From contig NZ_VIVQ01000002.1 of assembly GCF_007829035.1 (NCBI RefSeq), positions 1 through 64,000 of the forward strand: a stretch of 64,000 bases of DNA. Reading direction: 5' to 3'. This DNA is from Rudaeicoccus suwonensis (GTDB lineage Bacteria; Actinomycetota; Actinomycetes; Actinomycetales; Dermatophilaceae). The position numbers and the translations under genes were made by a program. A model generated the notes under the pieces. It had not been told where the DNA came from, made no database searches, and saw only the letters and a list, made by a program, of their open reading frames with translations. Of this stretch, positions 1 through 64,000 are shown piece after piece. Position 1 is the first letter of the stretch. Each line of letters starts with the position of its first letter.

Positions 1-30
1 TACCGAGCCCGCCGCTGAGGGGCGATCACC

Positions 31-543
31 TCACGGATGCAGCGTCAGCAGCATCCGGTGGTTGCCGAGCGTGTTCGGTTTGACCCTGTCCAGGTCGAGG
101 AATTCGGCGACGCCCTCGTCATACGACTGGAGCAGTTCGGCATACACCTCGGGAGTGACCGGATCGCCTTCGATCTCGGCGAACCCGTGGGAGGCGAAGA
201 ATCCCACCTCGAAGGTGAGGCAGAACACCCGGCGCACCCCGAGCGCCCGAGCGCGGTCGAGCAGCGCGCGCAGGATCTCGCTGCCGATCCCCTGACCCAG
301 CTCCTGCCGGTCGACGGCGACGGTGCGGACCTCGGCGACGTCCTCCCACATGACGTGCAACGCGCCGCATCCGACGATGCGGTCACCGCGCTCGACGACC
401 AGAAACTCCTGCAGCCCCTCGAAATATGCCACCGCCGGTTTGGGCACGATCGCCCGAGACGCGACGTATGGCGCCACGAGTTCGCGGATGCCACGCACGT
501 CCGTGGCGCGCGCTGGACGGATCACCAGGTCAGGGTCCTTCAC
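31..543 (-). CDS. argA: GNAT-family amino-acid N-acetyltransferase (ArgA type)
   Basis: Single GNAT domain of about 170 residues. The acetyl-CoA loop QELGQGIGSEIL lies near residue 80, after the strand AEVRTVAVD, and the C-terminal segment ends in YDEGVAEFLDL followed by KPNTLGN. This pattern matches the short actinobacterial amino-acid acetyltransferases exemplified by M. tuberculosis Rv2747, which acetylate glutamate or glutamine to begin arginine synthesis. I chose the GTG at 543 because homologues begin close to the motif VIRPARATD; in-frame GTGs at 570 and 576 would add 9-11 residues. It lies downstream of clpC in the same orientation, beyond a strong terminator, so it is probably transcribed separately. 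The substrate is inferred from family membership. Confidence 0.85.
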   Translation of the reverse strand: MKDPDLVIRPARATDVRGIRELVAPYVASRAIVPKPAVAYFEGLQEFLVVERGDRIVGCGALHVMWEDVAEVRTVAVDRQELGQGIGSEILRALLDRARALGVRRVFCLTFEVGFFASHGFAEIEGDPVTPEVYAELLQSYDEGVAEFLDLDRVKPNTLGNHRMLLTLHP

Positions 544-662
544 GAACGCGCAGCCTACTGCCGCGACCACTCTCACTCACGGCACGCCCGCCTTCGTGAG
601 ACGGCGACATCGGCATACGGGGTGACACATCGTCACAACGACACATCGCCACACGGACGCCG

Positions 663-692
663 AAGGGGCCGGGTGCGTGCACCCGGCCCCTT
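663..692 (-). terminator. Rho-independent-type terminator of clpC
   Basis: A perfect inverted repeat with 14-bp arms (663-676 and 679-692) lies 14 bp beyond the clpC stop codon. It has a GC-rich core and only 2 unpaired central bases (in practice a 4-6 nt loop). There is no long U tract, as is common in actinobacteria. Confidence 0.85.
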
Positions 693-705
693 CCGTTCGA
701 ACAGG

Positions 706-3246
706 TCAGTCCTTGGACAGGTCGATCCCGTGGTCGCCGCCCATACCGGCCGTCTCGACGGTCAGACCGTCGGGTGCCTCCGGCTTCGGACTGCCGGCGA
801 AGGTGAACTTCGCGTCCTTGCCCTCGCCCTCGACGTCGACCAGCACGATCTCGCCGGCACCGAGTTCGCCGTACAGGATCTTCTCGGACAGCATGTCCTC
901 GATCTCACGCTGGATGGCGCGCCGCAACGGGCGTGCACCGAGGGCCGGGTCGTAACCGCGCTCGGCCAGCAGGGCCTTGGCGGCCGAGGTCAGCTCGATC
1001 GCCATGTCCTTGTCCTTCAACCGGATGTCGAGATCGGCGATCCGCAGATCGACGATCTGCACGATCTCGTCCTGGGTCAGTTGCGGGAAGACGATCGTGT
1101 CGTCGACACGGTTGAGGAACTCCGGGCGGAAGTGCTGCTTCAGCTCGTCGTTGACCTTGGCCTTCATCTTCTCGTAGCCGGTCGAGTTGTCGTTGCCGGA
1201 CGCGAACCCGAGCGTGACGCCCTTGGAGATGTCACGCGTGCCGAGGTTCGTGGTCATGATGATGACGGTGTTCTTGAAGTCGACCACCCGGCCCTGGCTG
1301 TCGGTCAGGCGCCCGTCCTCCAGGATCTGCAGCAGCGAGTTGAAGATGTCCGGGTGCGCCTTCTCGACCTCGTCGAACAGCACGACCGAGAACGGCTTGC
1401 GACGGACCTTCTCGGTGAGCTGGCCGCCTTCTTCGTAGCCGACGTAGCCGGGGGGCGATCCGAACAACCGCGACACGGTGTGCTTCTCGGAGAACTCCGA
1501 CATGTCGAGCGTGATGAGGGCGTCCTCGTCGCCGAACAGGAACTCCGCCAGACCCTTGGCAAGCTCGGTCTTACCGACACCGGTGGGGCCGGCGAAGATG
1601 AACGAGCCACCCGGGCGGCGCGGATCCTTCAGACCCGCGCGCGTGCGGCGGATCGCCTGCGACAGACCGCGGATCGCGTCGTCGTTGCCGACGATGCGCT
1701 TGTGCAGTTCGTCCTCCATCCGCAAGAGGCGGCTGGACTCCTCCTCGGTCAGCTTGAAGACCGGGATGCCGGTCGATGCCGCCAGGACCTCGGCGATGAG
1801 TTCTTCGTCGACCTCGGCGACGACGTCGATGTCTCCGGACTTCCACTCCTTCTCACGCTGCGCCTTGGCGTTGATGAGCTTCTTCTCGTCGTCGCGCAGT
1901 GACGCGGCCTTCTCGAAGTCCTGACCGTCGATCGCGGATTCCTTCTCACGACGCACGTGCGCGATCTTGTCGTCGAACTCGCGCAGGTCCGGCGGGGCGG
2001 TCATCCGGCGGATGCGCAATCGGGCGCCCGCCTCGTCGATCAGGTCGATGGCCTTGTCCGGCAGGTGACGGTCGTTGATGTAACGGTCCGCCATGTTGAC
2101 CGCCCCCACCAGCGCGGCGTCGGTGATCGTGACCCGGTGGTGCGCCTCGTAACGGTCGCGCAGGCCCTTGAGGATCTCGATCGCGTGCGGGATCGTCGGC
2201 TCCTGCACCTGGATCGGCTGGAACCGGCGCTCGAGGGCAGCGTCCTTCTCGATGTGCTTGCGATATTCGTCCAGCGTGGTGGCACCGATGGTCTGCAACT
2301 CGCCACGCGCCAGCATCGGCTTGAGGATCGAGGCCGCGTCGATCGCGCCTTCGGCGGCACCCGCGCCGACGAGGGTGTGGATCTCGTCGATGAACAAGAT
2401 GATGTCGCCGCGGGTGCGAATCTCCTTGAGCACCTTGCGCAGACGCTCCTCGAAATCGCCTCGGTAGCGGCTGCCGGCGACGAGGGAACCGAGGTCGAGG
2501 GTGTAGAGCTGCTTGTCCTTCAGCGTCTCGGGCACCTCGCCGCGCACGATGTCCTGGGCGAGGCCTTCGACCACGGCGGTCTTGCCCACGCCCGGCTCTC
2601 CGATGAGCACCGGATTGTTCTTGGTGCGTCGCGACAGCACCTGCATCACGCGCTCGATCTCTTTGTCGCGCATGATGACCGGATCGAGCTTGCCCTCGCG
2701 GGCCGCCTGAGTCAGATTGCGCCCGAATTGGTCGAGCACGAGGGACCCGGCGGGGGTGCCCGCCTCAGGACCGGTCTGACCGGGGCCACCCGGGGTGGGC
2801 TCCTTGCCCTGGTAGCCGGACACCAGCTGGATGACCTGCTGGCGCACGCGGGCAAGGTCGGCGCCCATCTTGACCAGCACCTGGGCGGCGACGCCTTCAC
2901 CCTCGCGGATCAGGCCGAGCAGGATGTGCTCGGTGCCGATGTAGCTGTGGCCCAACTGCAGACCCTCGCGCAACGACAGCTCAAGGACCTTCTTGGCGCG
3001 CGGGGTGAACGGGATGTGACCCGACTGCGTCTGCTGGCTGGGGCCGATGATCTCCTGGACCTGCTCGCGGACGGCATCCAGCGAGATACCGAGGCTCTCC
3101 AGAGCCTTGGCGGCAACACCCTCACCCTCGTGGATCAGGCCGAGCAGGATGTGCTCGGTGCCGATGTAGTTGTGGTTGAGCATGCGCGCTTCTTCCTGAG
3201 CGAGCACCACAACTCGCCGTGCGCGGTCAGTAAACCGTTCGAACAT
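706..3246 (-). CDS. clpC: ATP-dependent Clp protease ATP-binding subunit ClpC
   Basis: AAA+ unfoldase that feeds proteins to ClpP. The 846 residues carry two N-terminal Clp repeats, a first ATPase domain with Walker A GEPGVGKT, a UVR-type coiled-coil region ([15 protein letters not shown]) and a second ATPase domain with Walker A GPTGVGKT and the ClpC hallmark [14 protein letters not shown]. The start at [11 protein letters not shown] is the standard ClpC start. It is preceded by GAGGAG 6 bp upstream, so the longer open frame reaching 3624 is rejected. Length and domain order are normal. I could not find a convincing ClgR or HspR operator in the short upstream region. Confidence 0.98.
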
Positions 3247-3472
3247 CTCAACTCCTCGGGTAGCAAGCGCCACCATCGATGCTAGCCGCAACCCCTGAAA
3301 CACCGACGGCTGTGACGGCGCTCCCAGGGCAATGGTCTTCGAGGCGGTCAACGCCACCACACCGCACCCTGTTCCACGACCGGTAGCAGCACACCATTTG
3401 TTCGCGGACAGCGAAATCGCCGAGTCCGCACGGGTGACCGCCGTGGATGCCCATTGGCCTACGATCCCCGGC

Positions 3473-4579
3473 ATGACCTCGCCCGAATTGATCGACGTCT
3501 TCGGCGCGATCGTGGCGGTGGAGGTCGAGGAGGCCGACCGCGAGCGCATCCGGTCGCAGTGGTCCAGGTGCCTGGCCGACACCGGCCTGCCGGCCGACGC
3601 CGAGATTCCCCTGCGCGAGCACATCGAGACCCACCGCCGCGACTACCAGCTCGCCACCGAGCTGACCCTCGCCGGCATTCGACAGAGCGCGGGCTCCCGC
3701 CTCATGCTGCATGCCGCCGGCGTCGCCGACCTCGCCACCGGCTCCGTGATCGCGCTCGTCGCACCGTCCGGCACCGGCAAGACGACCGCCGCACGCTGGT
3801 TGTGCCGCAACGGATTCGGCTATGTCTCCGACGAGACGGTCGTCATCAGCACAGATCTGACCGTCACGGCGTATCCCAAACCGTTGTCCGTCGTCATCGA
3901 TCCGGCCGAACCGACGCACAAGCGCCAAGAAAGCCCCGACGCGCTCGGGCTGCTGACTGCGCCGGTTGCACTGCGACTGTCGACGATCGTGCTGCTGGAC
4001 CGCGATCCCGATGCCGGCGAGCCCGAGATCGAGCAGCTCGCACTGGCGGACGGCCTGCTCGCGCTCATCCCGCAGACGTCGGCGCTTCCGGCGATGGACC
4101 ACCCGCTTGGCACCCTCGCCGGCCTCGTCGTCGCCGCGGGAGGCGTGCTGCGGTTGCGATACCGCGACATCGACCAGACCGCCGACATACTGCGCTCTGC
4201 GCTGGCCACACCGCGCGTTCAGCCCGAGATTCTCGACCAGCTGCACCCGGCGCCTGGCTCCGAACTGCCCGAGATGTATGACGCAGCTCCCGCCGCCCCC
4301 GCGCCGACCGCGGCGCTGTCGCTGGGGTCGACGGTGACCCGGCTGCCTTACACCGATGCCATCGCGATCGACGAGAGCATCGTGGTGCTGGTCGGCTCGT
4401 CGACGGTGGTGCTGGACGGTCTCGGCTCCACCATCTGGCGACACTGCGAACGCCCGGTCAGCGCCGACGCCTTGGTGGACCGCTGCCGACAGGAGCACGG
4501 CGACCACGCGGACGCGACGCACCTGGTGCTGGACGCGATCGAGGTGCTGTACTCCAGCGGACTGCTGCAGTACAGCTGA
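3473..4579 (+). CDS. HPr-kinase-like P-loop protein fused to a C-terminal PqqD-like domain
   Basis: A 368-residue protein with two recognisable parts. Residues 75-270 resemble the P-loop kinase fold of HPr serine kinase/PEP carboxykinase relatives: Walker A APSGTGKTTA at 97-106 and an acidic SDE at 119-121. Residues 295-365 resemble PqqD, the peptide-binding chaperone (RiPP recognition element) fold, with a conserved LDGLGSTIWRHCE stretch and a helical end. HprK-related kinases and PqqD-like proteins are known as neighbouring genes in peptide-modification clusters; here they are one chain. No precursor peptide or radical SAM gene is visible nearby. The ATG at 3473 fits the kinase N terminus; an ATG at 3332 is possible. 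The two-domain reading is inference from motifs. Confidence 0.7.
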   Translation: MTSPELIDVFGAIVAVEVEEADRERIRSQWSRCLADTGLPADAEIPLREHIETHRRDYQLATELTLAGIRQSAGSRLMLHAAGVADLATGSVIALVAPSGTGKTTAARWLCRNGFGYVSDETVVISTDLTVTAYPKPLSVVIDPAEPTHKRQESPDALGLLTAPVALRLSTIVLLDRDPDAGEPEIEQLALADGLLALIPQTSALPAMDHPLGTLAGLVVAAGGVLRLRYRDIDQTADILRSALATPRVQPEILDQLHPAPGSELPEMYDAAPAAPAPTAALSLGSTVTRLPYTDAIAIDESIVVLVGSSTVVLDGLGSTIWRHCERPVSADALVDRCRQEHGDHADATHLVLDAIEVLYSSGLLQYS

Positions 4580-4652
4580 CCGCGCAGACCGTGCCGGCGG
4601 TACCTCGCACCGGGCACGTCGACCTGACCAGCCGTGCAGGCACCTGCTGCCG

Positions 4653-5180
4653 TCATACCAGCAGTCGTGGGATCAGCCGATCGAGCAGCTCGGCGATGTG
4701 CTCCGCAGTCCGCGCCGCGACCTCGGGGCCCCGCTGGTAGGGGTCGGCCACGTCGTCGTCATCGGTCAGCCGGGGCCGATAGGCGCCGATGCTGCTGACC
4801 AGGTCGGCGCCGTGCTCGTGCGGATCAGCCGCCGACACCGCCTTCGCCAACTGCACGAGCGTGAACGTGTGCCGCACGAACGCAGGGAACTCCTCGAGCA
4901 CATAGGTGCGGTGCGCGGTCTCCATCCCGACGATCAGATCGGCCGTGCGCATCACCGCGGGCGTCAACTGCCGCGACGCGAAGCCGCTGTCATCGACACC
5001 GCGCGCTCGTAGTTCGGCGGCCATGAACTGGTCGATGCCTGATCCGGTCAAGGCGCCGACCCCAGCGCTGGCAAACTCCCAGCCGGTCTGCCCGACCTGC
5101 TGATAAAGGTGCGCGGCATACCGCTCGGCGAACGGCGACCGGCAGATGTTCCCGGTGCAGACGAAGAGCATCAGCGGCAT
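4653..5180 (-). CDS. Low-molecular-weight protein-tyrosine phosphatase
   Basis: 175-residue cytoplasmic phosphatase. The P-loop signature CTGNICRS (catalytic C8, R14) is at the N terminus. The general-acid aspartate lies in the DPYQRG segment near residue 145, as in family members that dephosphorylate tyrosine or arginine residues. An AT-poor region of 73 bp separates it tail-to-tail from the kinase/PqqD gene. The two are convergent, not an operon, so a functional pair is only a speculation. Length and motif spacing are normal for the family. Confidence 0.92.
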   Translation of the reverse strand: MPLMLFVCTGNICRSPFAERYAAHLYQQVGQTGWEFASAGVGALTGSGIDQFMAAELRARGVDDSGFASRQLTPAVMRTADLIVGMETAHRTYVLEEFPAFVRHTFTLVQLAKAVSAADPHEHGADLVSSIGAYRPRLTDDDDVADPYQRGPEVAARTAEHIAELLDRLIPRLLV

Positions 5181-5243
5181 GGTGTGAAGGAACCTCTCGG
5201 GCGGTGCGGGATGGCACCGATCCTCGCATGCGCACCGGTCGCA

Positions 5244-6119
5244 TCAACCGGCTTTTCGCTTTTTGCCCTTCCCGCTCTTCGTCGCAGCTTTTGCCTCCGA
5301 CGTCGGCTTCTGCTCCGCCTCGTCGTCGTCGGACTCACCGCGCGCTTTTTTGGCGCGGTCGACGCTTTGTTGGAGGGCCGCGAGCAGGTCCAGCACCTCG
5401 CCACCGTCGTCTTCCGGCTCTGGCGCCACGGCAACCTCGCCGCCGGCAAGCTTGGCCTCGACGACCTGCTTGACCGCCTCCTCATAGTCGTCGACATAGT
5501 CGTGGGGGTCGTAGTCGCCGGCGAGTGACTCCACCAGCAGATGCGCCATCGACAACTCGGCGGGCTTGACCTCGGTGTCGTCCTCGTCGAGCACGTCGAA
5601 CTCCTGCGGTCGCACCTCGTCGGGCCACAGCAGCGTCTGCAGCACGATGACCTCGCCGCGCACGCGCAACAAGGCCACCGTCATACGGGTGCGCAACGAC
5701 ACCGTGACAAGAGCGACCCGGTCGGTGTCCGTCAGCGCCTCACGCAACAGGACGTACGGCTTCACCGCCGACGCGTCAGGCTCGAGGTAGTAACACTTGT
5801 CCAGATAGAGCGGGTCGATCTGGTCGCTCGGCACGAACTTGTCGACCGCGATCTCTTTGCTGGTGCTGATCGGCAGGTCGGCCAGGTCGTCGTCGGTGAG
5901 CACGACCATCGCGCCGTCCTGCGTCTCGTAGCCCTTGGCGATGTCGTCATACGACACCTCCTCGCCGTCGATCGCGCACACGCGTCGATACCGGATCCGG
6001 CCACCGTCGGCCCGGTGGACCTGACGGAACTGGACGTCGTGGTTCTCAGTGGCCGAGTAGAGCCGGACCGGCACGTTCACCAGACCGAAGGACACGGCGC
6101 CCTTCCAGATAGCGCGCAT
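5244..6119 (-). CDS. ku: Non-homologous end joining protein Ku
   Basis: 291-residue bacterial Ku, the homodimeric ring that binds DNA ends and recruits LigD. The N terminus MRAIWKGAVSFGLVNVPV and the central DLADLPISTSKEI segment are typical. The last 60 residues form the acidic-then-lysine/alanine-rich tail that in bacterial Ku contributes to DNA binding and ligase stimulation. The start codon is only 16 bp from the divergent ligase start, so its promoter must lie inside the ligase gene or overlap it. Confidence 0.97.
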   Translation of the reverse strand: MRAIWKGAVSFGLVNVPVRLYSATENHDVQFRQVHRADGGRIRYRRVCAIDGEEVSYDDIAKGYETQDGAMVVLTDDDLADLPISTSKEIAVDKFVPSDQIDPLYLDKCYYLEPDASAVKPYVLLREALTDTDRVALVTVSLRTRMTVALLRVRGEVIVLQTLLWPDEVRPQEFDVLDEDDTEVKPAELSMAHLLVESLAGDYDPHDYVDDYEEAVKQVVEAKLAGGEVAVAPEPEDDGGEVLDLLAALQQSVDRAKKARGESDDDEAEQKPTSEAKAATKSGKGKKRKAG

Positions 6120-6135
6120 TCGGCAAGATTGCCTC

Positions 6136-7083
6136 ATGCGACCGATGCTTGCCACCCCCGTGGAGGCGGTGCCGCCCGGTCCGGGCTGGCAACACGAGGT
6201 CAAATGGGACGGCATGCGCGCCCTCGTCGAGGTGCGCGGCTCCACTGTTCGGGTGTTCTCACGCACCGAACGCGAGGTGACGCCGGCCTTTCCGGAACTG
6301 TGCGGCCCCGACTCCGGGATCACCGGGTATGCCGATCTGCTGCTCGACGGCGAGGTGGTCGTCATGGGCCCGGACGGGCGGCCGTCGTTCGCGACGCTGG
6401 CCGAGCGCTTCCACCTCACCGACGCGGCAGCAGCGGCACGTATGGCGGTGGCAGCGCCGGTCTGCCTGATGGTCTTCGATGTGCTGCGTGCGATGAACCG
6501 CCCCACCACGGCGATGCGGCTGAGCGATCGGCGGCATCTCGTGGAGGGGCTTGGCCTGTCCGGTCCACACGTGCGGACGCCACCGGTCTTCGACGACGGC
6601 GCGGCGTTGATCACCGCGACCGCGCAGCACCGCTTCGAGGGCGTGGTGTCTAAACGACTGGGCTCGACATACCAACCCGGCCGTCGTAGCGGCGACTGGC
6701 GCAAGACGGTGCACCGTGCGACCGGGTCGTTCGTGGTGTGCGGATGGCTGCCCGAACGCACCAGCAGCCGTCTGGGGTCGGTGCACCTGGCCACACCGAC
6801 CGCAAGCGGCGGGCTCGCCTACCGTGGATTGGTCGGATCGGGCCTGGCCGGCCGGGCCGGAGAAAGTCTGCGCGCGCAGCTGGTGGCTCTCGGGGTCGAC
6901 AACTCGCCGTTCACCGATCCTGTGCCACCCGAAGCGCTGCGGGACGCCCACTGGGTGCGGCCGGAGCTCATTGCCGACATCGAGTTCCACGGGGTCACCG
7001 CAGGCGAGCGGCTGCGACAACCCACGTGGCGGGGCCTGCGCGCCGATCTCACCACGGCCGATCTGATCGAACTGGAGGGGTGA
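6136..7083 (+). CDS. ligD: ATP-dependent DNA ligase, LigD ligase domain as a separate protein
   Basis: 315 residues containing the nucleotidyltransferase domain with motif I EVKWDGMR (adenylated lysine K23), motif III-like LLDGEVVV, motif IV FEGVVSKRLGS and motif V WRKTV, then the OB-fold domain. In LigD of Mycobacterium the polymerase, nuclease and ligase are one chain. Here the ligase stands alone, followed 1 bp later by the polymerase gene, and no nuclease domain is present. It works with the divergent Ku in double-strand break joining. Confidence 0.95.
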   Translation: MRPMLATPVEAVPPGPGWQHEVKWDGMRALVEVRGSTVRVFSRTEREVTPAFPELCGPDSGITGYADLLLDGEVVVMGPDGRPSFATLAERFHLTDAAAAARMAVAAPVCLMVFDVLRAMNRPTTAMRLSDRRHLVEGLGLSGPHVRTPPVFDDGAALITATAQHRFEGVVSKRLGSTYQPGRRSGDWRKTVHRATGSFVVCGWLPERTSSRLGSVHLATPTASGGLAYRGLVGSGLAGRAGESLRAQLVALGVDNSPFTDPVPPEALRDAHWVRPELIADIEFHGVTAGERLRQPTWRGLRADLTTADLIELEG

Positions 7084-7084
7084 G

Positions 7085-8008
7085 ATGCCGCAGCAGCCGA
7101 GAGACGGCACGAGCCTGACGGTGGCAGTCGGCGGACGCCGGCTGAGCGTGTCCAACCTGGACAAGATCCTGTACCCCGCGACCGAGACCACCAAGGGCGA
7201 GATCATGAGCTACTACGCCACGGTGGCGCAGCCCTTCCTCGCCGGTCTCGCCGGCCGACCGGTGACCCGGGTGCGCTTCCCGCACGGTGTGTCGGATCTG
7301 TCGTTTTTCGAGAAGAACCTCCCGCCGGGCGCTCCGGACTGGCTGGACAGGGTTGAGTTGGACTCACCCGGCTCGCGCGGCTCGGGCGGCACGGTGACCT
7401 ATCCGCTGGTCAACGATCTCGCTCAGCTCACCTACCTGGTCAACCTGGCGTCGCTGGAATTCCACGTACCGCAGTGGCGAGTGGGGCCGGACGGGCCGAT
7501 GCCACCGGATCGCCTGGTGATCGACCTCGATCCGGGAGCCCCGGCCGGTCTGGTCGAAGCCGCGCGCCTCGCTCTCGTCATACGTGACGAATTGGCGCGG
7601 CAAGGGCTTCACCGCACCGTTCCGGTGACATCGGGCAGCAAGGGAATGCAGGTGTATGCCGCATTGGACGGTTCTCGCACGAGTGAGGAAATTCGGGATC
7701 TGGCGCGCGAGTTGGCGCAGACGCTCACTGCACAGCGCCCGGATCAGGTTGTCTGGAAGATGACGCGCTCGATCCGGCCGGGGCGGGTATTACTGGACTG
7801 GTCACAAAATACGGCGGCCAAGACAACCATCGCGGTGTATTCCACTCGAGGCCGCGACCGGCCGACAGTTGCGGCGCCGCGCTCATGGACCGACATCGAG
7901 AGCGGTCTCTCCGGCGACGAATTGAAACAACTCGACATCAATGAGGTGATGTCGCAGTTGTCTGCGGTGGGCGATCTGTTCGCTTCCGGACTCGCCGATC
8001 ATGACTGA
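7085..8008 (+). CDS. ligD: LigD polymerase/primase domain as a separate protein
   Basis: 307-residue archaeo-eukaryotic primase-type polymerase of the NHEJ pathway. It carries the metal-binding VIDLDPG (D147, D149), a third acidic residue in VLLDWSQN (D238), the FPHG motif and the SGSKGM nucleotide-binding loop. The residue after the loop, a conserved histidine in family members such as the M. tuberculosis and Pseudomonas enzymes, is glutamine here (Q189, codon cag). It is translated from the ligase operon with a 1-bp gap. The function is well supported; catalytic strength may be altered. Confidence 0.93.
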   Translation: MPQQPRDGTSLTVAVGGRRLSVSNLDKILYPATETTKGEIMSYYATVAQPFLAGLAGRPVTRVRFPHGVSDLSFFEKNLPPGAPDWLDRVELDSPGSRGSGGTVTYPLVNDLAQLTYLVNLASLEFHVPQWRVGPDGPMPPDRLVIDLDPGAPAGLVEAARLALVIRDELARQGLHRTVPVTSGSKGMQVYAALDGSRTSEEIRDLARELAQTLTAQRPDQVVWKMTRSIRPGRVLLDWSQNTAAKTTIAVYSTRGRDRPTVAAPRSWTDIESGLSGDELKQLDINEVMSQLSAVGDLFASGLADHD

Positions 8009-8061
8009 ACTGGTCGGCTGTCAAAACCGGTGAACTCTGTGTGCTGGCCACCGCATGCAAA

Positions 8062-8137
8062 ACGCCACCTCGGGGAACCCGTCTGCCGACATACGTCGCT
8101 GTAGCGACCGGTCGGCAGGGGCACCCCGAAGTGGCGT
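8062..8137. terminator. Large multi-stem inverted repeat between convergent ligD and lsr2
   Basis: Nested complementary blocks: 8062-8068 with 8131-8137, 8070-8075 with 8124-8129, 8083-8090 with 8111-8118, and an inner hairpin 8094-8099 with 8102-8107. Together they fold into one interrupted stem of about 75 nt. Its position between convergent genes makes a bidirectional terminator the simplest role. Confidence 0.7.
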
Positions 8138-8161
8138 CCTACGTAAAGCCTCGGGTGATTC

Positions 8162-8491
8162 TCAGCCGTTTGCCTTGGCGTAGGCCTCTTGCAACTCGGC
8201 CGAGACACGACCGCGGTCGCTGACCTTGTATCCGTTGGAACGGCCCCACTCACGAATCTTGTTCAGGTCGCCGCGAGGGTTGCTCTGGCGAGTGGCGCCA
8301 GTCGTACGCGCGCGGTTCTTCATGGGACGTGCATAGCCGATCCACTTCGCGAAAGAGTCACGAAGCTTTGCAGCATTCGCCGCGGCGAGATCGATCTCAT
8401 ACGTCTTGCCGTCGAGCGCGAAAACGACAGTCTCGGATGCTTCCGAGCCGTCGATGTCGTCCTCTAGCAGGATCTGCACCCGCTGAGCCAT
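8162..8491 (-). CDS. lsr2: Nucleoid-associated protein Lsr2
   Basis: 109-residue actinobacterial H-NS analogue. The N-terminal oligomerisation domain begins MAQRVQILLEDDIDGSEA. The C-terminal DNA-binding domain ends in IREWGRSNGYKVSDRGRVS with the RGR minor-groove hook, and binds AT-rich DNA to silence horizontally acquired genes. A strong Shine-Dalgarno AAAGGAGG lies just upstream of the chosen ATG, so the longer frame to 8554 is rejected. It sits convergently to the ligD genes. Confidence 0.97.
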   Translation of the reverse strand: MAQRVQILLEDDIDGSEASETVVFALDGKTYEIDLAAANAAKLRDSFAKWIGYARPMKNRARTTGATRQSNPRGDLNKIREWGRSNGYKVSDRGRVSAELQEAYAKANG

Positions 8492-8596
8492 CAGGCCTCC
8501 TTTAGTCACCATTGTTTTGTCAGTAACCAACGCTAACACAAAGCAGCACGGCAAACGGCACGCCTTCCAGAGGTTGCCGTAATAGCAATTGATGAA

Positions 8597-8770
8597 TCAG
8601 AGGTTTTTAGCCTCGGGCGCGGTCGGCTCTTGTTGAATGGTGTGCTCCTGCTCCCACTGCGCATGTGCGACCCGCTCTCGGCGATCGCCTTCCATCATGT
8701 GCTTGAGGATGATGTACAACAGATAGAGCAGGCCGATCGACGGCAACAAGGTCTCTATGTACGGCCACAC
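8597..8770 (-). CDS. Small single-pass membrane protein (57 aa)
   Basis: A GTG-started frame of 57 codons between the MGMT gene and lsr2, in the same direction as both. Residues 4-24 (ETLLPSIGLLYLLYIILKHM) form a clear hydrophobic helix. A charged segment EGDRRERVAHAQWEQE follows, then a polar tail ending TAPEAKNL. Short membrane proteins with a helix followed by a DRRER-like stretch recur beside lsr2/lysS loci in actinobacteria as far as I recall. It starts 30 bp after the MGMT stop, so it may be co-transcribed with the repair genes. The only start available after the upstream stop is this GTG; its ribosome binding site is weak. Confidence 0.7.
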   Translation of the reverse strand: MWPYIETLLPSIGLLYLLYIILKHMMEGDRRERVAHAQWEQEHTIQQEPTAPEAKNL

Positions 8771-8800
8771 GCAAACGATCGTATGCCCGCATCCTGTGCG

Positions 8801-9307
8801 TCAGAACAAAGCCCCCTCCACGGGCGGGCGTTCCAGGTTCAGCAACCATGCCTTTCGTTCGATCCCGCCGCCGTAACCGGTCATGCTGCCGGAGGCGCCC
8901 ACCACCCGGTGGCAGGGCACCACGATCGAGATCGGGTTGCGGCCGTTGGCCAGCCCTACTGCCCGACTGCTGCCCGGCGCGCCGATATGGGCCGCCAGTT
9001 GCCCGTACGACCACGTCTGGCCGTACTCGATGTCGAGGAGTCCGCGCCATACACGGCGTTGGAAATCGGTGCCGTGCTGAGCCAACGGCAGATCGAAGTC
9101 GCGGCGCTCGCCGGAGAAATACTCCGTCAGCTGACGAGCCACCTCGGCGAGCACGTCGTCGTCGGGTGACACCGCCGGCCCGAAGGTCTGCGTCGGCGGG
9201 CGGTGACGGTGCTGCTGCATGAAGATGCCACTAAGCGCGTCATCCTCGGCCACCAGTGTCAGCACGCCGATCGGCGTGTGTTCCATCGTGGTGTGTCTGG
9301 TCGTCAT
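8801..9307 (-). CDS. ogt: Methylated-DNA-[protein]-cysteine S-methyltransferase
   Basis: 168-residue suicide repair protein that removes O6-alkylguanine. The active-site PCHRV (cysteine acceptor) is followed by the [13 protein letters not shown] loop. The helix-turn-helix contains the [13 protein letters not shown] segment with the arginine finger and asparagine hinge. The ATG at 9307 overlaps the stop of the upstream Ada-AlkA gene by 4 bp (ATGA), giving a two-gene alkylation repair operon. Confidence 0.96.
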
Positions 9308-10803
9308 GACGACGCCTCCTGATTCGGGAGTCGGTTGATGTCGTGGGAACCACTCGCCCACAGGTGTTGAACGGCGTATGCACGCCAGGGCCGCCACGCC
9401 GCAGTCGCCTGCTGCAGCGCGGCGCCTGCGACCGGCATACCGAACCGTTTCAGTGCGGCGCGCACACCGAGGTCGGACGCTATGAAGGCATCCGGATCAC
9501 CCAGAGCCCGCATTGCGACGCCATCGACGGTCCACGGCCCGATCCCGGGCAGTGCGTCGAGCGCGGCGCGTGCTGCACCCCAGTCCGCGCCGGGAGACAG
9601 ATCGAGGCTGCCGTCCGCAAGTGCCGCCGCGAGGATCCGCACCGTGCGCCTTCTGCTCGCGGGCATCGCCAGGTGTTCGTCCGGTATGTCGGCGAGCGCC
9701 GCCGGTTCCGGGAACGCGTGGGTCAGCCCACCACCCGGGTCCTGGATCGGGCTGCCGTATGACGTGGCCAGCCGGGCCGCATGGGTCCGGGCGGCACGCG
9801 TGGAGATCTGCTGCCCGAGCACCATCCGTATGGCGAGTTCGGCACCGTCGACCGTGCGCGGAACCCGTCGACCCGGTTGTGCCTCGACCAGCGGACGCAG
9901 CACGGGGTCCGCCCGCAGGTGGGCGTCGATCGCCCACGGGTCTGCATCGAGATCCACCAGGAACCGGCACCGGCTGACCGCAACCGTCAGGTCGCGCAGA
10001 TCCTGCAACCACAATCGAGCAGCGACGTGGTCCGACTCGGGCCGCAGGGCCACGACAGCGAAGCCGTGCGGCAGCCGCACCGCCCTGCGATATGCGCCGT
10101 CGTGCCACTCCTCGACGCCTGGTACGGCCGTCGCCACAAGGTGGCCGAAGAGTCCTTCGACCGCAAAGGGTGTGCGAAACGGCAGCCGGAGCGAAACGTG
10201 GTGCCAGGCGCCTGTCAGACCGCCCGCGCCGGCATCAGCGGCCGCTGCCCGGCTGCGCAACTGCCGCGGGGCGGTCGCGAAGACCGCCTGCACCGTGTCG
10301 TTGAACGACCGGATGCTGCCGAAGCCCGCCGCGTGTGCGACGTCGGACAGCGGCAAGGTGGTCGTCTCGATCAGCACCCGTGCGGTCTGGGCCCGCTGCG
10401 CCCGGGCAAGGGCGACTGGTGTCGCGCCGAGTTCGGCGCGCACCTCGCGCTCGATCTGACGCGCGCTGTAGCCGAGCCGCCGCGCGAGCCCCTGCACGCC
10501 GTCGCGGTCGACGACCCCGTCACCGATCAAGCGCATCGCCCGCGCGACGAGGTCAGCTCGCAGATTCCACTCCGGCGACCCGGGACTGGCATCCGGCCGG
10601 CATCGCTTGCACGCTCGGAAGCCGGCCGTCTGAGCAGCGGCTGCGCTCGGATAGAACGTGATGTTGGCGGCCTTGGGCGGGGTTGCCGGGCAACTGGGCC
10701 GGCAATAGATCCCGGTGGTGCGCACGCCGGTGAAGAACCATCCGTCGAAGCGCGCATCCCGTGACCGCACGGCCGCCAGGCACACGTTGTGTTCCGCTAT
10801 CAC
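9304..10803 (-). CDS. alkA: Ada methyl-phosphotriester domain/AraC regulator fused to AlkA DNA glycosylase
   Basis: About 499 residues in three parts. The first is an Ada zinc domain with YCRPSC and CKRC (four zinc cysteines, one of them the phosphotriester acceptor). The second is an AraC-type helix-turn-helix region ([15 protein letters not shown] and [19 protein letters not shown]). The third is the AlkA fold with helix-hairpin-helix [19 protein letters not shown] and the catalytic aspartate in FIASDLGV. It is expected to sense alkylated DNA, induce the operon and excise 3-methyladenine-type lesions. The GTG at 10803 is the best start by comparison with homologues; the frame stays open further upstream without similarity. 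It is coupled to the MGMT gene by a 4-bp overlap. Confidence 0.92.
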
Positions 10804-10903
10804 GAGAACAGTCTGGGGGCGGACACCGACAATATCTAGCAGAAAAGCGACATGACGCTTTTCTGCCAGTTGGCACCGGGAACAGTGCCAGCAAAGCGAA
10901 CCG

Positions 10904-11764
10904 TCACGCCTGAGCCGGGCCCAGGTGCAACGGCAGATTGTCGATGAGCCGGGTGGTGCCGACCTTCGCGGCGACGGCGAGCAACGCCGGTCCGCGATAC
11001 CACTCCGGCACTTGTTCGAGGGTCGAGGGATGGACGAGCACGAGGTAGTCCACGAGCGCAAGCGGCTCTCGCACCAGCACGTCACGAGCCGCTCGGCGGA
11101 CCGCGGCCGGACCAGCCGTCGCATGCTGCTCGCCGGCCCGCAATGCAGCCGAAAGACACTGTGCCACTTCACGATCGGCGGGCGACAAGTAGGTGTTGCG
11201 ACTGCTGAGAGCGAGCCCGTCGGGCTCGCGGACGGTCGGAACAGCGACGATCTCCACAGGGAAGTCCAGATCCTGCACCATTCGCCGGATGAGCAGCAGT
11301 TGCTGGGCATCCTTCTGCCCGAAGAAGGCCAGGTCGGGCCGCATCAGGTGCAGCATCTTGGCCACGACGGTCAGCACCCCGTCGAAGTGGCCGACGCGGG
11401 AAGCACCCTCCAGCACATCACCGAGACCGCCGGCGCTGACGCGCACACCGGGTTCACCATCGGGATAGACGACATCCGGACTCGGCGCGAACACGAGCGA
11501 GACGCCCTCCCGCGCGCAGATCTCGACGTCGGATTCGAGGGTCTGGGGGTATCGCGACAGATCCTCGCCTGCGGCGAACTGCAACGGATTCAAGAAGATC
11601 GTCACGACGACGTGGTCCGCCGCGGAGGCTGCCTGCCTGATGAGTTCGGCGTGGCCCTCGTGCAGGGCCCCCATCGTCATCACGACACCGACAGTCCCCT
11701 CGAGCCGCGCCCGAGCGGCGTGAAGGTCCTGACGGGTGTGTGCGATCACAGGGGTGGCGGTCAT
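10904..11764 (-). CDS. panC: Pantothenate synthetase
   Basis: 286-residue ligase joining pantoate and beta-alanine with ATP. The HIGH-like motif appears in [10 protein letters not shown], and the KMSKS-equivalent region in [11 protein letters not shown]. The FFGQKDAQQ and [10 protein letters not shown] segments are also typical. Its start overlaps the stop of the upstream DUF2520 gene by 4 bp, so the two are co-translated. This pairing with a ketopantoate-reductase-like Rossmann protein is conserved in actinobacteria. Confidence 0.97.
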
Positions 11765-12648
11765 CGGTCCTCGTCGTCCTTCGGCTGCAGGATCTCCAAC
11801 ATCGGAGTGACACTTTCGGCGGGCATCGCGCGGCGCGAGATGGCACGTAACGCCGTCGCAGTCGCGATGGCACGGTATGCCATCGCGATGTCCTCAGGTT
11901 GCCGGCTCACCGCATCCAGATGTGCGCTCACCGTGCCGACGTCGCCACGGATGATCGGCCCGGTGAGTGCGCGGTCACCGTGCTCGAGCGCGTTGTCGAT
12001 CGCGGCCTCGATCAGGGGGCGCAGGATCACTGCCGGGTTGTCCAGCCCGGCGGCGCGCAGCATCTGCTGCGCCTGTGCAACCAGAGTCGTGACGTGGTTG
12101 GCGCCATGCGACAGAGCGGCGTGATACGTCGAGCGCTGCTCCTCTGCCAACCGGAAGGGTTCACCGCCAAGATCGAGCACCAACGCTTCGGAGACCAGAT
12201 CCGCGCCCATCGACGCCGTCACCGCCATCGGTGTGCCGACCAGTCGCGGCAGATCCTTGGCCGTGCCGGAGAAGGTCATCACCGGATGCAAGGCAACGGC
12301 GTCGCCACCGGCGGCAACCACGGGCGCGAGCACGTCCACACCGTGAAAACCACTGAAATGGATGGCCAGTCGCCCCCCGGCCCACGCCCTCGTGGCCGCG
12401 AGACCGGTCACCAACGAGGCGATCTCGTCGTCCGGCACCGCGAGCAGCACCACGTCGGCAACGGCCACGACGTCAGGCACCTGCAGCACGGGCACACCGG
12501 GCAGCAGTCGCGCCGCCCGCTCCCGAGATGCCTCGCTGACCGCACTCACACCGACGATCTCGTGGCCGGATGCCCGGAAGGCCGCACCTATCACGGCGCC
12601 CACCCGGCCGGCGCCGATGACTCCGATGCGCAGGGTCGGCTCAGGCAT
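11761..12648 (-). CDS. DUF2520 Rossmann-fold protein (ketopantoate-reductase/F420-reductase-like)
   Basis: 295 residues. The N-terminal dinucleotide-binding motif [13 protein letters not shown] is followed by a Rossmann domain. A DUF2520-type helical domain follows ([10 protein letters not shown], then [16 protein letters not shown]). The family is often encoded beside panC and is suspected to act as a ketopantoate reductase substitute, but no reaction is proven to my knowledge. ATG 12648 is chosen; an in-frame GTG two codons upstream is equally plausible. Confidence 0.85.
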
Positions 12649-12720
12649 ACTCACCCGCACGACGCTAGTCGGCTCGTCGGCGCGACGGCCAGCCGGGGCG
12701 ACTGACCTAGCCTGTGTGGC

Positions 12721-13680
12721 ATGGCATGGCGGACCTGGCAGCAGGCATGGCAGGACAGCCTGTATGCCGACGGCGGGTTCTACCGCCAATCCGCAGGTCC
12801 AGCAGCGCATTTCGCGACGTCAGCTCAGGGCATACCAGGTTCGGGTCCATTGCTCGCGAGTGCCGTCGTGGCGCTCACCCGACGGTACGGGTGCGACTCA
12901 GTCCTCGAAATCGCCGCCGGTCGCGGCGAGTTCCTCACCGAACTCGCGCGCACAGCCCCAGACCTTCGCCTGCACGGCGTCGACGTCGCACCGCGCCCTG
13001 ACGGGCTGCCGGACGGCGCCGCCTGGACGACGGCGGTCGGCGGCGCCGGGCTTCCGCCGACGCTGCACGGGCTGCAGAACACGCTCGTCTTCGCCCACGA
13101 ATGGCTGGACGTGGTGCCCTGCCCCGTCGTGGAGTTCGACGCGCACGTATGGCGCATCGTCGAGGTCGCCGACTCCGGCGAGGAACGGCTGGGCGATCCA
13201 GTCGATGACGGGGATCTTCAGTGGTTGCAACGCTTTTGGCCAGGCTCGCCACAGCAGGGCGATCGCGCCGAGATCGGCTCCACCCGGGATGCGGCATACG
13301 CGACGCTGCGGGAAAGAGTCGTCAGCGGCGTCGTGGTCGTCGTCGACTACGGCCACCTCGCACACGAGCGCCCTGTGCACGGCACCCTCCTGGGCTTCCG
13401 CGACGGTGCAGCCTGCCCGCCACTGCCCGACCGCAGCACCGACATCACCGCCCACGTGGCGATCGACTCGCTCGCCGGCCCGGAGGTGGAGCGCGTGCGA
13501 CAGCGGCAGGTCTTCGCCCAACTGGGCATCACCCGGCCGGCACCGGAGATTGCGTTGGCCGCGACCGACCCACCGGCATACCTGCAGGCCCTGGCCGAGC
13601 GAAGCGCACTCGCCACATTGACAAGCGCAGACGGTCTGGGCGACTTCTGGTGGCTGCTCGAGAAACGGCCCGGCGACTGA
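12721..13680 (+). CDS. MidA/NDUFAF7-family SAM-dependent methyltransferase
   Basis: 319 residues with the SAM-binding pattern SVLEIAAGRGEFL and the family signatures FAHEWLDVVP and VVVVDYGH of the MidA (DUF185) group. The human relative NDUFAF7 dimethylates an arginine of the complex I 49-kDa subunit (NDUFS2). A homologue of that subunit, NuoD, lies three kilobases downstream on the same strand. The bacterial function is therefore inferred to be NuoD methylation. The N terminus is shorter than in eukaryotic proteins. Confidence 0.8.
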   Translation: MAWRTWQQAWQDSLYADGGFYRQSAGPAAHFATSAQGIPGSGPLLASAVVALTRRYGCDSVLEIAAGRGEFLTELARTAPDLRLHGVDVAPRPDGLPDGAAWTTAVGGAGLPPTLHGLQNTLVFAHEWLDVVPCPVVEFDAHVWRIVEVADSGEERLGDPVDDGDLQWLQRFWPGSPQQGDRAEIGSTRDAAYATLRERVVSGVVVVVDYGHLAHERPVHGTLLGFRDGAACPPLPDRSTDITAHVAIDSLAGPEVERVRQRQVFAQLGITRPAPEIALAATDPPAYLQALAERSALATLTSADGLGDFWWLLEKRPGD

Positions 13681-13694
13681 CCGCTCGCGAGGTG

Positions 13695-14678
13695 TCAGCT
13701 CTGCGGACGGAAGGTGGCCAGGACCGCGTCGGCCTGGGCCTGCGTGAGGACGCCGGGCTGGCCGATGTTGCGCACCAGGACGAGCATCGCCGAGGATCCG
13801 TTCACCTTGAAGCTGACCGTGGTCACCACGACCTGCTTGGCCGCCGAACACTTGCCAGGATCCCCGATCGTCGCGGTGATCGAGTATTCCGCGGCCTGAA
13901 TCGTGCCCTGGTTCACCTTGATATATTTCACCGGGGTGATCTTGGACTCCGCCGCGTACGAGTTGTCGCTCTTGATCGCGAGCGCGTCAGCAAACTTCTT
14001 GGTCGCAATGGGCCCAGCCGATGTCGGATCAGAAGTCCCGATGCCGTACAGACCAATCGTCGCGAGCGATTGGGTCTTGTCGGCAGCGCACCAGCCGAGA
14101 CCGTAATTCGCCGGGGCCGCAACGGTCGCAAGTGGATTGCCCTGACTATCGGCCCACCCGGCGATGGTGCCCTGCGACGACAGCTTCCAGCCGGCATCGG
14201 GCACGTCGTACTGTCCCGGCTGATAACTGCCACCGGACTGCGACTGCCAGCCGGCTTCGAGCGCGCGCGCCCCACTGGCGATGGTCGGATTGGTCCACGT
14301 TGTCGCCGTGGGCGGTGCAAGCGAGGTGGTCGACGCCGATTGCGCGGCCTTGGCAGACCCGCCGCCGCCGCCCTTGAGCGCGAAGACGAGCCCTCCGCCG
14401 ACAGCGACCACAACAACCGCCACGACACCGGCAATCACTTTGACACTGGTGCGTTTCGGCCGCTTCGGTGACAGCGAGCCGACCGTTTCGGACGACACCT
14501 GCTCGTACCGGTTGTAATACCCCGACTGCGGATTGGCCGAGGTCGCTCCGGAGCTGGGGCCGGTAGCACCAGGATCCGACGACGAGCCGTATGACCCCGC
14601 GCCGGTCCCCTCCCAGCTGCTCGGCGACTGGTCACCCTGACCGTACGGCGGCCAGCCGCCATCCCCTTGGTTGCTCAC
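13695..14678 (-). CDS. Single-pass membrane protein with Gly/Ser/Pro-rich N terminus
   Basis: 327 residues. The first 75 form a low-complexity cytoplasmic region rich in Gly, Ser, Pro and Tyr. A basic patch PKRPKRTS precedes a transmembrane helix at about 79-101, followed by a poly-Gly linker and an extracellular domain of about 200 residues. The domain contains three cysteines (WCAADK, GKCSAAK region) and ends AVLATFRPQS. The layout resembles actinobacterial septum or cell-wall accessory proteins, but I do not recognise the extracellular domain. It ends 14 bp from the convergent methyltransferase gene. Confidence 0.75.
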   Translation of the reverse strand: MSNQGDGGWPPYGQGDQSPSSWEGTGAGSYGSSSDPGATGPSSGATSANPQSGYYNRYEQVSSETVGSLSPKRPKRTSVKVIAGVVAVVVVAVGGGLVFALKGGGGGSAKAAQSASTTSLAPPTATTWTNPTIASGARALEAGWQSQSGGSYQPGQYDVPDAGWKLSSQGTIAGWADSQGNPLATVAAPANYGLGWCAADKTQSLATIGLYGIGTSDPTSAGPIATKKFADALAIKSDNSYAAESKITPVKYIKVNQGTIQAAEYSITATIGDPGKCSAAKQVVVTTVSFKVNGSSAMLVLVRNIGQPGVLTQAQADAVLATFRPQS

Positions 14679-14788
14679 CCGAGAAGATTACAAGCAGAGT
14701 CCCCCGGCGCAGGACCTCGAGATTCCAGCAATTTCCCAGCCGCAATCCATACCGTGCCGACCACTTCGATGGACCGAGGGGACGCCGC

Positions 14789-15025
14789 ATGCCGCGATCC
14801 GGAGCCACGGACGCCGGCGAGAACGCTCGCGGCGTTCGGATCGGTGGCGTCCTCATGATTCTGGGATTCACCCTCGCCGTCCTGCTCGGCCTGCTGACCT
14901 TCCTGTCGATGTTCGGCACCCACCCGCAATTCGAGTTGCTACCGCTCGTGGCCGCCACCTTCGCGGTGGGCGCCTTGGGCGCGGGCCTTCGCCAGCGCGG
15001 AACGGCAGACCATCAACGGCGGTGA
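14789..15025 (+). CDS. Small two-helix membrane protein (78 aa)
   Basis: Start ATG with GAGGGG 8-9 bp upstream. It contains two hydrophobic helices: residues 19-41 (GGVLMILGFTLAVLLGLLTF) and 49-68 (ELLPLVAATFAVGALGAGL), joined by a short loop. The basic tail is RQRGTADHQRR. No family is recognised. It lies alone between divergently and convergently arranged genes. The longer frame starting at 14591 overlaps the upstream gene antisense and is unlikely. Confidence 0.6.
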   Translation: MPRSGATDAGENARGVRIGGVLMILGFTLAVLLGLLTFLSMFGTHPQFELLPLVAATFAVGALGAGLRQRGTADHQRR

Positions 15026-15051
15026 CCATCGCCTCCCGTCGCGCGCTTCCC

Positions 15052-15612
15052 TCACCCGTTCGACTGCCGCGCCCGGTAGGCCGCGACATTCGCTCTGTTC
15101 CCGCATCCTGCTTCGCAATAGCGCCTCGACCTGTTCTTCGACAGATCCACCAACACGTTGTCGCAGTCCTCGGCGGCGCAGGTGTTCAGGCGGGACAACT
15201 CACCGGCGCGGATGACGTCGACGACCGCCATCGCCGCCTCGACGATCCAGCGTGATGCCAGCGGCGCGTCGGCCGGCGTGGCATGCAGGTGCCAGTCCCA
15301 TCCGTCATGGCGCACCAGCTGCGGCAGGGCCCGCTCATCGGCGAGCACGTCATTGACCCACGTCACGGCGTCGACCTCGCCCATCGACCACAACTCGCGC
15401 AATCGCGGCCGGATCGCGCTCACCGCGGCACGCTCCGCCGCGTCATACGTGATCGGACCGCTCCACTCCCACTGCTGCACGAACGCCTGGTATGACGCAG
15501 CTTCCGCCAGTGGATCCGGATCTTCGTCAGCGGTGTTGACCAGCGCGGCCGCAGATTGCAGCGCGACCTCCGTGTCATGCGCAAAAAGCACTTTGACTCC
15601 TGTCCTTTGCAT
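15052..15612 (-). CDS. CGNR zinc-finger transcriptional regulator with ABATE domain
   Basis: 186 residues. The N-terminal stress-induced/ABATE-like domain starts VLFAHDTEVALQSAAALVNT. The C-terminal zinc finger has CAAEDC and YCEAGCGNR, the latter naming the family. Such proteins are putative DNA-binding regulators. It is divergent from an EamA transporter with only 68 bp between starts, the usual sign that it controls that exporter. Ligand unknown. Confidence 0.85.
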   Translation of the reverse strand: MQRTGVKVLFAHDTEVALQSAAALVNTADEDPDPLAEAASYQAFVQQWEWSGPITYDAAERAAVSAIRPRLRELWSMGEVDAVTWVNDVLADERALPQLVRHDGWDWHLHATPADAPLASRWIVEAAMAVVDVIRAGELSRLNTCAAEDCDNVLVDLSKNRSRRYCEAGCGNRANVAAYRARQSNG

Positions 15613-15680
15613 CCCCTACCATCATGGCAGACACCGGCATAAGTCCATTTTACCCATTACACGAAACCAGGAGGTGCACC

Positions 15681-16700
15681 GTGACTGCAACCGAGATGAC
15701 CCCTGTCGACCCCACCCTCCGGTTCCAGACGCCGGAGCCGCTCCCGGTCAACGCCGCGGACGCTACAGCGACGCACACCGGTGGCCGGTCTGCACTCGCG
15801 ATCGCCATTGCGTCCGCGGCGGCTTTCGGCAGCTCCGGCACCTGCGCGAAGGCTTTGCTGGACGCGGGCTGGTCACCTGCCGCAGCTGTCACCGCACGCA
15901 TCGCGCTGGCGGCGCTCGTTCTCGCCATACCGACCGTGCTCGCCCTGCGCGGACGCTGGCACCTGCTGCGCAGCCGCGTCCTGCCGATCGCGATCTATGG
16001 CCTGACGGGAGTCGCCGGTTGCCAGTTGGCGTACTTCAACGCCGTCAACCACCTCTCGGTCGGTGTCGCGCTGATGCTCGAGTACCTCTCCCCGGTACTC
16101 CTCGTGCTCGGCGTCTGGGCCTGGAAGCGCCGCCGGCCCGCGACGCTGACCCTCGTCGGCACCACGACCTGTGTGGTCGGCCTCGTCCTGGTGCTCGACG
16201 TCTTCGGCGGTGCGCACCTGTCGGCGGTCGGCATCGCGTGGGGTCTGGGCGCGGCGGTCTGCTCCGCGGGCTACTTCGTGCTCGCCGGCCGCTCGGACGA
16301 CGAGTTCCCGCCACTCGCGCTCGCCGGAGTCGGTATGGCGGTCGGCGCTGTGCTGCTGGGCGTGCTGGGCGCGCTCGGCATCCTGCCGATGCACGCGACG
16401 ACCCGCGACACGATCTTCGCCGGGCACCACACGTCCTTTCTGGTGCCGTTGGTGGCGCTCGCAGTGATCGCGACTGCCTTCGCCTACGCGACCGGCGTGA
16501 TGTCCGCGCGCCGTCTCGGCACCACCGTGGCGTCCTTCGTCGCGCTCGCCGAGGTGTTGTTCTCGGTCGTCTTCGCCTGGCTGCTGCTCGGTCAGCTGCC
16601 GTTGCCGGTGCAATTGGCCGGCGGCGTGCTCATCGTGGGCGGCGTGGTGCTGGTGCGACTGGGTGAACTGCGCGGGGCCTCCCGGCATACCGCACGCTGA
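15681..16700 (+). CDS. EamA-family (DMT superfamily) transporter
   Basis: 339 residues with ten predicted transmembrane helices in two EamA repeats (the first around [20 protein letters not shown], the second from residue 190). DMT proteins of this kind export amino acids or other metabolites. The start is the GTG at 15681, preceded by AGGAGG at the right distance; earlier in-frame codons lack a ribosome site. The first 35 residues are polar and cytoplasmic. Probably under control of the divergent CGNR regulator. Confidence 0.88.
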
Positions 16701-16717
16701 CTGGCACACTGGGGGCC

Positions 16718-17878
16718 ATGTCGACCCGTGAGCTGACCGTCGGAGTAGGCGCGGGCGGCCTCGCAACGGCCGACATGGTCCTCAACATCGGCCCTCAGCA
16801 CCCGGCGACCCATGGCGTGCTGCGGCTGCGGATCACCCTCGACGGTGAGCGCATCAAAGCCGCCGAGCCCATCGTCGGCTACATGCATCGCGGCGCCGAG
16901 AAGTTGTTCGAGGTCCGCGACTACCGCCAGATCATGGTGCTGGCAAACCGGCACGACTGGCTGTCGGCGTTCTCCAACGAGATCGGTGTCGCGCTGGTGG
17001 TCGAGCGGATGCTTGGCATGGACGTCCCAGAACGCGCCACCTGGACCCGCACATTGCTGGCCGAACTCAACCGGATCCTGAACCACTTGATGTTCCTCGG
17101 GTCCTATCCGCTCGAACTCGGCGCGATCACCCCGATCTTCTACTCCTTCCGCGAGCGCGAGGAGTTGCAGGCGGTCATGGAGGAGATTTCCGGCGGCCGG
17201 ATGCACTACATGTTCGGCCGCGTCGGCGGCCTGCGCGAGGACCTGCCGACCGGCTGGCTCGGCCGGGTGACCGCGGCGATCGCTGCCGTCCGGCGCCGAC
17301 TGCCGGATCTGGAGGGCATGCTGCTCGGCAACGAGATCCTGCACGCCCGAACCCGTGGCGTCGGCATACTCTCCCCGGAAATCATTGCCGCGTATGGCGT
17401 TTCGGGCCCCATCGCACGAGCCTCCGGTGTCGATGTCGACCTGCGCCGCGACCAGCCCTATCTGTCGTATGCCGAGCTGTTCGCCGACGGCGGCCCCGGC
17501 CGTGTCGTGACGCGCTCGGCCGGCGACTGCCTGGCCCGTCTCGAAGTGCTCATGGAACAGGTCCACGTCAGCCTCGACATCGCCCAGGAGTGCGTCGACC
17601 GGCTGCAGACGCTCGGCGCCGGTCCGGTCAACGTGAAGTTGCCGAAAGTGCTCAAGGTGCCCGAAGGCACCGACTATCTGGCCACCGAGAATCCGCTCGG
17701 TTTCAACGGCTATTACCTCGTCTCGCGCGGCGACAAGACACCGTGGCGACTCAAGCTGCGGTCGGCGTCGTTCAACAACGTCGCAGTGCTCGGCGAACTC
17801 TTGCCGGGCACACTGCTGGCCGACATGGTGGCCATCCTCGGATCGACCTTCTTCGTGGTGGGCGACATCGACAAGTGA
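16718..17878 (+). CDS. nuoD: Stand-alone NADH-quinone oxidoreductase subunit D (NuoD/49-kDa type)
   Basis: 386-residue subunit at the quinone site of complex I. It shows [23 protein letters not shown] (R58), [22 protein letters not shown] and DLRRDQPY, and ends [12 protein letters not shown]. It is 17 bp downstream of the EamA gene. No other nuo genes are nearby, so this is either a second copy or a separated subunit serving a smaller hydrogenase-like complex; many actinobacteria carry such an isolated nuoD. R58 corresponds to the arginine methylated by NDUFAF7 in the mammalian protein, and a MidA homologue lies close by. Confidence 0.92.
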
Positions 17879-17892
17879 CCTCCGTGAATCTA

Positions 17893-17946
17893 TTGCGATC
17901 CAGGTCACATTTCTCTACCTTGTGAACGTTGGCTACCGGTTGGTAA
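17893..17946 (+). promoter_or_regulatory. CRP-like site and promoter of the first secreted paralogue
   Basis: TGCGATCCAGGTCACA (17894-17909) matches 13 of 16 positions of the classical CRP site TGTGATCTAGATCACA. TTGCGA (17893) and TACCTT (17916) are spaced 17 bp and could be -35/-10. Alternatively, the conserved GGCTACC further on is the -10 of a class II activated promoter. The whole block is repeated upstream of the paralogue at 19146. Confidence 0.65.
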
Positions 17947-18018
17947 CCACCGTCATACCGCTGTTCTCGCTTCCATCCGACCCGCGCTTGCGCCGGCCGC
18001 CTCTCCCGGAGGGTTCTC

Positions 18019-18858
18019 ATGACCACCAGCATCAAACGACGCGCCCTCGGAAGCGCCGGGGCCGCCGCCCTGGTCGCAGCCGGCCTGTCCACCGCCATCG
18101 CAGCCGCACCGTCCGCCAGCGCGGCAACCTCACCTGCACTGAATTACAACTGCACCGTCACGATTTTTGGCGCAGCCGTACCCCAGGGCGTGTGGACCGC
18201 CACAGTCACCGCCGATGTGCCGACGTCAGTTGCGCCAGGTGCCGCAATTCCAGCACCGAGCATCTCCGCCAAAGTAGTGACCAATGCAGGTTCGGGAGAC
18301 ACGCTCCGGTTCCTCAACATCAGTTCCCTGTCGGGGACCAGCACCGCGAACTACACCTTTGGCGGCAAAGAACAGACAGCACAACTGACGATACCGACCA
18401 CCAAGGTGCCAGCCTCCGGCGTTGTCACGACCGTGGCTTCCGGAAAGGGAGAAGCGGCGACGGCACCGACCACAGCCGGACCGGTTGTCGTCAAGGTCGG
18501 CGACTTCACGGCAGACCTGACGTACACGACCGGGGCCGCAACCGGACAGATGAAGCTCGCCTGCAATCTCGTGCCGGGCCAGAACACCACGTTGGCAACG
18601 ATTTACGTCGGTTCTTCGTCGCCGACGTCCAGCGCCTCGCCATCGAGTTCGTCCTCGGCACCCACGGGTTCCTCCTCGTCTCCCGCGCCAGCCAAGAGTT
18701 CGGCAACCGCTCCTACCACGACCACCGGTCCGGCAGTTGTGACCGACGGTGGCGCGTCCGGTGGTGACAGCAACGCGCTCGTTGCGGCCGGTGCGGCCGC
18801 GGTCGCCATCGGAGCGGGCGCCGGTGCCTTCGGCCTGCGACGCCGGATGCGCGGCTGA
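18019..18858 (+). CDS. Secreted protein with C-terminal membrane anchor, paralogue 1
   Basis: 279 residues. A Sec signal peptide (MTTSIKRRALGSAGAAALVAAG, cleavage near ASAAT) leads into a beta-rich domain of about 160 residues containing NYNCTV, QGVWTATVTA, GTSTANYTF and CNLVPGQNTTL. A Ser/Pro/Thr-rich stalk and a final hydrophobic helix with basic tail RRRMRG follow, so it is anchored to the outside of the membrane. GGAGGG precedes the ATG by 8 bp. The next protein has the same domain but no stalk or anchor. Two cysteines probably form a disulfide. Function unknown. Confidence 0.85.
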   Translation: MTTSIKRRALGSAGAAALVAAGLSTAIAAAPSASAATSPALNYNCTVTIFGAAVPQGVWTATVTADVPTSVAPGAAIPAPSISAKVVTNAGSGDTLRFLNISSLSGTSTANYTFGGKEQTAQLTIPTTKVPASGVVTTVASGKGEAATAPTTAGPVVVKVGDFTADLTYTTGAATGQMKLACNLVPGQNTTLATIYVGSSSPTSSASPSSSSSAPTGSSSSPAPAKSSATAPTTTTGPAVVTDGGASGGDSNALVAAGAAAVAIGAGAGAFGLRRRMRG

Positions 18859-18877
18859 CACCCGGACTTCGGTTTCT

Positions 18878-18911
18878 GCTGTGGCCTCGACGGAAGCGTC
18901 GGGGCCACAGC
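18878..18911 (+). terminator. Terminator after secreted paralogue 1
   Basis: Inverted repeat gctgtggcc (18878-18886) with ggccacagc (18903-18911), 20 bp after the stop codon. It separates the two paralogues into independent transcripts. Confidence 0.8.
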
Positions 18912-19011
18912 TGTATGCCGCGGCGGGACCGACGACCGCCGTACCCAGTCATTTCTCGGTGACGCCACGCTCACCAAATTGGCCGCATGTCAGATTTGTT
19001 ACTCCGGGGTA

Positions 19012-19068
19012 TTGCGATCCAGATCACACTTCTCTACCTTTGTTTCTGCTGGCTACCGGGCAGTAACC
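19012..19068 (+). promoter_or_regulatory. CRP-like site and promoter of the second secreted paralogue
   Basis: TGCGATCCAGATCACA (19013-19028) matches 14 of 16 positions of the CRP consensus and is nearly identical to the copy at 17894. TTGCGA (19012), TACCTT (19035, 17-bp spacing) and GGCTACC (19051) are conserved at the same relative positions. Confidence 0.68.
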
Positions 19069-19145
19069 CCACGCTGGCGCTCCTCGCAGTTCCTTTCATC
19101 ACCCGGGCCAGCGACGTCGCTGCCTCCCCCTCTTGGAGGAATCAC

Positions 19146-19829
19146 ATGACCAGCACCATCAAACACCGTCTTGTCGGAGCGACCGGGGTCGTCGCACTGC
19201 TCGGAGCCGGCATGTCGGCTGCCGTGGCGGTGGCCCCCGGAGCCGACGCAGCCACCTCGGCGAAGCTCAATTACAACTGCACTGCGACCGTTCTCGGCAC
19301 CAAGATGTCTCAAGGCGTGTGGACCGCCACGGTCACGGCGACGACACCCGCCTCCGTCACGGTCGGCGCCGCCATCGCCGCACCGAAGATCACTGCGTCG
19401 GTGACCTCGTCGACGGTCGCAGCCAACACCTTGCGTGAACTCGGAATCACCTCGCTGACCGGCACCAGCACCGCGAACTACACCTTCGGCACCGGGGCAC
19501 GCACCGTTGCGCTGACCATCCCCAAGACCGCCGTGCCGAAGACGGGCACGATCACCACGTCCGCCTCCGGCACCGGCAAGGCAGAGGTCGCCCCGAAGAC
19601 TGTCGGCTCAATTGTCGTCAAGATCGGCAACTTCACCGCCAGCCTGCAGACCTACCAGGGCACCACCAAGAGCGCCCTCCTTCCGATCAGCTGCACGTTG
19701 GTGGCCGGTCAGAACACCACGCTGACCACCATCAAGGTCGTCGCCGCCAAGAAGGCATCCGTGAACTCGGTCTCGGCGCTGGCGAAGCTGGACCGCGTCG
19801 CCGCCGAGCAGCGCCGCACGATCGGCTGA
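19146..19829 (+). CDS. Secreted protein, paralogue 2 (no membrane anchor)
   Basis: 227 residues. Signal peptide MTSTIKHRLVGATGVVALLGAG with cleavage near ADAAT, then the same beta-rich domain as paralogue 1 (LNYNCTATV, QGVWTATVTAT, LTGTSTANYTFG, CTLVAGQNTTL). It ends in a short helical tail, so it should be released or wall-associated. The ribosome site TGGAGGA is 6-7 bp from the ATG. Promoter and leader are duplicated with the gene, indicating a tandem duplication followed by loss or gain of the anchor region. Confidence 0.83.
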   Translation: MTSTIKHRLVGATGVVALLGAGMSAAVAVAPGADAATSAKLNYNCTATVLGTKMSQGVWTATVTATTPASVTVGAAIAAPKITASVTSSTVAANTLRELGITSLTGTSTANYTFGTGARTVALTIPKTAVPKTGTITTSASGTGKAEVAPKTVGSIVVKIGNFTASLQTYQGTTKSALLPISCTLVAGQNTTLTTIKVVAAKKASVNSVSALAKLDRVAAEQRRTIG

Positions 19830-19858
19830 CCTCCAGCCGTTCAAAGCAACTGCCTGAC

Positions 19859-19892
19859 AACGTGGCCCCGACCTTTGCGCCGGGGCCACGTT
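19859..19892 (+). terminator. Terminator after secreted paralogue 2
   Basis: Perfect 12-bp stem (19859-19870 with 19881-19892) and 10-nt loop, 30 bp past the stop codon. Confidence 0.85.
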
Positions 19893-19955
19893 CGTCATAC
19901 GTCGGTGTCTGCGCTCAACGACCACAGCGCGTCACATGCGCCTCGAAGCGAAGGC

Positions 19956-20999
19956 TCACTGCACGTCGCTGTCGAAATCCACGTCGCGATGCCATGACTC
20001 CGTCGTGTATGACGTGACCCAGCCCATCGAGGTGTAGAGCCCTTCGGCGCCGGTGGGCGAATCCGCATCGACCTCCAGCCCGACGCGGTTGCGCCCGCGC
20101 TCCAATGCATCGCGAATCACGGTGTGCAGTAAGGCTTTCGCGACACCGCGTCCGCGCGAACGGCGATGCACTCCGATGTAGTCGATGTAACTGCCCGCGA
20201 CTCCGGACGCCTCCGGCGGCAGCACCGATCCGACGAGTGCGCCGCCGGGCAGCACCTCGCCATCCAGTTCGACCTCTGCGAGCCACCAGTGGTCCCACCG
20301 GTGGCCGGGGTCTTCGCGCAGCCGCTGCACGAATTCGGGAAAGCTCTCGCGATAGGAGTTGAAGTGGTCGGCGAAGGACTCCTCCAGCACCTGATGCACC
20401 GTCTGCAGATCGGCGGCCACCGGCAGACCGTCGTCGTGCCGAGCCACCGGCCGCACCGTCACACCTTCGCGCGGCCCAGGGAGACCGTGGTCCGCCGCGG
20501 TCACCGGTCGCGACATCTGCCACCAGGTGCGAGTTCGGTCGTAACCGGCGTTGGCGAGCCACCGGCGCTGGCGTTCGTCGCGGGAGTAGGCACCTGAGTC
20601 CAACTGCGTCTGGCGGATTCCACGAGTCCGTGCGACCTCGCACGCCTGGCCGTAGGCCCACGAGAACAACGACGCCGCGAGCGTGTCGACGACCTCGTCA
20701 TCACCTCGGTCCGGGCGAACCGTGACCTCGACGACGGTGCGCCCGGACGCGCGGTCGTAGACCGTGGCCCACGCAGCGAGGTCACCAGCGCCATCACGCA
20801 CCACGACCTGCCGGCGAGTCCAGGATCCAGGTCCGACGACATTGGTGGCGACGCTGTCTTCGTCCACCGAGGAGCTGCCGTTCGCGACGCGCTGATGTGC
20901 TGCCAGCAGGGCGACCAGTTCGGGCAGGTCATGAGAGCCGGGAACGGTCGTCGTCCATCCGTCTGGCACGTCGGCAGGCAACTCGGGCGCATGGGTCAC
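19956..20999 (-). CDS. Two-domain GNAT acetyltransferase
   Basis: About 347 residues with two GNAT folds, the arrangement seen in mycothiol synthase (MshD) and related enzymes. The first domain spans roughly residues 30-160. The second starts near GVTVRPVARH and carries the acetyl-CoA loop HRRSRGRGVAKALL with YIDYIGV before it. The actual acceptor is unknown; MshD identity is not supported by any diagnostic motif I can name. The GTG at 20999 starts close to recognisable sequence, though the frame is open to an ATG at 21074 and no strong ribosome site decides. Confidence 0.72.
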   Translation of the reverse strand: MTHAPELPADVPDGWTTTVPGSHDLPELVALLAAHQRVANGSSSVDEDSVATNVVGPGSWTRRQVVVRDGAGDLAAWATVYDRASGRTVVEVTVRPDRGDDEVVDTLAASLFSWAYGQACEVARTRGIRQTQLDSGAYSRDERQRRWLANAGYDRTRTWWQMSRPVTAADHGLPGPREGVTVRPVARHDDGLPVAADLQTVHQVLEESFADHFNSYRESFPEFVQRLREDPGHRWDHWWLAEVELDGEVLPGGALVGSVLPPEASGVAGSYIDYIGVHRRSRGRGVAKALLHTVIRDALERGRNRVGLEVDADSPTGAEGLYTSMGWVTSYTTESWHRDVDFDSDVQ

Positions 21000-21440
21000 C
21001 GGACCAGTCAACCAGGGTTGCGGCGGATGCGCGGCGTGGATGCCCCGGCCGTGGCAGCACAGCCCATCTACCACCCGGTGATGAGCAGCGGTCGACCCGG
21101 GAAGGTGGCATGCGTGTTCTCAGGTGCAGGCAAGAACGCTTTTGCTGGATCGGTTTATTGATCCTCACAGCTCTTCCTGGCCGCGCCAACGATCGGCCGC
21201 CACAAGTCTGCGGAACCGAGCGAAAACCCCGTGATCACAGTGCATTTCATGGCCCTTCGAGTCATGATCCCGTTGGTAAAGCATCCGTTTTGAGCGGTCG
21301 TCCGACGAGTCAAACATCACCCTTTCGGACGTCCGACTAAATCGTTATAGAACAAGTGATGCCTTGACGAACGTCCAGCCTGCAGCATTAGCACATCGCG
21401 CGGTTCAACAGGGTGAACACGCCGAATTCAAGGAGTTCCG
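21000..21440. promoter_or_regulatory. 441-bp non-coding region with candidate promoters of the surface protein gene
   Basis: No convincing gene. Two plausible promoters point to the gene at 21441: TTCGGA (21324) with TATAGA (21346), spacing 16, and TTGACG (21364) with ATTAGC (21387), spacing 17. The region is more AT-rich than its surroundings. The ribosome site AAGGAG lies just before the ATG. Confidence 0.5.
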
Positions 21441-22709
21441 ATGCACTTTCTTCACACGCGGTTGACGCGTCTGTTCGCCTGGCTGGTGCCGGCGATGGTC
21501 GTCGCGGCCTTCCTCCCCGCGGCGACAGCAAGCACGGCCAACGCTGCGACCACCGCTAACGCCTACGCCGCGAGCGCCATCGGCGTCTCGGCGTCATCAT
21601 CGGTGGCCAACCTCCGCTCCAACTCGATCGGGCTTGCCAGCTTGAGCTGCACCACCACGTCCGGCCTGAACCGCAAGGCTTCGGCGGCAGGCATCACGCT
21701 CCCGTCGCTCATCAGTGGCGGAGCAGTCAACTCAACGGTGCAGACCGCCACCTCCGGCACGGTGAAGACCGCCACCGGCTCCGTGTCGATCGGTGCGACC
21801 AGCCTGCTCGGCGGACTGATTTCGGCTACCGCCCTCGGCAGCACGACGACCGCCAGCGTCGACACCAGCACTGGTGCCGGTTCGGCCACGTTCGCCTCGA
21901 ACCTGGTCGGCCTCACCATTGGTGGTCAGCCGATCGCCGCCAACACCGCTCCGAACACCACGCTCACTGTCAACCTCGGTGGGCTGCCGCTGGCAAAGGC
22001 CGTCGTCAACCAGCAACTGGTCTACAAGGCCGGCGGCCTGGAGTGGGGCGTCACGCGTGCGCTGACCGTCACGATCAGCAACACCAACACACTCGGTCTG
22101 CCGATCGGCACGCAGGTGATCGTCGGTCAGTCCTTCGCCCGTATGACGCCGCTCCCCCTCGGCGCCTACTCCGTCGGTAGCGGTTACGGTCTGCAGGCCA
22201 ACCTCGCCAACGGCGTCGCCAAGACCGGGCAGATCGGCCTCGCAGCGGTGCCGTGCACCGGCGGCACCAGCAAGACCACCGTCGCCAGCGGCAGCGTCGC
22301 CTCGGTGCTGACCACCGGCACGATCACGACCGCGACCAGCGGCACCGTGACACCGCGAGTCAACGCGTCGGTCACCACGACGGTCAACGGAACCAGCGTG
22401 CTTGGTGGACTGATCAGCGTCTCGGCGATCACTGCATCGACGACCTACAGCAAGACCACCAAGGCCTCTGCCGACAACTCTAAGTTCGTCGGGCTCAAGA
22501 TCGCGGGTCTGCCGCTGATCGGTGACAACATCGCGCCGAACACCACGCTGTCGATCCCCGGCCTGGGTAGCGTCACGTTCCACAAGGTCGTCCAGACGCC
22601 GAATGGGATCCGGGTCACGATGCTTTACATCGTGCTCAACAACGCTCTCGGTGTTCTTCCGACCGGCAGCGTCATCTCGGTCGGAGTCTCCCAGTCCGGG
22701 ACTCCGTGA
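21441..22709 (+). CDS. Secreted choice-of-anchor/surface protein with internal duplication
   Basis: 422 residues. A signal peptide (hydrophobic 12-30, cleavage near ANAAT) leads into a Thr/Ser/Gly/Ala-rich beta protein. The halves around 100-215 and 295-410 repeat the pattern TS(L/V)LGGLIS followed by GLxIxGxP and APNTTLxxxGLG, so the chain is an internal duplication. This resembles actinobacterial choice-of-anchor P family proteins, which lack enzymatic motifs and are exposed on the cell surface. The chain ends without an LPXTG motif or membrane helix. A strong terminator follows. Confidence 0.8.
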   Translation: MHFLHTRLTRLFAWLVPAMVVAAFLPAATASTANAATTANAYAASAIGVSASSSVANLRSNSIGLASLSCTTTSGLNRKASAAGITLPSLISGGAVNSTVQTATSGTVKTATGSVSIGATSLLGGLISATALGSTTTASVDTSTGAGSATFASNLVGLTIGGQPIAANTAPNTTLTVNLGGLPLAKAVVNQQLVYKAGGLEWGVTRALTVTISNTNTLGLPIGTQVIVGQSFARMTPLPLGAYSVGSGYGLQANLANGVAKTGQIGLAAVPCTGGTSKTTVASGSVASVLTTGTITTATSGTVTPRVNASVTTTVNGTSVLGGLISVSAITASTTYSKTTKASADNSKFVGLKIAGLPLIGDNIAPNTTLSIPGLGSVTFHKVVQTPNGIRVTMLYIVLNNALGVLPTGSVISVGVSQSGTP

Positions 22710-22753
22710 TCTGAACTCCCGGTAGCGCCGGTCAGCGGCGCGCGCCAGGACAC

Positions 22754-22796
22754 GCGAAGGGGCATGGGTCGCAGTCTGCGGCCCATGCCCCTTCGC
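22754..22796 (+). terminator. Strong terminator after the surface protein gene
   Basis: Perfect 15-bp inverted repeat (22754-22768 with 22782-22796); the 13-nt loop can pair further (cgca with tgcg). Confidence 0.9.
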
Positions 22797-22834
22797 AATG
22801 GTCACGATCTCGGGCGCGTCAGTACGATCTCGCC

Positions 22835-22919
22835 GCATCGGCGACTTGCGCGTGACACGTGAGATCCATGCGCCGGATGTGACCAGAGAGGCATCAGGAT
22901 CGACCGCATCGGCGACTTG
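22835..22919. repeat. Direct repeat CCGCATCGGCGACTTG, two copies
   Basis: A 16-bp word occurs near 22835-22850 and 22904-22919, just before the longer tandem array. The intervening sequence shows no gene. Confidence 0.6.
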
Positions 22920-22939
22920 TGGACCGCTGCGCGACCAGT

Positions 22940-23190
22940 AACAGGTCGCATCCGGGGATACCGGGAAACGCCGGTCATACAAGAACCGGCCGCGGACACA
23001 GGTCTGCCAGTCACATGGGGAGGCGCCGGTCAGGCACGAACAGGCCGCATCCGGGATGCCGGGAAAGGCGCCGGTCAGGCAAGAACAGGCCGCATCCCGG
23101 GATGCCGGTCGAGTGGGAAGGCGCCGGTCAGGCCAGTAACAGGTCGCATCCCGGGATGCCGGGGAAGGCGCCGGTCAGGCGCGAACGGGC
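22940..23190. repeat. Tandem array of 44-55 bp units containing the palindrome GCATCCCGGGATGC
   Basis: Units begin at 22940, 22984, 23039, 23084, 23138 and (partial) 23184. Lengths alternate 44, 55, 45, 54 and 46 bp, so the true unit is a dimer of about 99 bp. Each carries aacaggccgc, a palindromic core catcc(c)gggatgcc and aaggcgccggtcagg. The array runs into the last codons of the DUF3180 gene. No unique spacers are present, so it is not a CRISPR. Confidence 0.85.
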
Positions 23191-23675
23191 CCGCCGGGGT
23201 CGCCGGGGCCGCCGCGGGAGTCGTCGTCCTTGTCCTCGGGGATCCGGCACCACCCCTGCGCGACGAGCCCGGCCGCAACGGCACCGATCGACGCGACGGT
23301 GAGAACGATTGCCTGCACCATGCCGCTCAGCGCCGAGTTGGCGCTCAGACGGCCGGCCTCCACGAGCGCATATGCGGCATACCACCCGGCGACGGCAGCG
23401 CCCGCCAGCACGCACGCCTGAGCTGCGACGAGGGTGCGGCGCGCGCGTTGCGGCGACGGCGGCCGCGTCGACATGCCGCGCAGATATGCCCGCACCTCCC
23501 AGCCCCCGGCCAGCACCGCGAGCGACAGCAGGACGATCGCGACGAGCGCGAACCAGGTGCCGTGCGGCAGTCCGTTGCCGCGCGACACCGAGAGCCGCAA
23601 GAGCGCATAGACCACGCCCAGCACGACGACTCCGACGACGGTGGCATGCCGCCAGGTGACGCCGTTCTCGGTCAC
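23175..23675 (-). CDS. DUF3180 membrane protein
   Basis: 166 residues with four hydrophobic helices (about 12-30, 40-60, 85-105, 120-142) and a Gly/Pro-rich acidic tail. DUF3180 proteins are regularly the last gene of the actinobacterial folate operon; no function is established. The ATG overlaps the folBK stop by 4 bp. The last codons lie inside a tandem repeat, so the tail length may vary among strains. Confidence 0.88.
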   Translation of the reverse strand: MTENGVTWRHATVVGVVVLGVVYALLRLSVSRGNGLPHGTWFALVAIVLLSLAVLAGGWEVRAYLRGMSTRPPSPQRARRTLVAAQACVLAGAAVAGWYAAYALVEAGRLSANSALSGMVQAIVLTVASIGAVAAGLVAQGWCRIPEDKDDDSRGGPGDPGGPVRA

Positions 23676-24565
23676 AACGGGCTCCAGGCCGGCCCGACCT
23701 GTATGTCGGAGCAGTCCATCTCTGCGACCAGAGTCGCGACCTTCTCAGCCCCATCGGTCGTGCGCACCACCGCGAGCGGATCAGCCCCCAACCACGGCAC
23801 CAGGACGAACGCGCGCTGTGCCGCGCGAGGGTGCGGCAACTGGAGTTCGTCGGTGTCGAGCACGAGGTCGGTGTCGGCGGCAGGATCTCCGACCTGAATC
23901 AGATCGAGGTCCAACGTCCTTGCACCCCAACGGATCTCGCGAGTACGGCCACGACCGGCCTCGATTGCGTGCAGGCGTTCGAGCAGCGTCCACGGTGCCA
24001 GGCGGGAGCGACCCACGGCGACCGCGTTGTAGTAGTCGGGCTGCGGCGGACCGCCCACGGGCGTCGTCTCGAACAGACCGCTGACGGCGACCAATTCCAG
24101 GCCCGGTGTGCGCTCCAGCGACCGCACCGCCGACTGCAGCGTCGCCAGTCGATCGCCGAGATTGGCGCCGAGGGCGATGACCACCTGGCGATCCTGCTCG
24201 CGGCGAACCGACACCGACGGACCGGTGAGCCCACCTGTCGCGAAGTCGACGCCGGCGGGTGCGTCCGGCTTGTGGACCGTCACCTCGACCGCCTCGGCAG
24301 CCGGTCGCGCGAGTACAGCTGCGGCCATTTGCTCGGCGAGCGTCTCGATCAGGTCGACCGGTGGTTGCGTCATGATGCGCACGGCATCCTGCGCCACGTC
24401 GGCGTAACTGATGGTGCGGTCGAGTTGGTCTGATTCGCCGGCCCGGCTCAGATCGCACTCGATCGTGATGTCGACGAAAAACCGCTGCGGGGTGACCTTT
24501 TCGTGCTTGAGCACACCGTGGCAGGTGGTGACCGCCACCTGGGTGAGGGCGATCCGGTCGGTCAT
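23672..24565 (-). CDS. folK: Bifunctional dihydroneopterin aldolase / HPPK (FolB-FolK fusion)
   Basis: 297 residues. The FolB domain (1-118; [23 protein letters not shown], catalytic-type ETLAEQMA region) is fused to the FolK domain (about 128-297). The latter shows IALGANLGDR, TTPVGGPPQPDYYNAV, WGARTLDLDLI and LPHPRAAQRAFVLVPW. The two enzymes act consecutively on dihydroneopterin to give the pyrophosphorylated pterin used by FolP. The fusion order B-K is common in actinobacteria. It is coupled by 4-bp overlaps to folP and the DUF3180 gene. Confidence 0.96.
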   Translation of the reverse strand: MTDRIALTQVAVTTCHGVLKHEKVTPQRFFVDITIECDLSRAGESDQLDRTISYADVAQDAVRIMTQPPVDLIETLAEQMAAAVLARPAAEAVEVTVHKPDAPAGVDFATGGLTGPSVSVRREQDRQVVIALGANLGDRLATLQSAVRSLERTPGLELVAVSGLFETTPVGGPPQPDYYNAVAVGRSRLAPWTLLERLHAIEAGRGRTREIRWGARTLDLDLIQVGDPAADTDLVLDTDELQLPHPRAAQRAFVLVPWLGADPLAVVRTTDGAEKVATLVAEMDCSDIQVGPAWSPL

Positions 24566-25422
24566 GGTTGCGCCTCCTGCAGCCGGGCCACCACGTCGCA
24601 GGCCACGACCGTGGAAAAGACATCGTGCACCCGCACGGCCCAGACACCGGCCTGCGCCAGGACGACCGAGATCGCCGCCGTGGCGCTGTCGCGCTGGTCG
24701 GCGGGCACCACCGTTGCGTCGTCGGCGCGCCCGACGCGCGCCAGGAAGGACTTGCGCGACGCGCCGACCAGCACTGGCAGGCCCAACGCCTTCACATCCT
24801 CAAGATGCTGCAGCAGGGCCCAGTTCTGCTCGGCGGTCTTGGCGAATCCGAGACCCGGATCCACCGCGATCGCCTCCCGCGGCACCCCAGCAGCAAGCAG
24901 TGCATCGACGCGCGCGGACAGTTCGCGGCACACGTCGGCGACGACATCGTCATACACGGCTCGCGTCTGCATGTCGTGGCTGTGACCGCGCCAGTGCATC
25001 GCGACGAAGCCGACACCGGTCCGCGCGACAACGTCAGCCATCTGCGGGTCGGCCAGGCCACCACTGACGTCGTTGACGATCCGGGCACCGGCCTCGACCG
25101 CAGCGCGCGCGACCGGTGCGCGCATCGTGTCGATCGACACCCACGCGCCGGCAGCTGCAAGACCGTGGACGACAGGTATGACGCGTCGCAATTCCTCGTC
25201 GACGCTGGGCCGGGCCGCGCCGGGGCGGGTGGATTCGCCGCCGACGTCGACGATGTCGGCGCCGTGGTCGAGGAGTTCGCGGCCGTGCGAGATCGCCGCG
25301 TTCGCATCGAAGAAGCGGCCACCGTCGGAGAACGAATCCGGGGTGACGTTGACGACGCCCATCACCAGCGGCCGATGGGCCGGCCGGGGCGGCAGGGCCA
25401 CGCCGGCGACAGCCTCGGTCAC
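24562..25422 (-). CDS. folP: Dihydropteroate synthase
   Basis: 286 residues from a GTG start. TIM-barrel enzyme condensing the pterin pyrophosphate with p-aminobenzoate, target of sulfonamides. Motifs: [36 protein letters not shown]-type [10 protein letters not shown], and [10 protein letters not shown] near the C terminus. The GTG overlaps the folE stop by 4 bp (GTGA), which decides the start over the longer frame to 25560. Confidence 0.97.
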
Positions 25423-25983
25423 CGGCGCGGCTGAGCCTGGATCAGGCTCATCGCCTCGGCACGGGTCGCCGCGTGCCGCAACTGCCCCCGCACGGCGGAG
25501 GTGATTGTCGTCGCACCGGGCTTGTGCACACCGCGCATCGACATACACAGGTGTTCGCATTCGACGACGACGATGACGCCCTGCGCACGCAGATGCTCGA
25601 CGAGCGAATCCGCGATCTGGGTGGTCAGCCGCTCCTGCACCTGCGGACGCTTGGCGAACACGTCGACCAGCCGCGCAATCTTGGACAGACCGGTCACCCG
25701 GCCGTCCTCGGCGGGGATGTAGCCCACATGGGCGACACCGTGGAAGGGCACCAGGTGATGCTCGCAGGTCGAATAGACCTCGATGTCGCGCACGATCACC
25801 AACTCGGAGTGGTCGACGTCGAAGGTGCGGTTGAGCACGTCGGCCGGCTCCTGCCAGAGCCCCGCGAAGGTCTCGGCATAGGCGCGGGCTACCCGGCCCG
25901 GCGTGTCGCGCAGGCCCTCGCGGTCGGGGTCTTCGCCCAAGGCCAGCAGAAGCTCACGAACTGCCGCTGCGGCCCTCTCGAGG

Positions 25984-26006
<23 letters not shown>
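25419..26006 (-). CDS. folE: GTP cyclohydrolase I
   Basis: 195 residues; converts GTP to dihydroneopterin triphosphate, the first step of folate synthesis. Zinc ligands lie in [12 protein letters not shown] and [12 protein letters not shown], and the [10 protein letters not shown] motif is intact. The first 23 bp of the gene overlap the last codons of ftsH in another frame, so expression depends on the ftsH transcript. Confidence 0.97.
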
Positions 26007-28017
<2,011 letters not shown>

Positions 28018-28024
28018 GAAAGTG

Positions 28025-28047
28025 CGGGGCGAGGCCCCGATCCTCCT
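28025..28047 (-). promoter_or_regulatory. Split Shine-Dalgarno/hairpin leader of ftsH
   Basis: On the minus strand AGGAGG (28047-28042) is followed by AT and then a perfect hairpin CGGGGC-CTC-GCCCCG (28039-28025). Seven bases then lead to the ATG. With the hairpin folded, the effective spacing is 9 nt, the optimum; unfolded it is 24 nt. No alternative start codon exists between. Confidence 0.6.
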
Positions 28048-28089
28048 GCTCAGTGGGCGGAGCCCGACGACAGACCAATAGACCGTACA

Positions 28090-28105
28090 CCGCGGAAAAC
28101 CGCGG
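28090..28105 (-). terminator. Hairpin between hpt and ftsH
   Basis: Perfect CCGCGG/CCGCGG stem with an AAAA loop (TTTT on the minus strand), 90 bp beyond hpt. It is short, so a weak terminator or attenuator is likely. Confidence 0.5.
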
Positions 28106-28195
28106 TTGAAAAGCGGCGTCCGCGCTGAACAACGCCCGGTCGGGCGCAGGTGTTCCGCACCTCATCCACGTGCGACGGCTTCGCAGGAATGCTCG

Positions 28196-28747
28196 TCACA
28201 AATACACGTGCGGTGCGAGTGTGCCGATGTCGCGCAGATTGCGATAGCGCTCGTCATAGTCGAGGCCGTAGCCCACGACGAATTCGTTCGGTATGTCGAA
28301 GCCGACGTACCTGCAGTCGATGTCGACCTTGGCCGCATCGGGCTTGCGCAGCAGCGTGCAGATCTCCAGCGACGCGGGTTCGCGCGAGCGCAGGTTGCTG
28401 CAGATCCAGTTCAGGGTCAGACCAGAGTCGATGATGTCTTCGACGATCAGCACGTGCCGACCGGAGATGTCGGTGTCGAGGTCCTTGAGGATCCGCACCA
28501 CACCAGAGGACTTGGTGCCCGAGCCGTATGACGACACCGCCATCCAGTCCATCGGGGCCGAACCCGGCAGCGCTCGCATGAGATCGGCCATCACCAGGAT
28601 CGCGCCCTTCAGCACTCCGACGAGCAGCACGTCCTTGCCCTCGTAGTCGGCCCAGATCTCCGCAGCCAGCTCTTCGAGCCGGGCGTGAATCTGGTCCTCG
28701 GTGAACAGCACGTGGTCGAGGTCGTTGCCCATGTGGCGGGAGTCCAT
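28196..28747 (-). CDS. hpt: Hypoxanthine phosphoribosyltransferase
   Basis: 183 residues; salvages hypoxanthine or guanine to the nucleotides using PRPP. The PRPP-binding motif [13 protein letters not shown] is at about 97-109, with LLVGVLKGA upstream and [18 protein letters not shown] near the end. The start lies 4 bp after the tilS stop, so the two are co-transcribed, the usual tilS-hpt-ftsH order. An in-frame ATG five codons downstream is an alternative. Confidence 0.97.
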
Positions 28748-28751
28748 GCAC

Positions 28752-29753
28752 CTATTGAACCTGACGCGGCAGCACCTCGATCACCCCGTGCTGCCGTCGT
28801 ACTCGCAGGCCGCCCGGAATGTCGATCGGCCCCTGACCGCGCCATGCGGTGAGCAGGGCATCGACGGCATCGACGTGCACCTTGCCGAGGTCGCCACCCG
28901 GGGACCCCGCCGTCGTGAGGACCGCGCGCCATACCCGGCTTCGCAGCGCGGGCGCCAGAGCCGTGAATTCGGCGACCTGCCAAGGAGGCTCACCGAGCAC
29001 GTATGCCGCAGCTGCCGCCTGCCTGTCGAGTTCGTCGCAGTCCTGTCGCACGAGTGCGGCCGTCCTGGCCAGGCCTGCCGTCACGCCCGGGCCGATCTCG
29101 GATTCAAGCTCGGCCAGGGCCCGTCGCACGCGCACCCGCAGGTAGCGCGGGTCGTCGTTGTGCGGGTCGTGCCAGGGCTGCAGATCGAGAGCGGCGCACG
29201 CCTCATGGGTCTGGGCCCGGGTGATGCCGAGCAGCGGCCGCAGCAAGCGGAGGCCCTCGGGCGTGGCGCGGGAGTCGGCGCTCATCCCGGTGACGGCTCG
29301 CGCGCCGGACCCGCGAGCAAGGCCGAGCAACACGGTCTCGGCCTGATCGTCGCGGGTGTGGCCGAGCAGCACCGCCTCGGCGCCACTGCGGTTCGCCGCT
29401 GCGGCAAGGGCGGCATACCGAGCGGCGCGGGCCGCCGCCTCAGGTCCGTCACGGGTGTCGGCGACATCGACCCGCTCGACGAGAGCCGGCTGCAGGCCGA
29501 GGTCCGCACATTGGGCAGCGGCATGGTGGGCCACGGCGGCGGAGCCACTCTGCAACTGGTGGTCGACGGTGATCGAACCGGCACGCAGGCCGAGACCGGG
29601 CGCTTCGAAGGCGACTGCGGAGGCGAGCGCCAGGGAGTCGGCGCCGCCGGAGACCGCAACAAGGACAACGGCGTTCGGCGGCAGCGCGGCCTCCGTCAGA
29701 CAACGCCGCACGGCCAGGCGGACGGCCGCGACAGAGGGCGCCGGCCCCGTCAT
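28752..29753 (-). CDS. tilS: tRNA(Ile)-lysidine synthetase
   Basis: 333 residues. The PP-loop SGGADS (35-40) is followed by DHQLQSGS and [15 protein letters not shown], typical of the N-type ATP pyrophosphatase that attaches lysine to C34 of the CAU-anticodon isoleucine tRNA. The C-terminal substrate domain is short, as in other actinobacteria. Leads the hpt-ftsH-fol run. Confidence 0.95.
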
Positions 29754-29861
29754 ACGTGCGCTGGGTTGTCGGCGGTCCCGTGGCCTGGAGTCGGGTGGTG
29801 GAGCGTCGGAGCGTCGGGATTCCGGCCCGCCGGCGACCGGGTGTCGCGCTCGATCGTCGGG

Positions 29862-30905
29862 TCAGCCATGGACACGGGCGACCCACTTGTGCGGCGCCTC
29901 GATCTCGGCGGCGGTCGGCAGGGTCTGCGGCGAGGACCAGATCGCGTTGAATCCGTCGACGCCGACCTGCTCCTGCACCGCCCGGCAGAATGCGGCGCCG
30001 TCGCGGTACTGCCGCATCTTGGCCTCGAAGCCCAGCAACCTGCGGATCACCCGGTCGAGGCTGCCGGCTCCACGACGCCGCTCGTTGAAGCGAGCGCGGA
30101 TCTCAGTGACGGTCGGCACGACCTGCGGACCTACGTCGTCCATGACGACGTCGGCGTGACCTTCGAGCAATGACATGACGGCGGTGAGGTCGGCGATCTC
30201 AGCACGCTGCTGCGGTGTCACGACCAGGTCGCTCAGTCCGCCGCCGCCCTCGCGCACAGCTGATGGCAATGCCTTGACGACGTTCTGCATCCGCTCCTGC
30301 AGCGCCGCTGGGTCGGGGACCAGGTCGACCACCAACTGGCGGGAGCGCTCGATGAGGTGCTCGCGCAGCCACGGCACCGCTGTGAACTGCACCCGGTGGG
30401 CCTCCTCGTGCAGACAGACCCAGAGCCGGAAGTCCCTCGGCGACACCTGCAACTCTCGCTCGGCGGCCACGATGTTGGGTGCGATCAGCAGCAGGCTGGG
30501 CTGCCCTTGTGGAGCCAGGTCGAACTGCCCCAGCACCTTCGTCGCGACGAAAGCCATCAGGCCACCGGTTTCGGCTCCGGTGATCTTGGCGCCTACGGCG
30601 CGAGCGCGCGGGCCGGCCTGCTTCTTGGCGGTGATCTTGTCGACAACCGGTCCGAGCAGGTCGGCCATCGAGTCAACATTGAGGTCGATCCATGCACCGC
30701 GGTCGACGACGCGCACCGGGCTGTCGGGGCCGACGCTTGCGTCCATCCGCGAGGTCTCGGCGACGGGACCCTGCGCGGTCATCGCTGCTTCGCGCAGGTT
30801 CTCGACGGCGTCGGCGGCTTCGGTGGCCGTTATCTCGGGCCCGTCCGCCACCAGCCGCCGGGCAGCACGCTTGGCGAGGGTCCAGTCGACATACAGCTCA
30901 GACAT
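29862..30905 (-). CDS. Zinc-dependent metalloprotease, DUF2342 / F420-biosynthesis-associated family
   Basis: 347 residues. The zinc motif HEEAHR (H166, E167, H170) lies in LWVCLHEEAHRVQF, and a downstream glutamate in LLEGHADVVMDDVG is the probable third ligand. The family is widespread in actinobacteria beside dacB and tilS; no substrate is known to me. The start ATG (MSELYVDW) is placed at 30905 because everything upstream is a tandem repeat that happens to remain open in this frame. No signal peptide, so cytoplasmic. Confidence 0.88.
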   Translation of the reverse strand: MSELYVDWTLAKRAARRLVADGPEITATEAADAVENLREAAMTAQGPVAETSRMDASVGPDSPVRVVDRGAWIDLNVDSMADLLGPVVDKITAKKQAGPRARAVGAKITGAETGGLMAFVATKVLGQFDLAPQGQPSLLLIAPNIVAAERELQVSPRDFRLWVCLHEEAHRVQFTAVPWLREHLIERSRQLVVDLVPDPAALQERMQNVVKALPSAVREGGGGLSDLVVTPQQRAEIADLTAVMSLLEGHADVVMDDVGPQVVPTVTEIRARFNERRRGAGSLDRVIRRLLGFEAKMRQYRDGAAFCRAVQEQVGVDGFNAIWSSPQTLPTAAEIEAPHKWVARVHG

Positions 30906-30937
30906 GCACCGAGCGTATGCCGTGGCTGCGCAGGCTC

Positions 30938-31335
30938 CCCCACCATCCGGGGCACCGCACAACCTGGCCCTACCCACCTGTCGGCCAAACCCACTCCGCG
31001 CGCACTGTGCACAGCCCCACCATCCGGGGCACCGCACAGCCCGACCCAACTCACTCAACCCGTTCCACAGGTCACTCAACCCGCTCCGCAGGCACTCTGC
31101 GCTGCCCACCATCCGGGCACCGCACAACCTGGCCCCACCCACCTGACGGCCAAACCCACTCCGCGCGCACTGTGCACAGCCCCACCATCCGGGGCACCGC
31201 ACAACCTGGCCCCACCCACCTGACGGCCAAACCCACTCCGCGCGCACTGTGCACAGCTCCACCATCCGGGGCACCGCAGAACCTGGCCCCACCCACCTGG
31301 CGGCCAGACCCACTCCGCGCGCACTGTGCGGTCGG
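30938..31335. repeat. Tandem array of 76-89 bp units directly upstream of the metalloprotease gene
   Basis: The word caccatccggggcaccgcac starts at 30941, 31018, 31107, 31183 and 31260 (periods 77, 89, 76, 77). Each unit also holds aacctggcc, cccacctg, cggccaaacccactccgcgcgcactgtgcacag. Copies 3 and 4 are nearly identical. Unit 2 is longer, with an extra degenerate ctcaacccg block. The array stops about 35 bp before the metalloprotease start codon and stays open in several minus-strand frames. Confidence 0.9.
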
Positions 31336-31397
31336 CGCACTACTCACGGCTGGGCCGACAGACCACGGAGACCACACTGGTCACGCCCACCCCACGG

Positions 31398-31461
31398 TAT
31401 TGGCTGGGATGTCGATTTCTTCCGCTCCAATGGGCGGTACTCGTAAGTAAGCGTCATGTCG
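31398..31461 (-). repeat. Dispersed repeat, inverted copy
   Basis: On the minus strand this block reads GACATGACGCTTACTTACGAGTA, then a variable stretch, CGGAA, ATCGACATC and CAGCC. It matches the two direct copies at 32940 and 33096, but in opposite orientation. It can encode a peptide beginning MTLTYEYRPLERKKSTSQP (minus strand, 31457 to a stop at 31344). Confidence 0.75.
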
Positions 31462-31575
31462 GCCAGGCCAGCCGGCCGCCGATGGGCGTCAGCTGGAGCC
31501 CTGGCACTCCGACCCACATCCGCACGCGGCGCAGACGCCAATGCACCCTGAGGCAAAGCCACTTGCCGTCGTCGA

Positions 31576-31740
31576 GCGCGCGAGTTCGTGCGGGAGGCCG
31601 GGGACCATCACCCGGGCCAGCAGCGCGGCGGCGACCAGCGCGCGAGTACGTGCGAGGCCGGGATCATCACCCGGGCGCGCGGCGCGGCGGCGACCAGCGG
31701 GCGAGTTCGTGCGCGAGGCCGGGACACACGCGACCGGAAA
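31576..31740. repeat. Tandem array of about 60-bp units, three copies
   Basis: Units start near 31576, 31637 and 31697 with gcgcgagttcgtgcg, aggccggga(c/t)catcacccgggc and cgcggcggcgaccag. The third copy diverges after aggccggga. No credible gene covers the region 31341-31829. Confidence 0.8.
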
Positions 31741-31844
31741 CGCGTGCCTCAGGTGACACTAGTGCGGCGTGGAGGAGCGGCCGGCGAACGGCATACGTGT
31801 GGATAACTTCTGTGGCGCGCCGCTGAAGCTTGCGATGCTCCTGC

Positions 31845-32762
31845 ATGGCCATCGACCCGGTACCTGCGCTCGACGGAATCTTCAGCCATGGCGATGCTGT
31901 CGCGGCCGGTCTCACCCATCGTCAGCTCGAACGCAACTACATCCGCCTGCTGCCCGGGCGGTGGATTCGAAACACGACGCCTGTCACACAACATCTGATT
32001 CGGCAAGCCGCTCTCAGCCTCGCCCCGCGTGGCGCGCTGCTGTGCCATGCGACCGCCGCCGAACTCCACGGTGGCGTCGTGCCGCAGACGAGTTCGATAC
32101 ACGTCGGCATCCTCCAGGGTCAACGGGTGCGCACTGGCGGCATCACCGCCCACCACTATGAGGTCCTTCCCAAAACCGTTGTAGTACAGGGGCTTCCAGT
32201 CACGTCGACGCAGCAGACGTTCGTCGATCTCGCGCGTTGCCTTCCCCTTGTTGATGCGGTCGTCCTCGGAGATTCATTCGTCCGCAGAGACCATTCCGCG
32301 CTTGAGCAACTGCTGACGCTCGCACGGGAGGCTCGAGGGCGTGGTTCCCGAACGGCCATCCGCGCAGCGGAACTGTTGCGCGTCGGCGCGGAATCGCCAT
32401 ACGAAACCCGGATCCGCCTACTGATGGCGCTGGCAGGGCTGCCCGAGCCCGTCCTCCAGCACCTTGTGCGGGACGCAAGAGGCAGGATCGTCTACCGGCT
32501 GGACTTGGCGTACCCGCACTGTCGAGTCGCGGTCGAGTATGACGGGGCGCATCACGCGACAGCGGCCCAGCGAAGCGTCGACCATCAACGACGCGAGGAC
32601 TTGGAGTCAGTCGGATGGCGGGTGGTGGTGGCGACCGCCAGCGACATTCACAGCAGGCCCGAGCTTCTTCTGACGAGAATCCGGAACGCGTTGCGGTTGG
32701 CCGGCGGACGGCTGACCCTGCCTTCCGAGGAGTGGCGCCTACACTTCCGGCCTGCGCTGTAA
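31845..32762 (+). CDS. AbiEi-like winged-helix protein with C-terminal DUF559 (Vsr-like) nuclease domain
   Basis: 305 residues. The N-terminal type IV toxin-antitoxin AbiEi-like winged helix (IFSHGDAVAAGLTHRQLERNYI, LLPGRWIRN) is followed by a linker. The C-terminal DUF559 domain of the PD-(D/E)XK group shows YRLDLAYPHCRVAVEYDGAHH and ends in LESVGWRVVVATASD. Such proteins are abundant orphan genes in actinobacteria; no partner toxin is present here. ATG 31845 is preferred; TTG 31830 would add five residues. It lies within the repeat zone and is bracketed by the dispersed repeat, which suggests acquisition. Confidence 0.8.
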   Translation: MAIDPVPALDGIFSHGDAVAAGLTHRQLERNYIRLLPGRWIRNTTPVTQHLIRQAALSLAPRGALLCHATAAELHGGVVPQTSSIHVGILQGQRVRTGGITAHHYEVLPKTVVVQGLPVTSTQQTFVDLARCLPLVDAVVLGDSFVRRDHSALEQLLTLAREARGRGSRTAIRAAELLRVGAESPYETRIRLLMALAGLPEPVLQHLVRDARGRIVYRLDLAYPHCRVAVEYDGAHHATAAQRSVDHQRREDLESVGWRVVVATASDIHSRPELLLTRIRNALRLAGGRLTLPSEEWRLHFRPAL

Positions 32763-32939
32763 GCAGGACGACTCGTGCCGGGCAAGTAGCGCGGCCACTG
32801 GACGAGCGAGCGGCCTCGGCGTACTACCCCCCGCGAGGTTGGGTACGCGGTCTGCGGGTGAGGCACCTCTGAGCGCGGTGTGATGACCAGCGGGCCGGGC
32901 GGGTAAGGCACTCGGACGGGACGACCCGGCTCCGGGGCC

Positions 32940-33035
32940 TGGTCGACATGACGCTTACTTACGAGTATCGACGCGTGGGCCGGAACAGATCGACATCTCA
33001 ACCACCGCCGTAGGACAGGCGAGGCACATGAGACC
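32940..33035 (+). repeat. Dispersed repeat, direct copy 1
   Basis: About 95 bp with roughly 90 percent identity to the copy at 33096: both start tggtcgacatgacgctt and extend through atcgacatctcaaccaccg to gacaggcgag. It contains a 21-codon frame (ATG 32948 to TAG 33013) encoding MTLTYEYRRVGRNRSTSQP plus two residues. Confidence 0.85.
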
Positions 33036-33095
33036 AAAGGCGCCAACCCCAAACGCCATACTTTGGGCGGCCGCCGGACGCCGGACGCCGGACGC

Positions 33096-33191
33096 TGGTC
33101 GACATGACGCTTACTTACGAGTATCGACGCGTGAGCCGGAACTGATCGACATCTCAACCACCGCATGGGACAGGCGAGACACACGAGACCA
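33096..33191 (+). repeat. Dispersed repeat, direct copy 2
   Basis: Second direct copy. The small frame is shortened by a TGA after MTLTYEYRRVSRN. Between the copies is a ggacgcc micro-repeat near 33074-33096. The 32763-33359 interval otherwise contains no gene. Confidence 0.85.
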
Positions 33192-33226
33192 GCTGGGGCC
33201 CCGTCCGCACCGTCCGAAGAATCGGT

Positions 33227-33357
33227 GGCGTGCAGCAGCAGGAAGCCGGAGCCGTGCACGTCAGGCGCAGCCGGAGCCGTGCACGTCAGGCGCAGCCGGA
33301 GCCGTGCAGGTCAGGCGCAGCCGGCGGCGTGCAGCAGCAGGAAGCCGGAGCCGTGCA
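33227..33357. repeat. Tandem 25-bp repeats abutting the 3-prime end of dacB
   Basis: A 32-bp block ggcgtgcagcagcaggaagc... occurs at 33227 and 33326. Between them a 25-bp unit cgtcaggcgcagccggagcc(gtgca) is repeated at 33259 and 33284, with a variant copy at 33309. The array ends 3 bp from the dacB stop codon, whose final codons (GCGCS) resemble the repeat. Confidence 0.85.
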
Positions 33358-33359
33358 GA

Positions 33360-34784
33360 TCACGAGCAGCCGCAGCCCTGCAGCGCGGCGATGATGTTGT
33401 CGAGGGCGGCGCGGGTGGCGTAGCTGCCCTGCGACTCCGGGCCGTTGTTGATGAGCGCGAAGACCAGCACCCGGTCGTCGGCGTCGATCACCGTGCCCGC
33501 GAGCGCCGCGACCCCCAGCAACGAACCAGTCTTGGCGCGCACGTCGCCAGCCGCGGATTCGTTGGTGCTGGCCTGGAACCGGTTGTCGAGCGTGCCGTTG
33601 TAGCCGCCGACGGACAGACGACTCAGCACCTGCGCGAAGGGCTTGTTCTTGCCGGTGGTGCCCGACACCAACACGTCGCTCAGCAATCTCGCAGGCACCG
33701 TCGTCCCCTCGGAGAGCCCGCACACATCCTGAAGTTTGACGCCGCTCAGGTCGAAACCACCTGCAGCCAGCGTCCTTTCGACGAATCCGGCGACATCCGC
33801 GGTGCTTCCGCCGATGCCATGCACGAATGCCGCCTGCCGCGCGAGCGACTCGATCATGGCGTTGTCACTCTGCTGCAGCGCGTCCCCCAGCACGTCGACC
33901 AACGGCGATGAGTAGACCGCCCCAAGCTGCGCCGCGCCCGACTCCGCCTTCACCGAGCTGCCAGAAACGACCGAAACACCCTGCGCCTGAAGGTCTTTGG
34001 CAAATGCAGCCTTGGTCGACGCCACCGGATCGGCCGGGGTGGGCCGGGCCGGATCGGTCGCTCGCTGCGTCGACAACCCCAGCATCGCAATGCGCGCGGT
34101 GTAGCCGAGCGCAACCTCCTGCGCTGTCCAGTGCGCAGCAGTCAACGGCCCCGGGGCGTATGACGTATCCACGTCCAGCGACACCGAGGTGCGACCCTGC
34201 CGCTTGAGGTTGGCTGCGACCTGCGCGGCCAGATCGGCCAGTCCGGCATGACCGTTGACTGCATCGGGGTCGCCTTTGCCGGGGTTCAGCGCGGTGTCGC
34301 CACCGGCCACCAGGATGATCGAATTGCCGCCACCCGCAACAACTTTGGTCACAAGCGGCTTCGCCAGGTCCATCGTGTTGGCGATGGCCCACGCCGTGAG
34401 AAGTTTCGTGGTCGACGCCGGGGTCAGCGCCTTGTTCTGATCCTGGGTGAAGAGCACCGAGCCGGTCAGCGCGTCACGCACCTCGAAGGCGGTGGTGCCG
34501 GTGAGCACGCTGCTGTGCAAGGCCGTCGAGATACGAGCTGCCACCTTCGCCGGCAATGCCACCGAGCCGTCGGCGATCGCGATGCCGGCGGGAATCAACG
34601 GCGCAGCCGGCGCGGCGACCTTCGGCCCGACAGTGCTCGCTCCCGGCTGCGGCACCGCCGGGCGAGCCGCACCCGCGGTCGTCAGCGGGCCGGGAGCACC
34701 GGCATACGCGTTGAGGGCGCCGTACCCGCAGACCGCCACGAGCAGGCCACCGGCAGTGACTGCCGCGATGGCTGGTCGGCGCAT
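33360..34784 (-). CDS. dacB: D-alanyl-D-alanine carboxypeptidase/endopeptidase (PBP4 type)
   Basis: 474 residues. An N-terminal signal anchor (4-30) and a Pro/Ala linker precede the penicillin-binding fold: ASTTK (S124, K127), QSDNAMIE (SxN) and RAKTGSL (KTG). The long insert between SxxK and SxN is characteristic of PBP4. Acts outside the membrane on peptidoglycan peptides. ATG 34784 gives the signal sequence MRRPAIAAVTAGGLLVAVCG; the longer frame to 34937 is not credible. Divergent from ppa. The C-terminal residues border a 25-bp tandem array. Confidence 0.95.
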   Translation of the reverse strand: MRRPAIAAVTAGGLLVAVCGYGALNAYAGAPGPLTTAGAARPAVPQPGASTVGPKVAAPAAPLIPAGIAIADGSVALPAKVAARISTALHSSVLTGTTAFEVRDALTGSVLFTQDQNKALTPASTTKLLTAWAIANTMDLAKPLVTKVVAGGGNSIILVAGGDTALNPGKGDPDAVNGHAGLADLAAQVAANLKRQGRTSVSLDVDTSYAPGPLTAAHWTAQEVALGYTARIAMLGLSTQRATDPARPTPADPVASTKAAFAKDLQAQGVSVVSGSSVKAESGAAQLGAVYSSPLVDVLGDALQQSDNAMIESLARQAAFVHGIGGSTADVAGFVERTLAAGGFDLSGVKLQDVCGLSEGTTVPARLLSDVLVSGTTGKNKPFAQVLSRLSVGGYNGTLDNRFQASTNESAAGDVRAKTGSLLGVAALAGTVIDADDRVLVFALINNGPESQGSYATRAALDNIIAALQGCGCS

Positions 34785-34874
34785 TCGTGACCCTCGTGTT
34801 CTCGTCGTGGCGGGCTGTGCGGGAGACTGGGCGCAGCAGATACACCAACCCATCTGAACCAAAAGGAACGCTAC

Positions 34875-35399
34875 ATGGAGTTCGACGTCACGATCGAGAT
34901 CCCCCGCGGCAGCCGCAACAAGTACGAAATCGACCACGAGACCGGTCGGATTCGCCTAGACCGCCGCCTGTTCACCTCGATGCAGTACCCCGCCGACTAC
35001 GGCTACATCGAGCACACACTCGGCGAGGACGGCGACCCGTTGGACGCGATCCTGCTGATCGAGGAGTCCGTGGTGCCCGGCTGCGTCGTCGAGGCTCGGC
35101 CGATCGCCGTCTTCAAGATGGTCGACGAGGCCGGTGGCGACGACAAGATCCTGTGTGTCGTCGCGGGCGACCCGCGCACCGACGGTATGAACGACCTGGC
35201 CGACGTGCCGGAGTTCCTGCAGGCCGAGATCAAGCACTTCTTCGAGACCTACAAGGCCCTCGAGCCGGGCAAATCGGTCGAAGACGGCTCGCACTGGGTC
35301 GGACGCGCCGAGGCCGAGCAGATCGTCGGCGAGGCGATCGCCCGCGCCAAGGACCAGGGCGTCGACACCGCACGTTGGGCTATGCCCGCCGGTCACTGA
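34875..35399 (+). CDS. ppa: Inorganic pyrophosphatase
   Basis: 174-residue family I enzyme hydrolysing PPi. [32 protein letters not shown] and the metal-binding [12 protein letters not shown] are intact. AAAGGAAC precedes the ATG. Starts 90 bp from the divergent dacB. Immediately after the stop lies a 15-bp tandem repeat, then a terminator shared with the convergent MFS gene. Confidence 0.97.
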
Positions 35400-35467
35400 C
35401 ACGGCGTGACCTGACACCCCGCGACCTGACACGGCGTGACCTGACACCCCGCGACCTGACACCCCGC
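35400..35467. repeat. 15-bp tandem repeat, four and a half copies, directly after ppa
   Basis: Two alternating 15-bp variants, cacggcgtgacctga and caccccgcgacctga, follow the ppa stop codon without a gap, giving a 30-bp higher-order unit. The TGA of ppa matches the end of the unit. Confidence 0.9.
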
Positions 35468-35480
35468 AGTATCGAACGGC

Positions 35481-35515
35481 AAGCGGCCGATCACCGACCA
35501 GGTGGTCGGCCGCTT
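35481..35515. terminator. Bidirectional terminator of ppa and the MFS gene
   Basis: AAGCGGCCGA (35481-35490) pairs with TCGGCCGCTT (35506-35515), with inner cacc/ggtg pairing. T follows on the plus side. The MFS stop codon (35491-35493) lies inside the loop region, so the hairpin is partly coding. Confidence 0.85.
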
Positions 35516-36930
35516 CTGTATGCCGCGCCCGGCCGTGGCACACCGACCCGCAGATGCGCCAGACCGTCGTGCGCGTGGACCAGCCGACGAGTGCGTCGAC
35601 GCAGCCGCACGATCTGCACGATGCCAACGAACCACACGAGGTACTGCACGCTCAGCGCGACCCGAAAGGCGTGCAGGTCATACGTATTCGGTCCACCGGG
35701 TGAGAGATGATCCAGCAGCAGGCCGATCAGCAGGATCGAGCCGAGGGCCGCGCTGAAGCCTCCGACGTTGACGATCCCGGAGGCGCTGCCCAGTCGCCCG
35801 GGCGGATTGAACGTGCGGGCCAGGTCGAATCCGATCATCGACCCCGGCCCACCGATCGCGGTGACGAGCACCAGCACGATCAGCAGCCACAGCGGCGCCC
35901 GCCCCGGCCAGAGCAGCACCACCGCCCACATCGTCATGATGCCGGTCACGGTGGTCAGCACGAGGCTTGAGCGGGAATACGGGAATCGCGCGGTGAACGC
36001 TCCGTAGAGCGGACTCGTCGAAATCGAGGCGACGATCATCAGCTCCAACAACAGGCTCGCCATACCGGTCGACAGACCTTCGCCCTTGGTGAGGAACGGG
36101 AATCCCCACATCAGGGTGAACACCGTCGCCGAGAACTGCGAGGTGAAATGGCACCAGAGCCCGAGGCGGGTGCCCGGCTCCCGCCAGGTCATCGCCACGC
36201 CCTGCCGCACGGCACGTAACCGCACCTGGGTGCGTGCGGTGCTGCGGTATGGCGAATCCCGCACCACAACAACGAGAATCGCGCCGAAGATCACACCTGC
36301 GCCGGCCGCGAGCTCGTATGACGTGCGCCAGCCGAGGTCGCGCAACGCGAAGGCCAACGGCCCTTCGGCGGTGATCGCTCCGATCTGCCCGAACACGCTG
36401 CACAGCTGCGTCATGATCGGTGTTCGCGCGGGCGGGAACCACAATGCGACGAGCCTCAGCAGCGACACGAAGATCATGGCGTCCCCCATGCCGACGAAGA
36501 CGCGCGCGACGATTCCGGCGGCGAAGGTGTGGGCGTAGGCGAAGCCGAACTGAGCCAGGCTCATCGTGATGATCCCGGCGAGCAGCAGCGCCTTGGATCC
36601 GTAGCGGTCCAACAGCACACCGACCGGCACCTGCATCGCGGCATACACCAGCAGTTGGACCACGACGAAGGTCGCGAGTTGCCCGGAACTGATGTGGAAT
36701 CGGTCCGCGGCGATCACCCCGGCGACGCCGAGAGAAGTTCGGTGAAAGATCGCCAGGATGTAGATGGACAGCGCGGACAACCACACCGCCCACGCCCGTC
36801 GACCACCGAGTGGCCACAGCGGAGAAGCGTATTCACCGGATCCGGCCAACGCGGGCGAGGTGGTCGATGCCGACTGGGCGGACTCCTGCGGCGTCGATGC
36901 CGACGGCCCTGCCGCGGTCGCACTCACGAC
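35491..36930 (-). CDS. Major facilitator superfamily transporter
   Basis: About 479 residues with twelve hydrophobic helices. The MFS motif A appears in GVLLDRYGSKALLLAG, and a long central loop carries TARTQVRLRAVRQG. Sequence features fit the anion/organic acid or nitrate-sulfonate type MFS rather than a drug pump, but the substrate cannot be read. The start is taken as the GTG at 36930, 4 bp after the GntR stop; an ATG at 36963 would overlap the regulator by 29 bp. The GntR gene is its operon partner and probable regulator. Confidence 0.85.
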   Translation of the reverse strand, partial: VVSATAAGPSASTPQESAQSASTTSPALAGSGEYASPLWPLGGRRAWAVWLSALSIYILAIFHRTSLGVAGVIAADRFHISSGQLATFVVVQLLVYAAMQVPVGVLLDRYGSKALLLAGIITMSLAQFGFAYAHTFAAGIVARVFVGMGDAMIFVSLLRLVALWFPPARTPIMTQLCSVFGQIGAITAEGPLAFALRDLGWRTSYELAAGAGVIFGAILVVVVRDSPYRSTARTQVRLRAVRQGVAMTWREPGTRLGLWCHFTSQFSATVFTLMWGFPFLTKGEGLSTGMASLLLELMIVASISTSPLYGAFTARFPYSRSSLVLTTVTGIMTMWAVVLLWPGRAPLWLLIVLVLVTAIGGPGSMIGFDLARTFNPPGRLGSASGIVNVGGFSAALGSILLIGLLLDHLSPGGPNTYDLHAFRVALSVQYLVWFVGIVQIVRLRRRTRRLVHAHDGLAHLRVGVPRPGAAYRSGRPPGR

Positions 36931-36934
36931 GCGC

Positions 36935-37558
36935 TCATCGCGCGATCGCCAGGTTTCCTGCATAACTGACGTGCTCGCCGCAAGCCGCCACGAAGGCCGC
37001 CTTGGTGCCCGACTCGAGCAGCCGCAGCAACTCACGATGCTGGGCGCAGGATGCCGCCATACGGGACGCTCCACTGCGGATGTTCGTGGCGACGATGACC
37101 ACCTGGCGATCACGCAGGTGTGCGTACTGCCGTGCAATCACCGAGTTGCCGGCCAGATCGACGATGACCGCGTGGAACGCGCGATCGGCCGCCGAGAAGG
37201 CCGCGGCGTCACCTGCGCGACGAGCAGCATCCATCGCGTCGAGTTGCTCCCGCAGCCCCGGCACGGCATCGGCACGCCGCGCCCAGACCTGGTTCGCGGC
37301 CCACTGCTCGATGAGGGCCCGCGCTTCGAAGACCTCGCGCGTCTCCTGCGCGGTCGCAGGTATGACGAGCGCGCCCTTCTTCGGATAGAGCTCGATCATG
37401 CCCTCGGCCTGGAGTCGAAGAAAGGCCTCACGCACCGGCGTGCGCGAGATCCCCACCTCGTCGGCCACCTCGCCCTCGGTGATGAAGGTGGATGTCGCCA
37501 ATTCGCCGGAGAAGATGGCGTTCTTGACGTGCTCATATGCCGTGTCACTCGCGCTCAT
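36935..37558 (-). CDS. GntR-family (FadR/FCD subfamily) transcriptional regulator
   Basis: 207 residues. The winged helix-turn-helix VADEVGISRTPVREAFLRLQAEGMI is followed by an FCD ligand-binding domain with acidic and histidine residues in FEARALIEQ, FHAVIVDLAGN and QHRELLRLL. Such regulators sense small organic acids. A palindrome TATCT-T-AGATA lies 9 bp upstream of its start. It is followed 4 bp later by the MFS gene. Confidence 0.92.
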   Translation of the reverse strand: MSASDTAYEHVKNAIFSGELATSTFITEGEVADEVGISRTPVREAFLRLQAEGMIELYPKKGALVIPATAQETREVFEARALIEQWAANQVWARRADAVPGLREQLDAMDAARRAGDAAAFSAADRAFHAVIVDLAGNSVIARQYAHLRDRQVVIVATNIRSGASRMAASCAQHRELLRLLESGTKAAFVAACGEHVSYAGNLAIAR

Positions 37559-37566
37559 GATGCATC

Positions 37567-37577
37567 TATCTTAGATA
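37567..37577. promoter_or_regulatory. Candidate GntR operator
   Basis: TATCT-T-AGATA is a perfect 5-bp inverted repeat in an AT-rich island just upstream of the GntR start codon, overlapping its probable -10 region (TAAGAT on the minus strand). Autoregulation is inferred. Confidence 0.6.
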
Positions 37578-37650
37578 CAACAGAGACGCATCGACAACAC
37601 CGAGCTGCGCGGCGCTCCAGCCGCGTCGCCTGGGCCACTACTGTCGACGC

Positions 37651-38562
37651 ATGGACACCTTCGTGCGCGACGGCCTGACCTTCGACGTGACCGACAGCGG
37701 TCCGGCCGGCGGCGAGGTCGTGATCCTGCTGCACGGCTTCCCCCAGGACAGGCGCGCGTGGGACAAGGTGACGCCCGAGCTCAATGCGGCCGGCCATCGC
37801 ACCCTGGCACCGGATCAGCGCGGCTATTCGCCTCGCGCGACGCCGAAGAGCCGCACGGCATACGGGCTCGATCAGCTCGCCCTGGACGTCATCGCCCTTG
37901 CCGATGCCGCAGGCGCCGCCCGCGTGCACGTCGTCGGTCACGACTGGGGTGGTGCCGTCGCGTGGCACCTTGCGAGCCGGCACAGCGATCGGGTTGCCTC
38001 GGTGACGGTGCTGTCGACGCCACATCCGGCCGCGATGGGTTGGGCATTCACGCACAGCGACCAGTGGCGCAAGAGCGGCTACATGGTGTTCTTCCAACTG
38101 CCATGGATCGCCGAGCGATCAGTGCACCGCCGGCTGCCCGGACTGTACGTCAAGACCGGCATGACGGCCGAGGATGCCGCGAAGTATGCCGAGAAGTTCG
38201 CCACGCCCGCCTCGCTCAGCGGGGGCCTGGGCTGGTATCGCTCCATGCCGGCCAGCAAGGCGATGCTTTCGTCGATGAAGCGGTCGGCGAAGGCCAAGCG
38301 GGCGGCTGCGCCGTCATCTGCCGGCGCAGCCACGGCGGCGCCGCGTAGTCGCAAGGTGCAGGTGCCGACCACCTACGTGTGGGGCAGCCATGACTTTGCG
38401 CTTGGCCGTGCCGCAGCAGAGAAAACCGCCGAATTCATCGGCGGGGACTACGAATTCGTCGAGGTGCCGGACGCCGGGCACTGGCTGCCCGAGGTCAATG
38501 CCGACCTGGTGAGCGAGGCGATCCTGCAGCGCATCACCTCAGCAGGGGCGACCGACAACTGA
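37651..38562 (+). CDS. Alpha/beta hydrolase of the epoxide hydrolase/dehalogenase type
   Basis: 303 residues. Oxyanion motif HGFPQ (29-33), nucleophile elbow GHDWGG with aspartate D98, acid in WGSHDFALG and catalytic histidine in DAGHWLPE. An aspartate nucleophile with HGxP and two cap tyrosines points to an epoxide hydrolase rather than an esterase. A low-complexity Lys/Ala/Ser insert (about residues 210-230) precedes the acid strand. Substrate unknown. Upstream gene is divergent. Confidence 0.85.
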   Translation: MDTFVRDGLTFDVTDSGPAGGEVVILLHGFPQDRRAWDKVTPELNAAGHRTLAPDQRGYSPRATPKSRTAYGLDQLALDVIALADAAGAARVHVVGHDWGGAVAWHLASRHSDRVASVTVLSTPHPAAMGWAFTHSDQWRKSGYMVFFQLPWIAERSVHRRLPGLYVKTGMTAEDAAKYAEKFATPASLSGGLGWYRSMPASKAMLSSMKRSAKAKRAAAPSSAGAATAAPRSRKVQVPTTYVWGSHDFALGRAAAEKTAEFIGGDYEFVEVPDAGHWLPEVNADLVSEAILQRITSAGATDN

Positions 38563-38566
38563 CGGC

Positions 38567-38815
38567 TCAGCCGTTGGCCTTGCGGCGGGCCCGCTCGGCA
38601 CGTTCCTCGTCCTTTGCCTGCAGAATCGGGTAGCGCTGCGGTGGGCGCGGCCCGCGCCGCTGTTCCAGCTTCTTCCCGAGCACGACCATGAGCAGGAAGC
38701 AGATGATCATGCCGACGCAGATCAGCAAAAAGCCCATGCCGATGCCCAACGGGTGCCCGTCGGGCTCATCGAGGGCGGTGTGCAGGCTGGCGGCATACAG
38801 GGTCACGAGGTCCAT
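38567..38815 (-). CDS. Small single-helix membrane protein (82 aa)
   Basis: 82 residues from MDLVTLYAASLHTALD. One hydrophobic helix (about 25-47, GIGMGFLLICVGMIICFLLMVV) is followed by a basic cytoplasmic tail KKLEQRRGPRPPQRYPILQ with an Arg/Glu-rich end. No family recognised. Stop is 4 bp from the convergent hydrolase gene. The earlier in-frame start at 38869 lies in the promoter region of the lipase gene. Confidence 0.65.
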   Translation of the reverse strand: MDLVTLYAASLHTALDEPDGHPLGIGMGFLLICVGMIICFLLMVVLGKKLEQRRGPRPPQRYPILQAKDEERAERARRKANG

Positions 38816-38869
38816 TGTGCGCCGCCGCGCCGACAGGCGGCGAGTCGGGACCGCACCATTGACGACCAA

Positions 38870-38885
38870 TGTGATCTACGGCACA
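38870..38885 (+). promoter_or_regulatory. CRP-like site upstream of the secreted SGNH hydrolase
   Basis: TGTGATCTACGGCACA has the TGTGA-N6-(T)CACA form with one mismatch, 46 bp before the start codon. It resembles the two sites in front of the secreted paralogues. Confidence 0.55.
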
Positions 38886-38931
38886 GTGGATTGGCATTAC
38901 TGGCCAGTAGGAATCCTGTGGAAGGCATGCC

Positions 38932-39834
38932 ATGACCCGGAAGAACCCCCTGCTGCAACACTCTCTCGCGGCGATCGGCGCCGTGACCGCACTTGCGACG
39001 GCGACCCTGGCGATCGGCGCGCCCGCTCACGCCGCGACCGTCCGCCCCAGCGCCACAGCCCCGTTCAACTACGTCGCGATGGGCGACAGTTACAGCGCCG
39101 GTTCCGGCCTGCTGCCGCTGAGCCCGGGTGTCAACCCGCTGTGCCTGCAGTCGACGCTCAACTATGCGCACCTGATCGCCAGTTCGCAGAAGTACAACCT
39201 CAAGGACGTCACCTGCGGCGGCGCGGACACCTCGAACTTCACCAGCGCGCAGTACCCGATCGTCACACCGCCTCAGTTGAACGCGCTGTCGTCCAGCACG
39301 CAACTGGTCACGATGACCATCGGCGGCAACGACAGCGACGTCTTCCTCGACACGATCCTGGAGTGCGGCTCCGCCGGCATCGCAACTCTCGGCACCGGCG
39401 ATCCGTGCAAGACGCTCTACGGCTCGAAGTTCGTCGACACCATCAACACCTCGACCTACCCGAACGTCGTCAAGGCGCTGCAGGAGGTCCGGGCAAAGGC
39501 TCCCAACGCGCGCATCGCCATCGGCGGCTACCCGCGGATCCTGCCCGCATCGGGCTCCGGATGCTTCCCGCAGATGCCGATCGCCAGCGGCGACCTGGCC
39601 TATGTGAACGACATCGAGACCGCTCTCAACAGCGCGATCCAACGCGCGGCCGCCAAGGTCGGCGTGACGTATGTCGACATGACCGGTGTGTCGACCGGCC
39701 ACGACGCCTGCCAGGCCGTCGGCACCCGCTGGGTCGAACCAGCGCTTTTTGCAACGCAATTCGTGCCGGTGCACCCCAACGCTCTCGGCGAGCAGGCCTA
39801 TGCGCGGGCGTTCGAAGCCGCACTCGGACTCTGA
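38932..39834 (+). CDS. Secreted SGNH/GDSL-type lipase or esterase
   Basis: 300 residues with a Sec signal peptide (cleavage near AHAAT). SGNH blocks: GDSYSAGSG (S53), glycine in a TCGGADT stretch, GGND and the final HPNALGE with the catalytic histidine. Six cysteines suggest disulfides as in Streptomyces secreted lipases. GGAAGG lies 7 bp before the ATG. Substrate (lipid, acyl ester) cannot be told. Confidence 0.92.
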   Translation: MTRKNPLLQHSLAAIGAVTALATATLAIGAPAHAATVRPSATAPFNYVAMGDSYSAGSGLLPLSPGVNPLCLQSTLNYAHLIASSQKYNLKDVTCGGADTSNFTSAQYPIVTPPQLNALSSSTQLVTMTIGGNDSDVFLDTILECGSAGIATLGTGDPCKTLYGSKFVDTINTSTYPNVVKALQEVRAKAPNARIAIGGYPRILPASGSGCFPQMPIASGDLAYVNDIETALNSAIQRAAAKVGVTYVDMTGVSTGHDACQAVGTRWVEPALFATQFVPVHPNALGEQAYARAFEAALGL

Positions 39835-39956
39835 CCCGTTGAGCAGAGCAACCGAAACTCCGGCGGGTCGACAATTCCGTCGAGTCTGGCCCTGCGTGTG
39901 ACCTGCGCCACTACTGTTGTCGAGGCAACGCGATATCGACGAAGAGGTCTGCGCTC

Positions 39957-40718
39957 ATGACAATCGGTCACGTCCTGGTGGGCTCCGGCCCGATGCACGT
40001 CATTGCCCTGCACGGGTGGTTCGGTTCGGCGCAGGGGTGGGGTGAGTTGCCGGAGCGGCTCGACACCGACCGCTGCACGTTCGCCTTCCTGGACTACCGC
40101 GGTTATGGCAGTCGCCAGGACGAGACCGGCGATCACAGCATCGCCGAGATCAGCGCCGACGCGATCGCGCTGGCCGACGAACTCGGTTGGGATCGTTACG
40201 CATTGGTGGGTCACTCGATGGGCGGGTCGGCGATGATGCGCGTCTTCGCCGACGCGCCCGACCGGGTCACGGCGATGGTCGGCGTCTCACCGGTGCCGCC
40301 GACAGGCATTCCGTTCGACGACGACTCGTGGGCGCTGTTCGACGGCGCTGCCGCCAGCGACGACAACCGCGCCGCGATCATCGACTTCACCACCGGCAAT
40401 GTGCGCCCGCAGGAGTGGGTGCAGCAGATGGTGCGCTTCTCGGTCGACAACTCCCGGCGGGATGCCTTCGGTGCGTACCTGCCCTCGTGGGGCAAGACCG
40501 ACTTCCACGACGAGGTGCCGCGCGTCGAGGTGCCGTTGCGGATCATCGCCGGAGCGCGCGACCCGGCGCTCGGGCCGCAGACCTGCGAGGCGACCTGGCT
40601 GCAGATGTACCCCGGTGCCGTCATGAATGTGATCGACGACGCCGGCCACTATGCGATGTACGAAGCGCCGGACGAGTTCATGACCCACCTGAACGACGCC
40701 CTCGGCATACACGACTGA
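39957..40718 (+). CDS. Alpha/beta hydrolase (serine nucleophile)
   Basis: 253 residues. HGWFGS oxyanion motif, nucleophile GHSMGG (S87), acid in GARDPALG and histidine in DAGHYAMYE. It is 6 bp upstream of a cytochrome P450 gene in the same direction, so the two likely act in one pathway, for instance ester or lactone hydrolysis and hydroxylation. AGAGG precedes the ATG. Confidence 0.88.
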   Translation: MTIGHVLVGSGPMHVIALHGWFGSAQGWGELPERLDTDRCTFAFLDYRGYGSRQDETGDHSIAEISADAIALADELGWDRYALVGHSMGGSAMMRVFADAPDRVTAMVGVSPVPPTGIPFDDDSWALFDGAAASDDNRAAIIDFTTGNVRPQEWVQQMVRFSVDNSRRDAFGAYLPSWGKTDFHDEVPRVEVPLRIIAGARDPALGPQTCEATWLQMYPGAVMNVIDDAGHYAMYEAPDEFMTHLNDALGIHD

Positions 40719-40724
40719 CAACGT

Positions 40725-42041
40725 ATGACGCGCCCGCCGACGGCCCTCCTGCACGACCCGGACACCTACACCCGCGGCGTGCCGTTCGACCTGATCGAGC
40801 AGTTGCGCGCGAACGGCCCGGTGCACTGGGTCGACGAGCCAGCCTTGCCCGGACTGCCGGAGGGGCCCGGCTACCACCTGGTGATCGATCACTCCCTGGT
40901 CAGCGAGGTCGTGAAGGACCCGCAGACGTTCTCTTCGGCGCTCGGCGGTACCCAGATCCGCGATCCGGCGACGCCGCGCGATCTGGACTACGTGCGCCGG
41001 ATGATGCTCAACATGGACCCGCCGGAACAGACCCGGCTGCGCAAGATGATTGCTGCATCGTTCACGCCGCGTGCGGTGCGGGCTCTGGAGGATCAGATCG
41101 CAGGGCATGCGGGCGCGATCGTCGACCGGATGCTGGCCGGCCCGCACGAGTGCGACTTCGCCAAGGATGTCGCCGCGGATCTGCCGCTGCTGACTCTCGC
41201 GGACGTGCTCGGGGTGCCTGCGCAGGACCGTGGGCTGATGTTCGACTGGTCGAACCGGGTGATCGGCTTTCTGGATCCGGACTATGCCGGTTCGGCGAGT
41301 TTCGATGCGGCAGAAGGGACTTCGATCGCTCAGGCCGCTCTTGCCTTGCGACCCGAAGCCGACGTGGACGGTCACCTGCCCGACCCACGCGGCCGGGACG
41401 GTATGCCGGATCTGTATCACTACGCCCATCTGCTGGCCGACGCCAAGCGCGCGGATCCCGGTGACGACGTGATGTCGATCCTGCTGGCGCAGCGCGGCGA
41501 CGATGGTGGGCAGTTGTCCGTCGAGGAGTTCGAGAACATGTTCTGGTTGTTCGCGGTCGCGGGCAACGAGACGCTGCGCAACGGTCTGCCCGGGGCGATG
41601 ATCGCGCTGCTGTCACACCCGGACGACATGCAGCGGCTGCGGTCGGACCCGTCGCTGATCCCGATCGCCGTCGACGAACTGCTGCGGTGGTGGACGCCGG
41701 TGATGACCTTTCGCCGCACGGCGACCTGCGACATACAACTCGGGGAAACGGCCGTGCGTGCCGGTGACAAGGTCGTCGTGTCGTATGTCGGCGCGAATCG
41801 TGACCCGGCCGTCTTCGACCGGCCAGAGGAACTGCGAATCGACCGAAAACCGAACAACCACAGGGTGTTCGGGCACGGCCCGCACGTGTGTGTCGGTGCG
41901 CACCTGGCGCGGGTTCAGATGACGCACCTGTTCCGTGAGCTGCTGACCCGGACCACCGACATACAACCCGCCGGTGAGCCTGCTCTGCTGCGGTCGAACT
42001 TCCAGCGCGGGGTGAAGCGGCTGCCGATCAGTTGGGCGTGA
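40725..42041 (+). CDS. Cytochrome P450
   Basis: 438 residues. I-helix AGNETLRN (oxygen-activation threonine present), ExxR helix in VDELLRWWTP and the heme-cysteine loop FGHGPHVCVGAHLAR. The AGNET motif and size recall actinobacterial CYP families acting on steroids, terpenes or fatty acids. No ferredoxin or reductase gene is adjacent. Co-transcribed with the upstream hydrolase. Confidence 0.95.
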   Translation: MTRPPTALLHDPDTYTRGVPFDLIEQLRANGPVHWVDEPALPGLPEGPGYHLVIDHSLVSEVVKDPQTFSSALGGTQIRDPATPRDLDYVRRMMLNMDPPEQTRLRKMIAASFTPRAVRALEDQIAGHAGAIVDRMLAGPHECDFAKDVAADLPLLTLADVLGVPAQDRGLMFDWSNRVIGFLDPDYAGSASFDAAEGTSIAQAALALRPEADVDGHLPDPRGRDGMPDLYHYAHLLADAKRADPGDDVMSILLAQRGDDGGQLSVEEFENMFWLFAVAGNETLRNGLPGAMIALLSHPDDMQRLRSDPSLIPIAVDELLRWWTPVMTFRRTATCDIQLGETAVRAGDKVVVSYVGANRDPAVFDRPEELRIDRKPNNHRVFGHGPHVCVGAHLARVQMTHLFRELLTRTTDIQPAGEPALLRSNFQRGVKRLPISWA

Positions 42042-42045
42042 CTAC

Positions 42046-42672
42046 TCAGCCCTGTGATCGCGCGGCTGAGCGCCGCGTCGCCGGCACGCTCAGATCGATG
42101 ATCACGTCTGCCATTTCGGCGAGCTGATTGTCGTTGGTCGTGATCAGCACGGCGGCACCGTCGTCGGCGGCGTGACGGAGTTGGTCGAGGACGATTTCGC
42201 GGTTCTTGGGATCGAGAGCCGATGTGGGCTCATCGGCGAGGATGACGGCGGGGTGGTCGGCCGTGGCGCGAGCGATCGCGACGCGTTGACGCTGTCCGCC
42301 GGAGATCTCGTCGATGAGGTGGTTGGCGACAGCGGTGACACCGAAGGTCTCCAGCGCTTCGCCGGTGAGGCGGCGCGCGTCGGCGAAGGCGACACCGCGA
42401 GCGATCAGTGGCAACAGGACGTTTTCGGCGACCGTCAGAGATTCACAAAGATCATAGGTTTGAGTGATCACGCCGCAATGGTCGGTGTCGATGCGCACCG
42501 TGCCGGCGACCGCGTCGAGTTGGCCGCGACACAGATCGATGAGCGCCGACTTCCCGCTCCCCGCGTGCCCCATCACGATGAGGATCTGCGTGCTGGAGAC
42601 GCGCAGGTCGAGGTCGGTGAAGATCGGTTGCCCGAGCGTGTCATGCACGGTGACGGCAGTGAGATCGATCAT
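42046..42672 (-). CDS. ABC transporter ATPase with intact signature but altered H-loop
   Basis: 208-residue LolD/MacB-type nucleotide-binding domain. Walker A is GHAGSGKSA (35-43), signature ISGGQRQRVAIARA is perfect, and Walker B VILADEPTSALD has the catalytic glutamate. The switch histidine is replaced: the sequence reads ITTNDNQ instead of VTHD. It overlaps the second ATPase gene by 4 bp and belongs to a three-gene exporter operon with one FtsX-type permease. Confidence 0.93.
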   Translation of the reverse strand: MIDLTAVTVHDTLGQPIFTDLDLRVSSTQILIVMGHAGSGKSALIDLCRGQLDAVAGTVRIDTDHCGVITQTYDLCESLTVAENVLLPLIARGVAFADARRLTGEALETFGVTAVANHLIDEISGGQRQRVAIARATADHPAVILADEPTSALDPKNREIVLDQLRHAADDGAAVLITTNDNQLAEMADVIIDLSVPATRRSAARSQG

Positions 42673-43532
42673 GCTGGCCCCTCGGGTGCGCTTCGCCGGA
42701 CGATGAAGGTGTGTGGGTCCGGGCCGGCAGTCAACGACACCACGGTGCCTGGCGGGAAGTCCGCGAGGATGTCGTCGGTCAGCGGGACGCTGCCGTCTTC
42801 GCGGACGAAGACCTGGGTGTTGCCGCCCTGGGCCTCCATCCGGATGCGCCCGTCGCGGATCGTGACGACCCTTGCCTTGAGCGCGGTGGCCACATCCAGA
42901 TCATGTGTGACCGCGATGATGGTGGTGCCCAGCTGCTGGTTGGCCCGTGACAGCGCTGCCGTGATTGCGCGGACATCGTCCCTGTTGAGATTGCTGGTCG
43001 GCTCGTCGGCGAGCAATACGGATGGACTGGTGGCAATGGTGGCGGCGATCGCCGCCAGTTGCCTGGTTGCCGCGGACACGGCGTGGACAGCTTGATCCCT
43101 CAGCTCGGCCGAGATGCCGACGACATCCAGCGCTGCCTCGGCGTCGATCCGGCCGGCCACCCGCTTGGGCCAGCCGAGTTCGATGTTTTGCCGGACCGTC
43201 AGATAAGGCAACAGGTTCTTGCGGACGTCCTGCAGCAGGACTGCGAGCCCGGTGCCACGAGCCAGGTCGAGTTCTGTTCCGGTGGCATTGCTCAGGTCGT
43301 GGCCGGCGACGCGGACGCGGCCGGCGGTCGGCGGAGTGAGACCAGCGAGCACGCTGAGCAACGTCGATTTGCCGGCACCGGACGGACCGACGAGGACCAC
43401 GATCTCGCCCTCCCGCACGGCCAGGTTGACGCCGGACAGCGCGGCGACGGAGCGCCCGTCGACGGTGTAGATCTGCACGAGACCTTCGACGCCGACGATC
43501 GGGGCCACCGGTTCGGTGATCGGGGCGCTCAT
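42669..43532 (-). CDS. ABC transporter ATPase with degenerate signature motif
   Basis: 287 residues. Walker A GPSGAGKST (49-57), Walker B VLLADEPTSN and switch histidine VTHD are canonical. The signature motif is VSAATRQLAAIAA in place of LSGGQxQRVAIA. A C-terminal extension of about 50 residues (EDGSVPLTDDILADFPPGT region) is absent from the partner ATPase. Together the two give one consensus and one degenerate ATP site. ATG 43532 overlaps the permease stop by 4 bp. Confidence 0.92.
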   Translation of the reverse strand: MSAPITEPVAPIVGVEGLVQIYTVDGRSVAALSGVNLAVREGEIVVLVGPSGAGKSTLLSVLAGLTPPTAGRVRVAGHDLSNATGTELDLARGTGLAVLLQDVRKNLLPYLTVRQNIELGWPKRVAGRIDAEAALDVVGISAELRDQAVHAVSAATRQLAAIAATIATSPSVLLADEPTSNLNRDDVRAITAALSRANQQLGTTIIAVTHDLDVATALKARVVTIRDGRIRMEAQGGNTQVFVREDGSVPLTDDILADFPPGTVVSLTAGPDPHTFIVRRSAPEGPA

Positions 43533-46168
43533 TCGGAGACCTTCGCATGAGAGTCGTCGACGCTGCTGGTGAGTCGCCATCCGAAACCGGCCGCAACCAC
43601 GACGAGCGCGAGCACCAGCAAGACCGCTGCTGCTGAGCCAGGTAGCCAGGAGAAGCCCGTGCGGGTCAACGGCTGAGCAGGCGGGCTCGACCACCACAGC
43701 ATCGTGGGGCCCGTCAACCAGGCCGCCACGGGAGCAGTGATCGCGCCGATCACGCTGCCCACCAGTGCCAGCAAGGCGAACTCACCGATCGTGGCTCGCC
43801 GCAACATCCGGCGGTGCACCCCTCCGGTGGCCAGCGCGCGCAGGTCCCTGCGTCGATCGCCGGCCGATGCGACAGCGATGAGCGCCACACTGGCCAAAGC
43901 CGCCAGAACCGACAGCGCCGACACCACGAGGTTCAGTTTGGAGGCCCACGCCGTGGCAGTCGCGTCATACCCGGCGCGGATCTGCCGGGTGGTCATGATG
44001 CTGACCTGATCGAAGCCCTCGTTGTTCAACGCTGCGGTGAGCCGGTGCAGGGCAGCGGGATCGTCCGTGGACGAGAACACCTGGAAGGCGAGGTTGTCTG
44101 TTCGATCTCCTTGCGCCAGAAGGTATTTCAGATTGACCACGATCGTCTGGGCGCCGGCTCCCGGCACGTACGGCAGCACGGACACCACCTTGAACGGGCC
44201 CGACTGATCGTTCATCGTCGGCCCGTCGATCACTTGGCCGACCGACGACGGGGTGGTCCAGGCGGACGCGATCGCGGCCGGTTCATCGGCGGACCCTCCG
44301 GCCAGGGCAGCCCACGGCACCTGCTGTGCCAGGCCCGTTCGCGCGCCGATGCGTTGCATGTCCGACGGCACGACACCGAGCACGCTGATGCCGATCGAGG
44401 AGTCGGCGGTGATCTCCACCGCCGGGCTGAACTCGCGGTGATGGGGATCGACGGAATCAACCGCCGCAACCAGGCCCGGGCCGGTCGGCGAACCGGAGTC
44501 TGCTGCAGCATCGATCACCACCGAAGCACCCAGGTCGGCGGCAGTGCGAGTCGCGCGATTCTGCTCACCGCGCGAGTAGACACTGATGCTCAGCACCATC
44601 AGCGCAGCCGTGACGATCAATGTGGTCAATGCCAACGCTGCACCGGCTCGGCGTCCCAGTTGCGCCGCCGCCAGCGCACCGGTCGCCGCCCGAGCCGCCA
44701 GAAGACCACGAACAGCCCACGCCGCCACCGGCGCCAGCCCGACCGCCACGACGAGCGCCACGAGTCCCGCCAACAGCACTGGCGTGACCTGCACCAGCGC
44801 ACCCGTCACACTGTGCGTCGCGGTCAGCACGACCCCGATCACGCAGACCGCCGCGAGCACGGCCAGCGGAGCTGACACCGCGATGCCACGCCGCCGCGGT
44901 GGCCTGGCTCGAAGCAACAGGGTGATGCTCGAACGCCCCATGGCCCACCAGCACGCGAGCCAGACGCCCAAGGCCACCAACGCTGCACCGCATCCGGCGA
45001 TCAGCGCCCACCAATCCCATGCCGGCCCGATGCGCGCAGGAAGCCACCAGACACGGGTCAACTGGTCGACGCCGTATGCCAGCGCCATACCTGTCAATGC
45101 ACCCAGAACGTATGCCGGAGCGAACTCCGCCGCGCCCAGCCGAAGCACCCCGACGGTGCCATTGCCGCGCATCTTCAAGACAGCAGCTTCGCCGCGGCGG
45201 GCATCGGCCAGGAAGCGAACAATCTGGAGCAGCAGGATCAGCAGCACCGTTCCCAGTTGCACGAACAACACCGGAAGGATCTGTCGCACCTGCGTGACGT
45301 CCTCATGGGTCTGCGACTGCACCTGGGACAGCGACTCGTAGACCGACACGTTGTGCGACGCAGTCGCCTGCAATCCGGCCGTCGCGGCAGCGAGAGTCTG
45401 CGGTGTCAACGCGGTGTATTTCAACGGAAATGTCGCCGACGTCGCCACATTCGCCCACTGGTGCGCTCCGGACGTGGTCAATTGACCGGCGAACGTGGCG
45501 CTGTCCGTAAGAAGGGTCGCTGACGCCTCCGTGCCACCCTTCGGGCTCTGCATGTAGCGACCCGGATCGTTACCACCCCAGAAAGCATCGGCCGACGCCG
45601 AATACACGCCGACGACCGTCACCGGCAGCGGGGCGTCAAAGGGGCCTGCCCCATATGTCGAGGCAAGAGACACACCGAGATCGACGGTGGACCCCAACCG
45701 CAGGTGCTGTAGCGACGCCTGCTGCCACGTGGCCGTCGACATCATCACCTGGTTCGGCCCGTTCGGGCAGCGCCCCTGCACGATCCGCACCTGCCCGCAC
45801 CCACCCTGGGTGTATTGCACCGACACGTAGACCGACATCGCCGGCCAGTTGGCCAAGACCGTCGACGACTGGGTCGGCGGCCCCGTCACCGCCCGCACCC
45901 TCGGATCGAGCCACGAACTCACCGTGGTCGCCGGCTCCAGGCCACCACCTGACGTCGTGAGTTGCACCTCGCTGCCCACAGTTCCTTCAGAACGTGCGTG
46001 GAACTGAATCAACGCGTATTCGAACGACCTGCTCAGCAGCGGGACCGCAGCGGCCGAGGCCACCATCAAGCACACAGTCAACCCCAGCAGAACCCCCTGC
46101 AACCATCGCGACCGACGGGCAATCCCCGATAACAGCACCAATCTCCCCCACATCCGGATGGCAGCCAC
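43529..46168 (-). CDS. FtsX/MacB-type ABC transporter permease
   Basis: 879 residues. An N-terminal helix (about 24-45) is followed by a large extracytoplasmic domain (46-300). A four-helix region around 300-510, a second extracytoplasmic domain (530-700) and final helices with the FtsX-like pattern (DRRRDLRALATGGVHRRMLRR) complete the chain. One polypeptide therefore holds two FtsX units. Substrate unknown; relatives move lipids, lipoproteins or peptides. It heads the operon with the two ATPases. An ATG at 46153 is an alternative start. Confidence 0.9.
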   Translation of the reverse strand: MAAIRMWGRLVLLSGIARRSRWLQGVLLGLTVCLMVASAAAVPLLSRSFEYALIQFHARSEGTVGSEVQLTTSGGGLEPATTVSSWLDPRVRAVTGPPTQSSTVLANWPAMSVYVSVQYTQGGCGQVRIVQGRCPNGPNQVMMSTATWQQASLQHLRLGSTVDLGVSLASTYGAGPFDAPLPVTVVGVYSASADAFWGGNDPGRYMQSPKGGTEASATLLTDSATFAGQLTTSGAHQWANVATSATFPLKYTALTPQTLAAATAGLQATASHNVSVYESLSQVQSQTHEDVTQVRQILPVLFVQLGTVLLILLLQIVRFLADARRGEAAVLKMRGNGTVGVLRLGAAEFAPAYVLGALTGMALAYGVDQLTRVWWLPARIGPAWDWWALIAGCGAALVALGVWLACWWAMGRSSITLLLRARPPRRRGIAVSAPLAVLAAVCVIGVVLTATHSVTGALVQVTPVLLAGLVALVVAVGLAPVAAWAVRGLLAARAATGALAAAQLGRRAGAALALTTLIVTAALMVLSISVYSRGEQNRATRTAADLGASVVIDAAADSGSPTGPGLVAAVDSVDPHHREFSPAVEITADSSIGISVLGVVPSDMQRIGARTGLAQQVPWAALAGGSADEPAAIASAWTTPSSVGQVIDGPTMNDQSGPFKVVSVLPYVPGAGAQTIVVNLKYLLAQGDRTDNLAFQVFSSTDDPAALHRLTAALNNEGFDQVSIMTTRQIRAGYDATATAWASKLNLVVSALSVLAALASVALIAVASAGDRRRDLRALATGGVHRRMLRRATIGEFALLALVGSVIGAITAPVAAWLTGPTMLWWSSPPAQPLTRTGFSWLPGSAAAVLLVLALVVVAAGFGWRLTSSVDDSHAKVSE

Positions 46169-46377
46169 GCGGCCGATGAAGCAGCCCGTGCGTCGCGAGT
46201 GCAGGCGCCCGGCGCCGGCTTCGTCAGCGGGGCACCGTCGAACGACGTGTATGTCGCAACCGTCCGCATGCTAGCCCCGCGTAACGCTGAAGGGCTGTGA
46301 ATTGAGGCGCTGGTTCACCCCGCTCATGGTCTTGCGTCGCAGGAAATCACTGCAGGTCAGCTGTGCGGGTGCAGCCG

Positions 46378-47832
46378 TCACCCCGCACCAGGCGGCTCAC
46401 GACGCATCGTCACCCATTGGACGTCGGTGAACGAGTCGAGATTGGCCTGCGCACCGCCATGCCTCGACCCCGTGCCAGAGTCACCGACACCACCGAACGG
46501 GATGGTGGCTTCGTCATTCACGGTCTGGTCGTTGATGTGAACGATCCCGGACGGAATTCGATCAGCGAGTTCCAGCCCCTTCAGCACATCGGCGGTCAGG
46601 ATGCCCAGCGACAACCCGTACGTCGTGCTCGATGCCAGAGCGGCCGCTTCGTCGAGGGTGCGGAAGGTCGTGACAGGAGCGACGGGTCCGAAAATCTCCT
46701 CGCGGAACACCGGATGATCCGCGGTGACGTCCGTCAGCACGGTCGGTCGGTAGAACAAGTCGTCGTAGCGACCACCGGCTACGACGGAGGCGCCCTGATC
46801 CGCAGACGAGGTGACAAGGTCGTGGATGCGGTCGCGTTGCCGCTCGTCGATGATCGGCCCGAGGTCGACCTCCCCGGCGACCGGATTTCCCACCGTCATC
46901 GAGTCGGCACGCTCCGCCAACAATCGGGTGTAGTCGGCGGCGATCGACTCGTGGACCAAGTGGCGGCTGGTCGCCATACAGATCTGACCCTGATGGAAGA
47001 ACGAGCCCTGCGCACCGGCCGCCGCCGCACGTTCAAGGTTCGCGTCGTCGAGCACGACCAGCGCACTGTTGCCGCCGAGCTCGAGGTGCACACGCTTGAG
47101 GGAATCCGCCGCCAGGGCGGCGACCCGACGACCCGCAGCAGTGGAACCGGTGAAAGCGATGACTGGAACCCGCGGATCGGTGACGATCGCCTCGCCGACA
47201 TCGACTCCACCGGGCAGCACTGACAACAGCCCGGGCGGCAGTCCGGCTTCCTCGAACACCCGCGCCAACGCGATTCCGCCGCTGACCGCTGTCCGGGTGT
47301 CGGGCTTGAGCACCACCGCGTTGCCCAGAGCAAGGGCGGGCGCAACGGCTCGGATCGACAGGATCAACGGAGCGTTGAACGGCGCAATGACTCCCACGAC
47401 CCCGACGGGTCGGCGCCTGGCCATGCTCAACCGCGGCTGGTTCGAGCGCAGCAGCTCACCGTAGGGAGCCGATGCGAGGGCCGCGGCTTCGTAACACTCT
47501 TGCGCTGCTGTGCCCAGCTCGAAGAACGCCTTGCCGGTCACTGATCCGGTCTCTGATTTGAGCCAGTGGGCCAACTCGTCCTGATGCTGCTCCCACAGCC
47601 GTCCGGCTGCGCGAAGGACTGCCGCGCGCTCGTCATACGGTCTGGCGGCCCACTCCGGCTGCCGATCGGCAGCAACCTCCGTGGCCGCCGAGACATCGGA
47701 AGGGCTTGCTATGCCTATGGTTTCGAGCACGTCTCCGGTCGCGGGGGCCACGACGGGTGAGGTTCCTCCGGAGCCGGTCCTCCACTCGCCGGTGAAGATG
47801 TTGCCCGGCCACGCTGCCGAATCAAGAATCAT
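46378..47832 (-). CDS. Aldehyde dehydrogenase, benzaldehyde/vanillin dehydrogenase-like
   Basis: 484 residues. NAD-binding FTGSTAAGRRVA, general base LELGGN, catalytic cysteine in HQGQICMATSR and the EEIFGPV loop are all present. The FHQGQICMA pattern is typical of aromatic aldehyde (vanillin, benzaldehyde) dehydrogenases. It stands alone between the ABC operon and tRNA-Thr. A link with the monooxygenase operon 7 kb away is possible but not shown. Confidence 0.88.
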   Translation of the reverse strand: MILDSAAWPGNIFTGEWRTGSGGTSPVVAPATGDVLETIGIASPSDVSAATEVAADRQPEWAARPYDERAAVLRAAGRLWEQHQDELAHWLKSETGSVTGKAFFELGTAAQECYEAAALASAPYGELLRSNQPRLSMARRRPVGVVGVIAPFNAPLILSIRAVAPALALGNAVVLKPDTRTAVSGGIALARVFEEAGLPPGLLSVLPGGVDVGEAIVTDPRVPVIAFTGSTAAGRRVAALAADSLKRVHLELGGNSALVVLDDANLERAAAAGAQGSFFHQGQICMATSRHLVHESIAADYTRLLAERADSMTVGNPVAGEVDLGPIIDERQRDRIHDLVTSSADQGASVVAGGRYDDLFYRPTVLTDVTADHPVFREEIFGPVAPVTTFRTLDEAAALASSTTYGLSLGILTADVLKGLELADRIPSGIVHINDQTVNDEATIPFGGVGDSGTGSRHGGAQANLDSFTDVQWVTMRREPPGAG

Positions 47833-47956
47833 CTGAACTCCCTATGAGCTGGAAGCCGTGACAACGGAAGCACGGCATCGACGGCACCTCGGCACTGACG
47901 ATGCCACGACCAGCATGACTGACGACCTGACTGACGACCTGACTGACAGAACGAAA

Positions 47957-47992
47957 ATGGCGCGGACTCTCATTGCTGAGAATCCGCGCCAT
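47957..47992 (-). terminator. Terminator of tRNA-Thr
   Basis: Inverted repeat atggcgcgga-ctctca/tgaga-atccgcgccat, with TTTT following on the minus strand. Confidence 0.9.
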
Positions 47993-47996
47993 CACG

Positions 47997-48073
47997 TGGA
48001 GCCGCCTGTCGGAATCGAACCGACGACCTATTCATTACGAGTGAATCGCTCTAGCCGACTGAGCTAAGGCGGC
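47997..48073 (-). tRNA. tRNA-Thr (anticodon CGT)
   Basis: The minus strand folds as a complete cloverleaf: acceptor GCCGCCT/AGGCGGC, D arm, anticodon arm ATTCA-CTCGTAA-TGAAT (anticodon CGT, plus-strand 48037-48039), T arm GTCGG-TTCGATT-CCGAC, discriminator U and an encoded CCA (47997-47999). Reads ACG codons. No duplicated 3-prime end was seen nearby, so it shows no sign of being an integration site. Confidence 0.97.
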
Positions 48074-48204
48074 CTGGCCTGTGTCGCAACCGGTGCACCG
48101 TTGGGCCGCGATGAGTATACGCAGCGACCTGCGGCCGCGCCGAATCGAGGGCGCAACGGGCCCACGAGACGTGTGGCGACGCGACGCCCGCTGCGGCATA
48201 CAGC

Positions 48205-49737
48205 TCAGCAGGTCTTTCCTGCAGGGGGCACAACTCCGTTCAGGATGTAGTCGTCGACCACACCGTCCACGCAGCTCGAACCCTCCATGTATGCCGTGTG
48301 CCCGTCGCCGTCGTAGGTGAGCAGGTGACCATTCTGCAGTTCCTTCGACAGCTGCACCGACCACTGGTATGGCGTTGCCGGGTCGCGCGTCGTGCCCACG
48401 ACCAGGATCGGCCCCGAGCCTGCCGCCGTGATCTTCTCCGGATGACCGGTGGCCTTGATCGGCCATTCGCCGCAGGACAGCGACCCCCACGCGAGCATCG
48501 GGCCCCACGTCGGCGCGGTCTTGGCGAACTGCTGGGCATCCTGCACGTAGGTCTGCACGTTCGAACTCGCGCTGCGGTCAAGGCAATTCACCGCATTGAT
48601 GACCTGCATGATGTTGTCGCTGTAGGTGCCATTGGAGTTGCGGCTGGCGTAGTCGTCGGCCAGCGCCATCATCGCGTTGCCGCTGCCGGCGAACGCCTGC
48701 TGGAAGGCCTGGGTGAGCACGGGCCACGACTGCTTGGAGTACATCGCGTCGGCGACGCCGATCGATGCCCACCCCTCGGTCAGCTTCGTGACGTCCCCCT
48801 GGCCGGTCACCGGCAGCGGGTTGGTGTCGGAGTCCTTCAGGAACTGCCGGATGCGAGCCATCCCGGCGTCCAGGCTGCTGCCGAGCGGGCAATTGCCCTG
48901 AGCGACGCAGTTGCGCACGTACGACTGGGTCGCCTGCTCGAATCCCTGCGCCTGCCCGAGGTTCTCCTGCGTCGTGGTGATGTCCGGCGGCACGACGCCG
49001 TCGAGCACGAACCGTCCGACACGCTGCGGGAACATCCCGGCGTACGTCGAGCCGATGAAGGTGCCATAGGACTTGCCGAGGTAGTTCAGTTTCGTCTCGC
49101 CCAGCGCCGCGCGCAGGATGTCCATGTCCTTGGCGACGTCGACCGTCGACACGTGCGCGAGCAACGGACCGGCGTTCTTCTCACACGCCAGCCCGAAGTT
49201 GCGATTCGTCGTCACCGCCGCCTGCTCTTCGGCGGGAGTGTCCGGCGTCGGGTCGGCGCCGATGTAGGCGTCCAGCGCCGAATCGTCCAGGCAGGTGATG
49301 GGGGCCGACCGGCCGACGCCGCGCGGGTCGAAGCCGACGATGTCGTATGACGACAGCACCGCCGAGCTGACGATCTGCGTCGCCGCAGCTGCATAGTCGT
49401 AACCCGACCCTCCGGGCCCGCCGGGGTTGACCACCAGCGAGCCGACCCGCTTGCCCGTCGCAGGGACGCGGTCGATCGCCAACTGGATCGTCGCCCCGCT
49501 CGGGTCGCTGTAGTCGACCGGCACGGTGAGCTTGGCACACTGCACGTCGCCGCAGTTCTTCCAGTCGATGTGCTGGTCGTAGAACTTCGCGAGCGCAGCC
49601 GGAGTCCCCGCGACGGCCGAGGCGGACGCCGACGGCGCGACCGATGTCGCCGACGAGGATGAACTGCTGCTGCACCCCGAAACCGCAATCCCGAGCGCCA
49701 CCGCTGCCGCCAGCACACCTGCTGTCCGTGTCTTCAC
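48205..49737 (-). CDS. Lipoprotein alpha/beta hydrolase, tripeptidyl-aminopeptidase type
   Basis: 510 residues. Lipobox VSGC (C22) after a short signal peptide, a Ser-rich linker, then the S33-family fold: GGPGGSG oxyanion loop, GFDPRGVGRS, nucleophile GKSYGT, acid in TTRDPATP and histidine in GDGHTAY. Six cysteines in the catalytic part probably pair. Anchored outside the membrane. Relatives are Streptomyces Tap/Slp secreted peptidases. It lies beside holB-tmk as in many actinobacteria. Confidence 0.9.
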   Translation of the reverse strand: MKTRTAGVLAAAVALGIAVSGCSSSSSSSATSVAPSASASAVAGTPAALAKFYDQHIDWKNCGDVQCAKLTVPVDYSDPSGATIQLAIDRVPATGKRVGSLVVNPGGPGGSGYDYAAAATQIVSSAVLSSYDIVGFDPRGVGRSAPITCLDDSALDAYIGADPTPDTPAEEQAAVTTNRNFGLACEKNAGPLLAHVSTVDVAKDMDILRAALGETKLNYLGKSYGTFIGSTYAGMFPQRVGRFVLDGVVPPDITTTQENLGQAQGFEQATQSYVRNCVAQGNCPLGSSLDAGMARIRQFLKDSDTNPLPVTGQGDVTKLTEGWASIGVADAMYSKQSWPVLTQAFQQAFAGSGNAMMALADDYASRNSNGTYSDNIMQVINAVNCLDRSASSNVQTYVQDAQQFAKTAPTWGPMLAWGSLSCGEWPIKATGHPEKITAAGSGPILVVGTTRDPATPYQWSVQLSKELQNGHLLTYDGDGHTAYMEGSSCVDGVVDDYILNGVVPPAGKTC

Positions 49738-49778
49738 GCACGGCAGGTTATGCCATCAAACTTCGGGGACTCGGCTGC

Positions 49779-50930
49779 TCAGAGCACCTGCTGCGCCGCC
49801 GGTCGCAACCCGATCGCCATCGCCTCAAGCGCCAGCAGCGGCGGCACGTTGGCGGCGATGCGCTCTCGGGCGGTGCCGACGGTGTCCATCGCCGACAACA
49901 ACTCCTCGCTGGTGCGCACTGCTGCGAACCGGGCGATGTCGTCACGCAGGTCCATGTTGACCAGATCGACGGTCTCCCCCGAACGTATGACGAGCGCGTC
50001 GCGATAGAACGACATCAGATCGATCAGCGATCGGTCGATAACGTCGCGACCGAATCGTGTCGCGCGCGTCTTTTGCTCCTTCTCCAGCGCGGAGATTGCC
50101 GATCGCACGTGCGGCGGCTGGGTGCGCGATGCCGGATCAGCGCCCAATTGCGCCATCAGCCGGTCCTTTTCGGCGGCATCGCGTTGCGCGCTGCTGGCGG
50201 ACGACTCGTCGGCGGCGAGCGAGGCGAGGTCGGCTGCGGCCGTCATCGCGTCGCCGAGGCTGCGGATGCTCATGCCGAGCAGCACCGTGGACCGGCGTCG
50301 GTCGCGCGCGCCCTGGTCGGTGGCCAGCCGTCGCGCCAGACCGACGTGCGACTGTGCCGCACGGGCGGCGTGGGTCGCCACAGCTGCGTCGATGCCGTCG
50401 CGGCGGACGAGGAGTTCGGCGACAGCTTCCGGCGACGGGGTGCGAAGCCGCACGTGCCTCGACCGGGAGCGGATCGTGATGATGACGTCTTCGACCGACG
50501 GCGCGCACAACAACCACACGGTGCGCGGGACTGGCTCCTCGAGGGCCTTCAGCAATGCATCGGCGGCGCGCTCGGTGAGGCGGTCGGCATCCTCGATGAT
50601 GATCACCCGCCACGGGCCGACCGCCGGGCGGTGCTGGGCGAGTTCTGCCAGCTCGCGCGCATCCTTGACCTGGATCGACAATCCTTCGGTCGCCATCACG
50701 GTCACGTCGGCGTGGCTGCCGTCCAGCACGGTGCGGCACTCATGGCACTGGCCGCATCCGTGATCGGCACACTCGAGGGCGGCGGCGAAGGCCCGCGCTG
50801 CGATCGACCGGCCGGATCCGGGCGGCCCGGTGAGCAGCCAACCGTGCGTCATACGTGCGGGGTCTTCGACTGCCGCCGACAGCGTCGCAACGGCATCAGG
50901 CTGGCCCACGACATCGCGCCAGACGCTCAC
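49779..50930 (-). CDS. holB: DNA polymerase III subunit delta-prime
   Basis: 383-residue clamp-loader subunit. The P-loop is LLTGPPGSGRS with arginine in place of the nucleotide-binding lysine, as in non-hydrolysing delta-prime proteins. The zinc module CADHGCGQCHEC and sensor-type IIIEDADRLTERAADALLKALEEP are present. ATGA overlap with tmk. Confidence 0.93.
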   Translation of the reverse strand: MSVWRDVVGQPDAVATLSAAVEDPARMTHGWLLTGPPGSGRSIAARAFAAALECADHGCGQCHECRTVLDGSHADVTVMATEGLSIQVKDARELAELAQHRPAVGPWRVIIIEDADRLTERAADALLKALEEPVPRTVWLLCAPSVEDVIITIRSRSRHVRLRTPSPEAVAELLVRRDGIDAAVATHAARAAQSHVGLARRLATDQGARDRRRSTVLLGMSIRSLGDAMTAAADLASLAADESSASSAQRDAAEKDRLMAQLGADPASRTQPPHVRSAISALEKEQKTRATRFGRDVIDRSLIDLMSFYRDALVIRSGETVDLVNMDLRDDIARFAAVRTSEELLSAMDTVGTARERIAANVPPLLALEAMAIGLRPAAQQVL

Positions 50931-51523
50931 AGCAACGCGTCCACTCGCTCGGCGACAGCGATGGCGATCTGCTCGGCGGGCAGGGCGGCGTCGAGCACGA
51001 GATACCGCTGCGGCTCGGCGGCGGCGAGCGCGAGGAAGTGCTCACGCACCCGCGAGTGGAAATCGTCGGCCTCCTGCTCGAGCCGGTCGTGGGTTCCACC
51101 GCGCCTGTCCCGGCCGACCTGCGGAGAGACGTCGAGCAGGATCGTCAACGCCGGCAGCAGGCCCTCGGTGGCCCACATCGAAAGCCCGCGCACATCAACG
51201 GGATCCAGCTCGCGCCCGGCTCCCTGATAGGCGACGGAGGAGTCCAGATAGCGGTCCTGCAGCACCACCGCACCCCTCGCGAGCGCCGGTCGCACGACGG
51301 TGGCAACGTGGTGCGCACGATCGGCAGCGAACAGCAGCGCCTCGGCGCGCGGAGCGACGTGATCGCCGTGCAGCAGCACCTCGCGGATCTGCACCCCGAG
51401 CGGAGTGCCGCCCGGCTCGCGGGTCACGAGCACCTCGCGGCCCGCGTCACTCAGGCGTTGCTGCAGCAGCCGGATCTGTGTCGACTTGCCCGCGCCGTCG
51501 CCGCCTTCGAACGCAATGAACAC
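50927..51523 (-). CDS. tmk: Thymidylate kinase
   Basis: 198 residues; phosphorylates dTMP. P-loop FEGGDGAGKST (5-15), DRYLDSS (DRX motif) and the lid region RGGTHDRLEQEADDFH. The TREPGGTPLG segment is diagnostic. Heads the tmk-holB pair with a 4-bp overlap. Confidence 0.97.
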   Translation of the reverse strand: MFIAFEGGDGAGKSTQIRLLQQRLSDAGREVLVTREPGGTPLGVQIREVLLHGDHVAPRAEALLFAADRAHHVATVVRPALARGAVVLQDRYLDSSVAYQGAGRELDPVDVRGLSMWATEGLLPALTILLDVSPQVGRDRRGGTHDRLEQEADDFHSRVREHFLALAAAEPQRYLVLDAALPAEQIAIAVAERVDALL

Positions 51524-51565
51524 GTGAGCGAGCCTAGGCGATGCGTCGGACAGTGCCGTCTCCGC

Positions 51566-52447
51566 TCAGGAGCCGGCGCGCGCGAAGACCCCGACTGCGT
51601 CATACGCGATCCAGGAGCCGTGGTCCTTCACCAGATCGATGATGTTCTCGCCGACTCGCAGCAACCGCCGGTCGATCTCCCGCTCGATGTATGCCGGCCC
51701 GCCACCCGGCTCGGGCCCGCTCGCCCGGGTCGTTGCGGGCAAGGAAACCGTCGACGATGCGGACGCTTCGTCGAAGAACAACGACTCCCCCGGGCATCCG
51801 TTGACCAGCACGGATGCCGAGCCTGCCCGCGTCGCGTGCCGGTCGGTCAGCCAGAGCGCGAGGTCCAGATCCTGCTCAGGAGCACGATCCAGATCGAAGC
51901 GCAGCCGGAACCGGTGGCCACGGCGTCCTGCCCAGGCGTCGTCAGGCCCGGGCTGCAGGTAGCTCCAGGTCACCTCAGGACGATCGAAGCCGAAGCGGAA
52001 GTCGACGTCGCGCGGGAAGGTCGACTGGTAATGCACGAAACCCGTTGGTGCCAAGGCAAGTTCGAGACCGCTGCCGTCGAAGGAACCGACGACCGCGACG
52101 GGCCGGCCCGAGAGGACCACCGAGGTGCGGGAGGTCGCGGTGATCGGCCCGAGTGGTGGGTGAAGCGACGCCGGCGCAGGCACCACCCGGTAGGACCAGC
52201 GCTGAGCCGCCGGGCCGAGCCCCTCGTGGGCGAACCGTGGCTCGCTGACCGTGGCCAGAAGGGTCTCGCGAGTGGGCGTCCACGAGCGTGCGGCGTCATC
52301 GGTCGCGATGCCGTGCACGTCCCAGTCGCCGGCATCGTCGGTGGGCACGCGCCATACCAGTCGGATCCGGCCGACGTCACCGACGGTGCGCAGCACAGGT
52401 CCCGTTGACCCGACGTCGGTCGTCGGAAGGTGGGCAGCGAACGCCAT
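51566..52447 (-). CDS. Cytoplasmic protein resembling the accessory domains of family 4 polysaccharide lyases
   Basis: 293 residues without signal peptide or membrane helix. Residues 20-110 look like a fibronectin-III-type sandwich (IRLVWRVPTD, WSYRVVPAP). Residues 135-290 resemble the jelly-roll C-terminal domain of rhamnogalacturonan lyases (WSYLQPGPDDAWAGRRGHRF, VLVNG, VGENIIDL, GSWIAYDAVGVF). The catalytic lyase domain is absent. The assignment rests on pattern recognition only and the role is unknown. Confidence 0.5.
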   Translation of the reverse strand: MAFAAHLPTTDVGSTGPVLRTVGDVGRIRLVWRVPTDDAGDWDVHGIATDDAARSWTPTRETLLATVSEPRFAHEGLGPAAQRWSYRVVPAPASLHPPLGPITATSRTSVVLSGRPVAVVGSFDGSGLELALAPTGFVHYQSTFPRDVDFRFGFDRPEVTWSYLQPGPDDAWAGRRGHRFRLRFDLDRAPEQDLDLALWLTDRHATRAGSASVLVNGCPGESLFFDEASASSTVSLPATTRASGPEPGGGPAYIEREIDRRLLRVGENIIDLVKDHGSWIAYDAVGVFARAGS

Positions 52448-52628
52448 CGCGGTGACCCCTTGCGCGGACGGTTGTGGTCGACCATCGACCTGGGGCTGAT
52501 GGTGTCCGAGATGCGCGACCGTGCGGCGACGACGACATGGCCGCGAGGTGACCGGTCACCGACGATCCGTGGGCGGCGTGAGGTGGAGTCTGCACCAAGC
52601 GCAGGTATGCCGCCGTATTCTCGGGGCC

Positions 52629-53981
52629 ATGTCGTCCTCCGCCGAACTGCTGCCCCAGACAACCCGCCACCTGTCCCGCCTGACCCGGTTGGCCCAGAAC
52701 GAGAGCAAGGTCCCCGGCCTCGTCGCGGGAGTGGCCAGGCACGGCACCGTCCTGTGGTCGGAGGGCGTGGGTCGCGCCGACCTGACCGACGACAGCGTGC
52801 CGTTGGGGGCCGACACCCAGTGGCCGGTCGCATCGAACACCAAGACCTTCGTCGCGTCGATGATCATGCAGTTGCGTGACGAGGGCAGGCTGAGGCTGGA
52901 CGACACCGTCGACACGCACATCCCGGAGTCGACGCACGGCAATGTGACTGTGCGGCAACTACTTTCGCACACCACTGGCATGCAACGTGAGCCCATCGGT
53001 GACGTCTGGGACGTGCTGAAGTTCCCCGATCGTGCCGCGCTGATCACCGGGTGGAATGACGCCGAGCGGATTATGCGACCGCATTACCGCTGGCACTACA
53101 GCAACCTCTGTTACGCGATGTTGGGCGAGATCATCGCGCGCCTCGACGGGCGCGAGTGGACGCAGTCGCTACAGCACCGGCTGCTGGATCCGCTCGAGTT
53201 GCGCCGCACCACGATCGGTCTGGTCGAGCCGCACTCGCGGCAGTATTACGTCTCACCGGTCACGGACGTGCCGGTCGATGAACCTGCACTGACCTTCGAC
53301 GCGATGAGTGCCGCGGGGGCGATCTGCAGCACGCTGTCGGACATGGTGCGCTGGCACGGTTTCCTGCTCGACCCCGATTCGTCTGTCCTGTCGCCCGACA
53401 CGGTGGAGGAGATGCGTCAGCCGCTGGTCACCGTCGACGCCGGTTGGAACGAGAGCTGGGGCCTCGGCCTGGAGTTGGTCCGCTCGGGTGGGCGCGTGTG
53501 GTTCGGGCACACCGGCGGCCTTCCGGGCGCGATCACCGGGTTTTTCTCCGAGGCCGAATCCGGAACAACCGCAGCGGTTTTGATGAACAACAGCTCAGCG
53601 AAAGACCCGGCCGGCACAGCCATCAAGCTCGGAACCCATGTCATCGAGCACGACCCGGAAGAGGTCGATGCGTGGACGCCGGGCACGGTCGCACCTGCCG
53701 AACTGCTGCCGCTGCTGGGCCAGTGGTATTCCGAGGGCGTCGCGTTCACCTTCGCCATTGCCGACGGTCGCCTCACGGCGCGCATCGACCGCGCTCCCGC
53801 GAGCACCCCGCCGTCGGTCTTCGAGCGCATCGAGGACGACTGCTACCGCACCATCAGCGGCGGTGAGCGTGGCGAGCGGCTCGTCATACGTCGGCGGGAG
53901 GACGGCTCGGTGCGCCAATTGAACTGGGCGACCTACCGATTCACCCGCCAGCCGCTCGGTTTCGCCGAACCGACACCCTGA
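52629..53981 (+). CDS. Serine hydrolase of the beta-lactamase/class C family
   Basis: 450 residues. SxxK motif SNTK (S69, K72), YSN (157-159) and FGHTGG as the KTG equivalent, followed by a C-terminal lipocalin-like domain (from about 370). This is the esterase/peptidase-like group of class C relatives rather than an antibiotic-resistance enzyme. No signal peptide at the chosen ATG, which fits the beginning of similarity; a longer frame to 52521 adds basic residues only. Confidence 0.88.
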   Translation: MSSSAELLPQTTRHLSRLTRLAQNESKVPGLVAGVARHGTVLWSEGVGRADLTDDSVPLGADTQWPVASNTKTFVASMIMQLRDEGRLRLDDTVDTHIPESTHGNVTVRQLLSHTTGMQREPIGDVWDVLKFPDRAALITGWNDAERIMRPHYRWHYSNLCYAMLGEIIARLDGREWTQSLQHRLLDPLELRRTTIGLVEPHSRQYYVSPVTDVPVDEPALTFDAMSAAGAICSTLSDMVRWHGFLLDPDSSVLSPDTVEEMRQPLVTVDAGWNESWGLGLELVRSGGRVWFGHTGGLPGAITGFFSEAESGTTAAVLMNNSSAKDPAGTAIKLGTHVIEHDPEEVDAWTPGTVAPAELLPLLGQWYSEGVAFTFAIADGRLTARIDRAPASTPPSVFERIEDDCYRTISGGERGERLVIRRREDGSVRQLNWATYRFTRQPLGFAEPTP

Positions 53982-54097
53982 ACCCGCGCCACGGACGGGT
54001 CGGTGTCGGACCGCCCGACGTCACGGGTCGATAACTATCGCCCCGATGACCGCGGCGCGCTCCGCCGACTCTCGCCGACGCCGCCTTGGATGCATCC

Positions 54098-54544
54098 ATG
54101 AACACGCGAGGGCGCAGGCTGGGCGTCATGGCTGTGATCGTGGTGCTGATCTACGTCGGATGGTGCGGATGGACCGGTCGGCTGAGTGCCGGTCCGAAGG
54201 GCTTGCTGCACCCGGTCGGCGCCTACTGGGTCACCCAGGACCTCCGGCTGACGTGCCTCGAACCAGGCGCATCAGGTCGTAGCGGCAAGATCCGCGTCTC
54301 CTTCAACAGCGACGACGAGGACGAGCAGGTGTCGGTCGTCGCCTTTGACGGCAAGCGAGTCACATTGCGAGGAACGTTGCGGCACAACGTCGTTCACAGT
54401 GATCAGCCGTCGAACGCGGGCTTCGGCGACCTCGCTGTCACCTGGCCCGTCGGGTATGCCGGGCAGCCGGTCTTCGATGGCAATCGTCAGCTGAACGACT
54501 GCTCCTCACCGTTGGCGCCGGCGACCCGCTGGAGCAGGGGCTGA
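54098..54544 (+). CDS. Secreted or membrane-anchored small protein of unknown function (148 aa)
   Basis: A short basic N terminus is followed by a hydrophobic helix (residues 8-27) that could be a signal peptide or anchor, then a beta-rich domain with two cysteines (about 53 and 135). No family recognised. ATG 54098 or an ATG four codons earlier (54086). Confidence 0.6.
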   Translation: MNTRGRRLGVMAVIVVLIYVGWCGWTGRLSAGPKGLLHPVGAYWVTQDLRLTCLEPGASGRSGKIRVSFNSDDEDEQVSVVAFDGKRVTLRGTLRHNVVHSDQPSNAGFGDLAVTWPVGYAGQPVFDGNRQLNDCSSPLAPATRWSRG

Positions 54545-54738
54545 GGCCGGACACCTGCAGATTCGCCAGGGCCCCTCACCTGGTGTGTGGGCTCTGACTG
54601 GCGGTTCGACGAGCCGCCGACAGCTGCGCGGGATTTGCAGGAATGTCGTATCCCGCGGCGATTTTCTGCGATGTGGCGCAGGTCACTGCGCGCATACGGT
54701 CGATGAACGTTATCCGACCGTTCGAGCGGAGGAGCTAC

Positions 54739-55761
54739 ATGCCTCGCATCGCCTATCTCGTGTCAAGCGCACGGGAGATCGACCTGCTGACCAGCAGCAA
54801 CCACCCCACCGGCTACTGGGCAGAGGAAGCGCTGAAGTCCTACGAACGCTTCGCGTCCGCCGCTGGGGTGGAGGTGGTGGTCTTCACCCCAGACGGCCTG
54901 GCCCCCACACCGGACCCTTATGGCCTGGAGCCGATCTTTCACTACCCGGACGAGGATCGAGATTTCTTCGCCTCGGTCTACCGCACGTTCCACCACGACC
55001 CGGACGACATTCGAATCACGCTGCACCACTCGACGGAACTCGAATTGGTTGCGGGACGACGAATCGCGCAGAAGCTGGTAGCAGCAGGGCACTCACCGAG
55101 CGAGGCGCACCATCTCGTGAGTGCGGCCGCGAAGACGGCGTGGGTCCACGATCGCACTCTGACGGACGTGATGCTCAACGACGGACTGCACGGGGGCTTG
55201 TCCGAGGCTGCTCTTCGCGAAGCCGTGGAGGAGTTGGACGCCGCCGCCCGGACCTTGGCCGACGATCGTCGCGGCCGCCTCGCCTCGATCGCCGACTTCC
55301 AGGCACCGCGATCGCTGGCCGAACTCAGTAATGACGAGATGGCCACCTTCGATGCGATCTTCGCCCCTGGCGGCCATGGACCGATGGTCGATCTGCCGCA
55401 CAACGCGGATGTCGGTCGCTTCTTGGCGATTCTGCAAGATCGGGGTGCGGTCATCTCGGCTCTCTGCCACGCGCCGGCGCTTCTGCTGGCTGCCCCCGAC
55501 CGGTATGACGGGCAGTGGCTGTTCGAGGGCTACCGGCTGACGTCATACACCAACGAAGAAGAAGACCAGAACAAGATCGGGCGCCTCGGAATGCCCTGGC
55601 TGCTGGCCTCCGCCTTGCAGAACGCCGGCGCGATCTTCGACGACGCACCGTATCCGTGGGCATCCCACGTCGTGGTCGACCGAAACCTCATCACTGGTCA
55701 GAACCCGTACTCCACTGATGCGACTGCCGACGCAGTGCTCAAAGCGCTCGACGCGCTGTGA
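54739..55761 (+). CDS. DJ-1/PfpI-family protein with a large insertion, first gene of the monooxygenase operon
   Basis: 340 residues starting MPRIAYLVSSAREI; AGGAG lies 8 bp upstream, which decides against the frame start at 54643. The nucleophile elbow SALCHAPALLL (C243), the acidic GYWAEE (E29/E30) and the APGGHGPMVDL loop match the Hsp31/DJ-1 group. That group includes glyoxalase-III-like hydratases, deglycase-like proteins and chaperones. Residues about 80-200, absent from the usual 230-residue fold, form an insertion rich in helices. It may deal with reactive aldehydes or epoxide by-products of the operon; this is inference. Confidence 0.82.
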   Translation: MPRIAYLVSSAREIDLLTSSNHPTGYWAEEALKSYERFASAAGVEVVVFTPDGLAPTPDPYGLEPIFHYPDEDRDFFASVYRTFHHDPDDIRITLHHSTELELVAGRRIAQKLVAAGHSPSEAHHLVSAAAKTAWVHDRTLTDVMLNDGLHGGLSEAALREAVEELDAAARTLADDRRGRLASIADFQAPRSLAELSNDEMATFDAIFAPGGHGPMVDLPHNADVGRFLAILQDRGAVISALCHAPALLLAAPDRYDGQWLFEGYRLTSYTNEEEDQNKIGRLGMPWLLASALQNAGAIFDDAPYPWASHVVVDRNLITGQNPYSTDATADAVLKALDAL

Positions 55762-55790
55762 CCGAACGACCACACCCCGTAGGAGTCGAC

Positions 55791-56222
55791 ATGACCACAT
55801 CATCCCGGCAGACGGTCGAAGCCTTCCTGACCGGCCTTCGACTGCGCGATATCGGAGGCGCACTTTCGTGCGTGCGAGACGACGCCGTCGTGACGGTCTT
55901 TCCCACACGAGTCATCGACGGCGGTAGAGCCGACTTGGCCGACCTTCTCACCGATATCGCTCGGGCCTTTCCGGATCTGCTGCTCACGGTGAGCCACATC
56001 GTGGAGGTCGGACAGGTTGTCGTCGCCGAGTTCAAGCTCGAAGGCACCCAGGCCGCGGATTTCCTCGGCGCCATCAATCAGGAGAAGCACCTCGATATCG
56101 ACACCGCATGGCGGTTCACCGTCGTCGACGATCGGATCAGTGCCATCGAAGCGTACTGGTGCCAGAACCAGCTCTACCGACGACTTGCCGTGAAGCGGCA
56201 GGACCACGTGACGATCGTCTGA
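55791..56222 (+). CDS. NTF2/SnoaL-like protein 1
   Basis: 143 residues, AGGAG 5-6 bp before the ATG. Cone-like NTF2 fold: helical start QTVEAFLTGLRLRDIGGALS, then strands ending in RISAIEAYWCQNQLYRRL. The superfamily includes limonene epoxide hydrolases, ketosteroid isomerases and polyketide cyclases. It lies 29 bp after the DJ-1 gene and begins a trio of NTF2-like genes in this operon. Confidence 0.8.
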   Translation: MTTSSRQTVEAFLTGLRLRDIGGALSCVRDDAVVTVFPTRVIDGGRADLADLLTDIARAFPDLLLTVSHIVEVGQVVVAEFKLEGTQAADFLGAINQEKHLDIDTAWRFTVVDDRISAIEAYWCQNQLYRRLAVKRQDHVTIV

Positions 56223-56238
56223 AAAGGAATTGCAAACA

Positions 56239-56712
56239 ATGACCACTATTCAAACAACGACACGCGCGCAAACCGCTGTGTCGATCGTCACGGAATTCTT
56301 CGATGTCTACCGAGCACGAGACGTCGTGGCGATGACCGAGTTGTGCACCGACAACTGCGATTTCGACTACATCCCCTTCGAAGTCTGGGCCAAACAACGC
56401 GTCGTTCGCGGCGCCGGCAAGGTTCGCACCAACGGTCGTGTCATCTGGAGCGGCCTGATCAATGCGTTCCCGAACCTGGGCAACGACGTCTTCCACATCG
56501 ACGGCAACGACGACGGTGACGTCGTGGTGGCGTGCGACATCACCGGCACCCAGCAATCCGCCTGGGGATTCATCAGTCCGAAGAACCAGTACTTCGCCGA
56601 ACCGCATCTATTCATCATGCATGTCAACGAGGACGGATTGATCGACAGCATCCGTGCCTACTGGGACAACGCCGGCGTCAACCGCCAGCTCGGACACTTC
56701 GAAGTCGACTGA
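56239..56712 (+). CDS. NTF2/SnoaL-like protein 2
   Basis: 157 residues with AAAGGAA before the ATG. The start QTAVSIVTEFFDVYRARDVVAMTELC and the end DSIRAYWDNAGVNRQLGHFE match the SnoaL-like fold. A longer central loop (GNDDGDVVVACDITGTQQSAWG) distinguishes it from its neighbour. Co-transcribed with the monooxygenase alpha subunit 17 bp downstream. Substrate unknown; epoxide or enone chemistry is a guess from the neighbours. Confidence 0.8.
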   Translation: MTTIQTTTRAQTAVSIVTEFFDVYRARDVVAMTELCTDNCDFDYIPFEVWAKQRVVRGAGKVRTNGRVIWSGLINAFPNLGNDVFHIDGNDDGDVVVACDITGTQQSAWGFISPKNQYFAEPHLFIMHVNEDGLIDSIRAYWDNAGVNRQLGHFEVD

Positions 56713-56729
56713 GAAAGGTACACACGACC

Positions 56730-58253
56730 ATGACTCTGCTGAAGCGAGAAGAGTGGCAGCATTTTGTCCGCGATGTCGACTGGACGCTGTCGTACGTCGA
56801 TGACGAGGCGGTGTATCCCGATTGGCTCGCCGGCACCGGCAAGGTGCCCCGGGATGCGTGGCTCAAGTGGGAGGAGGGGTACAAGGTCTCGTATCCCGAG
56901 TACGTCTACACACAACGCGAGAAGGAATCGGCGACATACGCCGTCAAGAACGCACTGCAACGTACGCCCACCTTCGACCACCTCGACGAAGGATGGAAGT
57001 CGGCGACGAAGATGCATTTCGGCGGTGTCGCACAGGTCGAATACACAGCGATGCTCGCCGAGTTGAAGATGGCACGCTTCGGACTCAACGGCGCCTGGCG
57101 AAACATGGCTGTCTACGGTCAACTCGACGAACTGCGCCACCAGAACCTCACCACGTTCTTCGGCCATGCCCTCGTTGAGAAGGACCCGCAATTCGACTGG
57201 ACCCAGAAGACCTACAGCACGAACGACTGGGTGCCAATCGCGTTGCGTACCTTGTTCGACGGCTTCATGACGACATCCAACACAGTCGACTGTGCTCTGA
57301 TGCTGCCTCTCACCTTCGAGACGGGCTTCACCAATCTGCAGTTCGTCGCGCTGTCGGCGGACGCGCTGGAAGCCGGGGACGTCAACTTCGCCAGCATGAT
57401 CTCCTCGATCCAGACCGACGAAGCGCGGCACTCTCAACAGGGCGTCGCAACGTTGGAGATCCTCGTCGAGCACGACCCGGCACGCGCACAGTGGGTCATC
57501 GACAAGGGCTTTTGGGCGAACGCTCGGGCCTTCGCCGCGTTGACGGGGCCTGCGATGGACTACTACACCCCACTCGAACACCGGAAGCAGTCGTACCGGG
57601 AGTTCATGGAGGAATGGATCGTCGATCAGTTCATCCGGACGATCGAGGACTACGGCTTGAAGAAGCCGTGGTTCTGGGACGAATTCATGCGGTCCCTCGA
57701 CATCTGGCACCACAGCCTCCACATGGGTCTGTGGACGTGGCGCCCGACATTGTGGTGGAAGCCGAAAGCAGGCGTTTCCGCAGAAGAACGCGACTGGCTG
57801 CACGAGAAGTACCCGAACTGGGAGACGGTCTACGGCGACAAGTGGGACGTCATCATCGACAACATCAACGCCAACAACGTCGAAGCGACCCTGCCGGAGA
57901 CATTGCCATGGTTGTGCAGCACCTGCCACCTCCCTGCGTGCAACCCAACCCAGGGCCGCGACGGCAGCTGGCGCGTCCGTGACACCTCGCTGAGTTACAA
58001 CGGCCAGACCCTCCACTTCTGCTCGATGGGGTGCCGGCAGATTTGGTGGAAGGACCGGGACAACGTCAACCACCAGACGCTGGTCGACAGGTTCTTGGCC
58101 GGTCACATCCAACCGATGACGGTGCCCGGACTGCTCGACTACATGGGCATCACCCCCGAGGTCATGGGAGACGATCCCGACTACGAGGCATGGACTCGCG
58201 ACTACGTCGGACGCGAAGCCAGCGGCCTGATCACCATCGGTGGTGCCGCATGA
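56730..58253 (+). CDS. tmoA: Soluble diiron monooxygenase hydroxylase alpha subunit (TmoA type)
   Basis: 507 residues. All six iron ligands occur at the TmoA positions: E104, E134 and H137 (DELRH), E197 (FETGF), E231 and H234 (DEARH). The gating T201 and pocket F176, F196 and F205 are also conserved. TmoA G103 is valine and I100 is valine here, which should narrow or reshape the pocket. A C-terminal YHS-like module has five cysteines (C396, C399, C404, C431, C435). The N terminus MTLLKREEW fits the toluene-4-monooxygenase/isoprene monooxygenase group. Overlaps the next gene by 4 bp. Confidence 0.95.
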   Translation: MTLLKREEWQHFVRDVDWTLSYVDDEAVYPDWLAGTGKVPRDAWLKWEEGYKVSYPEYVYTQREKESATYAVKNALQRTPTFDHLDEGWKSATKMHFGGVAQVEYTAMLAELKMARFGLNGAWRNMAVYGQLDELRHQNLTTFFGHALVEKDPQFDWTQKTYSTNDWVPIALRTLFDGFMTTSNTVDCALMLPLTFETGFTNLQFVALSADALEAGDVNFASMISSIQTDEARHSQQGVATLEILVEHDPARAQWVIDKGFWANARAFAALTGPAMDYYTPLEHRKQSYREFMEEWIVDQFIRTIEDYGLKKPWFWDEFMRSLDIWHHSLHMGLWTWRPTLWWKPKAGVSAEERDWLHEKYPNWETVYGDKWDVIIDNINANNVEATLPETLPWLCSTCHLPACNPTQGRDGSWRVRDTSLSYNGQTLHFCSMGCRQIWWKDRDNVNHQTLVDRFLAGHIQPMTVPGLLDYMGITPEVMGDDPDYEAWTRDYVGREASGLITIGGAA

Positions 58254-58573
58254 GCACGACACCGATGCCGGAGGTAGTTGCCGACGAGCAAGCACCTGAG
58301 CTGGTGCCGCTCAACGCAATCTTCTGGACTGATTTCGTCCAGATCCTCGTGCCCGTCACGACGGCCAACACGATCGACGAGGTGGCGGCGGCCGTCGCGC
58401 ACCACTCGGAGGGTAGACGGGTGCGTGCCCTGCCGCATCCCAAGATCGTGATTCACCACGGTCGTCGCCTCCCTGGGCACATGACCGTTGCAGAAGCCGG
58501 CATCAAGCCACTCGACCACGTGACCGTCGACTACGACCTCACTTCGGATCTGCCAGAGGAAACCGCATCATGA
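58250..58573 (+). CDS. tmoB: Monooxygenase hydroxylase gamma subunit (TmoB type)
   Basis: 107 residues with the ubiquitin-like small subunit pattern: LVPLNAIFWTDFVQILVPV, then TIDEVAAAVAHHSEGRRV and GIKPLDHVTVDYD. It completes the (alpha-beta-gamma)2 hydroxylase. ATGA overlaps on both sides. About 20 residues longer at the N terminus than TmoB of Pseudomonas mendocina. Confidence 0.88.
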   Translation: MSTTPMPEVVADEQAPELVPLNAIFWTDFVQILVPVTTANTIDEVAAAVAHHSEGRRVRALPHPKIVIHHGRRLPGHMTVAEAGIKPLDHVTVDYDLTSDLPEETAS

Positions 58574-58890
58574 ACAATCCCGTCGGTCCCGTACTGCGCC
58601 ACGGCGACGACGTCGACCAGATCATCGCCGCCATCGAGGACGACAACCCGGACACGGACATCGAGGTCACCGATCGCGGCGCCTACATCAGAGTCCACGC
58701 CGAGGACAGCCTCGAACTCACCGAAGCAACATTGCAGGAACACCTGGGCGCGGACTACCGGATCCGCTCTCTCGAGGTCGCCATGTCGTCCTTTGCCGGT
58801 CGAGTTTCGACCGAGAGCGATCGCATTCGCTGGGAGTCGGCCGAGGCCGCCAAAACGCGTGTCACCACCACCCAAGGAGCGCTGTCATGA
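58570..58890 (+). CDS. tmoD: Monooxygenase effector (coupling) protein, TmoD type
   Basis: 106 residues. VGPVLRHGDDVDQIIAAIEDDNPDTDIEV and the following AYIRVHAEDSLELT match the cofactorless regulatory protein that binds the hydroxylase and tunes oxygen activation and access. It follows the gamma gene directly; in tmo operons it comes after the Rieske gene. ATGA overlaps on both sides. Confidence 0.9.
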   Translation: MNNPVGPVLRHGDDVDQIIAAIEDDNPDTDIEVTDRGAYIRVHAEDSLELTEATLQEHLGADYRIRSLEVAMSSFAGRVSTESDRIRWESAEAAKTRVTTTQGALS

Positions 58891-59948
58891 ACGACCAACC
58901 CGTCGATTTGGGCACCGATCACGTCGCGCCACGCAAACCGCGTCAGCGCAAAATGCGGACCTTCAGCGCCTTCGGCGATGTGCGCCGGCTGCCAAGTGAG
59001 TACGAAGTGGTCACGCACGCTCAGAACTGGAACACCCGGGCCAACAAGTCCAGCGTCTTCGAGCAGAATCCGTCGTCGCCCGGCAACCTGTGGTTCCTGA
59101 CCTACCGCGAGCACTCGCCGCTCAGCGCCCCGGATTGGGAAGGCTTCCGCGATCCGGACAAGATCGCATACCGCTCCTACGTCAACCTCCAGGCGACGGA
59201 GCAGACCAAGCTCGATGGCGTGCTCGAGCAGTATGCCGATGCGGATCGGACCCTCGACCCCGACCAGGTCACCCGTCTCGGGATGGTGATGACACCTTCC
59301 CGCTATCTGGTGCACGGCTTCCAGCAGGCGGAGGCATACATCGGCTTCATTGGACCGACGTCCTATGTCACCAGTGCAGCCGGCTACGCCAACGCCGACT
59401 TCCTGAGACGGGTGACGACCATCGCCTACCGAACTCGCTCGTTGCAACTGGCTCACCCCACATCCGGGATCGGAACCGACGAGCGGCGTCTGTGGGAGAC
59501 CCATCCGGCCTGGCAACCGGCACGCGAAGCGATCGAGCGTGCATTGATCGCCTACGACTGGGGTGAGTCGTTCACCTCACTGAACGCGGTGCTTGCTCCG
59601 ACGCTCGACGATTTCCTCCTACGGCAACTCGGCGATGTCAGTCGCGCAGCCGGCGACGAGCAGACCTGGCTGGTGTCGAGCCTGTTGCGAGCGGACAGCG
59701 CTCGTCGGGACAGATGGAGCGCCGCCCTCGTCCGCTATGCCCTTGAGCAACGACCTGGCAACGAGAAGCCGCTGCGCAAGTGGATTGATCGCTGGTCGGA
59801 GCGCGCCGACGAGGCTGTGGCTGCTCTCGCCCCGTTCCTCGGACGCTCCACGGATGACGCATTGGCCGGTGTTCGCGAAAGCCGCGCCGCGCTGCACGCG
59901 CTCATGTTCGACGAGTCCACCACACCCGCGCGGGCGATCGGCGAGTGA
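58887..59948 (+). CDS. tmoE: Monooxygenase hydroxylase beta subunit (TmoE type)
   Basis: 353 residues of the ferritin-like fold lacking iron ligands: RTFSAFGDVRRLPSEYEVVTH, NPSSPGNLWFLTYREHSPL, and a TPSRYLVHGFQQAEAYIGFI helix. Length slightly above the 306-330 usual for TmoE owing to a charged N-terminal extension and an Ala/Arg-rich C terminus. Overlaps flanking genes by 4 bp. Confidence 0.92.
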   Translation: MNDQPVDLGTDHVAPRKPRQRKMRTFSAFGDVRRLPSEYEVVTHAQNWNTRANKSSVFEQNPSSPGNLWFLTYREHSPLSAPDWEGFRDPDKIAYRSYVNLQATEQTKLDGVLEQYADADRTLDPDQVTRLGMVMTPSRYLVHGFQQAEAYIGFIGPTSYVTSAAGYANADFLRRVTTIAYRTRSLQLAHPTSGIGTDERRLWETHPAWQPAREAIERALIAYDWGESFTSLNAVLAPTLDDFLLRQLGDVSRAAGDEQTWLVSSLLRADSARRDRWSAALVRYALEQRPGNEKPLRKWIDRWSERADEAVAALAPFLGRSTDDALAGVRESRAALHALMFDESTTPARAIGE

Positions 59949-60280
59949 CTGCGATGGGCGACACCTTGGCACAGCAGTGGCATGTCGTTTCTCATCTGGA
60001 CGACCTCTGGGAAGGCGAGATGGTCGCAGTCGATGTCCAGGGGCAGTCCGTACTCCTGGTCAACGTGGACGGGGATGTCTTCGCCTACCGAAACCGGTGC
60101 CCTCACCAGGAATGGCCGCTGGACGACGGAGACCTCGACGGCGAGAAACTGACCTGCGCCCAGCACCTGTGGGAGTTTGACGTGTCAACCGCAGAGGGCA
60201 TCAATCCCGCCAATACGACCTTGGTGCGGTACGCGTGCTCGGTCGACGATGACGGCGCCATCTCGGTGAGCTTGCCATGA
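59945..60280 (+). CDS. tmoC: Rieske-type ferredoxin (TmoC type)
   Basis: 111 residues from the GTG overlapping the tmoE stop (ATG at 59954 is the alternative). The Rieske [2Fe-2S] ligands are C52-P-H54 and C71-A-Q-H74 with 16 residues between. It carries electrons from the reductase to the hydroxylase. HLWEFDVSTAEGINP is typical of the T4MO ferredoxin. Position after tmoE differs from the A-B-C-D-E-F order. Confidence 0.93.
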   Translation: MTAMGDTLAQQWHVVSHLDDLWEGEMVAVDVQGQSVLLVNVDGDVFAYRNRCPHQEWPLDDGDLDGEKLTCAQHLWEFDVSTAEGINPANTTLVRYACSVDDDGAISVSLP

Positions 60281-61533
60281 CACGGTGCGTGATCATCGGC
60301 GGTGGCGTCGCTGCTGCCTCCACCATCGCGGGACTGCGCGACCGCGGCTTCGACGGCGACATCACTCTGGTGGGAGACGAACCTCATGTGCCCTACGAGC
60401 GGCCGCCGTTGTCGAAGGAATTCCTCACGGGCGCCTGGGGATTGGCCGACATCCAGATCAATTCCCCCGGTTGGTATGCCGATCACGGCGTGGTCCTCGC
60501 GCTCGGCGTCAGAGCCGAAACAGTCGACGTCTCGAACCATTGCGTCGTCCTCTCTGACGACCGTGTCATCGACTACGACACCGTGGTGCTTGCCACTGGT
60601 TCGCGTGCTCGCGTACTTCCCGGTTTCGCAGGCGAGCGCGTCCACGCCATACGTACCGTCGCCGACACGACACGTCTCGTGGACAGACTGGAGCGAGGGC
60701 GCCACCTGGCGATCCTCGGGGGCGGCTTCGTGGGGTGCGAGGTGGCTGCCGTCGCCGTCGAACGTGGTTTGCAGGTAACGCTTTTCGAGCCGGGCGATCG
60801 TGTCCTGCAGCGCATCGGTGCGACAGAGATCGAGCTGGCGATCGGGCGGGTCCATGCCGAGCGCGGGGTCGACATTCGGACCGGCGTGCATGTGACATCG
60901 ATGCTTGAGACGACTGCAGGGGTCGAACTGACCACCACTGATGGCATGGTGCTGTGCGACGACCTGCTGGTGGGGGTGGGATCGATCCCGAACACCGAAA
61001 TTGCAGTCCAGGCAGGGCTGAACGTCTCGGACGGGGTGACCACGGACGAGTTCGGGCGGACATCAGCTGATGACGTCTTCGCCATCGGCGATGTCGCTTC
61101 CCGATTCCATCCCACGCACGGTCGTCACATCCGCGTCGAGCACCACGACACGGCGATGCGGCACGGGCAGTATCTGGCCCGCACACTCACCGGTGAACCC
61201 ACCGCTTTCACTGAGGAGCACTACTTCTGGTCACACCAGTACGACCACCAGATCCAGTCGGTCGGCGGCCACTACTCAGGCCCGGGCACACGCGTGCTGC
61301 GAGGCTCGCTTCACAGCCTGTCCTTGTCGGTGATCACGATGCACGAGAACCGAATTCGCTCGATTGTCGCTCTGGACAGACCCCGCGACATACTGCAAAT
61401 CCGGAAGCTGATCGGCACCCCTCACAACGTCACCGAAGCCCAACTGGCCGACGAGGGATTCGACCTCAAAAGCCTGGCGCCGCCACGGCAACGACCGACG
61501 ACGACACGCAACCGGGAGAGGGTCCGCGCATGA
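60277..61533 (+). CDS. FAD-dependent ferredoxin reductase (BphA4/ThcD type)
   Basis: 418 residues with two Rossmann motifs (VIIGGGVAAASTI near residue 5 and LAILGGGFVGCEVA near 145) and the FAD motif DDVFAIGDVAS. This is the two-nucleotide-domain reductase of dioxygenase and P450 systems. It is not the TmoF/IsoF type, which joins a plant ferredoxin domain to an FNR module; no CxxxxCxxC cluster is present. It should reduce the Rieske protein with NADH. Confidence 0.93.
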   Translation: MTRCVIIGGGVAAASTIAGLRDRGFDGDITLVGDEPHVPYERPPLSKEFLTGAWGLADIQINSPGWYADHGVVLALGVRAETVDVSNHCVVLSDDRVIDYDTVVLATGSRARVLPGFAGERVHAIRTVADTTRLVDRLERGRHLAILGGGFVGCEVAAVAVERGLQVTLFEPGDRVLQRIGATEIELAIGRVHAERGVDIRTGVHVTSMLETTAGVELTTTDGMVLCDDLLVGVGSIPNTEIAVQAGLNVSDGVTTDEFGRTSADDVFAIGDVASRFHPTHGRHIRVEHHDTAMRHGQYLARTLTGEPTAFTEEHYFWSHQYDHQIQSVGGHYSGPGTRVLRGSLHSLSLSVITMHENRIRSIVALDRPRDILQIRKLIGTPHNVTEAQLADEGFDLKSLAPPRQRPTTTRNRERVRA

Positions 61534-62267
61534 CCATCAGCCTCGCCGAAGCCACCGAGATCCGCGCTCGCGAATCGCAACTGCGGATTGTGGCAGCGGA
61601 CGCTTCAGCCGCCATCTCGCTGGTACGTGGAATGGGTGCCGTCCAGGCACGGAATCTCTTGCGATTCGGCCCCGGGCGCACCTACGAACAAGTCGCCAGG
61701 CTGCTGGACAAAGCGCTCGCGAAGTCGGGCACCTGCGGTCATGGCGGCGACACGCTCGTCGTCGCCGGCGGCACGGCAACAGCAGTCGACGACATCGTCC
61801 GGATCCGGCGCAAGGCACACGGCGTCGCGGACTGGATCAGCAGCCCGGCGAGCGACGTGACGATCACGTTGCGACCTCAGGGTCTCGTCGCGACAGATGA
61901 GCAGCAACGCGCCGACAGTGCACCATCAGAACCCGCGCCGACAAGACACGCCGAGAACCCGGCCGAACTGAGGGTTCGCGACGCGCTCTACGACGTCATC
62001 GATCCTGACCTCGGCGTCAACGTCGTCGATCTCGGCTTCGTCAGAGAGATCACGCTCGACGAGGCGGGCGAAGTGACCATCGTCATGACCCTCACCTCGG
62101 CGGCTTGCCCGCTCACGGAGGTGATGGAACGCAACATCTCGGCCGTGCTCTCGGATCAGGTTCGGGCGTTCCGCCTGCAGTGGGAGTGGTTGCCGTCGTG
62201 GAAACCGTCCGACATCAGTGCCGATGGCCGCGAGCAGCTGCAGGCAATCGGCTTCTCGCACTTCTGA
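61530..62267 (+). CDS. Fusion of a ribosomal-protein-uL22-like domain with a MIP18/DUF59 iron-sulfur assembly domain
   Basis: 245 residues. Residues 15-116 align over their whole length with ribosomal protein L22: the LVRGMGAVQARNLLRFGPG helix-turn, ARLLDKALA helix, LVV strand, RIRRKAHGVADWI loop and VTITL end strand correspond in order and spacing. A linker of about 30 polar residues follows. Residues 147-245 are a MIP18/PaaD-type domain (VIDPDLGVNVVDLGFVREI, TLTSAACPLTEVM, with C193). MIP18 proteins help mature Fe-S or diiron enzymes. Its place in the operon suggests a maturation or assembly factor for this monooxygenase. The L22 reading is pattern-based. Confidence 0.78.
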   Translation: MTISLAEATEIRARESQLRIVAADASAAISLVRGMGAVQARNLLRFGPGRTYEQVARLLDKALAKSGTCGHGGDTLVVAGGTATAVDDIVRIRRKAHGVADWISSPASDVTITLRPQGLVATDEQQRADSAPSEPAPTRHAENPAELRVRDALYDVIDPDLGVNVVDLGFVREITLDEAGEVTIVMTLTSAACPLTEVMERNISAVLSDQVRAFRLQWEWLPSWKPSDISADGREQLQAIGFSHF

Positions 62268-62300
62268 ATTCGCAGACACGACTACTAGGAGTCTCACCTC

Positions 62301-62696
62301 ATGACCGAACCTGTTTCTGTGCCCCACCCGGTGACGGTTGACACTCTCGAACAGCTCATGGTCGCGTTCAACGCCCACGATCTGGACGCGATCATGGAGT
62401 TCTTTGACGAGGACTGCTCCTTCGACACCTCTCAAGGCCCTGAACCGTACGGCAGTCGGCTGGTGGGCAAGAAGGCGGTGCGCGAGGGCCTGGCCGCCCG
62501 GTTCACGTCGATTCCAGACGTTCAGTATGCCGCCGACCGGCACTGGGTCAGTGGCAGTCTCGGCGTCTCAGAATGGCTTGTCACAGGAACAACCAGTGCC
62601 GGTGACTCGATCCGCGCGCGCGGCTGCGACCTGTGGGAGTTTCGCGACGGCAGGATCGCGCGCAAGGATTCGTACTGGAAGTCCGTCGGCGCGTGA
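62301..62696 (+). CDS. NTF2-like protein 3
   Basis: 131 residues; AGGAG 12 bp from the ATG. NTF2 fold with LVAFNAHDLDAIMEFFDEDCSF at the start and RGCDLWEFRDGRIARKDSYWK at the end, the commonest ketosteroid-isomerase-like pattern. It differs strongly from the two upstream NTF2 proteins, so they are not recent duplicates. The stop overlaps the GTG start of the aldehyde dehydrogenase. Confidence 0.82.
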   Translation: MTEPVSVPHPVTVDTLEQLMVAFNAHDLDAIMEFFDEDCSFDTSQGPEPYGSRLVGKKAVREGLAARFTSIPDVQYAADRHWVSGSLGVSEWLVTGTTSAGDSIRARGCDLWEFRDGRIARKDSYWKSVGA

Positions 62697-64000
62697 CACG
62701 TCAGCTCGAGGCGCTTGATCCGGGTCGCGCCATCCTGATCGGCGGGATCTGGAGAGCATCTGAGTCAACCTTCGTCGTCGACGATCCCGCAACAGGTCGT
62801 CCGCTGACGCGCGTCGCCAACGGCACATCCGCCGACGCCACAGCGGCCGTGAACTCAGCGGCGACGGCCTTCGGCGACTGGCGTCACGTGCCGCCACGGG
62901 AACGATCAGAGTTGCTGCGCCACGCTTTCGACCTGATGATGCGCGACGCGGACGAGATCGCCGGAGTGATCAGCGCGGAGAACGGCAAGTCATCGGCCGA
63001 CGCACGTGCAGAGGTGACGTATGCCGCGGAGTTCTTCCGCTGGTTCAGCGAGGAGGCGGTGCGCGGCACGGGCGCCTACGGTGTGGCGCCATCCGGTGGT
63101 GCGCGCACTGTGGTCACCCACCACCCCATCGGCGTCGCAGCTTTGGTGACGCCGTGGAACTTCCCCGCCGCGATGGCGACGCGGAAACTTGCTCCGGCCC
63201 TCGCAGCCGGATGCACCGCTGTGCTCAAGCCGGCCGCGGAGACCCCGCTCACTGCGATCAAGATCGCCCACCTGCTCGAAGAGGCGGGCTTTCCGCCCGG
63301 TGTCGTCAACCTCGTGCCCACGACATCGGCCGCCGCTGTCGTCACCGCGTGGCTGGACGATCCACGAGTTCGCTTGCTCTCGTTCACCGGATCGACAGCG
63401 GTCGGCAAACAGTTGTTGCGTCAGGCGGCCGATCGCGTTGTCGTGACCGCGATGGAACTCGGAGGCAATGCCCCATTCATCGTGGCCGACGACGCCGACC
63501 TCGAACTGGCAGTCGACGCAGCGGTCGTTGCGAAGTTGCGTGGCGGAGGGCAGGCATGCACCGCCGCGAACAGGTTCTACGTGCACGCGAGCGTCATCGA
63601 CCGGTTCGCGGTCATGCTCGGCGCGCGATTCGCAGCTCACCGTGTCGGTGCGGCAACCGACGGTGCAGACATCGGTCCGCTCGTGAGTGCTCGAGCCGTC
63701 GCAGAGATCACCCGCAAGATCGACGAAGCAGTCGAGGCGGGTGCGACAATCGCTCACCGCAGTCCGATTCCGGAAGGATCCGGCGGCTACTTCCTCGGCC
63801 CGGTCGTGCTGACCGATGTGCCCGCCGACGCGCGCCTCATCGTCGAGGAGACCTTCGGACCTGTCGCCCCTCTGGTGTCGTGGACTGATGAAGCCGACCT
63901 CCTGACGCAGGTGAATGCCTCCGAGTTCGGTCTTGCGGCGTACGTCTTCAGTCGCGACCTTGAACGTGCCCTACGCATTTCCGAGGAAGTCGAGGCGGGC
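62693..64000 (+). CDS. NAD(P)-dependent aldehyde dehydrogenase, truncated by the window end
   Basis: 436 codons are visible; the frame is open at the window edge. Starts at a GTG that overlaps the preceding stop (GTGA). Motifs: TPWNFPAAMATRK, FTGSTAVGKQLL, general base MELGGNAPF, catalytic cysteine in GGGQACTAANRF, and EETFGPVAPL. The pattern is closest to succinate-semialdehyde dehydrogenase-type enzymes. In this operon it should oxidise the aldehyde product of the monooxygenase route. Confidence 0.92.
   Translation, partial: MTRQLEALDPGRAILIGGIWRASESTFVVDDPATGRPLTRVANGTSADATAAVNSAATAFGDWRHVPPRERSELLRHAFDLMMRDADEIAGVISAENGKSSADARAEVTYAAEFFRWFSEEAVRGTGAYGVAPSGGARTVVTHHPIGVAALVTPWNFPAAMATRKLAPALAAGCTAVLKPAAETPLTAIKIAHLLEEAGFPPGVVNLVPTTSAAAVVTAWLDDPRVRLLSFTGSTAVGKQLLRQAADRVVVTAMELGGNAPFIVADDADLELAVDAAVVAKLRGGGQACTAANRFYVHASVIDRFAVMLGARFAAHRVGAATDGADIGPLVSARAVAEITRKIDEAVEAGATIAHRSPIPEGSGGYFLGPVVLTDVPADARLIVEETFGPVAPLVSWTDEADLLTQVNASEFGLAAYVFSRDLERALRISEEVEAG

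Follow-up and report, generated by a model that had tools for sequence, protein, structure and literature searches.

Organization of the locus

The window (the whole stretch of DNA analysed, 64,000 nucleotides from Rudaeicoccus suwonensis) carries on its minus strand three genes that, by window coordinates, overlap by 4 bases at each junction (P/A2 and A2/A1): P (43529-46168, GTG start), which encodes a double-FtsX permease of 879 aa in a single chain, and A2 (42669-43532, ATG start) and A1 (42046-42672), which by motif reading encode an ATPase of 287 aa, about 55 of them in a C-terminal extension, and a short ATPase of 208 aa, respectively. The start of A2 was set at 43532, the mechanically listed ORF opening earlier, at 43697, within P. 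A1, the 'first' ATPase of the first-pass annotation, is the operon's last gene, although it is lowest by coordinate. The A2 extension contains a stretch, DGSxPL...FPPGT (42732-42797, minus strand), that is similar in A2 relatives; no Pfam match of the extension reached the cut-off, and an AbrB-like reading was dropped because the best matches (E 0.057 and 0.16) fell far under the cut-offs.

P contains two PF02687 (FtsX) stretches above the Pfam cut-off, in keeping with the earlier claim of a single permease chain with two FtsX units. Its hydropathy profile has 9 segments above threshold and is compatible with an extracellular domain separating TM1 from TM2 in both FtsX units, and extracellular domains are likely to lie between TM1/TM2 and TM7/TM8. 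Against solved chains the P profile gave weak matches to YtrF (8.6e-08), PsdB (0.001) and LolF and BceB chains, YbbP not being among the solved chains matched, and P matched no NCBIfam family. The best NCBIfam models for A1 and A2 included FtsE, L_ocin_972, LolD and DevA, all 25 matches listed being below cut-offs; the best solved chains were ABCB1 and FtsE for A1, and for A2 peptide-importer ATPases (Rv1281c, DppD), which are not type VII. Structure predictions (mean pLDDT 35.5 for P of the window, L046 and L047, and 33.4 for A2 of the window and L047) were too poor to use.

Motif asymmetry of the two ATPases

In the window, A1 reads GHAGSGKS (Walker A, intact, 42547-42570), Q, ISGGQ (signature, 42292-42306), LADEP, SALD (D-loop, perfect) and TTND (42130-42141), in which Asn has taken the position of the switch His, and A2 reads GPSGAGKS (Walker A, 43365-43388), Q, VSAAT (43065-43079) as a degenerate signature, LADEP, SNLN (42984-42995) and VTHD (switch His, 42900-42911), all on the minus strand. 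The first-pass annotation had described just this: one ATPase with a perfect signature and Asn for the switch His, the other with intact Walker A, Walker B and His and a degenerate signature. Two further points were absent from it, namely that the A2 D-loop is degenerate, without its final Asp, and that A1 lacks the A-loop aromatic. The catalytic Glu is present in both ATPases. The combination of Asn for His in A1 with a weak A2 signature might still allow slow hydrolysis.

As controls we took the ATPases beside this genome's four other FtsX permeases, FtsE proteins from related genomes, along with two FtsE-like rows (L172 repeats L140; L186 and L187 are below the FtsE cut-off). Since all 33 distinct control proteins (34 rows) carry all six motifs checked, the asymmetry in the window is more than chance. 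Assigning motifs to sites by general ABC geometry, we suggest that site I would combine the A-loop, Walker A, Q, Walker B and His of A2 with the signature (given in trans) and D-loop of A1, and that site II would combine Walker A/B and the Asn of A1 with the degraded signature and D-loop of A2. All the defects in the window would then fall in one composite site, site II, provided that the dimer is head-to-tail.

Recurrence of the gene set

P/A2/A1 sets, a search for which was proposed with the earlier claim, were found in many genomes. The permease was matched in 70 of 186 family genomes and patchily further out (27/296 class and 8/396 phylum genomes), and a search of genome contigs with a single protein as query gave 2 loci. 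A complete A1/A2 pair occurs in 87 of 96 loci, each comprising one A1 and one A2 by the score rule, with the gene order P-A2-A1 in 62 of the 87. Permeases outnumber ATPase pairs in 15/96 loci, and at some loci (L044, L096, L103) they are truncated or split.

The 98 complete pairs analysed comprise these 87, the first set, which is mostly one family (f1) with many pairs close kin, and 11 new pairs, for which a looser score rule was used. Loci without a complete pair were left out (first set: L038, L072, L080, L086, L092, L097, L100, L115, L125; second set: L200, L201, L207, L209, L210, L211, L212), as were L046 and L047, which lie on the same contigs as L092 and L091, respectively, and an opposite-strand ABC ATPase in L204 (15544-16614) that passed the looser rule; matches in G032, G029, G033, G383 and G074 are outside the counts. 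The A1 of L108 ends at the contig end, after the signature. We discarded the idea that an additional permease of Flexivirga (L046) had gone over to a conventional ATPase, as that ATPase follows another double-FtsX-like permease frame (family inferred from sequence).

One-sided decay of the motifs

Site I is intact in 95 of the 98 pairs, damaged in two and partly unreadable in one. The A2 Walker A is at consensus in 97/98 pairs, the A2 switch His is present in 98/98 and the A1 signature conforms to xSGG[QE] in 97/98, the two exceptions being L044 (A2 Walker A), a locus at which the N-terminal part of the permease is missing, and L127 (A1 LSAGQ). Site II motifs, in contrast, disappear piecewise: the A2 signature is canonical in only 25/98 pairs, the final Asp of the A2 D-loop is kept in 66/98, the switch His of A1 in 78 of 97 readable pairs, and the A1 Walker A is off consensus in 8/98, six of which have lost the Lys (L034, L043, L102, L113, L199, L205) and two the glycines (L098, L099). 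All eight of these A1 proteins retain LSGGQ. In all six that lack the Lys the switch His is also gone, in five of them the Q as well, and the catalytic Glu of A1 is replaced only in L034, L199 and L205. Milder departures of the A2 signature exist too (LTPGQ, LSQGQ and, in L111, LAGGE).

All 19 His-less A1 are paired with an A2 off xSGG[QE] (73 such pairs), and the switch His is present in all 24 readable pairs whose A2 signature is canonical (Fisher p 0.003, relatedness uncorrected); an independent-pairs test gave no significant result (5 pairs, about 2 in the same direction and 0 in the opposite one, median p 0.5). A forecast fixed beforehand held in 11/11 new complete pairs. On a tree of the first set, built with the motif columns removed and weakly rooted, the signature, Walker A and His of site I require at least 2 changes, whereas site II requires at least 23: 7 in the D-loop, 6 in His, 4 in Walker A and 3 each in the signature and Q. 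Because distant relatives mostly keep the main motifs of both sites, the asymmetry probably evolved within the family.

The first-pass annotation had stated that orthologues with all motifs restored in either ATPase would refute an asymmetric pair. Such relatives exist, which qualifies the claim: in 24 pairs the A2 signature is canonical and A1 has its His, and in 16 of these A2 has the D-loop Asp as well. The heterodimer core of the claim stands, and we read the 24 as an ancestral two-site heterodimer, although the root of the tree is weak.

That the operon is merely decaying under relaxed selection, with incidental asymmetry, would agree with its patchy occurrence in class and phylum and with the damaged permeases noted above. 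Site I is preserved near-perfectly, however, and in the few genes compared (7 A1, 4 A2; not a formal selection test) third codon positions show about 1.5 to 4 times as many differences as first or second ones; on these two grounds we rejected a pseudogene reading and consider relaxed selection very improbable.

Discussion

The one-sided motif decay across 98 pairs, together with the six A1 proteins devoid of the Walker A Lys, strongly supports the earlier proposal that a heterodimer would form one consensus and one degenerate site, and supports an obligate heterodimer following a TAP-like logic within the type VII class. We consider it very probable that P, A2 and A1 form a type VII complex on such a heterodimer, with site I hydrolysing and site II at most static. 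A complex of this kind, one good site being kept while the other decays, would serve as an uncomplicated natural experiment on the number of ATPs that these machines require.

Separate A1 and A2 homodimers, alternating on P or serving different permeases, would match the type VII ATPases so far described as homodimers in the sections consulted of two sources (MacB, PMC10094684; Bacillus subtilis complexes, PMC11466899), and the excess of permeases at 15/96 loci means that ATPases may be shared. An A2 homodimer would nevertheless carry two degraded signatures and an A1 homodimer two His-less sites, in six pairs with no Walker A Lys at all, and each of the 87 complete first-set loci has one A1 and one A2; we regard homodimers as highly improbable. 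A heterodimer in which both sites hydrolyse, the substitutions being tolerated tuning rather than loss, is easier to entertain, given that A1 of the window retains Walker A, Q and Glu, that 24 relatives combine a canonical A2 signature with the A1 His, and that the milder LTPGQ-type signatures keep the second Gly. It is nonetheless unlikely, since the multiple losses in the six Lys-less A1 are what one would expect if hydrolysis does not need site II.

In the heterodimer with a single hydrolysing site, P, A2 and A1 would make one type VII (MacB/FtsX/YbbP-like) ABC complex, most simply with one copy of each. Site I would bind and hydrolyse ATP and site II would hold at most a static ATP in this organism, a single productive hydrolysis per cycle closing and opening the NBD pair. 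By mechanotransmission, P may pass this motion on to its two extracellular domains; this mode of action and the stoichiometry we infer from the family.

The complex would combine features of two classes. P is an FtsX-fold permease, as in type VII ABC systems (the MacB/FtsX superfamily), whereas the equal-site homodimer, which is usual in that type and not strictly defining, would be absent, to judge by the complementary A1/A2 motif loss. In TAP, two different NBDs likewise make a degenerate-site heterodimer, and by sequence such a pair, with one consensus and one degenerate site, is present in the window and in most of the 98 pairs. Degenerate-site heterodimeric exporters have a type IV fold with the NBD fused to the TMD; here the NBDs are encoded by separate genes and the permease is FtsX-type. 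Their degenerate sites often lack the catalytic Glu, which A1 of the window retains (LADEP) and which is lost in L034, L199 and L205.

Among characterized systems, as portrayed in the consulted portions of the papers cited, TM287/288, TmrAB and BmrCD (PMC7756269, PMC7828314) likewise pair two different NBDs, of whose composite sites one is consensus and the other degenerate. MacB, LolCDE, FtsEX and BceAB (type VII; PMC5985334, PMC11466899) share the FtsX-type permease, and FtsE, L_ocin_972, LolD and DevA are among the best-scoring models for A1 and A2, below cut-offs; the ATPases of these systems are described there as equal-site homodimers, unlike A1/A2. YbbAP-TesA of E. coli (type VII; PMC12646458) resembles the present system in its single-chain two-FtsX permease, whose ten TM helices and two extracellular domains are presumed for P, and in its separate ATPases, and differs in having two identical YbbA copies and in having TesA, the P/A2/A1 sets being without a conserved TesA-like partner in the flanks examined. 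Rv0986/Rv0987 of Mycobacterium tuberculosis (PMC7761784) is likewise an actinobacterial system, its permease with 10 to 12 predicted TM helices and two extracellular domains, and has a single ATPase gene (Rv0986) where A1 and A2 occur here.

The number of ATPs spent per stroke of MacB/FtsX-type machines is not settled, and the abstract of PMC8062640 calls its determination essential. The present family offers a graded natural series on homologous permeases, from pairs with the main motifs of both sites to pairs without the Walker A Lys in the second site, and comparing its members would test directly whether one hydrolysis suffices for mechanotransmission and whether the degenerate-site solution of type IV arose independently in a different fold. 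We give an even chance to a type VII machine running on a single ATP, in which A1 would be an (emerging) pseudo-ATPase donating signature and D-loop, nucleotide-free in some lineages, and in some genomes a single such A1/A2 pair would power as many as four permeases.

Finally, the complex would probably act at the outer face, extracting or passing on a molecule that is hydrophobic or linked to a lipid, the cargo being a guess. A role as sensor or regulator (BceAB-like), or in the activation of an enzyme outside the cell in the manner of FtsEX or YbbAP-TesA, rather than in export, is a real if lesser possibility that would fit the heterodimer too: the permease superfamily is the same, with the weak profile matches to YtrF, PsdB, LolF and BceB; E. 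coli YbbAP partners a hydrolase, TesA, in the portion of PMC12646458 consulted; and a GDSL lipase gene lies in the window at 38932-39834, 2.2 kb beyond A1 and on the opposite strand. Against such a role, the flanks of the other loci contain no relative of the GDSL protein, and no partner gene was recognized beside the P/A2/A1 sets in the clusters of flanking frames. These unannotated clusters reach up to 20 loci, many consisting of frames of odd composition, and show local synteny.

Operon and permease

The genes for the permease P (43529–46168), the 287-aa ATPase A2 (42669–43532) and the 208-aa ATPase A1 (42046–42672) all lie on the minus strand, with a 4-base overlap at both the P/A2 and the A2/A1 junction. 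P carries two FtsX stretches, in agreement with the first-pass annotation of one permease chain with two FtsX units. Hydropathy analysis of P gives nine above-threshold segments and two long intervals with none (residues 45–298 and 529–747), a pattern compatible with, if short of proof of, the ten-helix, two-domain layout given for YbbP in a passage of PMC12646458; the predicted structure model of P was of too low quality for use. Relatives of P occur at two loci in Flexivirga caeni (51% identity in the best segment of P), and no further copy of P turned up when its own genome was searched.

Defects of the ATPase pair are predicted to map to one site

In ABC dimers each ATP is sandwiched at the subunit interface, where one subunit supplies the Walker motifs, Q and His and its partner supplies the signature and D-loop. 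Given this geometry, site I would combine the intact side of A2 (GPSGAGKS, Q, LADEP, VTHD) with the intact signature and D-loop of A1 (ISGGQ, SALD), and site II the His-less side of A1 (GHAGSGKS, Q, LADEP, TTND) with the degraded signature and D-loop of A2 (VSAAT, SNLN). The motif calls made at first pass, an intact signature without His in A1 and a degraded signature in A2, are borne out, and, as read from the motifs, every defect of the window's pair is located in site II. The A-loop aromatic is also missing from A1 of the window; among the first 87 pairs this position is Tyr in all 87 A2s and Tyr or Phe in 49 A1s. Since A1 of some relatives that are otherwise canonical in motifs lacks the aromatic too, this feature of the asymmetry may have arisen earlier.

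The best NCBIfam models for both ATPases, which include FtsE, L_ocin_972, DevA and LolD, all score below cut-off among the 25 models listed, and the matches among solved chains are mixed (the peptide-importer ATPases Rv1281c and DppD as best matches of A2; ABCB1 and FtsE for A1), so that the class assignment depends mainly on the adjoining permease. A2 has a C-terminal extension (42669–42875, minus strand; core DGSxPLP...PPGT) common to relatives, the median distance from the His motif to the C-terminus being 81 residues in A2 vs 28 in A1; Pfam gave no match at or above cut-off for it.

Conservation among relatives

Searches with a permease profile (matches at 1e-30; genome draws overlapping between ranks) gave matches in 70 of 186 genomes of the family, 24/396 of the order, 27/296 and 34/393 of the class (two draws) and 8/396 of the phylum. 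Among 96 loci (the window and the fetched stretches L031–L045 and L048–L127), the proposed search for conserved three-gene sets found a complete A1/A2 pair in 87, in the order P–A2–A1 in 62. In site I, A2 retains Walker A in 86/87 and Q, Asp, Glu and His in 87 each, and A1 retains the signature in 86/87 and the D-loop Asp in 86/86 readable; the two departures are found in L044, where the permease is missing its N-terminal part, and in the distant relative L127 (A1 signature LSAGQ). In site II, A1 retains Walker A in 81/87, Q in 84, Glu in 85/86 readable and His in 69/86 readable, and A2 retains the D-loop Asp in 58 and the signature, scored against xSGG[QE], in 16/87, many of those scored as degenerate being mild (e.g. 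LTPGQ).

Two to four permeases accompany a single A1/A2 pair in 15 of the 96 loci (L093, 6705–17237; L033, L039, L042, L045, L064, L089, L105, L106, L117–L121 and L123), some second copies being low-scoring, which suggests that one ATPase pair serves as a shared engine for several permeases. In the stretches fetched for L038, L092 and L097 (the last close to a contig end), a permease is present but both A1 and A2 are absent.

With the prediction fixed in advance, 18 further stretches were analysed under a score rule looser than for the first set, yielding 11 complete pairs (L196–L199, L202–L206, L208 and L213), all with site I intact. A1 of L199 and L205 is a natural knock-out, with Walker A, Q, catalytic Glu and His all gone and LSGGQQQR retained, and the partner A2 signature is degenerate in both; the other nine combine a canonical A2 signature with A1 His. 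For the pooled 98 pairs, the site I counts are 97 for the A1 signature, 97 for A2 Walker A and 98 for A2 His, and those of site II are 25 for the A2 signature, 90 for A1 Walker A, 78/97 readable for A1 His and 66 for the A2 D-loop Asp. All 19 losses of A1 His fall among the 73 pairs with a degenerate A2 signature, with none among 24 readable canonical-signature pairs (Fisher p 0.003, kinship between pairs ignored); a test on independent pairs from the first-set tree was not significant.

On that tree (405 columns, motif columns excluded; first set without L108; SH-aLRT support only), site II required at least 3 changes for the signature, 6 for His, 4 for Walker A, 7 for the D-loop and 3 for Q, and site I at least 1, 1 and 0 for signature, Walker A and His. 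A two-site gene pair likely lost the A2 signature, then A1 His and then A1 Walker A, on a root of weak support (30) with the outgroup split rather than one clade.

As controls, the four other FtsX permeases found in this genome each adjoin one ATPase among its 97 ABC matches; these four ATPases, taken together with FtsE and FtsE-like proteins from related genomes (33 distinct among 34 rows), without exception carry Walker A, Q, signature, Asp-Glu, D-loop Asp and His. Among 39 other ABC rows within the loci some are partial and some have variant motifs, e.g. rows of L039 and L064 in which the signature reads YSMGM. Among the compared genes, differences are more frequent at the third codon position than at the other two; for example, A1s of L098 and L099, both with Walker A off consensus, differ by 0.25, 0.19 and 0.43 at first, second and third positions.

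Proposed mechanism and known systems

We suggest that the type VII stroke is most likely powered by one productive ATP site. Site II of the window may still hold ATP, and in the six lines without the A1 Walker A Lys it is probably without ATP. Since a MacB/FtsX coupling helix contacts no NBD other than that of its own protomer, according to a review (PMC8277102), each half of P should carry its own ATPase. Type IV exporters include well-known degenerate-site heterodimers (PMC7756269, a text in which MacB, FtsX and type VII do not occur). The rows covered of a table of Bacillus subtilis type VII systems (PMC11466899) have one ATPase gene used twice, in contrast to the two, A1 and A2, found here. 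We found no description of a degenerate-site heterodimer in the FtsX class in titles, abstract openings and selected passages of the open-access papers listed, which is weak evidence of absence.

Neighbouring genes

A convergent cytochrome P450 gene (40725–42041, plus strand) lies directly downstream of A1, and a P450 is at the same place in the three nearest relatives, L091, L093 and L095; the window's protein is 28–30% identical to these, which share 77–84% with one another. Also near the operon are a GDSL/SGNH lipase that probably has a signal peptide (38932–39834, plus strand), no relative of which was found in the flanks of other loci, and two alpha/beta hydrolases (37651–38562 and 39957–40718). 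In loci of the genus g161 (L077, L078, L079, L081–L085 and L096), a fused double-NBD ATPase, which we take to be perhaps of an ECF-type importer, lies near the transporter, with Walker A and signature intact in each half.
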